The position numbers were made by a program, and so were the translations under genes. From the NCBI GenBank assembly GCA_029571985.1, contig JAKQVC010000126.1, forward strand, positions 1 through 46,023: DNA of 46,023 nt, written 5' to 3'. Below are positions 1-46,023 of the stretch, piece by piece. The stretch is from Bacteroidota bacterium (GTDB taxonomy: Bacteria; Bacteroidota; Bacteroidia; Chitinophagales; BACL12). How positions within the stretch are numbered: the stretch's first letter is position 1; each line of letters opens with the position of its first letter. A model generated the notes under the pieces. The model searched no databases and had not been told where the DNA came from. It was given only the letters and a program-made list of their open reading frames with translations.

Positions 1-1083
1 TATCAAACTAACTACGATGCCCTTGATGCTAACGGTGAAGAATACAACTTCTCTCTGTTACTCGATGGTTTAGGTTCTCAGAACACCAGCGAAAAAGAAC
101 GTCTGGATGCACTCCACGGTGCTCTTGATGGCGAATACGAAACTCAAGCTGAGGTAGCCAACCCTGCTGCCCGTGAAGAAGGTGAGGTTCGTAAAACATG
201 GATTCGCAACCCTTCATTAAGCGGTGGTCTTGGACTTTCTTACCGTTTAGGTACTAAATTCGAATTAAGCCTCGAAGAACGCGCTACATACTACTTCGAT
301 GACCTGGGTGATGGTCACCGTTGGGAGCTTGATGGCGACTATACTGATAACTACGACATGTTATTGTATACCTCTTTAAACATTGGTTACAACTTAGGCA
401 AGTCTGAAGCTATCGATCCACTGTGGATGGTTAACCCACTCACTTATCTCTATGAAGAATTAGACAAAATTGATCCGGATAATATGTTGAAAGATTCAGA
501 TAACGATGGTGTTATCGATCGTCTCGACAAAGAACCAAATACACCGGAAGGAACACCAGTAGATACTCATGGTGTGAGCTTAGATAGCGACAAAGACGGT
601 TGTCCTGACTCTGAAGACCCAGAACCGTTCTCATCTCCAGTTCTTCCTATGGAAAACTGTCAGAACGTTCACGTTGACAAAGATTGGGTTAAAGAATACG
701 TTGATGAGCGTTTGAAAGCTTATACTCCAGGTACTGCCAGCGATTGGATTCTGCCTTATATCTTCTTTGATTTAAACAAAGCTGATATCCGTCCTGATGC
801 TGTTCCAGCTCTGAACCAGGTTGCTGAAATCATGTCTCGCTACTCAAAATTAAATGTTGAAGTAGTTGGTCACACAGATACTCGCGCCGGTGAAGATTAT
901 AACATGAAATTATCTGAAAATCGCGCACGTAATGCTATCAACTATCTGACTAGCAAAGGTGTTGCAGAAAACCGCCTCAAACTGGTTTATAAAGGTGAAT
1001 CAGAAAACCTGATTAAAGACGCTGATCAGGAAGCAGAACACCAAATGAACCGTCGTGTTGAGTTCCACATTATTAAGAACTAA
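1..1083 (+). CDS. OmpA-family outer-membrane protein, 5' end outside window
   Basis: The reading frame is open from base 1 to the stop at 1081-1083, so the gene starts upstream; 360 residues are visible. The first part (to about codon 125) has the alternating aromatic/polar pattern of barrel strands, for example 'GLGLSYRLGTKFELSLEERATYYF'-type segments around codons 76-100. Then come Asp-rich thrombospondin type 3 repeats (DSDNDGVIDRLDKEPN, DSDKDGCPDSEDPEP), which bind calcium in this family, and a C-terminal OmpA/MotB peptidoglycan-binding domain with GHTDTRAGEDYN, LSENRARNAI and NRRVEFH. The Asp of HTD and the Arg of NRA are the usual diaminopimelate contacts. The product should anchor the outer membrane to peptidoglycan. 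A strong terminator follows directly, and the next gene is a paralogue of its C-terminal half. Confidence 0.93.
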   Translation, partial: YQTNYDALDANGEEYNFSLLLDGLGSQNTSEKERLDALHGALDGEYETQAEVANPAAREEGEVRKTWIRNPSLSGGLGLSYRLGTKFELSLEERATYYFDDLGDGHRWELDGDYTDNYDMLLYTSLNIGYNLGKSEAIDPLWMVNPLTYLYEELDKIDPDNMLKDSDNDGVIDRLDKEPNTPEGTPVDTHGVSLDSDKDGCPDSEDPEPFSSPVLPMENCQNVHVDKDWVKEYVDERLKAYTPGTASDWILPYIFFDLNKADIRPDAVPALNQVAEIMSRYSKLNVEVVGHTDTRAGEDYNMKLSENRARNAINYLTSKGVAENRLKLVYKGESENLIKDADQEAEHQMNRRVEFHIIKN

Positions 1084-1107
1084 TTCATATATATAATCAT
1101 GACAGCC

Positions 1108-1139
1108 AAAGGGGTGCAGTAATGCACCCCTTTTTTTTT
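1108..1139 (+). terminator. Intrinsic terminator after the OmpA gene
   Basis: The sequence shows a perfect 8-bp stem, GGGGTGCA and TGCACCCC, closed by a GTAA tetraloop of the GNRA class and followed by nine T residues; flanking AAA/TTT can extend the stem. It lies 27 bases after the stop codon. Confidence 0.93.
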
Positions 1140-1140
1140 A

Positions 1141-1173
1141 GGAATGAGGAATAAGGAATGAGAAATAAGTAAT
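1141..1173. repeat. GGAATGA/GGAATAA simple intergenic repeat
   Basis: Three to four imperfect copies of a seven- to eight-base unit (GGAATGA, GGAATAA, GGAATGA, GAAATAA) sit between the two OmpA-like genes. Short tracts of this kind occur between genes in Bacteroidota; their role is not known to me. Confidence 0.55.
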
Positions 1174-1188
1174 CATTTGAATTAATTC

Positions 1189-1220
1189 TTACCGACTTAC
1201 CGTCTTACCGGCCTCGTGCA
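1189..1220 (-). repeat. G-rich 'cgaggccgg' intergenic repeat, copy A (reverse)
   Basis: Read on the minus strand this begins TGCACGAGGCCGGTAAGACG and continues with GGTAAG units. The same core, TGCACGAGGCCGG, followed by G-rich decamers, recurs at 31119-31162, and a shortened form at 30322-30362. All three copies are intergenic. Confidence 0.7.
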
Positions 1221-1281
1221 TTTAAATAGTTAAAATGTGATTACTTGCAAACGCTGCATTGATTTTTTGTAACTTAACCAT

Positions 1282-2085
1282 ATGTTTCGATGGTGTATTA
1301 CACTCATGTGTCTGTTGGTGAGTTTGCAGAGTTTTGCAACTGATGCAGATACGTTAAGGCACCGTTCGGCAAATCGCAATCGGGGCTTGTTTAATCTATT
1401 CCACAGGGAAACAGTTTGCATCTATTATGTTAATCCATTAAGCTATTTGTACGACAGTAGTTATGATGTAGAGCAATTATTCCGTGATTCTGATTTTGAT
1501 GGTGTGTTTGATAGTAAGGATAAAGAGCCCAATACTGATGCATTAGCTGCGGTTAATATATTTGGTGTTACTACTGATTTTGATGCGGATGGATGTCCTG
1601 ATCATTTGGATCCTGAGCCGTGTTCTGTTCCTTTTTTGGAGATAGTGGATTGTGAAAATGTATTCATCAGCGTTGAGGATTTAAGTGCTCTTGCTCATAT
1701 AAATCCACCGGAAGCGAATGTTAAGAGTAAATCGTATTATGACTGGATTCTTCCATACATTTTCTTCGACTTACATGATGCCACCATTCGCGCAGATGCC
1801 CTGCCGGCACTCAATCAAATTGTCGAACTCATGGAGCACTATGAAGATTTGCTTGTAGAAGTTATTGGATATCCCGACACTCGTATGATAACCTTTGAAG
1901 CACAGGTACTGGCAAATAACCGTGCCTATAATGCCATACAGTATTTGAAAAGTAAAGGTGTTTCCGAAGATCGCCTCAGCTATGTGTATTTAACACCACC
2001 AAACTATTTGTTTTTGTATGATGATAGCTGCGGCAATGAGTGCGGGCTGAACAGGCGTGTGGAGTTTCATGTTGTGGAGCATTAA
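1282..2085 (+). CDS. Barrel-less OmpA-like protein, paralogue of the preceding gene
   Basis: This 267-residue protein starts with a likely signal peptide (residues 1-19, MFRWCITLMCLLVSLQSFA) and then aligns by eye with the C-terminal half of the preceding OmpA protein: VNPLSYLYD, RDSDFDGVFDSKDKEPNT, DADGCPDHLDPEP, YDWILPYIFFDL, LPALNQIVELM and LNRRVEFHVVEH. There is no room for a beta-barrel. The peptidoglycan motif has drifted from GHTDTRAGEDYN to GYPDTRMITFEA; the Asp and the Arg of NRA remain, while the glycine and the YN pair are lost. It is therefore a diverged duplicate, exported to the periplasm, whose peptidoglycan binding may be weakened. It converges on the next minus-strand gene with only 20 bases between stops, and I see no terminator there. 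Confidence 0.88.
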   Translation: MFRWCITLMCLLVSLQSFATDADTLRHRSANRNRGLFNLFHRETVCIYYVNPLSYLYDSSYDVEQLFRDSDFDGVFDSKDKEPNTDALAAVNIFGVTTDFDADGCPDHLDPEPCSVPFLEIVDCENVFISVEDLSALAHINPPEANVKSKSYYDWILPYIFFDLHDATIRADALPALNQIVELMEHYEDLLVEVIGYPDTRMITFEAQVLANNRAYNAIQYLKSKGVSEDRLSYVYLTPPNYLFLYDDSCGNECGLNRRVEFHVVEH

Positions 2086-2105
2086 TCTGCACGTTTGCTC
2101 GTACA

Positions 2106-3503
2106 TTATTTATAAGTAGTCGGCGTACGTTTGCGTTTCAACATGTTTAACCAGAGGTTGAATTGTGTTATTACTTTTTGCATGATTGCATGATCTAATA
2201 ATTCAGACTTCAACAGTTCATAAATCAGGTAGATGTCGAGTATGCCATATTCGAATGCGATAAGCATTTGACTCTCGATATACGCCGGTGTGATATACGT
2301 GTAGTAACTCAGATAGATTAACATACTCCACAGAATAGGAAATCGCAAACCACTCAGTGCAGAAAGTAAAATCAGTGGTGTCAGATACCAGGGATGCACA
2401 GTTGTGGCAAAAAACAAATAAATCGTAAATGCCAACAACATTGCCGGTATAAGTTTGTCTTTGCGATATAACAGACTCAGTAAAATGATAGTAGCTGCGG
2501 TAATAACTGGGAGTATATTTTGCAATCGCAGCAGCAGGTCGTATTGTGTTTCTTTGTCAATAAAGGATTTGATTGCGTAATATATACTGGCATTAAACTC
2601 GAACTGACTAAAATATAAACGGAGACTTTCTGCAACATGTGTGTACTCTCTCAGCATGGGCAGCAGCAGAAGTCCGGCAACAGCTGCGGCTATTATACCA
2701 TATACCATCGTGCCGCGGAATTGCAGTCGTTTAAAGAATAAAGGCATGAGCATGACAGGCCAGAGCTTGGTAGCTATTGCGCATCCAAAAGCAATGGCTG
2801 ATAACAGGTTTTTATGTCGGAGGAGAAACCAGATGGAGGCGAGCATAAAAAAGATCATGGGGCCTTCCAGATGCATATTACCTGTCAACTCAAAAATGAC
2901 CAGGGGGTTCAGGATATACCACAGTGCGTTATATTCGGCGATATTAAGTTGTTTGAGCACTTTTGGCAGCAGGAGTATCGTCCCAAATTCAAATGCAAGC
3001 AAGATTACTTTAATGCAGATGAGTTGTATATACAAATTGCCTTGTGCAATCCATGCACCAAACGTAAATATGGCCTGGTAAAATGGCGGGTAAATACTGT
3101 GATATTGTTTGGAGTTTAATAATGCATATACCTGATGCATGTCGGGTTTATTGCCGATGTATCCGAATAGTCTGAACTCTTCAGGTGTATACCAATATGC
3201 ATTAAAGCCGTTAATCCTGATGATACCATCCCATAAAAAGCGGAAGTGGTCGTCGGTGAGATTGGGTATGGCAAATACGATGGACAAGCGCAGGAGTATG
3301 CCGAGCATTTCGCCTTCGAGATACTTGTCCTGATGCATCGCGAAGGAGCGCATCATAAGCAGATACAGCAGACACAGGCCGCCATAAATCGTAATGAGCT
3401 GAACGAACTGGGTGCGCTCAGTACAATACTGCATCAGCAAACACAATGCGAAGTACAGCACGTAAACAGCATAGCGCCATCTGCGTGTAGTACGATCGTT
3501 CAT
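2106..3503 (-). CDS. GT-C membrane glycosyltransferase, GT87/DUF2029-like
   Basis: The 465-residue protein is mostly hydrophobic, with about ten or more membrane segments. Early loops carry NLTDDHFRFLWDG and YHSIYPPFYQ, the pattern of polyprenyl-phosphate-hexose-dependent GT-C enzymes (acidic pair in the first periplasmic loop, then YPP). Enzymes of this group move a hexose, often mannose, from a polyprenyl phosphate carrier onto a lipid or glycan outside the inner membrane. It is the last gene of the minus-strand run and starts 9 bases after the stop of the preceding GT2. The GT2 two genes upstream is of the type that makes polyprenyl-phosphate-hexose, which fits a donor-user pair. Acceptor unknown. 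Confidence 0.8.
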   Translation of the reverse strand: MNDRTTRRWRYAVYVLYFALCLLMQYCTERTQFVQLITIYGGLCLLYLLMMRSFAMHQDKYLEGEMLGILLRLSIVFAIPNLTDDHFRFLWDGIIRINGFNAYWYTPEEFRLFGYIGNKPDMHQVYALLNSKQYHSIYPPFYQAIFTFGAWIAQGNLYIQLICIKVILLAFEFGTILLLPKVLKQLNIAEYNALWYILNPLVIFELTGNMHLEGPMIFFMLASIWFLLRHKNLLSAIAFGCAIATKLWPVMLMPLFFKRLQFRGTMVYGIIAAAVAGLLLLPMLREYTHVAESLRLYFSQFEFNASIYYAIKSFIDKETQYDLLLRLQNILPVITAATIILLSLLYRKDKLIPAMLLAFTIYLFFATTVHPWYLTPLILLSALSGLRFPILWSMLIYLSYYTYITPAYIESQMLIAFEYGILDIYLIYELLKSELLDHAIMQKVITQFNLWLNMLKRKRTPTTYK

Positions 3504-3512
3504 GTGCTGACC

Positions 3513-4988
3513 TTAGTTAGAGCGCGCGTGTTTGAACGAGAAATAGAAGATTAAAGAGAATCCCATGAAAGCCATGATGTGGAAAGGCAATAATCCGTAA
3601 TCACCATAATAAATACCCATGATGATACCGGAAAGGAAATACAAACTGAAAATACCTTCCAGATAGGTAATAGGACTTACACGAGATGCAACATATTTCT
3701 TTTTCTTCCAGATATCGCCTGAATTATTGATGGCGAATTTCGGAGTGCGCACAAACGCTGTTTGTTGTCCTAACCAACCACGGAATACAGCCCATGCATT
3801 ATGCAGGCTCATACCCATTGTAATGGCTAAGAAAACAGGGAAGCGACTGATATATACCTTCATGGTTTGTCCAACACTTTTCTCACGCTGTAATGTAGAA
3901 ATATAATAAGCGTAAGCGATGGCGATAGAACCCATCAGGAATATAGAAGCGTATTTGAAATAGTTGAAATCGATATATTGATTTTTGATAAACAGCAGCG
4001 GCACACTTAAAATAGCTGTAATCAAAATAAAAATATAGTTAGTTGTATTAAATAAGTGGGCAATTGCATGCAGTTTAATACGCATAGGTAATTCGGCACC
4101 CATTACCTGGCGACCAATTTTACGGGCTGTTTCTGCACCACCTTTATTCCAGCGGAATTGTTGTGATTTCAGTGCATTCATATCCGTAGGTAATTCGGCA
4201 GGTGCAACTACATCTTCCACATATTTAAATTTCCAGCCTTTTAACTGTGCGCGGTAGCTCAGGTCAAGGTCTTCTGTTAAGGTATCGCTATTCCAGCCGC
4301 CTGCATCATCGATACAGGTACGACGCCAGATACCGGCAGTTCCGTTGAAGTTGATGAAGTAACCGGCTGCATTTCGACCTTGCTGTTCAACTGTAAAGTG
4401 CATATCCAATGCAAAGGCCTGCATTTTGGTGAGGATAGAATAATCTTTATTGATATGCTCCCAACGCGCTTGAACCACACCAATTTTTTCATCTGTAAGA
4501 AAATGTGGAATGGTTTTTTTCAGGAAGTCGGGATATGGCACGAAGTCGGCATCGAAAATAGCCAGGTATTCACCTTTAGCGGTATGCATACCATATTCGA
4601 GTGCACCGGCTTTATAGCCTTTGCGCACCGGGCGTTTTACCTGGATGATATTGATACCCTGCTGTTGGTAGAATTCTACTTTTTTGCGGGCAATTTCAAA
4701 ACTTTCATCTGTTGAATCGTCGAGGAGTTGAATTTCCAGTTTATCTTTTGGATAATCGAACTTTACTACGGCGTCGATAAGACGTTCAACCACGTACAAT
4801 TCATTGTATACGGGCAGCTGAACGGTAACCATAGGGTATTCAGATTCAGGTATTTTAAATGTTTCTTCTTCAGCTTTTATACGGCGCTTATAGCGGATGT
4901 AATGGATAGCCAGACTCAATTGCATAATGCAATAGAAGAAGAGGAGTGTGATGGCAATGGTGTAAATGACTATGATCGTAATCGACAT
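3513..4988 (-). CDS. Processive GT2 glycosyltransferase, cellulose-synthase-like
   Basis: The 491-residue protein has an N-terminal membrane helix (residues 5-30), a cytosolic GT-A domain and about four C-terminal helices. The full set of CesA/CslA-type motifs is present: DDS at 90-92, DAD at 146-148, TED at 238-240 and QQFRW at 276-280. The QxxRW motif points to a processive or membrane beta-glycosyltransferase that extrudes or lipid-attaches its product; mannan/glucomannan synthases and ceramide glucosyltransferase-like enzymes are the nearest types I recall. No PilZ domain and no BcsB-like partner lies nearby, so cellulose synthesis is not supported. It lies 16 bases after the upstream GT2 and 9 bases before the GT87-like gene, in one operon. 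Confidence 0.88.
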   Translation of the reverse strand: MSITIIVIYTIAITLLFFYCIMQLSLAIHYIRYKRRIKAEEETFKIPESEYPMVTVQLPVYNELYVVERLIDAVVKFDYPKDKLEIQLLDDSTDESFEIARKKVEFYQQQGINIIQVKRPVRKGYKAGALEYGMHTAKGEYLAIFDADFVPYPDFLKKTIPHFLTDEKIGVVQARWEHINKDYSILTKMQAFALDMHFTVEQQGRNAAGYFINFNGTAGIWRRTCIDDAGGWNSDTLTEDLDLSYRAQLKGWKFKYVEDVVAPAELPTDMNALKSQQFRWNKGGAETARKIGRQVMGAELPMRIKLHAIAHLFNTTNYIFILITAILSVPLLFIKNQYIDFNYFKYASIFLMGSIAIAYAYYISTLQREKSVGQTMKVYISRFPVFLAITMGMSLHNAWAVFRGWLGQQTAFVRTPKFAINNSGDIWKKKKYVASRVSPITYLEGIFSLYFLSGIIMGIYYGDYGLLPFHIMAFMGFSLIFYFSFKHARSN

Positions 4989-5004
4989 GTCGGTTTGGTT
5001 AGGA

Positions 5005-5697
5005 TTATAAATATTTTAAGATGGTAATAATAATTTTGTATCCGGCCATGATGGTCCCTTTCACAGTGCCGGTAACTTTCGATACGCCTATTCTGGGTCG
5101 ATAGTCAACCGGAACTTCAGTAAAGCGCAGTTTGTGTTTCGCTGCCTTTACCTGCATTTCAACCGTCCATCCGTAATTCTGGTCTCTCATCTTCAACTGT
5201 TGCAAAGCTTTCCAGCTAATGGCCCGGAATGGTCCGAGGTCGCTGAATCTGGCTTTGAACAGTATCCGTATCATATTGGTGGCCAGCCAGTTGCCGAAAA
5301 TTTGCTGCGGCGCCATGCTGCCTTTGATACGTTTGCCTTTCGCCCGGCTGCCGATGACCATATCATACCCCTGATCGATAATCGGTTTAACCAGCTCTGG
5401 CAACTGTTCCGGATAGTCGGAATAATCCCCGTCAATGAACACTACTATTTCAGGTTGTTGCGCCTCGGGTTTGTCCTGAATATAGGCCAATCCCTTCAAA
5501 CAGGCAGAACCATAACCTTTTCGCTCTTCCAACAACACGGTGGCGCCCTTGCTTCGGGCTATCTCAGCGGTGTTATCGGTTGACCCGTTATTCACCACAA
5601 TGACTTCCTCCACCCAATCTCCCGGAATATCGCTCAGCACATGGCCTATGGAGCCGCTTTCGTTGAAAACCGGGATGATTACGTGTATTCTTGTCAT
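5005..5697 (-). CDS. GT2 polyprenyl-phosphate hexose synthase, DPM1-like
   Basis: Using the ATG at 5697 the protein has 230 residues and opens directly with the GT-A strand MTRIHVIIPVFNE; an upstream ATG at 5736 would add 13 basic residues that do not fit the family. NNGSTDNT and the DGDYSDYPE nucleotide-sugar/metal site are clear, as are GSR and the late GWTVEMQVKA and VPVDYRPRIGVSK segments typical of dolichyl/undecaprenyl-phosphate mannose or glucose synthases. There is no GtrA or membrane domain beyond a short hydrophobic C-terminus. Likely reaction: transfer of a hexose from an NDP-sugar to polyprenyl phosphate at the inner membrane, supplying the GT87-like enzyme downstream. Confidence 0.85.
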   Translation of the reverse strand: MTRIHVIIPVFNESGSIGHVLSDIPGDWVEEVIVVNNGSTDNTAEIARSKGATVLLEERKGYGSACLKGLAYIQDKPEAQQPEIVVFIDGDYSDYPEQLPELVKPIIDQGYDMVIGSRAKGKRIKGSMAPQQIFGNWLATNMIRILFKARFSDLGPFRAISWKALQQLKMRDQNYGWTVEMQVKAAKHKLRFTEVPVDYRPRIGVSKVTGTVKGTIMAGYKIIITILKYL

Positions 5698-5772
5698 GCC
5701 AATACGGTTTCCCCGCGCCTCCCTGAAAAAGTGCACAAAGATACCGCTTAATTAGATGATAAACGTAATTAC

Positions 5773-7335
5773 TTACACAAGAATTTTCAAATCCTCAGAT
5801 GTGAATAAAACCTCCGTCCGGGCTGCATTGTCGGGGCCGGTTTCGAGTTTCAATACGCCCCTTGGACAAACAGCAGAGCAAACTCCACAGCCAACACAGC
5901 TGGCGCGTACTATGTTTTGACCTCTTTGGGCATAGGCACGCACGTCGATACCCATTTCGCAATAAGTGCTGCAATTGCCGCAGGATATGCATTGTGCGCC
6001 ATTGGTGGTGATGCGGAAGCGGGATTTGAAGCGTTGGATAACACCCATATAGGCGGCCATCGGACATCCAAACCGACACCATACTCTGCTGCCCATAATG
6101 GGGTAGAAGCCTACGCCGATGACACCGGAAAATACCATTCCAATGGAAAAACTATACCATTTTGCCAGACCGGCAGTTGAAAAAGAAACTACCTGGTCGC
6201 CTGTTTTGAGGTTGGGAATGAGGGCATATAGTATCAGAAAGCCAGTTATACAGCCCAACACAATCATGGTTGGTCGCAGTCGCATCTGGCTGCCCGATTT
6301 GGCAATACCCCTGTAAACCAAATAGGCAAGCCCAATCAAAACTGCATAGTAAACATATTGGTTGATGCTTAACTTGAGATGTTCTCCGATGACATCTGAT
6401 ACTAAAATCAGTATTGTGGTCAGGATAATTAAAGCTAAAACACTATGAATCATCCAACGCTCAATCTTCCAGGCGCTGATCGATTTATCACTCAGGTGAC
6501 GGAAAGGATCACCGGCTGTTTCTGCGAGTCCTCCACAACCACATACCCAACTGCAATACCAGCGCTTTCCAAAAAAATAAGTAAGTAAGGGTGTTGCAAT
6601 AAAAGACATCACAATTCCCCAAAAAATAAAAAACACACCTAAATTGCCCGGCCGGTCGAGCATATAGGATAAGGTGCCGGGAAAAATGGCATCATAATCC
6701 AATGGCCAGAAATAACTATAAAATGGTTCGAAATTATAGAGTGCTTTCATAATGCCCGGAATCAACCAGGCGAAACCAAGTTGAAAAAACATCACCGAGC
6801 AGGTGCGTAATATCTGATAATTATTGTGGCGATACTTATAAATAAATTTTGTGCCCATAATTAAAACGGCAATGGTATAAAAACTGCCATACACAAACCA
6901 TTGGTCAGCATCAGATTTCCTCAATAATTGACTTAATGGATCAAACATGTGTACAAGTCCGGAAAATATATCCGTACCAAACACTGTTTTCCAATGATCG
7001 CGCCAATACAATACAACATAGAATCCGGTAATAGCAACAGCACTTATCCAGGCAAGTGTTCCGCCTGAACTTATGGAGCTGATGAAATTGCGATTGTTCT
7101 TTATGCCTTTTGGCAGATGTCCATAGGTACCATAAGTATACAGGATGCCTCCGCTGAACAATCCAATTATGGTTATCAATAAACATAACAGGGGTTGTGT
7201 TGTGCCGGCTCCCGCCCAGGCAAGAAAGATGGTCAGGATGCCTATTCCGGTAAGTGTAAGGCCTGTTTTTTGCAGCGCATTAAATTTTGCTGGATAGGTT
7301 TGCGTGAGCGATATGCTTGTATTGAGTTCTGACAT
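5773..7335 (-). CDS. NosR/NapH-like membrane protein with two 4Fe-4S clusters
   Basis: The start is taken at the ATG at 7335 (MSELNTSISL), just after the stop of the FAD oxidoreductase gene; longer versions would run into that gene. The 520-residue protein has around ten membrane helices, the inner-face motifs CSWVCGCGG and CRFGCPMA known from NapH/NosR/CcoG-type proteins, and near the C-terminus two ferredoxin motifs, CISCGNCSTYCEMGI and CVGCGVCSAVCPRGVL. This is an electron-transfer membrane protein; by family it passes electrons between a quinone or flavoprotein and a periplasmic or membrane reductase. No FMN-binding domain of NosR and no nitrous-oxide or nitrate reductase is nearby, so the partner is unknown. 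The gene upstream, 20 bases away, is a natural electron partner. Confidence 0.85.
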   Translation of the reverse strand: MSELNTSISLTQTYPAKFNALQKTGLTLTGIGILTIFLAWAGAGTTQPLLCLLITIIGLFSGGILYTYGTYGHLPKGIKNNRNFISSISSGGTLAWISAVAITGFYVVLYWRDHWKTVFGTDIFSGLVHMFDPLSQLLRKSDADQWFVYGSFYTIAVLIMGTKFIYKYRHNNYQILRTCSVMFFQLGFAWLIPGIMKALYNFEPFYSYFWPLDYDAIFPGTLSYMLDRPGNLGVFFIFWGIVMSFIATPLLTYFFGKRWYCSWVCGCGGLAETAGDPFRHLSDKSISAWKIERWMIHSVLALIILTTILILVSDVIGEHLKLSINQYVYYAVLIGLAYLVYRGIAKSGSQMRLRPTMIVLGCITGFLILYALIPNLKTGDQVVSFSTAGLAKWYSFSIGMVFSGVIGVGFYPIMGSRVWCRFGCPMAAYMGVIQRFKSRFRITTNGAQCISCGNCSTYCEMGIDVRAYAQRGQNIVRASCVGCGVCSAVCPRGVLKLETGPDNAARTEVLFTSEDLKILV

Positions 7336-7355
7336 AGAATTATTTCTGGAGTGAA

Positions 7356-8696
7356 TCAGGCGTTTTTGAAAATCATTTTCTTCGCGGATTTTGCATCTGC
7401 AAGGGTAATCATATGATTTGGATGTTGTGCATTCCACGATTGAATGACAGCATCTTCAAAATGACGATAAAATTCCGGATCGAAATGGGCTGCCCGTAGA
7501 TGTGTGAGCACATAATCAACTGATTTGCCTTGCTGCAGCCAGGTGTTAAATATATCGTGACGCATACGCAAGCCAAATACATTTATACCGATAAATAACC
7601 GGTCTTCGGTTCGATAGACAATATGCACGGCTTTTTCACGGTCCGGATGTTCCCAATAAAATTCTGATTCGCCATCACGCAATTTATTGAGTACAGTGCC
7701 ATACGTCTGGTATTCAATATCTAAAAATTTAGCACTGTTAAACCAATAACCGGGATTGTATAAAGTTGGCATGCCCAACATATTTTTTGCAGCACATTCG
7801 CCTTGCAATTTACCGGTATACCAAACCTGTTCTATAGGTCGTCGGTCGGGCAAAGCATGTTGAAATTGTGCACAATCGCCTGCGGCAAAAACCGATTCGA
7901 TATTCGTGCGCATATGTTGATTAATCACCACACCGCGGTCGACATTGATAGAACCGCCTTTCAGAAAGGCAATATTTGGTGCAACACCGGCAGTAAGTCC
8001 AACTACCTGACAGGCAATTTCCTCTCCGCTTCCGGTAATAACGCCACGCACACGACCTTGAGCATCTCCCAAAATTTCTGTTAGGGTTTCATTTAATCGG
8101 AGGTCAAATCCGTGGTGACGAATATGGTGACTAATCATGTCCGATTCTTGTTCGGGCAATACATTATTCCAGTAATTTGTTTCGCGAACTAAGAGGGTAA
8201 CCGGATATTTTCGTGCGTGCAACATTTCGGCCATTTCAATGCCGATGAGCCCACCACCTACAATTACACCACGATTAATGCCATTGCGTGTGTTGGCTTC
8301 CAATTCGAGTAAATCCTGATAACTGTATAATCCTTGCACACCTTTTAAATCCTGACCAGGCCATCCAAATTTATTTGACTGTGCGCCAGTGGCAATGAGC
8401 AGTGTATCATACTCAAGTGTATCGCCATTATCGAATTCGATAAGTTTTGAATCGACATGTACCTGCTTTACCCATTTTTTGAGCAGGTTAATGCGATTTT
8501 TTTTCCAGAATTCAGGAGGGTAAGGTTGCGTGTCTTCAAAGCGCATATGGCCCATATAAATATACATGAGGGCGGTGCGACTAAAGAAATAATCTGTTTC
8601 GCCGGAAATTACGGTTATGGTATCATCACTTAGTTTGCGCAGGGTGCGTGCAGCCGTGATGCCGGTTATACCATTGCCAATGATAACATGATGCAT
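7356..8696 (-). CDS. FAD/NAD(P)-dependent oxidoreductase
   Basis: The ATG at 8696 (MHHVIIGNG) places the Rossmann fold at the very start, as the family requires; an extension to 8771 is unlikely. The 446-residue protein shows GNGITGITAARTL for FAD, GGGLIGIEMAE for NAD(P)H and the second FAD motif SVFAAGDCAQF. It belongs with the class III pyridine-nucleotide oxidoreductases (rubredoxin/ferredoxin reductase and NirB N-terminal types). No redox-active CxxC pair is present, so it is not a thioredoxin-type disulfide reductase. A TACCTTCG element at 8707-8714 resembles the -7 box. Its coupling to the downstream 4Fe-4S membrane protein suggests NAD(P)H-driven electron delivery to the membrane. Confidence 0.87.
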   Translation of the reverse strand: MHHVIIGNGITGITAARTLRKLSDDTITVISGETDYFFSRTALMYIYMGHMRFEDTQPYPPEFWKKNRINLLKKWVKQVHVDSKLIEFDNGDTLEYDTLLIATGAQSNKFGWPGQDLKGVQGLYSYQDLLELEANTRNGINRGVIVGGGLIGIEMAEMLHARKYPVTLLVRETNYWNNVLPEQESDMISHHIRHHGFDLRLNETLTEILGDAQGRVRGVITGSGEEIACQVVGLTAGVAPNIAFLKGGSINVDRGVVINQHMRTNIESVFAAGDCAQFQHALPDRRPIEQVWYTGKLQGECAAKNMLGMPTLYNPGYWFNSAKFLDIEYQTYGTVLNKLRDGESEFYWEHPDREKAVHIVYRTEDRLFIGINVFGLRMRHDIFNTWLQQGKSVDYVLTHLRAAHFDPEFYRHFEDAVIQSWNAQHPNHMITLADAKSAKKMIFKNA

Positions 8697-8792
8697 AGTA
8701 GTGGTGCGAAGGTAGATATCGCGTGAGTTGAAAATACAGACAAATATTGAATAGTTCCGTTTAGATAGCAAATTATTTGTTAATTTGGATTA

Positions 8793-9542
8793 CTACTGTT
8801 CATTCAGGAACCAGTTGTAAGCCATAAAATTTATTTCGGTGTCATCCGCTATTTTTTGCCGGCTATAGGTATTCAGGAAGTCACGCAGGGATTGGTTTTT
8901 TGTAAAATCGCCGGTAAACCAGTTGAAGATACTACTCACCGATGCGCTTGATGTGGTTATCAGATTCCGTGAAGGGTCATTGATGAACTGTATAGCAGCG
9001 TCTTCCAGCTGCGCATCCAGGCGGTTGGCCGTATACGCTTCATTGCGGAGTTTCGGGCAACTGTAACTTGCGCAGTTTACCGCAAAGTGTATCCTGGGCT
9101 CATCCATTTTGCGGAGAATATTATGTTCGATATTGTTCAGGTCAAGTGTTTGTCCTTCGATAGTAATAAACGGGATATCCCAAACAGAATTAATAAATCC
9201 AATACCCGGCTTAATATCTTTTATGGAGAGCACGGGGTAATGACGGATTACCAGTTGAATCGTATAGGCGTTATAGGCATTTATCCAATAAGCCAGCACC
9301 TCATTTCTACTCCAGGTTTCGGGGTTTGGATAGTGGGTGCTTAGGGTTTCGAGATACGCGTTCAATTGAACACTATCCGCAATAAAGCCCTGATAATTAA
9401 CAAATCCCTTTGCATTTACATGCTTTTGCAGCAGGGCTGTCCACGCATCATGCGAAACCGGCGTTGAGGTTGATTCAACAGGCTTAATGGTGCGACAGGA
9501 GGTGATTCCTGTGAGTACAAAAAGAAGGAGTAAAATCCGCAT
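8793..9542 (-). CDS. DUF547 domain lipoprotein
   Basis: The 249-residue protein starts with a lipoprotein signal peptide ending in GITSC (Cys16). The body is a DUF547 domain: AYWINAYNAYTIQLVI, then the stretch with IHFAVNCASYSCPKL, whose conserved Cys and Asn are the hallmark of the domain and recall a papain-like active site, although no activity is established. DUF547 genes are, as I recall, often found close to DUF2064 and arsenosugar genes, and two DUF2064 genes lie 4-5 kb away here. It is the first gene of the six-gene minus-strand run, 96 bases upstream of the FAD oxidoreductase. TATATTCG at 9557-9564 is a possible -7 element. Confidence 0.88.
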   Translation of the reverse strand: MRILLLLFVLTGITSCRTIKPVESTSTPVSHDAWTALLQKHVNAKGFVNYQGFIADSVQLNAYLETLSTHYPNPETWSRNEVLAYWINAYNAYTIQLVIRHYPVLSIKDIKPGIGFINSVWDIPFITIEGQTLDLNNIEHNILRKMDEPRIHFAVNCASYSCPKLRNEAYTANRLDAQLEDAAIQFINDPSRNLITTSSASVSSIFNWFTGDFTKNQSLRDFLNTYSRQKIADDTEINFMAYNWFLNEQ

Positions 9543-9603
9543 ATATCGTTTGTTAGCGAATATACGAGAATTCTACTCCTTCGGTTGTGTAGTCGGTCGA
9601 CTA

Positions 9604-12054
9604 TTATTTGCGTATTATTCTTTCCATATATATCTGACCATCGGCAGTAGTCGCTTTCACGATATACATACCTGCAGGTTGTTCAATCATATCTAAAATA
9701 ATTAATCCATTTTCGCTTTCAATGATTTCGCTGCGTACAACTTTTCCTGTAAGGTCATATACCTGCAGGGTAAGCCCGCCTTCAAAAGCATTTAAAAATT
9801 CAAGTTGGAAAATACCATCAGATGGATTTGGATAAACAGACAGAGAGAAATCAGGCATACTACCTGCTTCAAGTCCCGGTAGAATATTCAGTGTATAATC
9901 TTCCACCTCGCCATACGTAAAGGTTTCGCAAGACGTAGGGAATCCGCCATATTTGCTACTGATGCGCATTCTGGTGGTTCCTGTTGAAGCGGTTGTGGGT
10001 ATGGTAATGGACTTATTTACATTTCCACTTGTGGTTGCTTTCTTTTGAAAAATTTGTTCGCCTGCATCAGCAAAATCGCCATCACGGTTATAATCAATCC
10101 ATCCTCTCCAGTACATTTGATAAATGGTGCCACTAAATCCTGCACTGAACGTGAGGGTATAGCTTGTGCCCTTTACTACATTGGCTGTGATGCCTGTGCC
10201 ATTATAATAGCCACCATCATTACCGGAGCTTCTGTTAATGGTGCTGAATTTCACGTAATCAATATAACGCGTTGCTGAGCTGGTGCTTGTACTGGTGCAA
10301 TATGTAACCGGCGTTACAAAATTTACGGTATAATCTTCTACTTCGCCATAGCTGAATGTTTCACAAGCAGTTGCGAGTGCGTTATACTTCATACTGATGC
10401 GCATGCGGGTTGTTCCAGATTCGCCTGAAGGAACAACAAAACTGCTGCTCACAGCAGCGGTTACTGCACCTGAATTATATACGTTTTCTCCTGCGTCAGA
10501 GAAGTCGAGGTCGTTGTTATAATCAATCCAAATACTAAAATATTCGGAGTAGACAGGCCCGGTAAATCCGGGAGTTAAGGTGAAGTTATTCGCAACGCCG
10601 GTATTTAAATTTATGGTGAGTCCTGTAAAATCTTCATAACCGCCATTATTACCAGAATTATTGGTAGATCCATTCATGTTTACAGTTTGAATCCATTCAT
10701 CTTCCGTTGACGTGCCGGCGGAAACACAATAGGTAGGACCGCCACCACAACTTGTTACACAGGGTGCTGAACTTATCGTATTGCGAATGGCATTTCCCGG
10801 TTGTGTACCAAATCCGTTATTAAAATTAATACCATAACCGGTGAGGTGACAATAACTCATAATAGTACCACCGCCAACAGGAGCAGGTCCTGGCGAACAT
10901 CCTCCTTCTGTTGTATAACAATTATCTATAGCACCACCAACCCATGCCGAACAATTATGTGTATGGTAACTGCCAAATAAGTGACCCATTTCATGTGTTA
11001 CCACCATTACTGTCCAGCTATACGTCGGAAAATCGGAATAGCTTGCGTCAATATCGCTGTAGCAATATTTGTTTGAATTACATAAGCCATTAATTGTTGC
11101 GGCAACGCCTCCTAATCCACCCGGATCGAGCGCAACTAAATGTGCGATATCTCCGGTGAAACTGGTACGAAAATCCATAAAGTCGGTAAGTGCACTGTAT
11201 GATGATGCACTGGAGTAGCCGTCGGAGGTATTCCAAACAAAAATAGTACTAATGGATGTTGGAACACTTTCATTTGTATAAATAACCGCTGAATTATTAT
11301 AAATACCGGTTATATAATTTGCTGTTGCCGTAACAGATCCTTTATTTTGAAACAAACCATAGTCGGCTTCAAAATATATTTTTGGACAATTTGTTATCCG
11401 TGATGAACCATCTTGTTCCATGATTGAATGGAAGGTATCTATATAATCCGGATCCTCTAATGTGCCACAACCTGCATTTTCCGGTACAACCAGAATATCC
11501 TGATCGCTGTAAATCATATAGTCCATTTTGCCGGCAGGCGTAAATCGGCCAATATTAATATTACCTTCTGCATCACTGGAAACCACACCCATAATCTCAT
11601 CCTCAAAGATGCTGATGGCAGCAATGGAGTTTGGCTCGCCTTTGATGGTTCCCTGATAATAAACACCCGGAGTATAAGAAACCGGAAGTCCATTGCTCGT
11701 GCTTGAGTATACGCCAAATCCTTCTGCGAATAAATTTACCTGTACTAATTCCAAGGTGATGGTTTGACCATCTTTATACGGAAAAGAAAATTCAATTCCT
11801 GCATTGCGTTCGAGCCATAAATTGTGTGTAGTAGCCAGATCGAGTTTCGAATACGTTACATTTCTGGCAAATGCATCACCAAGTTCGCGATAGGTTGGAT
11901 TAACCTCGATGTTCAACGTTTGCGTTTTCTTAAATGCAACCTGCTGTTGTTGGGCTTCATCGATGAGCGCCCGAACGGGTCTTTGTGCTTGTGTGTGCAG
12001 GGAAAGCACCGTAAAGAGTATACCTACGGCACATTGTGCGTAATACTTGTTCAT
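9604..12054 (-). CDS. Secreted zinc metalloprotease with two GEVED domains and T9SS tail
   Basis: This 816-residue protein has a signal peptide (1-24), a propeptide region, and a reprolysin-like catalytic domain with the zinc site HEMGHLFGSYH at 354-364 and a Met-turn TIMSYC at 397-402. Two tandem GEVED domains follow, each ending GEVEDYT (570-576 and 715-721), with Asp-rich segments IDYNNDLDFSDAGE and IDYNRDGDFADAGE. The C-terminus (about 738-816, starting SVYPNPSDG and ending ERIIRK) is a type IX secretion sorting domain. The enzyme should be exported through T9SS and attached to or released from the cell surface, where it degrades protein. It is transcribed alone; a promoter-like TTTG-N19-TATATTTA lies at 12101-12131. 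Confidence 0.95.
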   Translation of the reverse strand: MNKYYAQCAVGILFTVLSLHTQAQRPVRALIDEAQQQQVAFKKTQTLNIEVNPTYRELGDAFARNVTYSKLDLATTHNLWLERNAGIEFSFPYKDGQTITLELVQVNLFAEGFGVYSSTSNGLPVSYTPGVYYQGTIKGEPNSIAAISIFEDEIMGVVSSDAEGNINIGRFTPAGKMDYMIYSDQDILVVPENAGCGTLEDPDYIDTFHSIMEQDGSSRITNCPKIYFEADYGLFQNKGSVTATANYITGIYNNSAVIYTNESVPTSISTIFVWNTSDGYSSASSYSALTDFMDFRTSFTGDIAHLVALDPGGLGGVAATINGLCNSNKYCYSDIDASYSDFPTYSWTVMVVTHEMGHLFGSYHTHNCSAWVGGAIDNCYTTEGGCSPGPAPVGGGTIMSYCHLTGYGINFNNGFGTQPGNAIRNTISSAPCVTSCGGGPTYCVSAGTSTEDEWIQTVNMNGSTNNSGNNGGYEDFTGLTINLNTGVANNFTLTPGFTGPVYSEYFSIWIDYNNDLDFSDAGENVYNSGAVTAAVSSSFVVPSGESGTTRMRISMKYNALATACETFSYGEVEDYTVNFVTPVTYCTSTSTSSATRYIDYVKFSTINRSSGNDGGYYNGTGITANVVKGTSYTLTFSAGFSGTIYQMYWRGWIDYNRDGDFADAGEQIFQKKATTSGNVNKSITIPTTASTGTTRMRISSKYGGFPTSCETFTYGEVEDYTLNILPGLEAGSMPDFSLSVYPNPSDGIFQLEFLNAFEGGLTLQVYDLTGKVVRSEIIESENGLIILDMIEQPAGMYIVKATTADGQIYMERIIRK

Positions 12055-12100
12055 ACATGTTCAATTTAGGGTTAAGTGTGTGGGCCTGCCTAAGGATGGA

Positions 12101-12131
12101 TAAATATAGCCAATTTGAAGTTTATGCCAAA
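12101..12131 (-). promoter_or_regulatory. Putative Bacteroidota promoter of the metalloprotease gene
   Basis: On the minus strand TTTG (12128-12131) is followed after 19 bases by TATATTTA (12101-12108), one base off the TAnnTTTG consensus. The start codon is about 46 bases further on. Confidence 0.45.
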
Positions 12132-12189
12132 TACGTCATCAACGATTGCAGGTCACATTCGCATAAAAAAGCAGACATATTTTAATAAA

Positions 12190-13323
12190 TTAAATGTCTT
12201 CTGTCATTTTGCGTACTACTTTCCATTCGCTGAAGAATTCTTTTGCGATGATGCGGAAAAACGCATAAACAGGCATGGCAGCTATCATTCCGGGAACACC
12301 GGCCAACGAGCCGAAAACCAATACAACGAAAAATACTTCGAGGGGATGTGCCTTAATACTGTTTGAGTAGATAATAGGTTGTGAAACAAAGTTGTCAATA
12401 AGCTGAATAGACTGAAATAAAATAACCAGTTTAACAACGAGAGGCACAATATCAAAAGAGGGGTCGATACTCAAGTTTGTAGTAACACCGATTAATATGC
12501 CAAATAACATTCCAATAATGGGCCCGATGTAGGGAATGATATTTACAATACCGGCAAACAAGGCTATCAGCCAGGCATTTGCACCAAATCCTAAAAACAA
12601 TAATCCCACAGCAACCAGAATAAATACCACCGTTGACTGAATAATCAACCCGACAAAGTATCTGGTTAAATACGATTTGGATGAATGTAAAATGCGTTTG
12701 GCATTGGGCTCTAATTTTGTTGGGGTGAGGGTCATTATAATATTATAGAACAGTCGTTCATCCCGCAAAAAGAAAAAAGAAATAAATGTAATGGAGAATA
12801 AGGCCACCATTATATTTCCTAACCCTCCTAGTATATTATTAAAGATATGTGTAAGCGAAGTGGCGTTTATGGCATTATTGAGTGTTTCCTTCAACATCTC
12901 TTCAACCGATTTATGCTCGTCACCGGTGCTCTGCATGCTCACGAGCATTGAGTCGAGCGACTTGATTTGACGGTCGATACCTTCTGCCACTTTTTCGGTA
13001 TCGATTTGAGAAATTGTATTCGTTTGCTGAATCACTAGCGGGGCAAAAATACCCACAACACCAGCAATGATTCCAAATAATAAAAATATCGTAATCAATG
13101 CCGATAAAAAACTAGGCATTTTGAATTTTCCAATGCGTAATTTATCTAAGAGGTCTGCAATGGGTTTACCAATAATGGAAATGATAGCGCCAATAATAAA
13201 GTAAAAAATAATACCCGTAATCTGCAGTAACAACCACACTAAGCCAAAAACTCCGGCGAGCGTGAGTACAATAATCAATGTTGTGCGAAAAACATTGTTG
13301 TTAATCCATTGGTTGTTGCTCAT
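12190..13323 (-). CDS. AI-2E family transporter (PerM/YdiK-like)
   Basis: The 377-residue protein has an N-terminal pair of membrane helices, a charged extracytoplasmic or cytoplasmic stretch (about 95-150), and a C-terminal block of helices with the family signature region VNIIPYIGPIIGMLFGILIG followed by QLIDNFVSQPIIYSNSIKAHPLEVFFVVL. Family members have been linked to autoinducer-2 release, Na+/H+ antiport and other exports, so the substrate cannot be told from sequence. It stands alone between the protease and a DUF2064 gene on the same strand. TATCTTTA at 13351-13358 (minus strand) may be its -7 box, but I see no matching -33 element. Confidence 0.9.
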   Translation of the reverse strand: MSNNQWINNNVFRTTLIIVLTLAGVFGLVWLLLQITGIIFYFIIGAIISIIGKPIADLLDKLRIGKFKMPSFLSALITIFLLFGIIAGVVGIFAPLVIQQTNTISQIDTEKVAEGIDRQIKSLDSMLVSMQSTGDEHKSVEEMLKETLNNAINATSLTHIFNNILGGLGNIMVALFSITFISFFFLRDERLFYNIIMTLTPTKLEPNAKRILHSSKSYLTRYFVGLIIQSTVVFILVAVGLLFLGFGANAWLIALFAGIVNIIPYIGPIIGMLFGILIGVTTNLSIDPSFDIVPLVVKLVILFQSIQLIDNFVSQPIIYSNSIKAHPLEVFFVVLVFGSLAGVPGMIAAMPVYAFFRIIAKEFFSEWKVVRKMTEDI

Positions 13324-13443
13324 GCAGATATATAATTAGTATAGATAAGGTAAAGATACAATTTGTCGACCAATCGACCGGCTACCTGCACATGACCAAA
13401 ACATAGCACCTTTCAATAGCAGGATGGCGGGTGAGGAGAATGG

Positions 13444-14043
13444 TTATTGTAATAATTCTGGATGTTTTTGCGCATCTTCCAGTACATCAATATCGGAAAG
13501 TTGTTCCAATAAGACGTATGATTGTTGATGTACCGTAATATCTTTGATGGTTTCGCTTAACAGTTCAGAAGTGCTCCACGATTTATCCTGAAGTACCCAG
13601 CGATGCCATTTTTTCATGCCAATCAGATAATATCCACCATCCATAGCCGGGCCAATAACAAAATCATGTTGCGCAAGTGCTGAAAATGCGGATTCAATAT
13701 GGTTTTGCGTGAGCTCGTAACAGTCGGCACCCATCATCACAACCTGTTTGTACTCGTTTTTGAAAGGTATACTAAACGCATAATCCATTCTGATACCAAG
13801 GTCGCCACTGCATTGCGTGTATTTCTTATATCGGGCATTTGGAAATATATCCGCACGATTGATGGTATCTGAATAAAACAGAAATACATCCGTTTCAAGG
13901 TTGGTGGTGACCTCCAAAACGCGCTGCAACAATTTTTCATACACCTTGAGAGTAGCTGCATCACCAATATCCTTGGCTAATCGTGTTTTCACGGTTCCCG
14001 GGATTGGATTTTTGAGCATGATTATGAGCGCCTGATTTGCCAT
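13444..14043 (-). CDS. DUF2064 (TIGR04282-type) glycosyltransferase
   Basis: The start is set at the ATG at 14043 (MANQALIIML), where the GT-A fold begins; a promoter-like element just upstream supports it. The 199-residue protein keeps the family signature NPIPGTVKTRLAKDIGD, the GADCYELT segment (in place of the usual G-T/N-D-x-P-x-L) and FVIGPAMDGGYYLIGM. The family is annotated as arsenosugar-biosynthesis glycosyltransferase because it lies beside ArsS in many genomes; direct biochemical proof of that role is limited to my knowledge. No arsS is present here. It points away from a second DUF2064 gene, with 227 bases between the two chosen starts. Confidence 0.87.
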   Translation of the reverse strand: MANQALIIMLKNPIPGTVKTRLAKDIGDAATLKVYEKLLQRVLEVTTNLETDVFLFYSDTINRADIFPNARYKKYTQCSGDLGIRMDYAFSIPFKNEYKQVVMMGADCYELTQNHIESAFSALAQHDFVIGPAMDGGYYLIGMKKWHRWVLQDKSWSTSELLSETIKDITVHQQSYVLLEQLSDIDVLEDAQKHPELLQ

Positions 14044-14065
14044 TGCAGCCTGTATATTATTTCCG

Positions 14066-14098
14066 TAAAAATAGGGTATAATTCCAGTATGCCTCAAA
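14066..14098 (-). promoter_or_regulatory. Putative promoter of the minus-strand DUF2064 gene
   Basis: On the minus strand TTTG (14095-14098) is separated by 21 bases from TATTTTTA (14066-14073), close to the TTTG-N19..21-TAnnTTTG promoter form. Transcription would begin about 15 bases before the ATG at 14043. Confidence 0.5.
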
Positions 14099-14247
14099 CT
14101 GTACCAATTCTGCTACACTGTTTACCTGGAATTTCCTCCACTGGTAGGAGCCATTTCCGTAATGTTAAGGGATGAGTGTATGTCAAACAATCCATTTGTG
14201 GCTCATTTACGTATCTGGGTGTTAACAGTCAAGTATGACAGCGGTTG

Positions 14248-14255
14248 TATATTTG
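14248..14255 (+). promoter_or_regulatory. -7 box TATATTTG before the plus-strand DUF2064 gene
   Basis: A perfect TAnnTTTG element. Transcription from it would start near 14261, downstream of the ATG at 14235 but just before the in-frame GTG at 14271, so it argues for the GTG start. The -33 region (GTTA near 14222) is weak. Confidence 0.45.
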
Positions 14256-14270
14256 CACATTACGAATCAG

Positions 14271-14966
14271 GTGTCAGGTAAGACTGCCATATTAATCTTT
14301 ACGAGGACTGCGGCCGAAGAGGCCGTGCAGAAATCCTTTGTTGGCCCGGGTAGTTTACGCGCCAATACGCTGATTGCAGCCAGTTTAATACGGCATACGG
14401 TTGAAACCGTGAAGGCTTCAGGTATACCGTTTTTTACGGTGTATTCCGACCAGCAGCATGGCATTGGGTTTGGTCAGCGACTGACAAATGCCATGGCCGA
14501 TGTTTTTGAGCTGGGTTTTGAGCAGGTAATTGCCATTGGTAATGATAGTCCTGACCTGACACCCGGATTACTCGTGCTGGCGCAGCAGCAGCTCACTGAA
14601 AAGGGGGTGGTGTATGGCCCGGCGCAAGACGGTGGTGTGTATCTGATTGGCGTTACCCAACAGGCGTTCTCACAGGCAAACCTGGTGCAACTTCCCTGGA
14701 AAACCGCAGGGTTAATTGAAGCCATTGAACACTATGCCACGCAGTATGGATTTTCTACCGCAGTTTTATTTCCTCTACAGGATATTGATAAACAGGAAGA
14801 TTTTACCCGCTGGTTATTTCAAACCGCAGGCATTGATTTTCTTGCCCTCAGAATTAAACAATTAATCAGAAAGGCGATAATTGGATTCGCCTCTATTAAA
14901 ACCATTACCATGGAGGCCGCCTATCTTCGGCCTTTTGGGTTTAGATCGCCCACTTTTATGTATTGA
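14271..14966 (+). CDS. Divergent DUF2064 glycosyltransferase-like protein
   Basis: I use the GTG at 14271, giving a 231-residue protein that opens with SGKTAILIFTRT, matching the first strand of the paralogue on the other strand. An ATG at 14235 would add 12 residues but lies upstream of the -7 box at 14248. The C-terminal half is clearly DUF2064: AIGNDSPDLTPGLL and VVYGPAQDGGVYLIGV. The N-terminal substrate loop is altered: the usual PxPGxVKTRL is replaced by TAAEEAVQKSFVGPGSLRA, so the K-T-R triad is lost while the sugar-nucleotide core remains. It may use another acceptor or donor. It is followed by an inverted repeat and then the TonB receptor, as the first gene of the plus-strand series. 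Confidence 0.8.
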   Translation: MSGKTAILIFTRTAAEEAVQKSFVGPGSLRANTLIAASLIRHTVETVKASGIPFFTVYSDQQHGIGFGQRLTNAMADVFELGFEQVIAIGNDSPDLTPGLLVLAQQQLTEKGVVYGPAQDGGVYLIGVTQQAFSQANLVQLPWKTAGLIEAIEHYATQYGFSTAVLFPLQDIDKQEDFTRWLFQTAGIDFLALRIKQLIRKAIIGFASIKTITMEAAYLRPFGFRSPTFMY

Positions 14967-14978
14967 TGACTTGAGCCG

Positions 14979-15012
14979 GATGATTATGCAATCATCTGTA
15001 TTCCTTTTTTTT
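14979..15012 (+). terminator. Hairpin plus T-tract between DUF2064 and the TonB receptor
   Basis: GATGATT and AATCATC form a perfect 7-bp stem around the loop ATGC (14979-14996), with a T-rich tract starting four to five bases later (15001-15012). It may be a weak terminator or, as an 18-base dyad just before the receptor start, an operator. Confidence 0.45.
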
Positions 15013-15032
15013 CAATAATCAATTCATAAAAC

Positions 15033-18020
15033 ATGAAACGTCATTTATTTACCTATTTATTTATACTCGTGTCTGCTGTCGGATTTGGGCAGGTTGACAT
15101 CAACGTGTTTGTCACCGATCAACTTTCCGCTGCACCTATTGACCAGGTTCAGGTTCAATTATCTAATGCCGAAATTGGCTATTCTGTATCTGCTAACACA
15201 GATGCTGATGGTAATGCGCAATTTCGCAGTCTCTCCATAAGCGGAGAATATACGATTACCATTGCCGAAACGTCAACCTGGTATGGAAATACCATTTCCG
15301 GCATTGAGTTGCGCAGTAATTACAATCCAAGTATTATCATTTCACTCGCAAAAAAGAGTGAAGTCACTTTGGGAGAAGTTAAAATTGTTGGTAATAAAAC
15401 AGCTCAAATGAATACTTCGAATGCAGAAGTTGCAGGGGAGCTTAAAATCAGCGAGATTAAACAAATTCCTGTTGAAGGCCGCGATATCTCACGCGTATTA
15501 TATCGCCTGCCAAATGTTACACAAGCAACCGGCTTTTATCCTGAAGCACCAAACGTGTCCATTAATGGTTCTAACGGACTTTTCACGAATTACCTGATTG
15601 ATGGTATGGATAATAACGAGCAGTTTTTGGGTGGTCAGCGATTTGCCATTCCTGTTGGATTTGCAAAAAACGTAACCATATTAACAAATAATTTTTCTGC
15701 GGAATATGGTTTAACAGCAAATGGTGTGGTTAACGTAACTACCAGAAGTGGCTCTAATGATTTTAGCGGAGAAGCTTTTGTAATAACCAGACCAGGAGCA
15801 GTTATTGATGCTGAAAGTCCTTATGCACAGCGCGATTTAAGTGGTAATCAGGTAATGGACGGATTTCAACGCTATCAGGCAGGTTTAGGTTTTGGCGGAG
15901 CAATTGTGCCCGACAAAACATTCTATTATATGAATGTTGAATTAACACGCGATATTAAAGATAACCTGCTTACTGTTCCTCAATTAGGGGTAAATGAAAC
16001 GATAAGAGGAGAAAATAACTTTGCTTACATCAGCGGTAAACTTGACCATAACTGGAGTGATCGTTTTCGTTCATCGCTGCGTGTGAATACCGGTATTGTC
16101 AATATCGACAGACAGGGTGGTGGATTAACCGGTGGTGTGTTATTTCCAAGTGCAGGCGATGAGCAGGACAGAAATTCGGCCAACATTGCTTTGAAAAATA
16201 ATTACCGCGGTGCGAACTGGAGTATGGAAACAAACTATCAATTCAGTCGTTTCCGCTGGAATTATGCTGATCCGAATAATCCGGATAATCCGGGTGTAAC
16301 TGTTTTGGACCCACTTGATCAGGTAGTAGCTGTTATCGGTCATCCGGGTTATGTATTTGATGACCTGGCAAATACGCATCAGGTACAACAAAAATTTAAT
16401 TTTTATCGCAATAACCACACTATTAAAACCGGTGTGGAATTGATCTCGACACACCATGATTTATTTGGTGGCGGTACACCTGCCGGATATTATACCGTTA
16501 AATTAAATGAAGCACAATTGGATGGCATCGTTGCCTCCGGTGTTGGCGCAGATTTAAATGTAAACGATATTCCGGCTGATATAGAAGTGTTGGCTTATAG
16601 CGTTGAACTCATGCAAAAATCTATTAGCGCAACGCAAACAGTTTTCAGCGCCTATGCAGAAGATGAAATTAAAGTAAACAGTAAATTAAAGCTGACCGCT
16701 GGTGTTCGCTATGATATTGATAACTTAAGCAAAGGCGGAAGCTCAAAGCTTGATTTAAATAATATTGGTCCGCGTATTTCTGCTAACTACAAATTAAATA
16801 ATACCAATAGTATCCGTTTTGGATATGGTATTTTTTATGATAAAATTAATTATGCCCTCTATAGCGATGCGCTTCAACAGAACAGCACAAATGCCGACTA
16901 TAAAGCGCAATTGCAGGAGCTGATCAACTTAGGTATACTTCCGGAAAGCACCGATTTGGACTTAGTTACTTATGATGGCAATTTATCCGCATCGGCAACT
17001 AATGTATCTTATTTACAAGGCCCGTCTCCGGATGATTTACAGGATCAGCGCGGCGATTTGTTTGCATATGAGCGCCGTATCCTGAATCCAAATGGTTACC
17101 AGAATCCATTTGCGCATCAACTCATGCTGGGTTATCAGCGTCAGTTAGATGATGATAAATTATTTTATGTAGATCTGGTGTATAACCGTTCCTATAATTT
17201 ATTCAGACTTGTTGATTTAAATGCACCGGAAGCTTTCCCGATTGATGAGAACTTCACACCGGATGATATTCGCACTGAAACAGAAGCGGATTTAACCCGA
17301 CCAATTCCGGTATATGGTAATTATGCTGTTATTAATGGAGACACCCTGACAGGTATTTCTAAAAATATTGTGATGACAGAAACAGCCGGTGAGAGTGAAT
17401 ATTATGCAGCGAGCTTTAATTTTCAAAAAGAAAGAGGAGATGATAACTATGCTTTGCGTGTCATTTATACCTTGTCATTATTGAGAAATAATACCGAAGA
17501 TATCAACTTCAAGGCGATGGATGCTAACAATTTCGATAACGAATGGGGTCCATCTATCAATGATCGCACGCATGTAATTAACGTATTGTATTCATATTAT
17601 CCGTGCAAAGGTCTTACACTGACTTTAGCCTCCTTATTGCAAAGTGGTCAGCCAATCAACCGCATCCCTGATGCCAGTATTTATGGCACCACTGATTTAA
17701 ATGGTGATGGCCGTTCATTTGGTGCTGCTTACGTAGGTAACAGTGACAGGTCGCCGGGCGAAGAACGCAATAGCGACAGATTGCCTTGGAATACATTGTT
17801 TGACCTTGGAGCAGAGTATGCATTTTCAATTGGTGATAGCAAACTTTCTGTTCGCGCAGATGTGTTTAATTTGCTCAATGCTGAAAATTTGAGCGGATAT
17901 TCAAATAATGCGACACAAAGCAATCAGATTCAGGTTGGTCCTGCATCAAGTGGCAATTTGCTCATTAAAAATTCAGGTGCACCTCGTCAATTCCAGTTTA
18001 GCTTGTTATATAATTTTTAA
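15033..18020 (+). CDS. Oar-like TonB-dependent outer-membrane receptor
   Basis: The 995-residue protein has a signal peptide (about 1-20, ending GFGQ), an N-terminal carboxypeptidase-regulatory-like beta-sandwich (about 21-115), a plug domain (IPVEGRDISRVLYRLPNVTQ, then SINGSNGLFTNYLIDGMDNNE and FSAEYGLTANGVVNVTTRSGSNDFSGE) and a long barrel ending in aromatic-terminated QFSLLYNF. It is of the Oar/SusC-like large class, but no SusD partner follows, so it is not a polysaccharide utilization pair. Instead a binding lipoprotein and a complete ABC importer follow, suggesting that it takes the same substrate across the outer membrane. A 12-bp terminator hairpin separates it from that lipoprotein gene. 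Substrate unknown. Confidence 0.93.
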   Translation: MKRHLFTYLFILVSAVGFGQVDINVFVTDQLSAAPIDQVQVQLSNAEIGYSVSANTDADGNAQFRSLSISGEYTITIAETSTWYGNTISGIELRSNYNPSIIISLAKKSEVTLGEVKIVGNKTAQMNTSNAEVAGELKISEIKQIPVEGRDISRVLYRLPNVTQATGFYPEAPNVSINGSNGLFTNYLIDGMDNNEQFLGGQRFAIPVGFAKNVTILTNNFSAEYGLTANGVVNVTTRSGSNDFSGEAFVITRPGAVIDAESPYAQRDLSGNQVMDGFQRYQAGLGFGGAIVPDKTFYYMNVELTRDIKDNLLTVPQLGVNETIRGENNFAYISGKLDHNWSDRFRSSLRVNTGIVNIDRQGGGLTGGVLFPSAGDEQDRNSANIALKNNYRGANWSMETNYQFSRFRWNYADPNNPDNPGVTVLDPLDQVVAVIGHPGYVFDDLANTHQVQQKFNFYRNNHTIKTGVELISTHHDLFGGGTPAGYYTVKLNEAQLDGIVASGVGADLNVNDIPADIEVLAYSVELMQKSISATQTVFSAYAEDEIKVNSKLKLTAGVRYDIDNLSKGGSSKLDLNNIGPRISANYKLNNTNSIRFGYGIFYDKINYALYSDALQQNSTNADYKAQLQELINLGILPESTDLDLVTYDGNLSASATNVSYLQGPSPDDLQDQRGDLFAYERRILNPNGYQNPFAHQLMLGYQRQLDDDKLFYVDLVYNRSYNLFRLVDLNAPEAFPIDENFTPDDIRTETEADLTRPIPVYGNYAVINGDTLTGISKNIVMTETAGESEYYAASFNFQKERGDDNYALRVIYTLSLLRNNTEDINFKAMDANNFDNEWGPSINDRTHVINVLYSYYPCKGLTLTLASLLQSGQPINRIPDASIYGTTDLNGDGRSFGAAYVGNSDRSPGEERNSDRLPWNTLFDLGAEYAFSIGDSKLSVRADVFNLLNAENLSGYSNNATQSNQIQVGPASSGNLLIKNSGAPRQFQFSLLYNF

Positions 18021-18026
18021 AACCTT

Positions 18027-18071
18027 TCAGGCCGGATTTGTTTAATCGCAATCCGGCCTGATTTCTTTTAT
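18027..18071 (+). terminator. Terminator or attenuator between receptor and ABC genes
   Basis: Perfect 12-bp stem TCAGGCCGGATT / AATCCGGCCTGA (18027-18038 and 18050-18061) with an 11-base loop, followed by TTTCTTTTATT. It ends only a few bases before the next start codon at 18075, leaving no room for a separate promoter after it. Confidence 0.85.
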
Positions 18072-18074
18072 TGT

Positions 18075-19295
18075 ATGCGTACATTATTGGTTATAGTTTC
18101 TGTATTAGCTGTTTTAAGTTCTTGTAAACAGGATAAAGCGCCGGCTATCAGCGATAGCGAAGTGCTGGCATTGCCATGGGACAGTATTGTTGCTCATGCC
18201 AAAGGCACAACCGTGCATCTTTCCATGTGGCAAGGTGATCCTTTTATTAATGCCTATTTGCAAGACTATGTGGTGCCTCAATTGGAACAATTGTACGACA
18301 TCAATCTGGTCATTTCTGCCGGACAAGGCAATGAAATTGTCAAAATGGTCATGGCGGAAAAAGAAGCCGGTGTGAAGTCAGGCAATATGGATATGGCCTG
18401 GATTAATGGTGAAACCTTTTTTCAATTGCGTCAGGTAAATGGATTGTTTGGACCTTTTACTGATAAATTACCGAATGCACAATTTGTTGATTTCGACAAC
18501 CCATTTATCGGCATCGATTTTCAACAAAAAATTGATGGCTATGAAAGTCCCTGGGGTAATGTGCAGTTAGCTTTAATATATGATACCTTAAAAACACCAA
18601 ATCCGCCAAAAGATTTAGGTGAACTATCAGCCTTTGTGCAGGCACACCCGGGTCAGTTTACTATACCCTATGAGTTTACCGGATTAACTTTATTAAAAAG
18701 CTGGTTAATTGCGCTTGCAGGCGGTGGCGATGCCTTGAGCGGTCCGTTTAATGAAGAGGCCTACATGAAGTATTCAGCCATGCTGTGGGATTCAATTAAT
18801 GCGATGAAGCCCTACTTTTGGAAAGAAGGAAAAACCTTTCCGAATTCTGTTGCCAATATGCACCAAATGTTTGCAAATGGTGAAATAGCCATTACCATAA
18901 GCAATAATGATGGTGAAGTAGATAATAAAGTAATACAGAAATTGTTTCCCACCTCATCCAGAAGTTATGTCATGCGGAGCGGAACAATTCAAAATTCGCA
19001 TTACATGGGTATTTTAATTAACGCACCTAATAAACCAGGGGCCATGGTGGTGGCCAATTTTTTAATGAGTGCGGAAGCACAGTATGAGAAAATGAAACCT
19101 GCTGTTTGGGGCGATGGTACGATTTTGAACCTCAAAACACTATCGCCGGAATGGCAACAAAAATTTGCAACTATTCCTGATCGCACCTATGCACCGAAGC
19201 GCATAGATATTCAACCATATGCCCTCATGGAAATTGCACCAGAATATATGATTCGGATGTTTGATGATTTTAGAACAGAAGTAATTGAAAAATAA
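18075..19295 (+). CDS. YnjB-like ABC transporter substrate-binding lipoprotein
   Basis: The 406-residue protein begins with a lipoprotein signal peptide (LAVLSSC, Cys17). It matches the COG4134/YnjB type of periplasmic binding protein: a GQGNEIVKMV segment, MDMAWINGETFFQLRQ, a GPF...LPN block, and GYESPWGNVQLALIYDT, which aligns with the conserved ExPWGxAQF region. The family sits near the ThiB/FbpA group (thiamine, iron, spermidine) but its substrate has not been settled. As a lipoprotein in a diderm it is probably tethered to the inner membrane beside the permeases encoded immediately downstream. It overlaps the next gene by 11 bases. Confidence 0.85.
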   Translation: MRTLLVIVSVLAVLSSCKQDKAPAISDSEVLALPWDSIVAHAKGTTVHLSMWQGDPFINAYLQDYVVPQLEQLYDINLVISAGQGNEIVKMVMAEKEAGVKSGNMDMAWINGETFFQLRQVNGLFGPFTDKLPNAQFVDFDNPFIGIDFQQKIDGYESPWGNVQLALIYDTLKTPNPPKDLGELSAFVQAHPGQFTIPYEFTGLTLLKSWLIALAGGGDALSGPFNEEAYMKYSAMLWDSINAMKPYFWKEGKTFPNSVANMHQMFANGEIAITISNNDGEVDNKVIQKLFPTSSRSYVMRSGTIQNSHYMGILINAPNKPGAMVVANFLMSAEAQYEKMKPAVWGDGTILNLKTLSPEWQQKFATIPDRTYAPKRIDIQPYALMEIAPEYMIRMFDDFRTEVIEK

Positions 19296-20139
19296 GCAAA
19301 CACATATTCTCCTTGCTGTTTTTATTGCAATAACCGTATTACCCATACTGGCGGGGTTTATTTATGCGGCGCTTTCCGCATTTGGCCTGGCCGGATATCT
19401 GGGAAATGGATTTACCTGGATGTATTGGCAGCAGGCATTTGATATGCAGGTATTGCCGGCAATCGGTTTCTATAGTTTAGCCATCACATGTGTTGTCCTG
19501 TTCTTGGCAACAATTTTCGGGATGTTTGTTGTTTTATATTTTAAGGAAAAAACACAATCAGGTGTTTTGTCCTATTTGCTGTATTTGCCGATGGCGATTC
19601 CTTTAATTGCAGCAGCCTCTCTTACCTTACACTTTTTAGGTAATGCCGGATTATTAGCCCGCTTTGCTTATATGTTAAACCTGATTGAATCACCTGGCGA
19701 TTTTCCGGATATGGTGCAGGATAAATGGAGTATAGGCATCGTAATCACACATACCATTATTGCAGCAGCCTATTTCAGTATTTTATTTTCAGCTATTTTT
19801 AAACAGAATGCCATTCAGGCATATATGGATGCAGCCCACACGTTAGGCGCCGGGAAAAAGCAGGTTGTTCGTAAAATTGTTTTACCACTGGTGCTCAATA
19901 AAGCACTGCCTTCTATTATTTTGTATGGGGTATTTATTTTTGGTTCATATGAGGTGCCTATGTTATTGGGCCAGCAGGAACCACAAATGATATCTGTTTC
20001 TATCGCACAAAAATTCACCAGATACAATCTGGCAGATGTGCCGGTTGCATATGCACTCGCTTCCATGTATACCATCGTAGTGGTAGGTGTTTTATTTATT
20101 TTATATAAAAAAGGTAAACTTATACATGAGGTGGAATAA
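19285..20139 (+). CDS. ABC transporter permease, first subunit
   Basis: The frame starts with a TTG at 19285 that overlaps the end of the binding-protein gene; there is no ATG near the first membrane helix, so this start is likely but not certain. The 284-residue protein has six predicted membrane segments and the cytoplasmic EAA loop around MDAAHTLGAGKKQVVRKIVLPL, which docks onto the ATPase. In E. coli YnjC the two permease halves are fused in one chain; here they are split into two genes. It overlaps the next permease by 14 bases, which implies translational coupling. Confidence 0.86.
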   Translation: MKNKQTHILLAVFIAITVLPILAGFIYAALSAFGLAGYLGNGFTWMYWQQAFDMQVLPAIGFYSLAITCVVLFLATIFGMFVVLYFKEKTQSGVLSYLLYLPMAIPLIAAASLTLHFLGNAGLLARFAYMLNLIESPGDFPDMVQDKWSIGIVITHTIIAAAYFSILFSAIFKQNAIQAYMDAAHTLGAGKKQVVRKIVLPLVLNKALPSIILYGVFIFGSYEVPMLLGQQEPQMISVSIAQKFTRYNLADVPVAYALASMYTIVVVGVLFILYKKGKLIHEVE

Positions 20140-20893
20140 ACATATCGTATTTGCCTTCGGTATGGTTTTTCTCCTTTTGCCGATTGCTTTGTTGCTGATG
20201 CTTGCATTTGCAACTGAATGGCGATTTCCTGATGTGCTACCCGCAGCTTATACTCTTGATCACGCCAAATTGGCTTTTTCCGGTGGTCGCGGAATTATGA
20301 GCCCGCTGATATTAAGTTTAGGCATTGGTGCACTGGTCAGCATAACCTGTGTTGCACTGGCGCTATTTGTTTCACGTATGATAGCCCTTCACCCAAAGCG
20401 GAATTTACTATTGTTTATCGCTTACCTGCCTTTTGTTTTATCGCCGGTAATTTATGCGGCCTGTGTTAATTATTATTTTGTCCTGTTCGGATGGAGTGGC
20501 ACCTTTATGGGTATTTGTATTGCGCAAAGCATACTTATTTTTCCATATAATGTCATATTATTTCAATCGCATTGGAATAATTCCATGGAGGCATACGGTC
20601 AGCTTTCAGCCACGTTGGGTGCGGGAAAATGGCAAACGTGGAGATATGTATGGTTGCCTATGTCAAAACAAATGGTGCTCATCGCCTTGTTTCAGAGTTT
20701 TATTGTTAGCTGGTTTGAGTTTGGTTTAACTAATTTTATCGGCGCAGGCAAGGTGCAAACACTTACCATTCGCGTATATCAATATATTGGTGAAGCGAAT
20801 ATATACCTGGCTGCCTTTAGCAGTCTGATTTTAATTTTGCCACCCTTGGTATTGTTATGGATAAATAAAAAATTTGTATTGAGAAATTATTAA
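20126..20893 (+). CDS. ABC transporter permease, second subunit
   Basis: The ATG at 20126 (MRWNKHIVFAFG) is chosen because it is the first before the opening membrane helix and gives a short overlap with the previous gene. The 255-residue protein has six membrane segments and an EAA-type loop, AYGQLSATLGAGKWQTWRYVWLPM. It should pair with the preceding permease to form the channel of a binding-protein-dependent importer. The ATPase gene starts two bases after its stop. Confidence 0.87.
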   Translation: MRWNKHIVFAFGMVFLLLPIALLLMLAFATEWRFPDVLPAAYTLDHAKLAFSGGRGIMSPLILSLGIGALVSITCVALALFVSRMIALHPKRNLLLFIAYLPFVLSPVIYAACVNYYFVLFGWSGTFMGICIAQSILIFPYNVILFQSHWNNSMEAYGQLSATLGAGKWQTWRYVWLPMSKQMVLIALFQSFIVSWFEFGLTNFIGAGKVQTLTIRVYQYIGEANIYLAAFSSLILILPPLVLLWINKKFVLRNY

Positions 20894-20895
20894 GC

Positions 20896-21615
20896 ATGCA
20901 TTTGATAGCCCAGGATATCCATAAGCGTTTCGGCAATGAAGCAGTATTGCAGGGCATTCATATGTCTATTCAACAGGGACATACACTGAGTATACTGGGA
21001 AAGTCGGGATGTGGTAAAACAACCTTGTTGAAAATACTGGCCGGATTAATACCTGCAGATTCCGGTAAAGTACTGTTGGAAGATATAGATGTTACCCAAA
21101 CAGCACCTCAGGTTCGGCAAATTGTTTATCTCTATCAGGAGCCATTATTATTTCCGCATCTCACCGTTTTCGACAATATTGCTTTCGGACTCCGAATTCG
21201 AAAACTTCCGGAGGATGAAGTGCATCAACAAACATTTAACATGTTAGATGCGTTGGGTATGCGCATGCATTCGGATAAGCGCCCATCGGCCTTAAGTGGC
21301 GGTCAACGACAACGAGTGGCCTTTGGACGTGCAATTGTGATTAAACCTAAGGTATTGCTTTTGGATGAACCATTTGGTAGCTTAGATGCAGAAACCAGAC
21401 AGCAGATGCAAAGCCTTTTTAAACAACTGGTGGGAACATATCAGATAACCTCTGTGTTTGTAACACATGACATTAAAGAGGCTTTATTAATGGGCGATCA
21501 TTTTTCTTTTATGCGTAATGGCACGTTAACTACCTACGGGGATAAAAGCCAGTTTATGCAGGATAAGGAAACAGGGGTGGCTCAGGAACTTCAATTTTGG
21601 CAAAATATTGTATGA
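20896..21615 (+). CDS. ABC transporter ATP-binding protein, YnjD/ThiQ-like
   Basis: A complete 239-residue nucleotide-binding subunit: Walker A GKSGCGKT at 35-42, Q-loop YLYQEP near 81, signature LSGGQRQR at 133-140, Walker B VLLLDEP ending near 159, and the switch histidine in VTHD. There is no C-terminal regulatory domain, as in small ThiQ/YnjD ATPases. It energises import by the two permeases upstream. Its stop codon overlaps the start of the radical SAM gene as ATGA, so transport and radical SAM functions are translated from the same message. Confidence 0.93.
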   Translation: MHLIAQDIHKRFGNEAVLQGIHMSIQQGHTLSILGKSGCGKTTLLKILAGLIPADSGKVLLEDIDVTQTAPQVRQIVYLYQEPLLFPHLTVFDNIAFGLRIRKLPEDEVHQQTFNMLDALGMRMHSDKRPSALSGGQRQRVAFGRAIVIKPKVLLLDEPFGSLDAETRQQMQSLFKQLVGTYQITSVFVTHDIKEALLMGDHFSFMRNGTLTTYGDKSQFMQDKETGVAQELQFWQNIV

Positions 21616-22562
21616 ACGCTCAACCATATACACATTGTGCATCTGTTTATTGGGTTTTTACTCAGTTGTGTAACGATCAATGTGATCATTGTTATAATCT
21701 GAGCGGACCTCAGGGCGCCAGAATCTCAACGGAAGAGTGCCTACAGATTGTTCAAAATCTGCCTGAAAAAATGGACCGCCTCATTTTAAGCGGCGGCGAA
21801 CCTTTAGCAGATAAAGCAAAATTATACGCCATCTTAGACGCTGTCAAACAACGTTATGGCAATGCAACCCAGGTGATGCTGCAAACCAATGGCGATTTAT
21901 TGAATGAAGCCATTCTCGATGAACTGCTGGCTAAGGGAGTCAGTCGTTTTGATATTGCCAGTATCGACAGATATCACAAGAAAAAAGGTGAACGCATTGA
22001 AATCTTGCGCAATTTATTTTTATCGCGAGGACTGAGCGACGATAACACTAAACCACTCGTTGAAAAAGAAACCTATCTGCATACCGATGCACCAAGTTTT
22101 GGATTTTGGGGCGCTACTGAAGATATGTGGCTGGGCGGAAATTGGGCTCGCGGTCGCGCAATGGAAAAAAATATATGGAAGAAAGATCCTGAACATAATT
22201 TTTGCAAAATATTATCCGGTGCTATCGGATTTTTAGGTGGTGTTGATGAAGTGCCTCAGGAAATTAGTATTCAATTATGGAAGATTAATCCCTGCTGTCC
22301 GGGTACCTTATACCCAATGGGAGATGCCCGGATAGAAAAAGTGAGTGATGTGCTTTTGCGCGTTTCAGAAAATCCTGTTTTTCAGGCGCTGAACCAGGGT
22401 GAACCTTGGAAAATGGGTGAACATATGGGCATCTCCTACGAAGAGGCAAAAGCCAAAACGCAGGAATTGGAAAATATTTGTTTGTACTGCGACCATTTTT
22501 TTGGATTGCACATGCAACCGGATAACGAAAAATTTATTGCTTTACCACTTTATCACTATTGA
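21612..22562 (+). CDS. Radical SAM enzyme with extra C-terminal cysteines
   Basis: The ATG at 21612 overlaps the ATPase stop (ATGA). The 316-residue protein has the canonical cluster motif CNDQCDHC (Cys20, 24, 27), GGEP at 61-64 for SAM binding, and QTNGDLL and IASIDRY strands of the partial TIM barrel. The C-terminal third holds further cysteines: Cys198, the CC pair at 228-229 in NPCCPGTLYP, and CLYC at 290-293. These could bind an auxiliary iron-sulfur cluster or a metal(loid). It lacks the ArsS features I know, so I do not call it ArsS; the reaction is unknown. Its place in the transporter operon suggests that it acts on the imported compound or makes one that is moved. Confidence 0.88.
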   Translation: MNAQPYTHCASVYWVFTQLCNDQCDHCYNLSGPQGARISTEECLQIVQNLPEKMDRLILSGGEPLADKAKLYAILDAVKQRYGNATQVMLQTNGDLLNEAILDELLAKGVSRFDIASIDRYHKKKGERIEILRNLFLSRGLSDDNTKPLVEKETYLHTDAPSFGFWGATEDMWLGGNWARGRAMEKNIWKKDPEHNFCKILSGAIGFLGGVDEVPQEISIQLWKINPCCPGTLYPMGDARIEKVSDVLLRVSENPVFQALNQGEPWKMGEHMGISYEEAKAKTQELENICLYCDHFFGLHMQPDNEKFIALPLYHY

Positions 22563-22563
22563 T

Positions 22564-23208
22564 ATGATTAATGCTTGCGTAGTTAGTAATGGCATAGAGG
22601 GCATCGAAAACATGTTCAGGTCTAATCAAAGGGTGTCGTATACACTGCTGCCAATTGGTCCTCAATTTAATCCGGATTTTAGTCCGTTCGATTTGCTGAT
22701 TGTGCCGAATGGTACAGATAATATTGCCATGTTCAACATTAAACATCTGGTGGCTGAATTCCTCAATGCCGGCAAGATGATGTTTTGCTTTGATGGCTGG
22801 TTTACAGATTGGGTGCCCGGAAATACATGGATCATGGACAACGCACATAAAACCATTGATATCCGCTACCGGATTGTACAGGATCGCTACAAATTGTTTG
22901 AAGGAATTGATTTGCATCAATTTATTTTTTCTAATGGTATCAGCGGCTGGTGGGCTTGCGGACATATTCAGGCAGCACCGGGTGCAGATATTATTTTGGA
23001 AGATACCTGGCAGCAGCCTATCATGGTATTGGATGAAGTGAGTACGAATGGCACCATGCTGCTCACCGCCAGCGGACCTATGGCTGATATGTTGTTCGGC
23101 ACCAATGACGATGGCCAGGATTCATGGCAGGAAGTGGGTCGCTTTTATCAAAAATTAATTTCCTGGGCTGAAACTAAAATACATCAACCTAAAACGATTG
23201 ACATATGA
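22564..23208 (+). CDS. GATase-like protein A of a tandem pair, function unknown
   Basis: The ATG at 22564 begins one base after the radical SAM stop codon. The 214-residue soluble protein has alternating strands and helices: INACVVSNG, FDLLIVPNGTDN (44-53), FLNAGKMMFCFDGWFTDW (66-83), LFEGIDLHQF and GHIQAAPGADIIL. The layout resembles the class I glutamine-amidotransferase/ThuA-like flavodoxin fold, in which P-N-G marks the first active-site strand, but no nucleophile-elbow Cys with His-Glu can be assigned with confidence. It aligns by eye with the next protein (IVP, AGK, W, G-A-x-V/I), so the two are tandem duplicates. Cys75 and Cys132 stand in otherwise conserved positions. No known function. 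Confidence 0.75.
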   Translation: MINACVVSNGIEGIENMFRSNQRVSYTLLPIGPQFNPDFSPFDLLIVPNGTDNIAMFNIKHLVAEFLNAGKMMFCFDGWFTDWVPGNTWIMDNAHKTIDIRYRIVQDRYKLFEGIDLHQFIFSNGISGWWACGHIQAAPGADIILEDTWQQPIMVLDEVSTNGTMLLTASGPMADMLFGTNDDGQDSWQEVGRFYQKLISWAETKIHQPKTIDI

Positions 23209-23858
23209 GTAAGCATAAAATTGGATTGATATTCAATGGCGTTTGGAGTCAGTATACTTTTGCCAAAGCAGAGAAATACAAAGATATCGTTGAATTAGTG
23301 TACGTATATGATGTTACCGATGCAGCTGTAGCCACATACGATGCATTAATCGTCCCGTTTCAAAGTAATCAGTCGGCCTTAGCCGAACGCAAACAGGTAT
23401 TATTTAATTTTTTAGCTGCCGGAAAAAAAATATTTATTGAGGGCGACTGCACCCATAATTGGCTGGATGCAATCTGGGAAGACAGGCCTGTAAATAATTA
23501 TTGGTGGGTAAAAGATCCGAATAACCCACCCATTGCACATACCAATTTTGAACACCCTGTTTACACCGGATTGAAGCCGCGTCATGCCTGTTGGCACACA
23601 CATGGTGCTTATACCAAAATTCCTGAAGGAGCCGAGGTAATTCAAACTACAGCCGATGGTGAAGTGATTACCTGGCAGACGACACAGTATGGCGGACTAC
23701 TGATGGCAACAACACTGGATCCTATTGTTGAACATGGCATTCAGCAAATTACGCATTTAGATAACTATACTGACAAATTGATTGCGTTTCTTTGTGGTGT
23801 GCAACCAACAGGTGCCTTCAACTTTAACCGTGCCGATTTTGGTATTACGCTGAATTGA
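23205..23858 (+). CDS. GATase-like protein B of a tandem pair, function unknown
   Basis: The start overlaps the stop of protein A as ATGA, so both are probably made together. The 217-residue protein shows IGLIFNGVWSQYTF, YDALIVPFQSNQ (45-56), FLAAGKKIFIEGDCTHNWL (69-87), HPVYTGLKP and CWHTHGAYTKIPEGAEVI (129-146), with GGLLMATTLDP near the end. The fold again looks like a class I GATase-like alpha/beta domain. The Cys129-x-His131-x-His133 cluster and Cys82-x-His84 are notable as possible metal or metalloid ligands, and they are not the same positions as in protein A. A heterodimer is plausible but not shown. It is followed after 25 bases by the ArsM-like gene. Confidence 0.75.
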   Translation: MSKHKIGLIFNGVWSQYTFAKAEKYKDIVELVYVYDVTDAAVATYDALIVPFQSNQSALAERKQVLFNFLAAGKKIFIEGDCTHNWLDAIWEDRPVNNYWWVKDPNNPPIAHTNFEHPVYTGLKPRHACWHTHGAYTKIPEGAEVIQTTADGEVITWQTTQYGGLLMATTLDPIVEHGIQQITHLDNYTDKLIAFLCGVQPTGAFNFNRADFGITLN

Positions 23859-23883
23859 TGCCGCCTAAATTACATACAGTATT

Positions 23884-24675
23884 ATGAGTAAAACTATAAA
23901 GGAAACCATCATCACCGATTACACCGCTATCGCCTTATATGCAGCGCAACAGGGCGCAAATGCACAGCGCGATACCATTTGTAAACCGATTTATGATCCA
24001 ATTGATGCTGATTACAAACAAAAAGCAGGCTATATCGATGAAGTAAACCTGGGTTTGGGCTGCGGATTTCCTTTTGATCATGCAACTATAAAAGAGGGTG
24101 ATGTAGTGGTTGACCTTGGCTGTGGTGCGGGTATCGATACCTTTATTACCGCAACTCGTGTTGGCGAATCCGGTAAGGTGATAGGTATAGATCTCACAGA
24201 AAAATTATTGCAATACGCCGCCTATTTTGCCAAGAAAAAGGGCATAGGCAATGTTGCCTTCCAACAGGCAGATATGGAGCGTATTCCGCTCAAAGAAAAT
24301 TGTGTGGATGTGGTGCTCAGTAATGGCGTGTTTAGCCTCACCTCCGATTTAGATAAAGTGCTGTCTGAAATCTATCGCATCCTAAAACCGGGTGGAACCC
24401 TCAGTTTCAGCGATATGACCTGCAAAGGAAGTTTTACGAAACCGGTGCTGAACAATATGATTTACTTCACCGGATGCCTAAATGGTATCAGCACCCAAGA
24501 GTCCTATCTGCAGGCATTGCAAAGAGCAGGATTTCAATCCATAGAACTCGTAGAGGAGCGCATCATCCCCATTCCGGCCGATATCATCGAAACGTCTCCC
24601 GACCCCGACGAATACAAAGAATTACAAGACGGAACCCGCTGTTTTATTGTGTCTACGATTACTTGCAAGAAGTAA
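23884..24675 (+). CDS. ArsM-like SAM methyltransferase lacking the middle cysteine
   Basis: The 263-residue protein is a Rossmann SAM methyltransferase with motif [14 protein letters not shown] (75-87), GIDLTEKLL and [13 protein letters not shown]. It shares with ArsM the signature LGLGCGFP (Cys60) and, late, YFTGCLNG (Cys198). At the site of the middle arsenic-binding cysteine it reads LSNGVFSL (Gly148) where the canonical ArsM downstream reads VSNCVLNL. Two of three conserved thiols thus remain, and the N-terminal and C-terminal CC clusters of the neighbour are absent. The enzyme should bind SAM, but arsenite is unlikely to be its substrate in the usual three-thiol mode. It ends the transporter/radical-SAM series and lies upstream of arsR. 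Confidence 0.88.
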
Positions 24676-24698
24676 TTCAGAAACTTTAACACAAAAGA

Positions 24699-24730
24699 TT
24701 TGGTGCATATACCAATCCATCGTAATTTTA
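24699..24730 (+). promoter_or_regulatory. Putative arsR promoter
   Basis: TTTG (24699-24702), 20 bases, then TAATTTTA (24723-24730), one base off TAnnTTTG. The -7 box lies inside the operator dyad at 24719-24734, so a bound repressor would block the promoter. Confidence 0.6.
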
Positions 24731-24734
24731 CGAT
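24719..24734. promoter_or_regulatory. Putative ArsR operator 1 (before arsR)
   Basis: ATCGTAATTTTACGAT: perfect 7-bp arms ATCGTAA/TTACGAT around two bases, 12 bases before the arsR ATG. The same dyad, with only two central bases changed, is found before arsM at 25098-25113. Confidence 0.75.
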
Positions 24735-24746
24735 TGAATTACGAAT

Positions 24747-25079
24747 ATGGGTATCAGTAAACTGGAAGAATTTACCGTGCGCGACAATCGTCTCGCAAAA
24801 TATGCCAAAGCTTTATCGCATCCGGCACGCGTAGCTATTCTCAGACTACTTATCGAAAAGCAGGCCTGTGTATGTGGTGATATTGTCGATGAGCTACCTC
24901 TGTCGCAAAGCACTGTCTCTCAGCATTTGAAGGAATTAAAGGAAGCCGGTTTGATTAAAGGGGATATTGAAGGCGTGCGTATTTGTTATTGTATCGATGA
25001 AGTCGCCTGGGAGCAGGCTAACACTTATATCAATAGTCTTTTCGAAAGCTATACAGCCGGAAAGATTAAATGTTGTTGA
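24747..25079 (+). CDS. arsR: ArsR/SmtB-family metalloid-responsive repressor
   Basis: A 110-residue winged-helix protein with the ArsR core [17 protein letters not shown] and the recognition helix [18 protein letters not shown]. The helix-3 metal-site motif CVC is at 41-43 (ACVCGDIV), as in arsenite-sensing ArsR proteins of the E. coli type; further cysteines lie at 80, 82 and at the very C-terminus (CC, 109-110), any of which could be the third As(III) ligand. It probably represses itself and arsM: two matching 16-bp dyads precede the two genes. No such dyad is seen before the TonB receptor or the ABC genes. Confidence 0.93.
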
Positions 25080-25097
25080 TTTTTTTTGTCAAAATCT

Positions 25098-25113
25098 ATC
25101 GTAATAATACGAT
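25098..25113. promoter_or_regulatory. Putative ArsR operator 2 (before arsM)
   Basis: ATCGTAATAATACGAT: perfect 6-bp arms ATCGTA/TACGAT around four bases, 27 bases before the arsM ATG. It matches operator 1 at 14 of 16 positions. A TTTG at 25085-25088 may belong to an arsM promoter, but no good -7 box is apparent. Confidence 0.72.
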
Positions 25114-25140
25114 GTTATTATAACCATAAAATTGAATCAT

Positions 25141-25986
25141 ATGTTACACGAAATCGATGTAAAAGAAATGGTAAAGCAGAAATACGCTGAAATTGCCAAA
25201 CAGGATAAAGAAACCAATATGACATCTTGCTGTGGTTCGGGCTGCTGCACAACTGAAGTATACAATATCATGAGCGACGACTACTCAACGCTCGAAGGCT
25301 ATAACCCGGATGCTGATTTGGGTTTGGGCTGCGGATTGCCAACGCAATTTGCTAAAATTAAAGCCGGAGATGTGGTGGTTGATTTGGGCAGTGGTGCCGG
25401 TAACGATTGTTTTATTGCACGCGCTGAAACCGGAGAAACCGGCAAAGTTATCGGTATTGATTTCACACCTGAAATGATCGAAAAAGCCAGAGCAAATGCC
25501 GATAAACTTGGATTTAATAATGTGGAGTTTCGTCAGGGCGACATCGAAAAAATGCCGTTGACCTCCAATATCGCTGATGTAATTGTCAGCAATTGTGTGT
25601 TGAATCTGGTGCCCAATAAAGATGGTGTATTTAAAGAAATGTTTCGCGTATTAAAACCCGGCGGACATTTTAGTATCTCAGATGTCGTATTGATGGGTGA
25701 ATTACCTGCATCACTCAAAAATGTGGCAGAGATGTATGCCGGATGTGTAAGCGGCGCTATTCAAAAGGAAGTATATCTGGAATTAGCTAAAGCGAATGGC
25801 TTTACACAAATCACCATCCAAAAAGAAAAGGCCATTATTATTCCGGATGATATTCTGGCCAATTACCTAACCCAAGGTCAAATCACCGAATTCAAAAACG
25901 GACAAACAGGTATTTACAGTATCACCGTTTATGCTGAAAAGCCTTTGGAAGAGAAGGCTTGTTGTGGAACGGATTGTTGTTCTTAA
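25141..25986 (+). CDS. arsM: Arsenite methyltransferase ArsM
   Basis: The ATG at 25141 is used; a TTG nine bases upstream is less likely. The 281-residue protein has the SAM motif VVDLGSGAGNDCF, and the three conserved arsenic-binding cysteines in their usual contexts: GLGCGLP (Cys64), SNCVLNL (Cys152) and AGCVSGA (Cys202), equivalent to Cys72/174/224 of the algal enzyme. It should methylate As(III) stepwise to methyl- and dimethyl-arsenicals. Both ends carry extra cysteine pairs, SCCGSGCC (30-36) and ACCGTDCC (274-280), which may collect or hand over As(III). It lies downstream of arsR and its own operator copy. Confidence 0.95.
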   Translation: MLHEIDVKEMVKQKYAEIAKQDKETNMTSCCGSGCCTTEVYNIMSDDYSTLEGYNPDADLGLGCGLPTQFAKIKAGDVVVDLGSGAGNDCFIARAETGETGKVIGIDFTPEMIEKARANADKLGFNNVEFRQGDIEKMPLTSNIADVIVSNCVLNLVPNKDGVFKEMFRVLKPGGHFSISDVVLMGELPASLKNVAEMYAGCVSGAIQKEVYLELAKANGFTQITIQKEKAIIIPDDILANYLTQGQITEFKNGQTGIYSITVYAEKPLEEKACCGTDCCS

Positions 25987-25990
25987 GAGC

Positions 25991-26134
25991 GGGTAGTGGG
26001 TAGTGAGTAGTGGGTAGTGAGACAAATGCAATAAATGCGTCGCATTTGAATCAATTAATTTATTATTCCCATCAAAAGGCAACAAAGTTGCCCTGAATTA
26101 GTCCCACTACTCACTACCCACTACTCACTACTAA
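25991..26134. repeat. Nested intergenic hairpin with GTAGTG/GAGTAGTG arms
   Basis: Arms of tandem GGGTAGTG and AGTAGTG units (25991-26021) face their complement (26103-26134); a perfect 21-bp pairing is 26001-26021 with 26110-26130. The 88-base interior holds two more perfect hairpins: AAATGCG/CGCATTT at 26033-26047 and GGCAAC-AAA-GTTGCC at 26078-26092. It fills the gap between arsM and the phosphoesterase gene. No coding content is apparent. It could slow or stop transcription, or be a dispersed repeat of this genome. Confidence 0.75.
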
Positions 26135-26159
26135 AACTTCCGAAGCAAAAAATCACTTA

Positions 26160-26933
26160 ATGAAACTAGCCCTCTTCTCCGACATCCACGCGAATTTGCC
26201 CGCATTAGAAGCTTGTTTGGCAGATATGGATATGCGAAAGCCCGATGCTATATATTGTTTGGGTGATTTGGTTGGATATAATATTTGGCCGAATGAAGTG
26301 ATTCGCGCAATACGCAAGCGTGGTATTCCTACAATCGCCGGGAATTATGATTTTGGTATTGGCAGAAACTCCGATGATTGCGGTTGTGCGTATAAAACGG
26401 ATGAAGAAAAAGCAATGGGCAAAATTTCGATCAGCTTTACCAATGGTATCATCGGTGATGAGGAGCGCGCTTATTTACGTACCCTACCTCAACATCTGCG
26501 CGTCGACTTTCAGATTCAGGAAGAAAAATTAAGTATGTTGCTTGTGCATGGTAGTCCGCGACGTATAAACGAGTATCTATTTGAAGACCGTGATGAAAAA
26601 AGTATGCTGCGTATCATGCGCGATGCAGAGGCAGACATTATGTGTTTTGGACATACCCATAAACCATATCATCGTATACTGCATGATCAGCAATCTGAAA
26701 AACCGCATTTCCGTCATGCCATAAATATCGGTTCTGTTGGAAAACCAAAAGATGGTGATGCCCGTGGCAGTTACGTGATGATTACCTTATCTGAAAATGC
26801 ATCTCCGGGGCAGAAGGACAGCATTGCAGTTGAATGTATTCGATTTACATACGATGTTGAACAAGCAGCGCAGGCAGTTGAACAAAGTATTTTACCCGAT
26901 GCATATGCCAATATGCTGCGAAATGCACATTGA
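26160..26933 (+). CDS. Metallophosphoesterase (YfcE/MJ0936-like)
   Basis: The 257-residue protein carries the calcineurin-like metal motifs in order: DIHAN (Asp8, His10), LGDLVGY, AGNYDF (Asn with Tyr in place of the usual His), VHGSPR and the closing GHTHKP. It is a binuclear metal phosphodiesterase or phosphatase of unknown substrate. A DDCGC stretch near residue 77 is unusual for the family. Genes of this type lie next to arsR/arsM/aquaporin in other Bacteroidota as I recall, so a role in handling arsenylated or phosphorylated products is possible. The aquaporin start follows its stop by three bases. Confidence 0.85.
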   Translation: MKLALFSDIHANLPALEACLADMDMRKPDAIYCLGDLVGYNIWPNEVIRAIRKRGIPTIAGNYDFGIGRNSDDCGCAYKTDEEKAMGKISISFTNGIIGDEERAYLRTLPQHLRVDFQIQEEKLSMLLVHGSPRRINEYLFEDRDEKSMLRIMRDAEADIMCFGHTHKPYHRILHDQQSEKPHFRHAINIGSVGKPKDGDARGSYVMITLSENASPGQKDSIAVECIRFTYDVEQAAQAVEQSILPDAYANMLRNAH

Positions 26934-26936
26934 TCT

Positions 26937-27596
26937 ATGAGAAATTATCTAGCTGAAGCATTGGGCACTTTTGCGATTGTATTTTGTGGAACCGGTGCAA
27001 TTATTATCAATGCAATGAGTGATGGTGCTATCTCTCATGCGGGTATTGCCATTACGTTTGGATTAATTGTGATGTCGATGATCTATGCACTGGGAAATAT
27101 TTCCGGCGCACATTTTAACCCGGCCGTAACCATAGCTTTTTATTTTTCAGGCAGATTCCCGGCAAAAGAAATATTGCCGTATATCCTGGCACAAATAATC
27201 GGCGCATTAATTGGAAGTGGGGTCTTACGCTTTTTATTTCCTGAGGATACAACATATTATGGTGCAACATTACCCGCAGGCAGCGATATGCAATCTTTTG
27301 TGATGGAATTTATCCTCACCTTTTTATTAATGCTCACCATTATTCATGTTGCACATGGTTCTAAAGAGCAGGGTATGATAGCCGGATTAGCCATCGGGTC
27401 GGTTGTATTGCTCGAAGCCATGTTTGCAGGTCCTGTTTGTGGTGCATCTATGAATCCGGCGCGTTCGCTATCTCCTGCACTTGTATCCGGTAATTTGCAA
27501 TCGCTTTGGTTATATCTCCTCGCACCTGTATTGGGAGCTGTGAGTGCGGTGTTTGTCTGGAAATTGTTGCACGCGCCGACGGGAAAAACCGCCTGA
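26937..27596 (+). CDS. MIP-family aquaporin with wide selectivity filter
   Basis: A 219-residue, six-helix channel with both NPA boxes (61-63 in AHFNPAV, 173-175 in SMNPARS). Aligned by eye to AqpZ, the aromatic/arginine filter would be Phe41, Ala161, Ala170 and Arg176; the histidine that makes AqpZ water-selective is replaced by alanine. This favours passage of small neutral solutes, including As(OH)3, over strict water selectivity. Its position behind arsR, arsM and the phosphoesterase supports a part in arsenite or methylarsenite flow across the inner membrane, as shown for AqpS. It converges on the next gene with four bases between stops. Confidence 0.88.
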   Translation: MRNYLAEALGTFAIVFCGTGAIIINAMSDGAISHAGIAITFGLIVMSMIYALGNISGAHFNPAVTIAFYFSGRFPAKEILPYILAQIIGALIGSGVLRFLFPEDTTYYGATLPAGSDMQSFVMEFILTFLLMLTIIHVAHGSKEQGMIAGLAIGSVVLLEAMFAGPVCGASMNPARSLSPALVSGNLQSLWLYLLAPVLGAVSAVFVWKLLHAPTGKTA

Positions 27597-27600
27597 ATAC

Positions 27601-28185
27601 TTAGCTGTGATCGTTTAGGGTTTTATCTAACCACACCACCGCTTTTTTGATATATTTTTCTTTATCTCCCCGATGCTGATCTACTATTTTTTGAATGCGT
27701 GGATGCCATTTTTTATCCTTGCATAATTCCCATAACAATACCATCGACAAACGTCGCTCCCACATGTTTTTTGAATGGGTAAATTGTTCCGACAATTCAA
27801 AAATGCGTTCGGGATATTTTTTGGTGAGTTTTTTCAAACTTTTCATCCCGATCGTATCACAAATCGCCCAATTATCTATTTCAGAACTAAATCGGATAAC
27901 GGTTGCGATGCCTCGTTCAGGATCTGTTTTGGACTGCCATTCTAATAATTTCACAGCGAGCATGCGCATTTCATAAATACCGCTTTTCCATAATGCGTCA
28001 ATCAGTTCAAAACTGCCTGGCTTTATCGCTTTCAGCAGTGCATTCATTTCAGGACTTCTCACCCCATACACCTTTTTAGCGCCTGGTGCGATTACACCCA
28101 TCCCTTCAGCATGCGCCGGGTCAGCGTTCTCTTCAAGGTAGGCTTGAATATCTTTCAATGCTTCCTGCACCTCAGCTTTTGCCAT
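27601..28185 (-). CDS. AlkD-like DNA alkylation repair protein
   Basis: The 194-residue helical-repeat protein matches the AlkD family: VYGVRSPEMNALLK near the start, LWKSGIYEMRMLAVKLL, and the SEIDNWAICDTIG segment with the conserved Trp and Asp that contact the damaged nucleotide. Members excise N3- and N7-alkylated purines without base flipping. It is a little shorter than typical AlkD. Its start overlaps the end of the aminotransferase gene by 14 bases, so the two are co-transcribed. Confidence 0.85.
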   Translation of the reverse strand: MAKAEVQEALKDIQAYLEENADPAHAEGMGVIAPGAKKVYGVRSPEMNALLKAIKPGSFELIDALWKSGIYEMRMLAVKLLEWQSKTDPERGIATVIRFSSEIDNWAICDTIGMKSLKKLTKKYPERIFELSEQFTHSKNMWERRLSMVLLWELCKDKKWHPRIQKIVDQHRGDKEKYIKKAVVWLDKTLNDHS

Positions 28186-28999
28186 AATTATTTACATACT
28201 GATTAAACATTTGCATTAATTCTAATGTTACAGTGCCCGGTTTTCCATTGCCAATCACGCGATCCTCTATGTGGGTTATGGGCATAATGTTGCGCGTTGT
28301 GGAAGAAATAAATACCTCATCCGCCTGAAATAATCGTTCCATGGTGACTAAGGCTTCTATCATCATAAATTTTTGCAATGCACATTCGATTACATGTTTG
28401 CGGGTTACACCTAATAGTATGTTTTCTAACGGCGTATAAATGAGTCCGTTTTTTACATAAAAGATATTGCATCGGGCGCACTCACGCACTTCTTCACCAA
28501 CATAAAATAAAACATCTGCAGCTTTTTCCGATTGCATTCTCGCCATCTCTCGCATTGATCCAAGGTAAAAGGTGGTTTTATATTCGGCAAAAGGTTTGTT
28601 GTATTCTGAAATAATCAGCTTAACGCCTTCAGAATAATCTGTATCCGGATAGGCCTTCCATTCATCCTGATAGGCAGTTAACACCGGCACCGGAATTCCA
28701 TTTTCCATTTTTCCGGTAATCATTATTTTTACATAACCATCACCTAATGCATTTGTGGTAACCAGTTGTTGAATTACCTCCTGCACTTGCGCCATGTCTA
28801 AAGGTTTTTGGAAATTGAGTACGGATTGCGAATGATTCAATCGCTCCAAATGATCTGCTACAAAGGGTATGCGACCCTGCAGCTGACGCATATAATCAAA
28901 AACGCCAAAGCCACGTTCAAAACCAAGATCATCTAAGCCGATGCGTATGTCCGATTTGGGCATATAAACGCCATCCCGATAAGCCATCATTTCTGCCAT
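28172..28999 (-). CDS. PLP-dependent class IV aminotransferase
   Basis: The ATG at 28999 (MAEMMAYRDG) gives 275 residues and the usual fold-type IV N-terminus; an ATG at 29044 would add 15 residues. Features are GLDDLGFERGFGVFDYMR, the PLP-lysine Lys141 in AEYKTTFYLG, and the CARCNIFYVKNG and GVTRKHVIE blocks that bind the phosphate of PLP. This family includes branched-chain and D-amino-acid aminotransferases and aminodeoxychorismate lyase; the sequence alone does not decide. It is divergent from queA and leads an AlkD-like gene. Confidence 0.88.
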   Translation of the reverse strand: MAEMMAYRDGVYMPKSDIRIGLDDLGFERGFGVFDYMRQLQGRIPFVADHLERLNHSQSVLNFQKPLDMAQVQEVIQQLVTTNALGDGYVKIMITGKMENGIPVPVLTAYQDEWKAYPDTDYSEGVKLIISEYNKPFAEYKTTFYLGSMREMARMQSEKAADVLFYVGEEVRECARCNIFYVKNGLIYTPLENILLGVTRKHVIECALQKFMMIEALVTMERLFQADEVFISSTTRNIMPITHIEDRVIGNGKPGTVTLELMQMFNQYVNNYGKS

Positions 29000-29066
29000 A
29001 CTGTAAAGATAGAAATACCCCTGATTTGAACCATTTCCTGCCAATCAATTTTTAGCTTGCATCACC

Positions 29067-29074
29067 TACCTTTG
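29067..29074 (+). promoter_or_regulatory. -7 box TACCTTTG at queA
   Basis: Perfect TAnnTTTG only six bases before the queA ATG at 29081, so the transcript would be leaderless or nearly so. No convincing -33 element at the expected distance. Confidence 0.5.
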
Positions 29075-29080
29075 CACCGA

Positions 29081-30295
29081 ATGGCGCGTTCAATAGCAAT
29101 TGCAGACTACACCTATGATCTACCGGATGACCGGATTGCACAATTTCCGTTGAGCGACAGGTCGGCTAGTAAATTATTGTATTATAAATCCGGCAATATC
29201 CGCGATTACCATTTCAGAGATGTTCCGGATTTACTGCCTGCAGATACTACTTTGGTTTTTAATACAACAAAAGTTGTTTGCGCAAGAATATTGTTTCCGA
29301 TAGCCGGAAAAAATAAACCGGTTGAAGTGTTTATTCTCGAACCGGCAAATAATATTCCAATGGAACAGGCGATGTCGCAGAAGGATGCGGCCACATGGAA
29401 ATGTCTGGTTGGTCAGCATAAATATTTTACTGCCGAAACCATCAGCAAACCAATTGAGTGGCAGGGGCAATCGGGTGTTGTTTATGCTGGTAAGCCGGTG
29501 CAGGATGGAGATGTTTTTATAGTGCAATTTAAGTGGACGCCCGGCATTACATTCTCCGAAATGTTGGATGCGTGCGGACAAATACCTTTGCCGCCCTATA
29601 TGAAGCGACAGGTTGAATTATCTGATGCGGCACGATACCAGACAGTATATGCCAACGAGCAGGGTTCTGTTGCTGCACCGACTGCGGGATTGCACTTCAC
29701 AAATGACATTATTGCATCCTTACATCATAAACATATTGGCATAGTGCATGTTGCACTGCATGTGGGTGCCGGTACATTTCGTCCGGTGAAAGCAGCAACC
29801 ATGGAAGGACATACCATGCATGCGGAAGAAATATCTGTGACCAGAGATACGCTGTTGCGCTGTTGTGATCATTCGGATACAATAGTTGCTGTCGGCACAA
29901 CTTCTTTACGTACACTTGAATCTTTATTTTGGTTAGGATTAAAATGGAAACTATTTCCCGATGCCGGCATTCCGGAAGTGCATCAATGGGATGCTTATGA
30001 TATTCAGGTGCCGGATGGATTTTCTTATGCGGATGCTTTAAGGGTTTTAATAGATAAAATGGAAACGCATCAATTAACTACACTCACCACCAAAACAAGA
30101 TTATTAATTGCACCGGGTTATTCGATTCGTTCGGCGAAAGGATTAATTACAAATTTTCATCAGCCTGATAGTACCTTATTATTGTTGGTGGCTGCATTCA
30201 TTGGTGAAGACTGGAAACATGTTTATGCGCATGCGCTTGAGGGTGGGTATAGGTTTTTGAGTTATGGGGATAGTTCGTTGTTGTGGAGGAAATAG
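29081..30295 (+). CDS. queA: tRNA preQ1 ribosyltransferase-isomerase QueA
   Basis: The ATG at 29081 (MARSIAIADYTYDLP) is preferred over a TTG at 29057, since a -7 box sits at 29067-29074. The 404-residue protein follows QueA throughout: YDLPDDRIAQFPLSDR, LVFNTTKVVCARI, EVFILEP, the AAPTAGLHFT block, LHVGAGTFRPVKA, and the C-terminal LITNFHQPDSTLLLLV. The enzyme transfers and isomerises the ribosyl group of SAM onto preQ1 in the tRNA wobble position to give epoxyqueuosine. An unusually hydrophilic segment near residues 85-150 is a normal insertion in the family. Confidence 0.96.
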   Translation: MARSIAIADYTYDLPDDRIAQFPLSDRSASKLLYYKSGNIRDYHFRDVPDLLPADTTLVFNTTKVVCARILFPIAGKNKPVEVFILEPANNIPMEQAMSQKDAATWKCLVGQHKYFTAETISKPIEWQGQSGVVYAGKPVQDGDVFIVQFKWTPGITFSEMLDACGQIPLPPYMKRQVELSDAARYQTVYANEQGSVAAPTAGLHFTNDIIASLHHKHIGIVHVALHVGAGTFRPVKAATMEGHTMHAEEISVTRDTLLRCCDHSDTIVAVGTTSLRTLESLFWLGLKWKLFPDAGIPEVHQWDAYDIQVPDGFSYADALRVLIDKMETHQLTTLTTKTRLLIAPGYSIRSAKGLITNFHQPDSTLLLLVAAFIGEDWKHVYAHALEGGYRFLSYGDSSLLWRK

Positions 30296-30321
30296 TCTTT
30301 TGTTTGTCATGAGCATTTTTT

Positions 30322-30362
30322 TTCGAGGCCGGGAAGATGGGGAGACGGGGAGAGTGCGGGAA
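30322..30362 (+). repeat. G-rich 'cgaggccggg' intergenic repeat, copy B
   Basis: CGAGGCCGGGAAG is followed by ATGGGGAG, ACGGGGAG and AGTGCGGGAAG units. It shares the core with copies at 1189-1220 and 31119-31162 and lies directly after queA. Confidence 0.7.
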
Positions 30363-30410
30363 GTAAATGCATGAGGAATTATTTTTTAGATTCGGATGGG
30401 AACCTATTTT

Positions 30411-30483
30411 TCTCCCGCAGATGTAAGTAGAAAAATATTTTTGCATTTTATCTGCGTTTATCTGCGAAAATCTGCGGGAAACC
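30411..30483. repeat. 'tctgcg' inverted repeat
   Basis: TCCCGCAGAT (30411-30420) faces ATCTGCGGGAAA (about 30470-30481) in inverted orientation, and the right side repeats TCTGCG three times (ATCTGCG TTT ATCTGCG AAA ATCTGCG). The hairpin fills the gap between queA and the phnA-like gene. Such ATCTGCG tracts are known in other Bacteroidota intergenic regions. Confidence 0.6.
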
Positions 30484-30525
30484 CTGTATTTATTTTTCTT
30501 ATGCAAGCGAACCGGATTATTCGTG

Positions 30526-30533
30526 TAATTTTG
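30526..30533 (+). promoter_or_regulatory. -7 box TAATTTTG before the PhnA/YjdM gene
   Basis: Perfect TAnnTTTG ending 10 bases before the ATG at 30544, so the leader would be only a few bases. No clear -33 element. Confidence 0.45.
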
Positions 30534-30543
30534 CTTCTCTACT

Positions 30544-31098
30544 ATGTCAATTTCTATTACCCTTCAAACACGCTGTGGCGGCATATGCGAATTATGCGGC
30601 AGCGAGCAGGCTACTGTTGAATTTACGGTTAGTCCTAAAGATGAATCTCCCGAAAATCAGGTTGCTATTTGCGCTGCCTGTGAAAGTGCTATGGCCAATA
30701 CGGAGGAAGCGAATTACTGGCAATGTTTATCCGGCAGTATCTGGAGTGAGGTGAGTGCTGTGCAGGCTTTGAGCTATCGGATTTTGTATGGTATTAAAGA
30801 GCAGTCTTTTGCTGCAGAAATTCTGGATTCTGCTGTGGTTGATGAATCCGTAGTGAACTGGGCTATGAAAGCTTATGAGGTGGCTGAGGTGCATCAGGAT
30901 GCTTATGGTAATACGTTGACTACCGGTGATAATGTGGTGTTGACGCAGGCGTTGAAAATAAAAGGCACGAGTTTCTCAGCACCAAAAGGTACACAGGTAA
31001 GGGGTATTCATTTGGTGCATGATAATACGGAGCAAATAGAAGGTAAAATAAATGGTACGATGATTGTCATTTTGACGAAATTCGTGAAGAAGGGATAA
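30544..31098 (+). CDS. PhnA/YjdM family zinc-ribbon protein
   Basis: The 184-residue protein has an N-terminal zinc ribbon (CELCGSE then CAACES, about 16-44) and the C-terminal PhnA domain: DAYGNTLTTGDNVVLTQALKIKGTSF, PKGTQVRGIHLV and EGKINGTMIVILTKFVKK. The name comes from early confusion with the phosphonate operon; true phosphonoacetate hydrolase activity is not expected, and the cellular function of YjdM-type proteins is unsettled. It is a single gene with its own -7 box, between repeat elements. Confidence 0.9.
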   Translation: MSISITLQTRCGGICELCGSEQATVEFTVSPKDESPENQVAICAACESAMANTEEANYWQCLSGSIWSEVSAVQALSYRILYGIKEQSFAAEILDSAVVDESVVNWAMKAYEVAEVHQDAYGNTLTTGDNVVLTQALKIKGTSFSAPKGTQVRGIHLVHDNTEQIEGKINGTMIVILTKFVKKG

Positions 31099-31118
31099 AT
31101 ACTCGCCATTCACTAAAA

Positions 31119-31162
31119 ATGCACGAGGCCGGGAAGGCGGGGAGGCGGTAAGGAGTGGGAAG
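31119..31162 (+). repeat. G-rich 'cgaggccggg' intergenic repeat, copy C
   Basis: ATGCACGAGGCCGGGAAG then GCGGGGAG, GCGGTAAG and GAGTGGGAAG units. The first 13 bases of the core match copy A (reverse complement at 1189-1220). It separates the convergent PhnA-type and SET genes. Confidence 0.7.
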
Positions 31163-31173
31163 TTTGTGGGGTT

Positions 31174-31581
31174 TTAGCCGTGTTTTTTCCAGTATTTTTT
31201 TCCGTAGCCGCAAAAAATTTCTTCGCCGGCTTTTATTTTTCGAGTGGCTGTGAGGCAGGGTTGGTCGTTGTCGTCGAGATAGATTTTTGCGTTGTTTTTA
31301 AATAATCCATTCGGATAGGCTGCGGCATCATTGGCGTATTTGGCAAAACATTCTACCGGCATGGAGTCCATCACTACACCATCGGGCATGATCACAAAAT
31401 ATTTATCCTTGCCCTTATCCGCTCTTCTGAAGGCCTCTTCGTCATCAATGAGTTCACCTTTGAAAACGGCTATGACTTCATCTTTGAAAATATCAATTGC
31501 CGTAAATAATCCCTTTCCGGCACCTTTAATTTGTGAGCGTTTTACAAAGAGGTAATCGCTTTCTTTTGTTGGCGTTTGCAT
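31174..31581 (-). CDS. Small SET-domain protein methyltransferase
   Basis: The 135-residue protein is a bare SET domain: KRSQIKGAGKGLFTAIDIFKDEVIAVFKGELI at the N-terminus, YFVIMPDG, AKYANDAA in place of the usual RFINHSCxPN pseudoknot strand, and GEEIFCGYGKKYW at the C-terminus with the conserved Tyr. There are no pre- or post-SET zinc cysteines. It should be a SAM-dependent lysine methyltransferase acting on an unknown protein. A TACCTTTG -7 box on the minus strand (31592-31599) lies 10 bases before its ATG. Confidence 0.88.
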   Translation of the reverse strand: MQTPTKESDYLFVKRSQIKGAGKGLFTAIDIFKDEVIAVFKGELIDDEEAFRRADKGKDKYFVIMPDGVVMDSMPVECFAKYANDAAAYPNGLFKNNAKIYLDDNDQPCLTATRKIKAGEEIFCGYGKKYWKKHG

Positions 31582-31591
31582 AATCGAGTAG

Positions 31592-31599
31592 CAAAGGTA
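31592..31599 (-). promoter_or_regulatory. -7 box TACCTTTG of the SET-domain gene
   Basis: Perfect TAnnTTTG on the minus strand, 10 bases before the ATG at 31581; same spacing as at the PhnA-type gene. Confidence 0.45.
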
Positions 31600-31679
31600 A
31601 GCTCAGGCAGGTACAAACACCATACGGGACGCTCCGCGAAGCATCTGTCTATAATCGATCAAAAAAGATGCCAACTCCG

Positions 31680-31687
31680 TATCTTTG
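31680..31687 (+). promoter_or_regulatory. -7 box TATCTTTG before sucA
   Basis: Perfect TAnnTTTG 42 bases before the sucA ATG, giving a leader of roughly 35 bases. The -33 region is not recognisable. Confidence 0.45.
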
Positions 31688-31729
31688 CACTCCAAACCAA
31701 AGCGTCCCCGGCTTTGTTAACAGGTATAC

Positions 31730-34462
31730 ATGGATACTTTCTCGTACATCGCGAACGCCGAACCGGCCTATATCGAGTCGCTATATCAGTCTTATAAACA
31801 ACAGCCCGACGCTATCGACGCTGAATGGAGGAAATTTTTCGCAGGCTTTGATTTTGCCCACGAAAATTTTGTAAGTGCTTCATTATCAGGTGTTTCTGAA
31901 GGAGATTTGGCCAGGGAATTCAAATTGTGGAACCTCATTAGCGCCTATCGCCAAAAGGGTCACCTGATTGCGACTACCAACCCGCTGCGTCCACGTAAAG
32001 ACCGCGGCGCTCACCTCCAGCTTGCCGATTTCGGATTTTCGGAGGCTGACCTTGACAGCACGTTTGTAACTGCCGGATTGCTCGGTATTTCAGGGCATAC
32101 ACTGAAAGATGTGCTTGGATTCCTGCAGCAGTGTTATTGTCGCAATTTGGGATTTGAATATGACTATGTCATTGATCCCGCAGAAAAAAACTGGTTGCAA
32201 CAACGCATCGAACAATCTGCAGCACATTTTGGGTTTTCGCTCGAAAAAAAGAAACGCATTTTGTCCAAGCTCAACGAAACGGTTGTGTTTGAGCAATTTT
32301 TGGATAAAAAATATATCGGACAAAAAAGATTTTCGCTGGAAGGGGGAGAGGGCACCATTCCCGCTCTCGATGCGATAATTAATGCCGGTGCCGAAGCGGG
32401 TGTCGAAGAATTTGTGTTTGCCATGGCACATCGCGGACGCTTAAATGTGCTCGCGAATATTCTTGGCAAAACCTACGAACAAATATTTAACGAGTTTGAA
32501 GGCAATGCGATTCCGGATACCACGATGGGTGATGGTGATGTGAAATATCACCTCGGTTATTCATCGCAGGTAAATACGTTGAACGGAAAAACCGTGCATT
32601 TGAAACTCACCCCAAATCCATCACATCTGGAAGCTGTAAATCCTGTTTTGCAGGGATTTGTTCGTGCTAAATCGGATGTGTTATATCAGGAAGATGAAGA
32701 CCGCATTTTGCCTGTTTGTATTCATGGTGATGCAGCTATTGCCGGACAAGGTGTTGTATATGAAGTGTTGCAGATGAGTAAACTCAACGGGTACAAAGTT
32801 GGTGGCACGATTCATTTTGTTATTAATAATCAGATTGGTTTTACTACCGATTTTGATGATGCCCGTTCGAGTAATTATTGCACCAGCTATGCTGCAACGG
32901 TTCAGGCGCCTGTGTTTCACGTGAATGGTGATGATGCAGAAGCGGTGGTGTTTGCATGCGAATTAGCTGTAGCCTATCGACAGGAATTTAATAAGGATGT
33001 GTTTGTGGATATGGTATGTTATCGCAAACACGGCCATAATGAAGGTGATGATCCAAAATACACACAGCCAACTTTATATAAGGTAATTGAAGCCAAAAAA
33101 AATCCGCGCGAAATTTATGTGCAGAAATTATTGGCCAGCGATGATATCGATCGGGAATTGGCCAATTCGATGGAGCAAGAGTTTTGGAATGTGTTGCAGA
33201 ATCGTTTGGATGCTGTAAAACAGAATCGATTACCTTATCAGTATCAGGCGCCGGAAGAGGCCTGGCGTAAATTAAAAAAAGTAGTTGATCCGGAAACTGA
33301 TTTTGCTGTGGTGCGCAATACCAAAGTGCCGCAGGAAAAAATTCAACAGGTATTCAATCGCTTATTTGAAACGCCGGAAGGATTTGTGCGGCTGAAAAAA
33401 ATTGAAAAGCTTTTCGAAACCAATAAAAAATTACTTGCCGAAGGTCGCATCGATTGGGCATTAGGCGAATTATTGGCTTACGGCACGATTCTGCTCGATG
33501 GTCGCGATGTGCGTATGAGCGGACAGGATGTGCGTCGCGGAACATTTAGTCACCGTCATGCGGTGCTGCGCGATGAAGTTACGAATGCAGAATATATCCG
33601 CTTAAATCATATTGGCGACAAGCAAGGTAAATTCCGCATTTTTAATTCGCTGTTGAGTGAATTTGGTGTGCTCGGATTTGAGTTTGGTTATAGCCTTGCT
33701 TCGCCTGATCACTTAGTGGTGTGGGAGGCTCAATTCGGCGATTTTAATAATGGTGCACAAACCATCATCGACCAGTTTATTGCTGCATCCGTAAGTAAAT
33801 GGCAGCGTATGAGCGGATTGGTGCTACTATTACCGCATGGATATGAAGGTCAGGGTCCTGAACACAGCAGTGCGCGTCTTGAAAGATTCCTGCAATTGTG
33901 TGCAGAGGGTAATATGATTGTTACGAATATTACCACACCGGCTAATTTCTTCCATGCCTTGCGCCGTCAATTAGCATTTGATTTCCGCAGGCCGCTCGTG
34001 AATATGAGTCCGAAAAGTTTATTGCGTCATCCGTTAGCGCAATCTGCGGTGAGCGAATTATCCGAAGGACAATTTCATGAAGTAATTAAAGACACCCTAG
34101 AAGCGAAGCAAGTGCGTCGTGTGGTATTGTGCAGTGGTAAATTGTATTATGATTTACTGGAATACCGTCAAAAAAATAATCGCAGGGATGTAGCCTTGGT
34201 GCGCATCGAACAATTATATCCATTTCCGGAAAAGCAATTGGCTGAAATTTTAGCCGCTTATCCCGATGCTCCTGTATTTTGGGCGCAGGAAGAACCGCGC
34301 AACATGGGAGCTTGGTATTTTATACAAGAAATGATGGGGAAACAGATTGCTGATGTATATAGCAGAAAATCAAGCGCCTCCCCTGCAACCGGATTTGCAA
34401 AAATCCACGCAAAAGAACAAATGGACATTATAGAACAGGCATTCGGAACCTTAAACGCATAA
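31730..34462 (+). CDS. sucA: 2-oxoglutarate dehydrogenase E1 component
   Basis: The full-length 910-residue E1: N-terminal [31 protein letters not shown] for binding to the E2 core, [13 protein letters not shown] and [16 protein letters not shown] of the first half, [14 protein letters not shown] with INNQIGFTT for thiamine diphosphate and Mg, and the C-terminal [29 protein letters not shown] and EEPRNMGAW blocks. It decarboxylates 2-oxoglutarate in the citric acid cycle and transfers the succinyl group to the lipoyl arm of E2, whose gene starts two bases after its stop. Confidence 0.97.
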
Positions 34463-34464
34463 TC

Positions 34465-35688
34465 ATGATCATCTCACTGAAAGTTCCTACCATTGGAGAA
34501 TCTATCAACGAAGTAAACTTGTCGCGCTGGCTGGTACAGGATGGCGATATTGTTTCGCTCGACCAGTCACTGTGTGAGTTTGAAAGTGATAAAGCAACAT
34601 TAGAATTTCCTGCGGAGAAAGCCGGAAAAATAAAAATTATTGCGCAGGAAGGGGCAGATTTAAAAATTGGTGATGAGATAGCCACACTCGACACGGATTT
34701 TGTGCCTGAGCAGAAAGTTGCAGAAAAAACTGAAGTTCCGGTAAAACAGCAAGTAAAGCAGGAAGAAGTTGTGAAGCCGGTAGCCAATGCGCAAGTGCAT
34801 GTAACGCCATTAGCAGAAAAAATTGCTGCCGATAATCAGGTGGACATAAGCAAGGTAAGCGGAACAGGCGCGGGTGGCCGCATTACGAAAGATGATGTGT
34901 TGCAATTTATCCGTCAGGGTGTTGCACCAAAAGAAATAGTAGCTGCCAGAAAATCAAATAGTCGTGGTCAGCGTCAGGAGAAAGTAAGCAAGCTGCGCAA
35001 AACTATTGCGAAGCGCCTTGTTGCCGTAAAAAATGAAACGGCCATGCTCACCACGTTTAACGAAGTAGATATGAGCGCGGTAATGGCCGTGCGTGAAAAA
35101 CACAAAGTTGCTTTTGAAAAGAAGTTTGGTGTAGGTTTAGGCTTTATGTCGTTTTTTGTGCGTGCCTGTTGCAATGCCTTACAGGAATTTCCGGCAGTGA
35201 ATGCATATTTTAATGAAGAGCAACTCACCTTTAACGATTTCTGTGATATTTCCATCGCTGTGTCAACACCAAAGGGATTAGTTGTTCCGGTGTTGCGCAA
35301 TGCAGAATCGATGGGGATGGCGGATATCGAATTAAAAATAAAAGAATTAGCCACAAAAGGTCGCGATGGCGCGCTTACCCTCGAAGAAATGCAGGGCGGC
35401 ACCTTCACCATCACGAACGGTGGGGTTTTCGGTTCGTTAATGAGCACACCATTAATTAATGCGCCACAAAGTGCCATACTCGGCATGCATAAAATCCAGG
35501 AGCGTCCCATTGCGCTGAACGGACAAGTAGTCATCCGCCCGATGATGTATCTGGCACTCAGCTATGATCATCGCATTATTGATGGCAAAGAAAGTGTGAG
35601 CTTCCTGGTGCGCGTAAAAGAACAATTAGAAAAACCGGAGCAGTTGTTGTTTGGGATGGATCCGGTGGGGTTGTTGTTGGAGATGTAA
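34465..35688 (+). CDS. sucB: Dihydrolipoamide succinyltransferase (2-oxoglutarate dehydrogenase E2)
   Basis: The 407-residue E2 has a single lipoyl domain with Lys43 in ESDKATLEF, a flexible linker (about 85-110), a peripheral-subunit-binding domain ([33 protein letters not shown]) and the catalytic acyltransferase domain ending in [16 protein letters not shown], with His369 and Asp373 as the active-site pair. It moves the succinyl group from E1 to CoA. Operon with sucA; the E3 (lpd) gene is not in the window. Confidence 0.97.
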
Positions 35689-35753
35689 GCTTGTGCAACT
35701 GCGGCACACTGGTGCGCTGTATCGTTATCGGTTGAATTGATTTAGATGGATTA

Positions 35754-37295
35754 CTACATTTTTACAAAGCGACCAGTGTATTGTTCACTTATTGTATTTA
35801 TTACAATAAGATAATGGCCATTTGCAAGGTCCGGCAGCGGAATTGTGATTTGATTGGTTCCCGCTTGTGCATAGCCGCTTATATTGGATTGTATGATTTC
35901 TCCATACATGTTGCGGATTTCGCAGGTGTACAATTCACTGGATCGTGAGTGGAATTGCACGGTTACGCGATTGTTTTGAATCGGATTTGGATATACACTG
36001 ATGGATGCTGTAGGTTCATTTGTTGATGCAGACTGTTTAAACAAATCCGGGTCTGGCGCCCACCAGTTGCCGCTGATGACAATTAGGGAGAGTAATTTAA
36101 TCGAGTTGCCATAATACCCATCGCGGTTGATGTTCACTGTTTTCATATAATTCCACAAACTATTGAGCCAGGTTTGATTGGTGTTGCTGATCATGGCACT
36201 TACTGCGAACGGTGCCTGAAATGCAAGGTCGTTATAATTACTGCCGGCTAAGACAGCGCCTGTTGTAATATTATATCCACTTTTTATATTGGCCGGGACC
36301 GAACCTGTTTTCGTTTTTATCCAGTCGTTTACGGGTGTTAATGCTTCATAAGCTCTTGTATCGCCGCTTATCAGATAATCGGTGGCTAAGCGCCAGGGAA
36401 AGCGACAGGCATTATAATAAAATGCACCATCATACGGCGATTCCAAAAAATTAGGCGCGGCGGGGTCCGGACTGGTATTGGTGTGGCGGATAAAATCACA
36501 CAATAAACCGGTGGTTGATGAAAAGTTGGTTTGAATGGTTTCGGTTACTGAATAACATCTGTCTGTCGTCAGATTCCAAACATCATCACCTGTTGCGTCG
36601 TAAAAACTGCGGAAATGGTCGGGCATAAAATCGCTGGAACGTGTTGAATACGACATAGGTGATGTGCTGCCTGATACCCAATCACCTAATTTAACAGTTT
36701 GGTTATTGTGATTAATTTCCGATGTATATATCGCATTGATTAGAGTGATGGCTTCTTCCAAATAATTAATGGCACCGGCGCTGCCCCATTGTGCATGTGC
36801 GAGCAGTAGTGCGTATGCAATATCTAAATCACCATCTGTTGCAGCATCAGCACCTGGCACATCTTCACAACCTTCCGTTTGTTGCCATGCCATTAAATTT
36901 TCATTAATAATACTTGGATGGGCTTCAAAATAATGAAACAGACCATCGAAGATAACTTTGGCATTAGCATCATACCCAGCCATCAGGGCAGTAATGAGCA
37001 TGCCATAGCCATGACCTTCACTCACACTAATGGCATTGGCCGGATCTGCTCCTCCTTCATAATTATAATACACATAATATTCATCCGGCTCGCAACCATT
37101 TACAATGTAGCGTGCCTTCCATTTGTTATAGAATTGCTTTACCACCTTATCCAGTCCCGCCTGAGTAGTCACCGTGGGTTTAATGCTACCCGGTGTATAT
37201 ACAGTATGCTGCGGAAAAGGGAATGCAGGCGCCTGCGCAACTGAATGCATGACAACTGCCAACAAGCAACCGATGGTAAATAGCGATTTTTTCAT
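35754..37295 (-). CDS. Secreted GH8 glycoside hydrolase with T9SS sorting domain
   Basis: The 513-residue protein has a signal peptide (1-21), a GH8 (alpha/alpha)6 domain and a type IX sorting domain (about 438-513, beginning ISVYPNPIQN). The proposed acid Glu93 lies in VSEGHGYGM, and ATDGDLDIAYALLLA (152-166) is the family signature. GH8 members cut beta-1,4-glucans, chitosan, lichenan or xylan; the specificity cannot be read off here. It is exported through T9SS to the cell surface and would take part in polysaccharide breakdown. It stands alone, convergent with sucAB. Confidence 0.93.
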   Translation of the reverse strand: MKKSLFTIGCLLAVVMHSVAQAPAFPFPQHTVYTPGSIKPTVTTQAGLDKVVKQFYNKWKARYIVNGCEPDEYYVYYNYEGGADPANAISVSEGHGYGMLITALMAGYDANAKVIFDGLFHYFEAHPSIINENLMAWQQTEGCEDVPGADAATDGDLDIAYALLLAHAQWGSAGAINYLEEAITLINAIYTSEINHNNQTVKLGDWVSGSTSPMSYSTRSSDFMPDHFRSFYDATGDDVWNLTTDRCYSVTETIQTNFSSTTGLLCDFIRHTNTSPDPAAPNFLESPYDGAFYYNACRFPWRLATDYLISGDTRAYEALTPVNDWIKTKTGSVPANIKSGYNITTGAVLAGSNYNDLAFQAPFAVSAMISNTNQTWLNSLWNYMKTVNINRDGYYGNSIKLLSLIVISGNWWAPDPDLFKQSASTNEPTASISVYPNPIQNNRVTVQFHSRSSELYTCEIRNMYGEIIQSNISGYAQAGTNQITIPLPDLANGHYLIVINTISEQYTGRFVKM

Positions 37296-37471
37296 AATCT
37301 GTAACTTAAATGAAACTATTTTTTATTAGGCATCCTGTTTTTAACCGGGATTTAAGTAAAGTTACTTTTTTTTGGAAGCTTACAAAACTAATTTGGTGCT
37401 TTTCAGGGGGTTGTGGGAGGGTGAATGTAAACAACTATTTGAACCTTATGGGGGCAGAACAACAGTTTGGG

Positions 37472-38611
37472 TTATTCAGTATTATACTTCAGATATAATA
37501 AACCTTCACGATTGTCAATGATTACATTAAATCTGTTTAATATTTTGTTTCCAATCAATCCGCCAAATTTATAGTTGGTATTATTTTTATTTTGTTTCTC
37601 TAAAGTGATTGCACCTTTTAAAAAAGTGTGATCTGCAATTGTAAGTGGAGGCAAGTACGCTATCGTTTTATTGCCAAAGCCTATAATTTGTGTGAATTTA
37701 TTGGATAAATTATGTTTTGCCAGGAAATTATTTCCTATAATTCCATTACCTGTGTTCCCGGTGTCAAATAAAAACCATTCTGTATAATGTACATCCTCTA
37801 TCTTAAATGTTGCTTGAAAAACTGGACGGACGCCATTGTCTAAAATCATATTTTGTTGAACATACTCTGGTTCTATTTCGGGCGATTTTTCGTATATAAT
37901 CAGGACACTGTTTTCGTAATCGATTTTGTAAATACGATCTAAAAAGAAGCTATTACCAATAATGAGATCTTCATTGTTTTTCATGTTTTGGGTCTCATAA
38001 ATTTCAATCCCGGTCCAGGTCAAGCCCTGGATGCCAATAACATTGTTAGTGCTTACTCTTGTTTCATTTGTGCCATTACTATTAATAAGGGTTCCTTTCT
38101 GATCAAAAATTATATTGACTTTGTTAGCAGATTTACTATTTAGATTTACAGCATCCGCCCCTAAGTCGAACTGAATATTTAATAATTCAGAATTGTTTAA
38201 TTTTCCTTGAAGGTATATTCGATTATTCTTCAACGTAAATGGGATGGTGTCGTTGCCTTGATGCGGTTTGTTTGGCATGAGTAAGTGGGGATAGTTCGCT
38301 GAAATGCGTGTATAGCAGGAGTCCTCACCATTTAAAAGCACAATAAAATCTTTGATTTCGCCATAATGCATGGTGAAGGAAATGCTATCCAGATCCGTAA
38401 CAAATACTAAGTGGGTGGTTTTTCGAGGTATATCTAAATAGTATATATCCGGTTTAATTTCTGGAAATATTACCCAATACTCGGATTTGTAGTTTAATCC
38501 GTCGCGTATTGTTACATTTTTCGAATTGGCTCGGACAATGGGCAGGTTTTGCTGGGCGGATAAGCTTTGAAATAGGGTAACCAAGAATAGCACTGGAATG
38601 AACCTGGACAT
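37472..38611 (-). CDS. Exported aspartyl-protease-like (clan AA) protein
   Basis: The ATG at 38611 (MSRFIPVLFLVTLFQSLSAQ) gives a signal peptide and 379 residues; the ATG at 38650 would add 13 residues before it. Two retropepsin-like motifs are seen: FDLGADAVNLN in the first half and FDTGNTGNGIIG in the second, each followed by strands and the later LIGNKILNRFNVIID (hydrophobic-hydrophobic-Gly of the lobe end). This looks like a single-chain, two-lobe aspartyl protease in which the first Asp-Thr-Gly has become Asp-Leu-Gly. Substrate unknown. Not clearly in an operon with its neighbours. Confidence 0.72.
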   Translation of the reverse strand: MSRFIPVLFLVTLFQSLSAQQNLPIVRANSKNVTIRDGLNYKSEYWVIFPEIKPDIYYLDIPRKTTHLVFVTDLDSISFTMHYGEIKDFIVLLNGEDSCYTRISANYPHLLMPNKPHQGNDTIPFTLKNNRIYLQGKLNNSELLNIQFDLGADAVNLNSKSANKVNIIFDQKGTLINSNGTNETRVSTNNVIGIQGLTWTGIEIYETQNMKNNEDLIIGNSFFLDRIYKIDYENSVLIIYEKSPEIEPEYVQQNMILDNGVRPVFQATFKIEDVHYTEWFLFDTGNTGNGIIGNNFLAKHNLSNKFTQIIGFGNKTIAYLPPLTIADHTFLKGAITLEKQNKNNTNYKFGGLIGNKILNRFNVIIDNREGLLYLKYNTE

Positions 38612-38895
38612 GATTGTTGTATTTGGTGTTTGCTGACGGCACGCAATCAAACCTGGTGCGGCAGTATAAACGTAACCTGCTCTTGCTTATGAATTCAGTT
38701 TAAAGATAACCAGGTTTTTTACCCGCTCAAATATAAATTACAAGTTTCTTTGGGAATTGTCAAAGGGTGTGGCACGTGCACGGTGCCATACGAAGGAGGG
38801 GATTTACGGTGTTAACCTTCAATAGATGCAATAAACTTGAATGGCGTATTTCAAAAGTGTATTATTCCCGGGTTTAGTTTTTGGTTTGTTCCTGA
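38612..38895. other. Non-coding spacer
   Basis: I see no credible coding frame, RNA gene or terminator here. The stretch holds AT-rich sequence and a small dyad around 38771-38791 (GGCACGTGCACGGTGCC). Confidence 0.5.
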
Positions 38896-39975
38896 TTACC
38901 GTGTGTAGGCAGAAAAGTTAATGAAATTGTTACCGTCGAATTGGTAAAGGCCCGTTTCTCGTGTTCCCACCCAAATGTTTCCTATATTATCCTTTAAAAT
39001 TTCCCAAATCCAGGGATTGATTAATCCGTTGCTATAGCCGGTGAAGGATTTTCCATCGTAACTGGCTAGGCCTCCGGCGCCACCAAATAAAATGGTGCCA
39101 TTTTTTCCTTCTATAATCTTTGTTACCAGACCATTTTCGCCTGGCAAACCAACACTTTTTGAAAAGCTGGTAAATGATTTCCCATCATACCGGTAGGCGC
39201 CACCCCAATTGCTGAACCAGATATTTCCGTTTTTGTCTTGCATTTGTGGCCAGGCCCAACTATGCGTGGCTTGCTTCGTGCCAAATTGAAGCGTGAATTC
39301 TTCAAGTTCAAAATGCGTTATAGATGTGCCATCATAACGGTACACGCCATTATTCGTTCGACTTCCCATCCAGATGTTACCTGCTTTATCTTCTAATATG
39401 CGCTCCACTTTATCATTACTGGTCAAAAAGCCATTTGCTGCTTCATTGATTGTAAAAAGTGTAAAAGCTTTTCCATCATAGATATAAAGACCATCTATTG
39501 TGACAAACCAAATATTTCCACTTTTAGCTTGTAGCATATCGTATACCCGATGCGAGTTATGATAAACCTCGTTCTTGTTAGGCGGCAGGTAAATTGGCAG
39601 CGGAATTTGTATGGGCACAAATGTGTTGCCATCATATCGGCATGGCCCATTTTCAGTGCCTATCCAGATGCTACCGTCTGTGTCTTCCAAAAGAGAATAA
39701 ATACTATTACTGCTCAAACCATCCTGAACTAAAAATTGCTTAAACGATTTTCCATCGTATTTATATAGCCCATTGTCCGAAGTGCCAAACCAGAGGTTAC
39801 CAGCCTTATCCTGTAGTCCACACTCCAAATTTCCATTGCCGCCTGTGGTTTTTATGAGTTTTGGATTTTCTTTTTCTAAGGGCGAATCATTTTTAACGGA
39901 TACGTTGCATGCAGTTCCTAAAAGTAACAGTGTCAGCAGAATTGCAATCTGGTTGTAGGATACAATATGTTTCAT
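38896..39975 (-). CDS. Seven-bladed two-component-regulator-type propeller lipoprotein
   Basis: The 359-residue protein has a lipoprotein signal peptide (LLLLGTAC, Cys23) and seven repeats of about 45 residues of the Reg_prop type, each of the form G-N-I-W-F-G-T...G-x-Y-x-Y-D-G-K-S-F. The blades are visible as LWFGTSDNGLYKYDGKSF, IWIGTENGPCRYDGNTF, IWFVTIDGLYIYDGKAF, IWMGSRTNNGVYRYDG, IWFSNWGGAYRYDGKSF, ILFGGAGGLASYDGKSF and IWVGTRETGLYQFDGNNF. Such repeats normally form the sensor of hybrid two-component systems; here no kinase or transmembrane part follows, so it is a stand-alone envelope propeller, probably a ligand- or protein-binding scaffold. Confidence 0.87.
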   Translation of the reverse strand: MKHIVSYNQIAILLTLLLLGTACNVSVKNDSPLEKENPKLIKTTGGNGNLECGLQDKAGNLWFGTSDNGLYKYDGKSFKQFLVQDGLSSNSIYSLLEDTDGSIWIGTENGPCRYDGNTFVPIQIPLPIYLPPNKNEVYHNSHRVYDMLQAKSGNIWFVTIDGLYIYDGKAFTLFTINEAANGFLTSNDKVERILEDKAGNIWMGSRTNNGVYRYDGTSITHFELEEFTLQFGTKQATHSWAWPQMQDKNGNIWFSNWGGAYRYDGKSFTSFSKSVGLPGENGLVTKIIEGKNGTILFGGAGGLASYDGKSFTGYSNGLINPWIWEILKDNIGNIWVGTRETGLYQFDGNNFINFSAYTR

Positions 39976-40159
39976 TGTTTAATTTGCACTTAGGGTTTTG
40001 CAAAGCATGTGTTGGTTTGGGTGATGCTTTATCAGGACTGTTAGTATTTTAAGACATTGCAAAGATGGCAATTTAGTCCACAAGTTTCGATACGGGAAAT
40101 TGAATTGCTATGTTTGACAAGTCCATATGATTACTTCGGACTTTTTCTCTCTACCGCTA

Positions 40160-40834
40160 TCATTTTGTTTCCAAAGATTTTTCGATTAAATATTGCATTA
40201 GGTAAGTAGCTGATGTCAATGCTGGACTTGCCAATTGGTCGTTAAACAAAACGTTAATCGGCCCCTCGCCAAAATATAGTCCGTCTGATACAAGAAAGGT
40301 AATTCTTGCATTTCCAGTTGTCGGTGCTGGACGTCTTGGTTTATCCCATGCGCCAATTTGATTCACGATATTTTGACTTTTTAAAAATAAATCTTCTGTG
40401 AGTTCATTTGACTTCTCGTCCGCCATTTCCCAAATGACTATTTTTTCCGTATGATTAATATAGCGTGCAGAGCCATCGCTAAATGATGCTAATACATCAA
40501 GTCCATCGTCAAGGCCAACTTCGACAATTACGGCGAGTAGTTCTTTCTTGCCTGGTTTATGCCCGCTCGCAAGTTGTCTGTTATATGCCAAAACTTTCAT
40601 CCTTGATTCAGAAGAGCTGTCGTCAATTACTTTTTGCAAATCTGCTACAGAGCTTGATTCTGACAATATAATATCCCACGGATAAGGAGTTGATTCCTTT
40701 GAATGTGCCTTATACAAATCAAGATTATCGCAAAACAACAAATTGTATATTTGATTTGCTGTGGTGTCTTTATATGGGTTAATTAAAGTGTTTACCTGTT
40801 CAGATGGTTTTTCGAAAAAGTTAAATGGATCCAT
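40160..40834 (-). CDS. Unknown soluble protein
   Basis: I do not recognise this 224-residue protein. It has no signal peptide or membrane segment. Its middle part has regular beta content (KKELLAVIVEVGLDDGLDVLASFSDGSARYINHTEKIVIWE), followed by a helical stretch and a final strand-helix unit with GEGPINVLFNDQLASPALTSATYLMQYLI. A tightly conserved core such as GLDDGLDVLASFSDGSARYI suggests a real family. It is the first of a set of small minus-strand genes with long spacers. Confidence 0.72.
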   Translation of the reverse strand: MDPFNFFEKPSEQVNTLINPYKDTTANQIYNLLFCDNLDLYKAHSKESTPYPWDIILSESSSVADLQKVIDDSSSESRMKVLAYNRQLASGHKPGKKELLAVIVEVGLDDGLDVLASFSDGSARYINHTEKIVIWEMADEKSNELTEDLFLKSQNIVNQIGAWDKPRRPAPTTGNARITFLVSDGLYFGEGPINVLFNDQLASPALTSATYLMQYLIEKSLETK

Positions 40835-40887
40835 AGTTGGTATTGTTATGGTTGTTTATGTTAGTCTTGTGTTATGTGCAAGTATTC

Positions 40888-41601
40888 TCATATTATCTTT
40901 CCGGTCTTTACTTCGATTATTGAACCTTCAGCCAGAAACACGGATGTTGGCGTGGCATTGTTTAAGGAGTTAAAAGGTTGTCCATAAATGTCGCCAAAGC
41001 TAACATCTATCGTAAAGTCAAGTGTTTTATAAACAGACCATTTTGGATGTTCAACACCATATTCAGATGTTTTACTATTGTTAAGTTTTGTATACCCCCA
41101 ATAATGTTCAGTTATAAATTCCTCTTCGCTGCCTTCTTTTATTTCAAATGTATCAAGTTCTGTTTCGACTTTTATTGAATGCCACTTTGTCTTTTTAAAC
41201 CATTTATATTCAATAACTTGTTTGTGTGGGTATGTAGACCAATTGTGTGTCATTGGCATTGTTTCATAATGCTCACCATAGAGTGTGTTTGCAACAAGTG
41301 TCAGGGCGTGTTTTGGTACAATTTCTTTAATAAATACGACACCTCTTTTCCAAAGGCCATTTTCTTTATAACGGACATAGAATCTAAGGTTGACTTCTTC
41401 AAAGTTCGTATGAAATGGAATTTTGAACCCTTTCACTTTTGTGTTTTGGAACATAAATCCCACGAGGCTAACATAGCAAGCGTTGTTCCAAGTATCCAAT
41501 TCTGTTTTGAATGGTAAATGCGGTTGTAACAGTTTCGGATCAACCTTATAGTTAGCCATGGCTAATTTTTTCCATTCTGCTTGTAAAAAAGTCTTTGCCA
41601 T
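40888..41601 (-). CDS. DUF2071 (YqjF-like) protein
   Basis: The 237-residue protein matches DUF2071: AEWKKLAMANYKVDPKLLQPHLP at the start (the 'W..L....Y.vdp..L...lP' pattern), NACYVSLVGFMFQNTKVKGFKIPFH, FEEVNLRFYVRY, and GVVFIKEIVPKHALTLVANTLYGE. The domain is an acetoacetate-decarboxylase-like beta fold; its activity is not known to me. It overlaps nothing and lies 53 bases upstream of the unknown 224-residue protein. Confidence 0.88.
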   Translation of the reverse strand: MAKTFLQAEWKKLAMANYKVDPKLLQPHLPFKTELDTWNNACYVSLVGFMFQNTKVKGFKIPFHTNFEEVNLRFYVRYKENGLWKRGVVFIKEIVPKHALTLVANTLYGEHYETMPMTHNWSTYPHKQVIEYKWFKKTKWHSIKVETELDTFEIKEGSEEEFITEHYWGYTKLNNSKTSEYGVEHPKWSVYKTLDFTIDVSFGDIYGQPFNSLNNATPTSVFLAEGSIIEVKTGKII

Positions 41602-41798
41602 TTTTGATTGAACTGGTCGTTTTAAAATTGTGTTTTAAGGGTTTTGGACTATACTTTCAGGTGTGTTTCCCTGTCGGGTGGTTGGAGGGTTCAAAACCGT
41701 TAACCAGCAATGAATCCGTTTGAGGCGGACACAGCCTTCCAAGTTTACACGGCTTGCCCAAATCCTTCGGGGTCACCTCGTCTGAAATAAAGCCTAAG
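41602..41798. other. Non-coding spacer
   Basis: No gene is apparent. A 4-bp-stem dyad TCCG/CGGA lies near 41717-41731. Nothing was identified with confidence. Confidence 0.4.
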
Positions 41799-42368
41799 TC
41801 AGCGGTACTTAGTTTTTCTGCCTTGTGCGTTTCCATTGTAATTGTTGTCTATAAAACCGCCTGCAATTTGAGAAACTATTGAATGGCTTGAACTCCAGGC
41901 ATGATATACCTCGTGTGCCCATTTTTTTATGCGTTCTACACATTCGTTTGCTGTTGTCGCCTTAATCAAGTCCTTTGCTGTTATTTTTCCTCTTTCTAAT
42001 GGTTTCGGGATGGAAAGAAACTCATTCGGTCTGTTTAGTTTGTATGCGTTCAAGTAGTCACTTAGCATTGGTGATTTTGTGTAGTCCCAAGTTTGGTTTT
42101 TATCTAGTATTAAATGCAGTCTTGTCAGGTGAAAATGATTGCTCCATCGCCCGTGAATTTCCGGGTGTTGTAAAGCATGTGCATCCACACTTAAAAACCT
42201 TGAAATTTGATGTTCTGGATTATTAAAGTCCAAAAGTTGAAGTCTATTGTTATAATTGTCCATACAGTCAAAGATGCCCTTTTGATAGTCTGCACCACAA
42301 AACTGACAGCTTCCTTTGTCATGAAGTGTTACACCATTTTTATTAGCCTGGTCTATGAAGTCTTGCAT
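41799..42368 (-). CDS. DUF5946-like protein
   Basis: Start at the ATG at 42368 (MQDFIDQANKNGVTL); an extension to 42440 adds a stretch without family character. The 189-residue protein has an N-terminal CxxC (SCQFCGADY), then MDNYNNRLQLLDFNNPEHQISRFLSVDAHALQHPEIHGRW and HFHLTRLHLIL, resembling DUF5946 proteins (two cysteines, 'YALQHP', histidines). The His/Cys content suggests metal binding. Function unknown. It resembles the kind of single-gene unit found in mobile arrays, but no attachment site was proven. Confidence 0.7.
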   Translation of the reverse strand: MQDFIDQANKNGVTLHDKGSCQFCGADYQKGIFDCMDNYNNRLQLLDFNNPEHQISRFLSVDAHALQHPEIHGRWSNHFHLTRLHLILDKNQTWDYTKSPMLSDYLNAYKLNRPNEFLSIPKPLERGKITAKDLIKATTANECVERIKKWAHEVYHAWSSSHSIVSQIAGGFIDNNYNGNAQGRKTKYR

Positions 42369-43080
42369 GATTTCTATATACTTAATTGAGACATATGTTT
42401 CTTGCACTAAAGTGGAAGCCAATGGAATGGTGCTGGGCACCGTGGCTGTTATTGTGACGCTCCTGTGGTTGTTAGGCTAAAATACAAATTTGTAGCGAGA
42501 GGCTGGTAACCGGAGTATAGTGATTGTGACACTTTGAGCATGATGTGCGTTTTCGTCGGTTATTGATTGTTTTGAGTGTCAGAAGTTCCAACTTGGTAAA
42601 TATTGATGCCCTTACTTGCAAACAAGCACTTTCCTCGCGGCACATAGACGGGTGTGGGCTCGAGTGATTAGTGGTTGACACATGAACTCCGGATGCATAA
42701 TTACTTTCGTGATATTGAAAGGGGATAGGCCATATGATAAAGCTGGGAGGCTTCAGTTTGGATTATATGACATAAGGTGTATCAGCTTGGAGGGAATGGT
42801 GATTTTATCGTTGAAGTGAGTGGGCAGAACTCGTGCCCAAATCTACGGTAACAGATGCACGAAACATTTAATTGTCACTTTTGTCAAATTGGAGCATAGT
42901 AGCCTTTCTTTCGATTGATGGATTCTTTGTCATTATTATCGAATGTGGACATCTGCGTTATCCGGTGGATTTGGGACTCATGTGTTTTAGTGATTGACTT
43001 TTGCGATACCAATTAAAGCAAATAGGCCAACACAAGTGGAGACTTATGGTGGCCTATTTGCTTTAATTTCCTGTGGACTG
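42369..43080. other. Long spacer without a clear gene
   Basis: About 700 bases hold no frame that looks like a gene. Visible items are a small dyad GGTGC-TGG-GCACC (42429-42441), a GTTAGGC core-like heptamer (42471-42477), and a long inverted repeat at 43011-43068. Confidence 0.5.
43011..43068 (-). terminator. Long perfect inverted repeat, probable terminator of the SnoaL pair
   Basis: AATTAAAGCAAATAGGCCA (43011-43029) is exactly complementary to 43050-43068, a 19-bp perfect stem with a 20-base loop. It begins 12 bases after the stop of the minus-strand gene at 43081, and its arm ends in a T-rich segment on that strand. It could work in both directions. Confidence 0.7.
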
Positions 43081-43776
43081 TCAGGCTTTCTTTTTCAAAT
43101 CCTTTTTGTATTTTTTGATGTATTTATTCTTTTCCTTTGCACTCATTTTATCAAATGAGTCTGCATTTCCATCTATGTTTAAGAAATCGTTTGGTTTGCG
43201 AACAGGAGGTTTGGTCTTTACATGCATTCCACCTACAAATACGCTATAAAAGAACAGTGAACCACCACCGATCTGAGTCATTGTACCAAGCAAATCGGTT
43301 GTTTGCCATTCCTGTATTACTTTGCCATCTTTTACTTTTCGCATAAAAATCCCATTGACTTCCAAATGCTTTTTATTTGCAGGCGCACCCATAAATTTTC
43401 CAGTGTTCACTGCCCTGCTTATAAATTTGATTGAAACCAGATCATTTTCAACAACTGCTTTATCTAAGGTCATTTCGAAATCAGAGAATGCGGAGCGCAT
43501 ATCTTGCATGAAGCCGATATATTGGTCTTTTGTGAAAACATACCCATCGCCAGTGTAAGTGAAATTGTCATCTAATAAGTTATCTAATTTCTCCCAATCA
43601 GCTTCTAAAATTGCCTTTGAAACAGCCATTGCTGTGTTCTTATTCTCGATATAGGTTGGAGAGCTATTATTCGGTGCTGGGGTTTCATTAACTATCAATG
43701 TAGCTAAGTTTTGTCCATAGGTATTTACCGTAAGCGTAAATATAATGGCGAATGATAATATGGAGTTTCTTTTCAT
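43081..43776 (-). CDS. Exported SnoaL-like protein, paralogue 1
   Basis: The 231-residue protein has a signal peptide (MKRNSILSFAIIFTLTVNTYGQ) and a SnoaL/NTF2-like domain: KAILEADWEKLDNLLDDNFTYTGDGYVFTKDQYIGFMQDM, SAVNTGKFMGAPANKK, VNGIFMRKVKDGKVIQEWQTTDLLG. It is followed by a hydrophobic segment and a lysine-rich tail. The domain aligns with the next protein across about 140 residues, so the two are tandem duplicates of which only this one is exported. Function unknown; SnoaL proteins include cyclases, hydratases and dehydrases. It starts 26 bases after the end of paralogue 2 and shares its promoter region. Confidence 0.85.
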   Translation of the reverse strand: MKRNSILSFAIIFTLTVNTYGQNLATLIVNETPAPNNSSPTYIENKNTAMAVSKAILEADWEKLDNLLDDNFTYTGDGYVFTKDQYIGFMQDMRSAFSDFEMTLDKAVVENDLVSIKFISRAVNTGKFMGAPANKKHLEVNGIFMRKVKDGKVIQEWQTTDLLGTMTQIGGGSLFFYSVFVGGMHVKTKPPVRKPNDFLNIDGNADSFDKMSAKEKNKYIKKYKKDLKKKA

Positions 43777-43802
43777 ATTCCTTATTTATAGTATTTCTTT
43801 TA

Positions 43803-44270
43803 TTATTTCCTAACCGGTCTGGCTTGTTTAACATTGAATAATCCGACAAAAAGTGAGTAGCCAAATAAGGCTCCGAAGCCAATTTGTTTCATAACGCCTA
43901 ACAGATCAGTTGTTTGCCATTCCTGCATCACTTTGCCGTCTTTAACTTTTCTTATGAATATTCCATTTATTACAAGATTTTTTTTGTTTGCCGGAGCGCC
44001 CATGAATTTTCCTGTATTTACTGCTGTAGAAACAAACCGAATGGAGGCGGTGTCGCCATCAACAACTATATGTGGGAACTCCATTTTCAGGTTTGAAAAT
44101 GCCGCCTTCATGTCTTGCATAAAGCCGATATATTCATCTTTTGTAAAAACAAAACCATCGCCCGTATAGGTAAAGTTTTTATCTAAAAGGTTATCTAAAT
44201 CATTCCAATTGCCTTCTAATATGGCTTTGGAAACAGATAATGCGGTATCCTTGACTTGGTCTTTGTCCAT
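43803..44270 (-). CDS. Cytosolic SnoaL-like protein, paralogue 2
   Basis: The 155-residue protein lacks a signal peptide and carries the same SnoaL/NTF2-like domain (ILEGNWNDLDNLLDKNFTYTGDGFVFTKDEYIGFMQDM, AVNTGKFMGAPANKK, EWQTTDLLGVM). It is the first gene after the divergent HxlR promoter region. The minus-strand promoter appears to be CACCTTTG at 44299-44306 with TTG 20 bases upstream; the HxlR operator lies just upstream of that. Substrate unknown. Confidence 0.85.
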   Translation of the reverse strand: MDKDQVKDTALSVSKAILEGNWNDLDNLLDKNFTYTGDGFVFTKDEYIGFMQDMKAAFSNLKMEFPHIVVDGDTASIRFVSTAVNTGKFMGAPANKKNLVINGIFIRKVKDGKVMQEWQTTDLLGVMKQIGFGALFGYSLFVGLFNVKQARPVRK

Positions 44271-44334
44271 TTCTAATTATTTAATTGAGTTAATGATACA
44301 AAGGTGCGATAAGGACTTTGCGCAGGCAATATAC

Positions 44335-44365
44335 TACCCAAAAAGAAAGCACTATACTTTGGGTA
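44335..44365. promoter_or_regulatory. Putative HxlR operator in the divergent promoter region
   Basis: TACCCAAA (44335-44342) and TTTGGGTA (44358-44365) are perfect 8-bp arms around a 15-base spacer. The right arm overlaps the -33 TTTG of the HxlR gene, and the left arm sits upstream of the SnoaL promoter, as expected of an autoregulated divergent control site. Confidence 0.7.
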
Positions 44366-44390
44366 AGTAAAGTAAACTAATTTAACTTTG
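44358..44390 (+). promoter_or_regulatory. Promoter of the HxlR gene
   Basis: TTTG (44358-44361), 21 bases, then TAACTTTG (44383-44390): exact match to the Bacteroidota TTTG-N19..21-TAnnTTTG form. Start codon at 44411. Confidence 0.7.
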
Positions 44391-44410
44391 TTTTTAAGTA
44401 AAAAGCGAAT

Positions 44411-44737
44411 ATGAAACGATATAAAATTGATGGAACATTTTATTATTGTCCGGTGGACTTAACATTGTCTGTTATTGGCGGCAGATGGAAAAGTTTAGTG
44501 CTATGGAATTTAAGAGATGGAACAAAACGCTTTGGAGAATTAAAAAAAATATTGGTGGGTGTAAATGATAAAATGCTTACTCAGGTGTTGCGAGAATTGG
44601 AACAAAGCGGAATTGTAAACCGAAAAGTTCATCAGGTTGTCCCGCCAAAAGTGGAATACACTCTAACTAAGGAAGGCTTGAAATTGCTACCTGTAATGAA
44701 ATTGATGTCGGATTGGGGAGAAAAATTTGAAGTATAA
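44411..44737 (+). CDS. HxlR-family transcription regulator
   Basis: The 108-residue winged-helix protein matches HxlR: CPVDLTLSVIGGRWKSLVLWNLRDGTKRFGELKKIL, then NDKMLTQVLRELEQSGIVNRKVHQVVPPKVEYTLTKEGLKLLPVM. The single cysteine near residue 15 is the redox/aldehyde-sensing position in several HxlR members. It should control the tandem SnoaL genes that diverge from it, and its own transcription, through the dyad at 44335-44365. Confidence 0.93.
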   Translation: MKRYKIDGTFYYCPVDLTLSVIGGRWKSLVLWNLRDGTKRFGELKKILVGVNDKMLTQVLRELEQSGIVNRKVHQVVPPKVEYTLTKEGLKLLPVMKLMSDWGEKFEV

Positions 44738-45046
44738 CTTAATTATCCAAATGTGTTGGATTGCCTGGCAGGGTGCTTTGGCTTAATTTAATGGGTTGAG
44801 TGTGTGTTTGGATGTGCTTTCGCAAGACCGTTTATTTTGTGCATTATCGACTTGCACTCACTATTACTATCGGGCTATAATGGCACAGTGGATATCTACT
44901 GGCTTGCTCATAACGTTACAAACTCTCCGGAGGTATCGTTATTTTGCTCAAATAATCTTTTAGGGCTTTATGCTTTCTTTAAGCTCACAAGTGTTTGAAG
45001 AGCACAAATTCTGCCTATTGCATATATGCTGTTGTACGGAGATGGG
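44738..45046. other. Spacer without a clear gene
   Basis: No gene is apparent. It contains CATAACGTTA near 44910, a string that resembles core sites of integron-type cassettes, but no full attC could be built. Confidence 0.4.
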
Positions 45047-45478
45047 TTATTGAATTGGGAAAATGTATATCGTTTCTACTCTGAGTGTTCCCTCATCGAA
45101 CAGGTCAAAATCTTCCGCTGTTTCAATGTTTTCCGGGTGCTCTTCAATGTCTAGTCCTAAACCATCAATATCGGCGCTGAGTGTGATATAGGGTTCGTAT
45201 ATGAATTTGGTTTTTAACTCCTGTTCACAAGTGGTCAAAGTATCACCAATGCCACAGATACCATTTATTTTGGCACATACGTTTTTGGTAACTGAAATCT
45301 GCGATATCGTTTCATTTTCAATCCAAAAGGAATAATTTTCAGTTCTAATAATTTGCCCATCTCTTGAAGTGGATACTTTGAAAGGCATATTTAAATGATT
45401 AATCAGTTCCAAAAGTTCTGTACGCGACATGGAAAGATGAAAATCGCCAATGCTTATTCCTGGAATAACATTTATCAT
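45047..45478 (-). CDS. Small unknown protein, immunity-like
   Basis: I do not recognise this 143-residue acidic soluble protein with confidence. It opens IPGISIGDFHLSMSRTELLELI, which resembles the 'G-x-G-x-x-hL-G-M-S-x-x-E-h' start of several small immunity-type and DUF proteins, then has alternating strands (SFWIENETISQISVTK) and a Cys pair region KNVCAKINGICGIGD, and ends in a strand. No neighbouring toxin gene is visible in the window, so the immunity idea is tentative. Confidence 0.65.
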   Translation of the reverse strand: MINVIPGISIGDFHLSMSRTELLELINHLNMPFKVSTSRDGQIIRTENYSFWIENETISQISVTKNVCAKINGICGIGDTLTTCEQELKTKFIYEPYITLSADIDGLGLDIEEHPENIETAEDFDLFDEGTLRVETIYIFPIQ

Positions 45479-45633
45479 GGATGCTTGCTTTTGTTGGGCT
45501 TGGCTGATTTACACATGACGTTTTACAGGTATCCGATGCGTGAGCTGATCAGCACATTTATAAAAAAGTAGAATTGATTTTTTGGCTGCCGCAAAACGGT
45601 CTGCAGAGCACGAAACCTTGTCAATTGCAGTTG

Positions 45634-45647
45634 TGCTGTTAACAGCA
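45634..45647. repeat. 14-bp perfect palindrome
   Basis: TGCTGTTAACAGCA in the spacer between two small minus-strand genes. Meaning unknown. Confidence 0.4.
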
Positions 45648-45675
45648 GTAACACCTGCTGGATTGAATGAATTTG

Positions 45676-46017
45676 TCATATCGTTTTTGTCGCTACAATA
45701 GTTTTTTGTTTAGCTATTAGTATTCCGGAAAGCCCTAACGCAGTAATTGTCCAAAATATGGGATAGCCCATTTTCACGGAGTCTATCCAGTCAGTATTTG
45801 TTCCAAAGCCTGTGTTTACTTGAATTGTCAGTAGACTTATGGGAATGACTGCCAAGGCAAGTAAAGTCATCATGAGCATATTTATTTTTTTATTTTTCTT
45901 TATCAATTTATTTGTCACAAACCAATATGCGAAGCCAAGAAAAGCAAAGAGCGTAGTGGCTATTGTAAAGAGGAAAATACTGTCTTTGCTTGTCCGGAAA
46001 CAAAAACTACAATACAT
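45676..46017 (-). CDS. Small membrane protein, start may lie beyond the window
   Basis: A 113-residue frame with three predicted membrane segments (ATTLFAFLGFAYWFV, MLMMTLLALAVIPISLL, IFWTITALGLSGILIA) separated by a short basic loop (NKLIKKNKKIN). The ATG at 46017 is close to the window edge and the true start could be further upstream. No family recognised. Confidence 0.6.
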   Translation of the reverse strand: MYCSFCFRTSKDSIFLFTIATTLFAFLGFAYWFVTNKLIKKNKKINMLMMTLLALAVIPISLLTIQVNTGFGTNTDWIDSVKMGYPIFWTITALGLSGILIAKQKTIVATKTI

Positions 46018-46023
46018 GGCATA

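Follow-up and report, generated by a model that had tools for sequence, protein, structure and literature searches.

A diverged ArsM paralogue with glycine at the middle arsenic-binding cysteine may have been repurposed in a Bacteroidota bacterium

We describe an ArsM-like methyltransferase whose middle arsenic-binding cysteine is replaced by glycine within an SNG motif (hereafter the SNG protein), encoded on contig JAKQVC010000126.1 of a Bacteroidota bacterium; the whole stretch of 46,023 nt that we analysed is referred to as the window. The reading we favour, with a probability of about 45%, is that the protein is a diverged and repurposed ArsM paralogue that would methylate a soft nucleophile other than As(III) or methylarsenite. 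The gene lies directly upstream of an arsR-arsM pair:

23884-24675 (+): SNG methyltransferase (ArsM-like class I SAM methyltransferase), 263 aa; G148 at CmArsM Cys174; C33, C60 and C198 kept
24719-24734 (no strand): palindrome ATCGTAATTTTACGAT, probable ArsR operator, before arsR
24747-25079 (+): ArsR/SmtB-family regulator; NF033788, 75.9 bits (cut-off 55)
25098-25113 (no strand): second palindrome ATCGTAATAATACGAT, before arsM
25132-25986 (+): canonical ArsM with SNC; PRK11873 arsenite methyltransferase, 367.8 bits (cut-off 263)

The SNG protein and its family assignment

The open reading frame is intact, starts with ATG and contains the motifs LGLGCG (C60), SNG (G148) and TGC (C198). CmArsM-equivalent numbering follows a phmmer alignment with the CmArsM chains 4kw7/4fr0 of the PDB, in which C33 corresponds to Cys44, C60 to Cys72, G148 to Cys174 and C198 to Cys224; of the four cysteines of ArsM, just one is missing. 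The original prediction, that the LGLGCG and TGC cysteines are retained and that SNG stands where the adjacent ArsM has SNC, was confirmed from the sequence, and its view that the SAM core of this paralogue is intact and that the gene is not obviously dead was borne out by the undamaged reading frame and a match to Pfam Methyltransf_31 (112.9 bits). The 84 aligned canonical ArsM proteins have Cys at position 148 without exception, where the two bacterial SNG proteins have Gly (for the second see below), thus Gly148 lies beyond ordinary variation.

The best NCBIfam match is PRK11873 arsenite methyltransferase, with a score (221.3 bits) below the cut-off of 263 that the neighbouring ArsM clearly exceeds; the second SNG protein scores 180.4 bits. 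Compared with ArsM/AS3MT (PRK11873; 4fr0, 4kw7), the SNG protein is alike in fold family by sequence, in the SAM motif and in cysteines 44, 72 and 224, but it has Gly at Cys174, the exchanges N151S, T64F and A196T, a score under the PRK11873 cut-off and no ArsR box. AlphaFold2 models of the SNG protein and the neighbouring ArsM, each built from a two-sequence alignment, had a mean pLDDT of about 57 and were too poor for a comparison of the pockets. That the SNG gene arose from the neighbouring arsM by recent tandem duplication was ruled out, as the SNG protein shares 37% identity with that ArsM, compared to 61-65% for the ArsM orthologues of the family.

Consequences of cysteine loss in known enzymes

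In characterised enzymes, ArsM requires both Cys174 and Cys224 for As(III) and methylarsenite (PMC3877260), and at these positions the SNG protein has G148 and C198. The mutants CmArsM C174A and hAS3MT C156S methylate neither As(III) nor MMA(III) (PMC3877260), which argues that As(III) and methylarsenite are both unlikely substrates of the SNG protein. A trivalent organoarsenical, one of the substrates originally suggested, is thereby weakened as far as methylarsenite is concerned; the other two suggestions, another element or a thiol, stay candidates. First-cysteine mutants, on the other hand, still methylate MMA(III), and dimethylarsenite is bound by one cysteine (PMC3877260). Moreover, one cysteine is enough for TtArsM of Thermus thermophilus (TTC0109) to methylate As(III) (PMC8649762), so that cysteine loss alone is no proof of a changed substrate. 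Both TtArsM and the SNG protein are ArsM-like without the standard arsenic-binding cysteines; in TtArsM, however, one cysteine is left, histidines are proposed as ligands and activity on As(III) has been demonstrated, whereas the SNG protein is known from its sequence.

These precedents bear on a rather doubtful alternative, namely that the SNG protein is still an arsenic enzyme and would complement the ArsM next to it. Its substrate would be an arsenical for which fewer thiolates suffice (such as dimethylarsenite, or an arsenical bound to a thiol), or ligands of another kind would stand in for Cys174. The single-cysteine binding of dimethylarsenite and the activity of TtArsM speak for it, as do the adjacent arsR-arsM genes and the retention of C60, C198 and a Cys at about position 33 in both bacterial SNG proteins, which share just 35% identity. 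However, both SNG proteins also retain 44 of 85 conserved ArsM columns, so the survival of three cysteines is unremarkable, and the corresponding single mutants have no activity on either As(III) or MMA(III). The surroundings of the two genes argue in the same direction: the second SNG gene is not near ars genes, and no ArsR box precedes the gene in the window.

The latter point rests on a palindrome, ATCGTA-N4-TACGAT, which occurs twice in the 4.0-Mb genome, before arsR and before arsM, and nowhere else; 0.01 chance matches are expected in the window. Among the ArsM loci fetched from the phylum, 22 others contain a palindrome of this form, and we regard the motif as a probable conserved ArsR operator. 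The genome-wide palindrome search gave no ArsR-type palindrome before the SNG gene. In the genome of the second SNG protein (G002) the motif is absent altogether; its absence before that SNG gene is thus uninformative.

A second SNG protein in the phylum

The second bacterial SNG protein (SNGVFSL; 35% identity) is encoded at L038:9308-10108 in G002, a genome of the same family and a different genus. An alignment of the two proteins was searched against 395 genomes of the phylum and 349 of the order (partly overlapping sets), and gave 511 and 521 bits for the two SNG proteins and at most 237 for everything else. Among 82 distinct ArsM-like proteins read from fetched loci, 80 have SNC and 2 SNG, and in a first set of 100 relatives the strong matches fetched had SNC. 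No third SNG member was found in about 700 genomes of the phylum, for which the strong matches were read, so that a distant SNG protein could escape. A search of 247 phylum genomes with the SNG pattern returned the gene at 23884-24675 and four other sites; the reversed control pattern also matched once in the listed genomes, thus these four sites are at about chance level.

A search of genome contigs with the full SNG protein yielded one distant Streptomyces methyltransferase. Two protein scans of viral contigs gave no confirmed relative; the SNC pattern matched 11 viral contigs, none with an ORF resembling the SNG query, and the SNG pattern matched none. Phyla outside Bacteroidota were sampled via plasmids only.

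The two bacterial SNG proteins group together with an SH-aLRT support of 99 in a quick tree and with 100/98 in a careful tree. In the careful tree their branches (3.1 and 6.0) are far longer than those of canonical ArsM (median 0.53, longest 1.2); since the pair sits on the longest branches, the grouping is open to long-branch attraction. The pair has 19 of 69 non-canonical residues in common, as compared to 6-10 of 54-58 shared with unrelated haloarchaeal SNG proteins. Going by the tree and these shared residues, we are dealing with a small, fast-evolving SNG lineage with two known members rather than a lone mutation.

A very long branch and the loss of a catalytic residue would also fit a decaying, functionless arsM duplicate. 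We consider this very improbable: the reading frame and SAM core are intact, and the Gly148 change together with other derived residues is shared with a second genus at 35% identity, which suggests long retention.

SNG proteins on haloarchaeal plasmids

A match on a Salinirubellus plasmid, annotated just as methyltransferase, carries the motif SNGVINL, which recurs in three relatives on other haloarchaeal plasmids, so that four such SNG proteins (L109, L112, L113 and L114) were read in all. Each of their genes follows an OsmC gene. They have SNG, Phe64 and the last cysteine (C198) in common with the bacterial pair, but C60 is missing, and in the quick tree they fall with other ArsM, apart from the bacterial SNG proteins. 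The haloarchaeal proteins apparently represent a separate, independent loss of the ArsM middle cysteine. Position 64, four residues beyond the Cys72 equivalent, is Phe in 6 of 6 SNG proteins and Thr, Gln or Lys in the 84 canonical ArsM. That Phe64 accompanies Gly148 in both, apparently independent, lineages is suggestive. It is nevertheless unlikely, in our estimate, that ArsM was converted to a non-arsenic substrate more than once, in this family and in haloarchaea, via Gly at Cys174 together with Phe64.

The upstream transporter and radical SAM cluster

Upstream of the SNG gene lies a row of genes on the same strand:

15033-18020 (+): TonB-dependent receptor-like outer-membrane protein, first gene of the cluster; named from sequence; orthologues head the cluster in G002, G003 and G005
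18075-19295 (+): ABC substrate-binding protein, PRK11622 family, 369 bits (cut-off 203)
19285-20139 (+): ABC permease 1
20087-20893 (+): ABC permease 2; true start may be downstream
20896-21615 (+): ABC ATPase
21597-22562 (+): radical SAM protein with CNDQCDHC; no specific NCBIfam family above cut-off
22564-23208 (+): ThuA-like protein 1; name inferred from sequence, no Pfam/NCBIfam match
23205-23858 (+): ThuA-like protein 2; name inferred from sequence

The TonB-ABC-radical SAM cluster recurs in three further genomes of the family. The ThuA-like pair beside it belongs to no Pfam/NCBIfam family and, among these three genomes, was seen in G002 only; in G003 and G005 no such pair was found next to the radical SAM gene.

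The stop codon of the second ThuA-like gene (23858) and the SNG start (23884) are separated by 25 bp, which makes co-transcription plausible, and the SNG gene is probably transcribed together with the cluster. This spacing on one strand is what favours a role as partner of the cluster, in which the protein would methylate the pathway product or an imported ligand. We hold this to be quite unlikely, however, as the orthologous clusters in G002, G003 and G005 contain no methyltransferase; nor is there one on a Natribaculum plasmid in a similar row of transporter genes, which encode a binding protein, a protein related to ThuA-like protein 1, another hypothetical protein, a permease and an ATPase. 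Furthermore, the SNG gene of G002 lies elsewhere, between lolA and kefF-kefC on one strand (L038 8589-12659). The SNG protein is thus not a fixed part of the operon, and across these gene orders its gene is best described as a lineage-specific addition to the upstream cluster. The expectation of an SNG clade found with the radical SAM operon therefore held in part: a second member exists in another genus, but the association with the operon was not supported, the three related operons being without a methyltransferase.

The combination of ArsM with the radical SAM protein ArsS would allow arsenosugar synthesis. This route was rejected, as a scan of the genome for ArsS (TIGR04167) gave a best score of 32.4 bits, and 21.4 bits for the radical SAM protein of the window, against a cut-off of 300. 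A TIGR04282-like pair, which carries the NCBIfam name of arsenosugar glycosyltransferases, is encoded at 13444-14097 (-) and 14235-14966 (+); the protein of the latter gene scores under the TIGR04282 cut-off, and the genome has no ArsS above cut-off.

A possible change of substrate

For repurposing we count the invariant Cys (84/84) against Gly, the long branches, the PRK11873 scores below cut-off, F64 and the residues shared by the pair, as well as the inactivity of C174A and C156S, the missing ArsR palindrome before the gene, and the intact reading frame and SAM core. Against it we count the three of four cysteines kept and the arsR-arsM genes directly downstream, both of which fit a remaining arsenic role, as well as the one-cysteine activity of TtArsM and possible long-branch attraction.

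If the protein was repurposed, loss of the Cys174-type thiolate would have removed the two-thiolate clamp for As(III) and methylarsenite, and we infer that the methyl group would pass in line from SAM to another soft nucleophile seated at the arsenic position, in a pocket that may be reshaped by G148, F64 and F150. The simplest candidate, guessed from the chemistry at this site, would be a small thiol or a conjugate of one. The UbiE-family enzymes MddH and MddM2 (PMC12904073), SAM methyltransferases for small thiols, serve here as a functional model only.

These considerations matter wherever arsM genes from genomes or metagenomes are taken to indicate arsenic methylation. With C33, C60 and C198 the SNG protein passes the rule of at least three of four conserved cysteines (PMC5552862), yet it probably performs no methylation of inorganic arsenic. 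Its substrate, if found, would show a route from an arsenic enzyme to another nucleophile.
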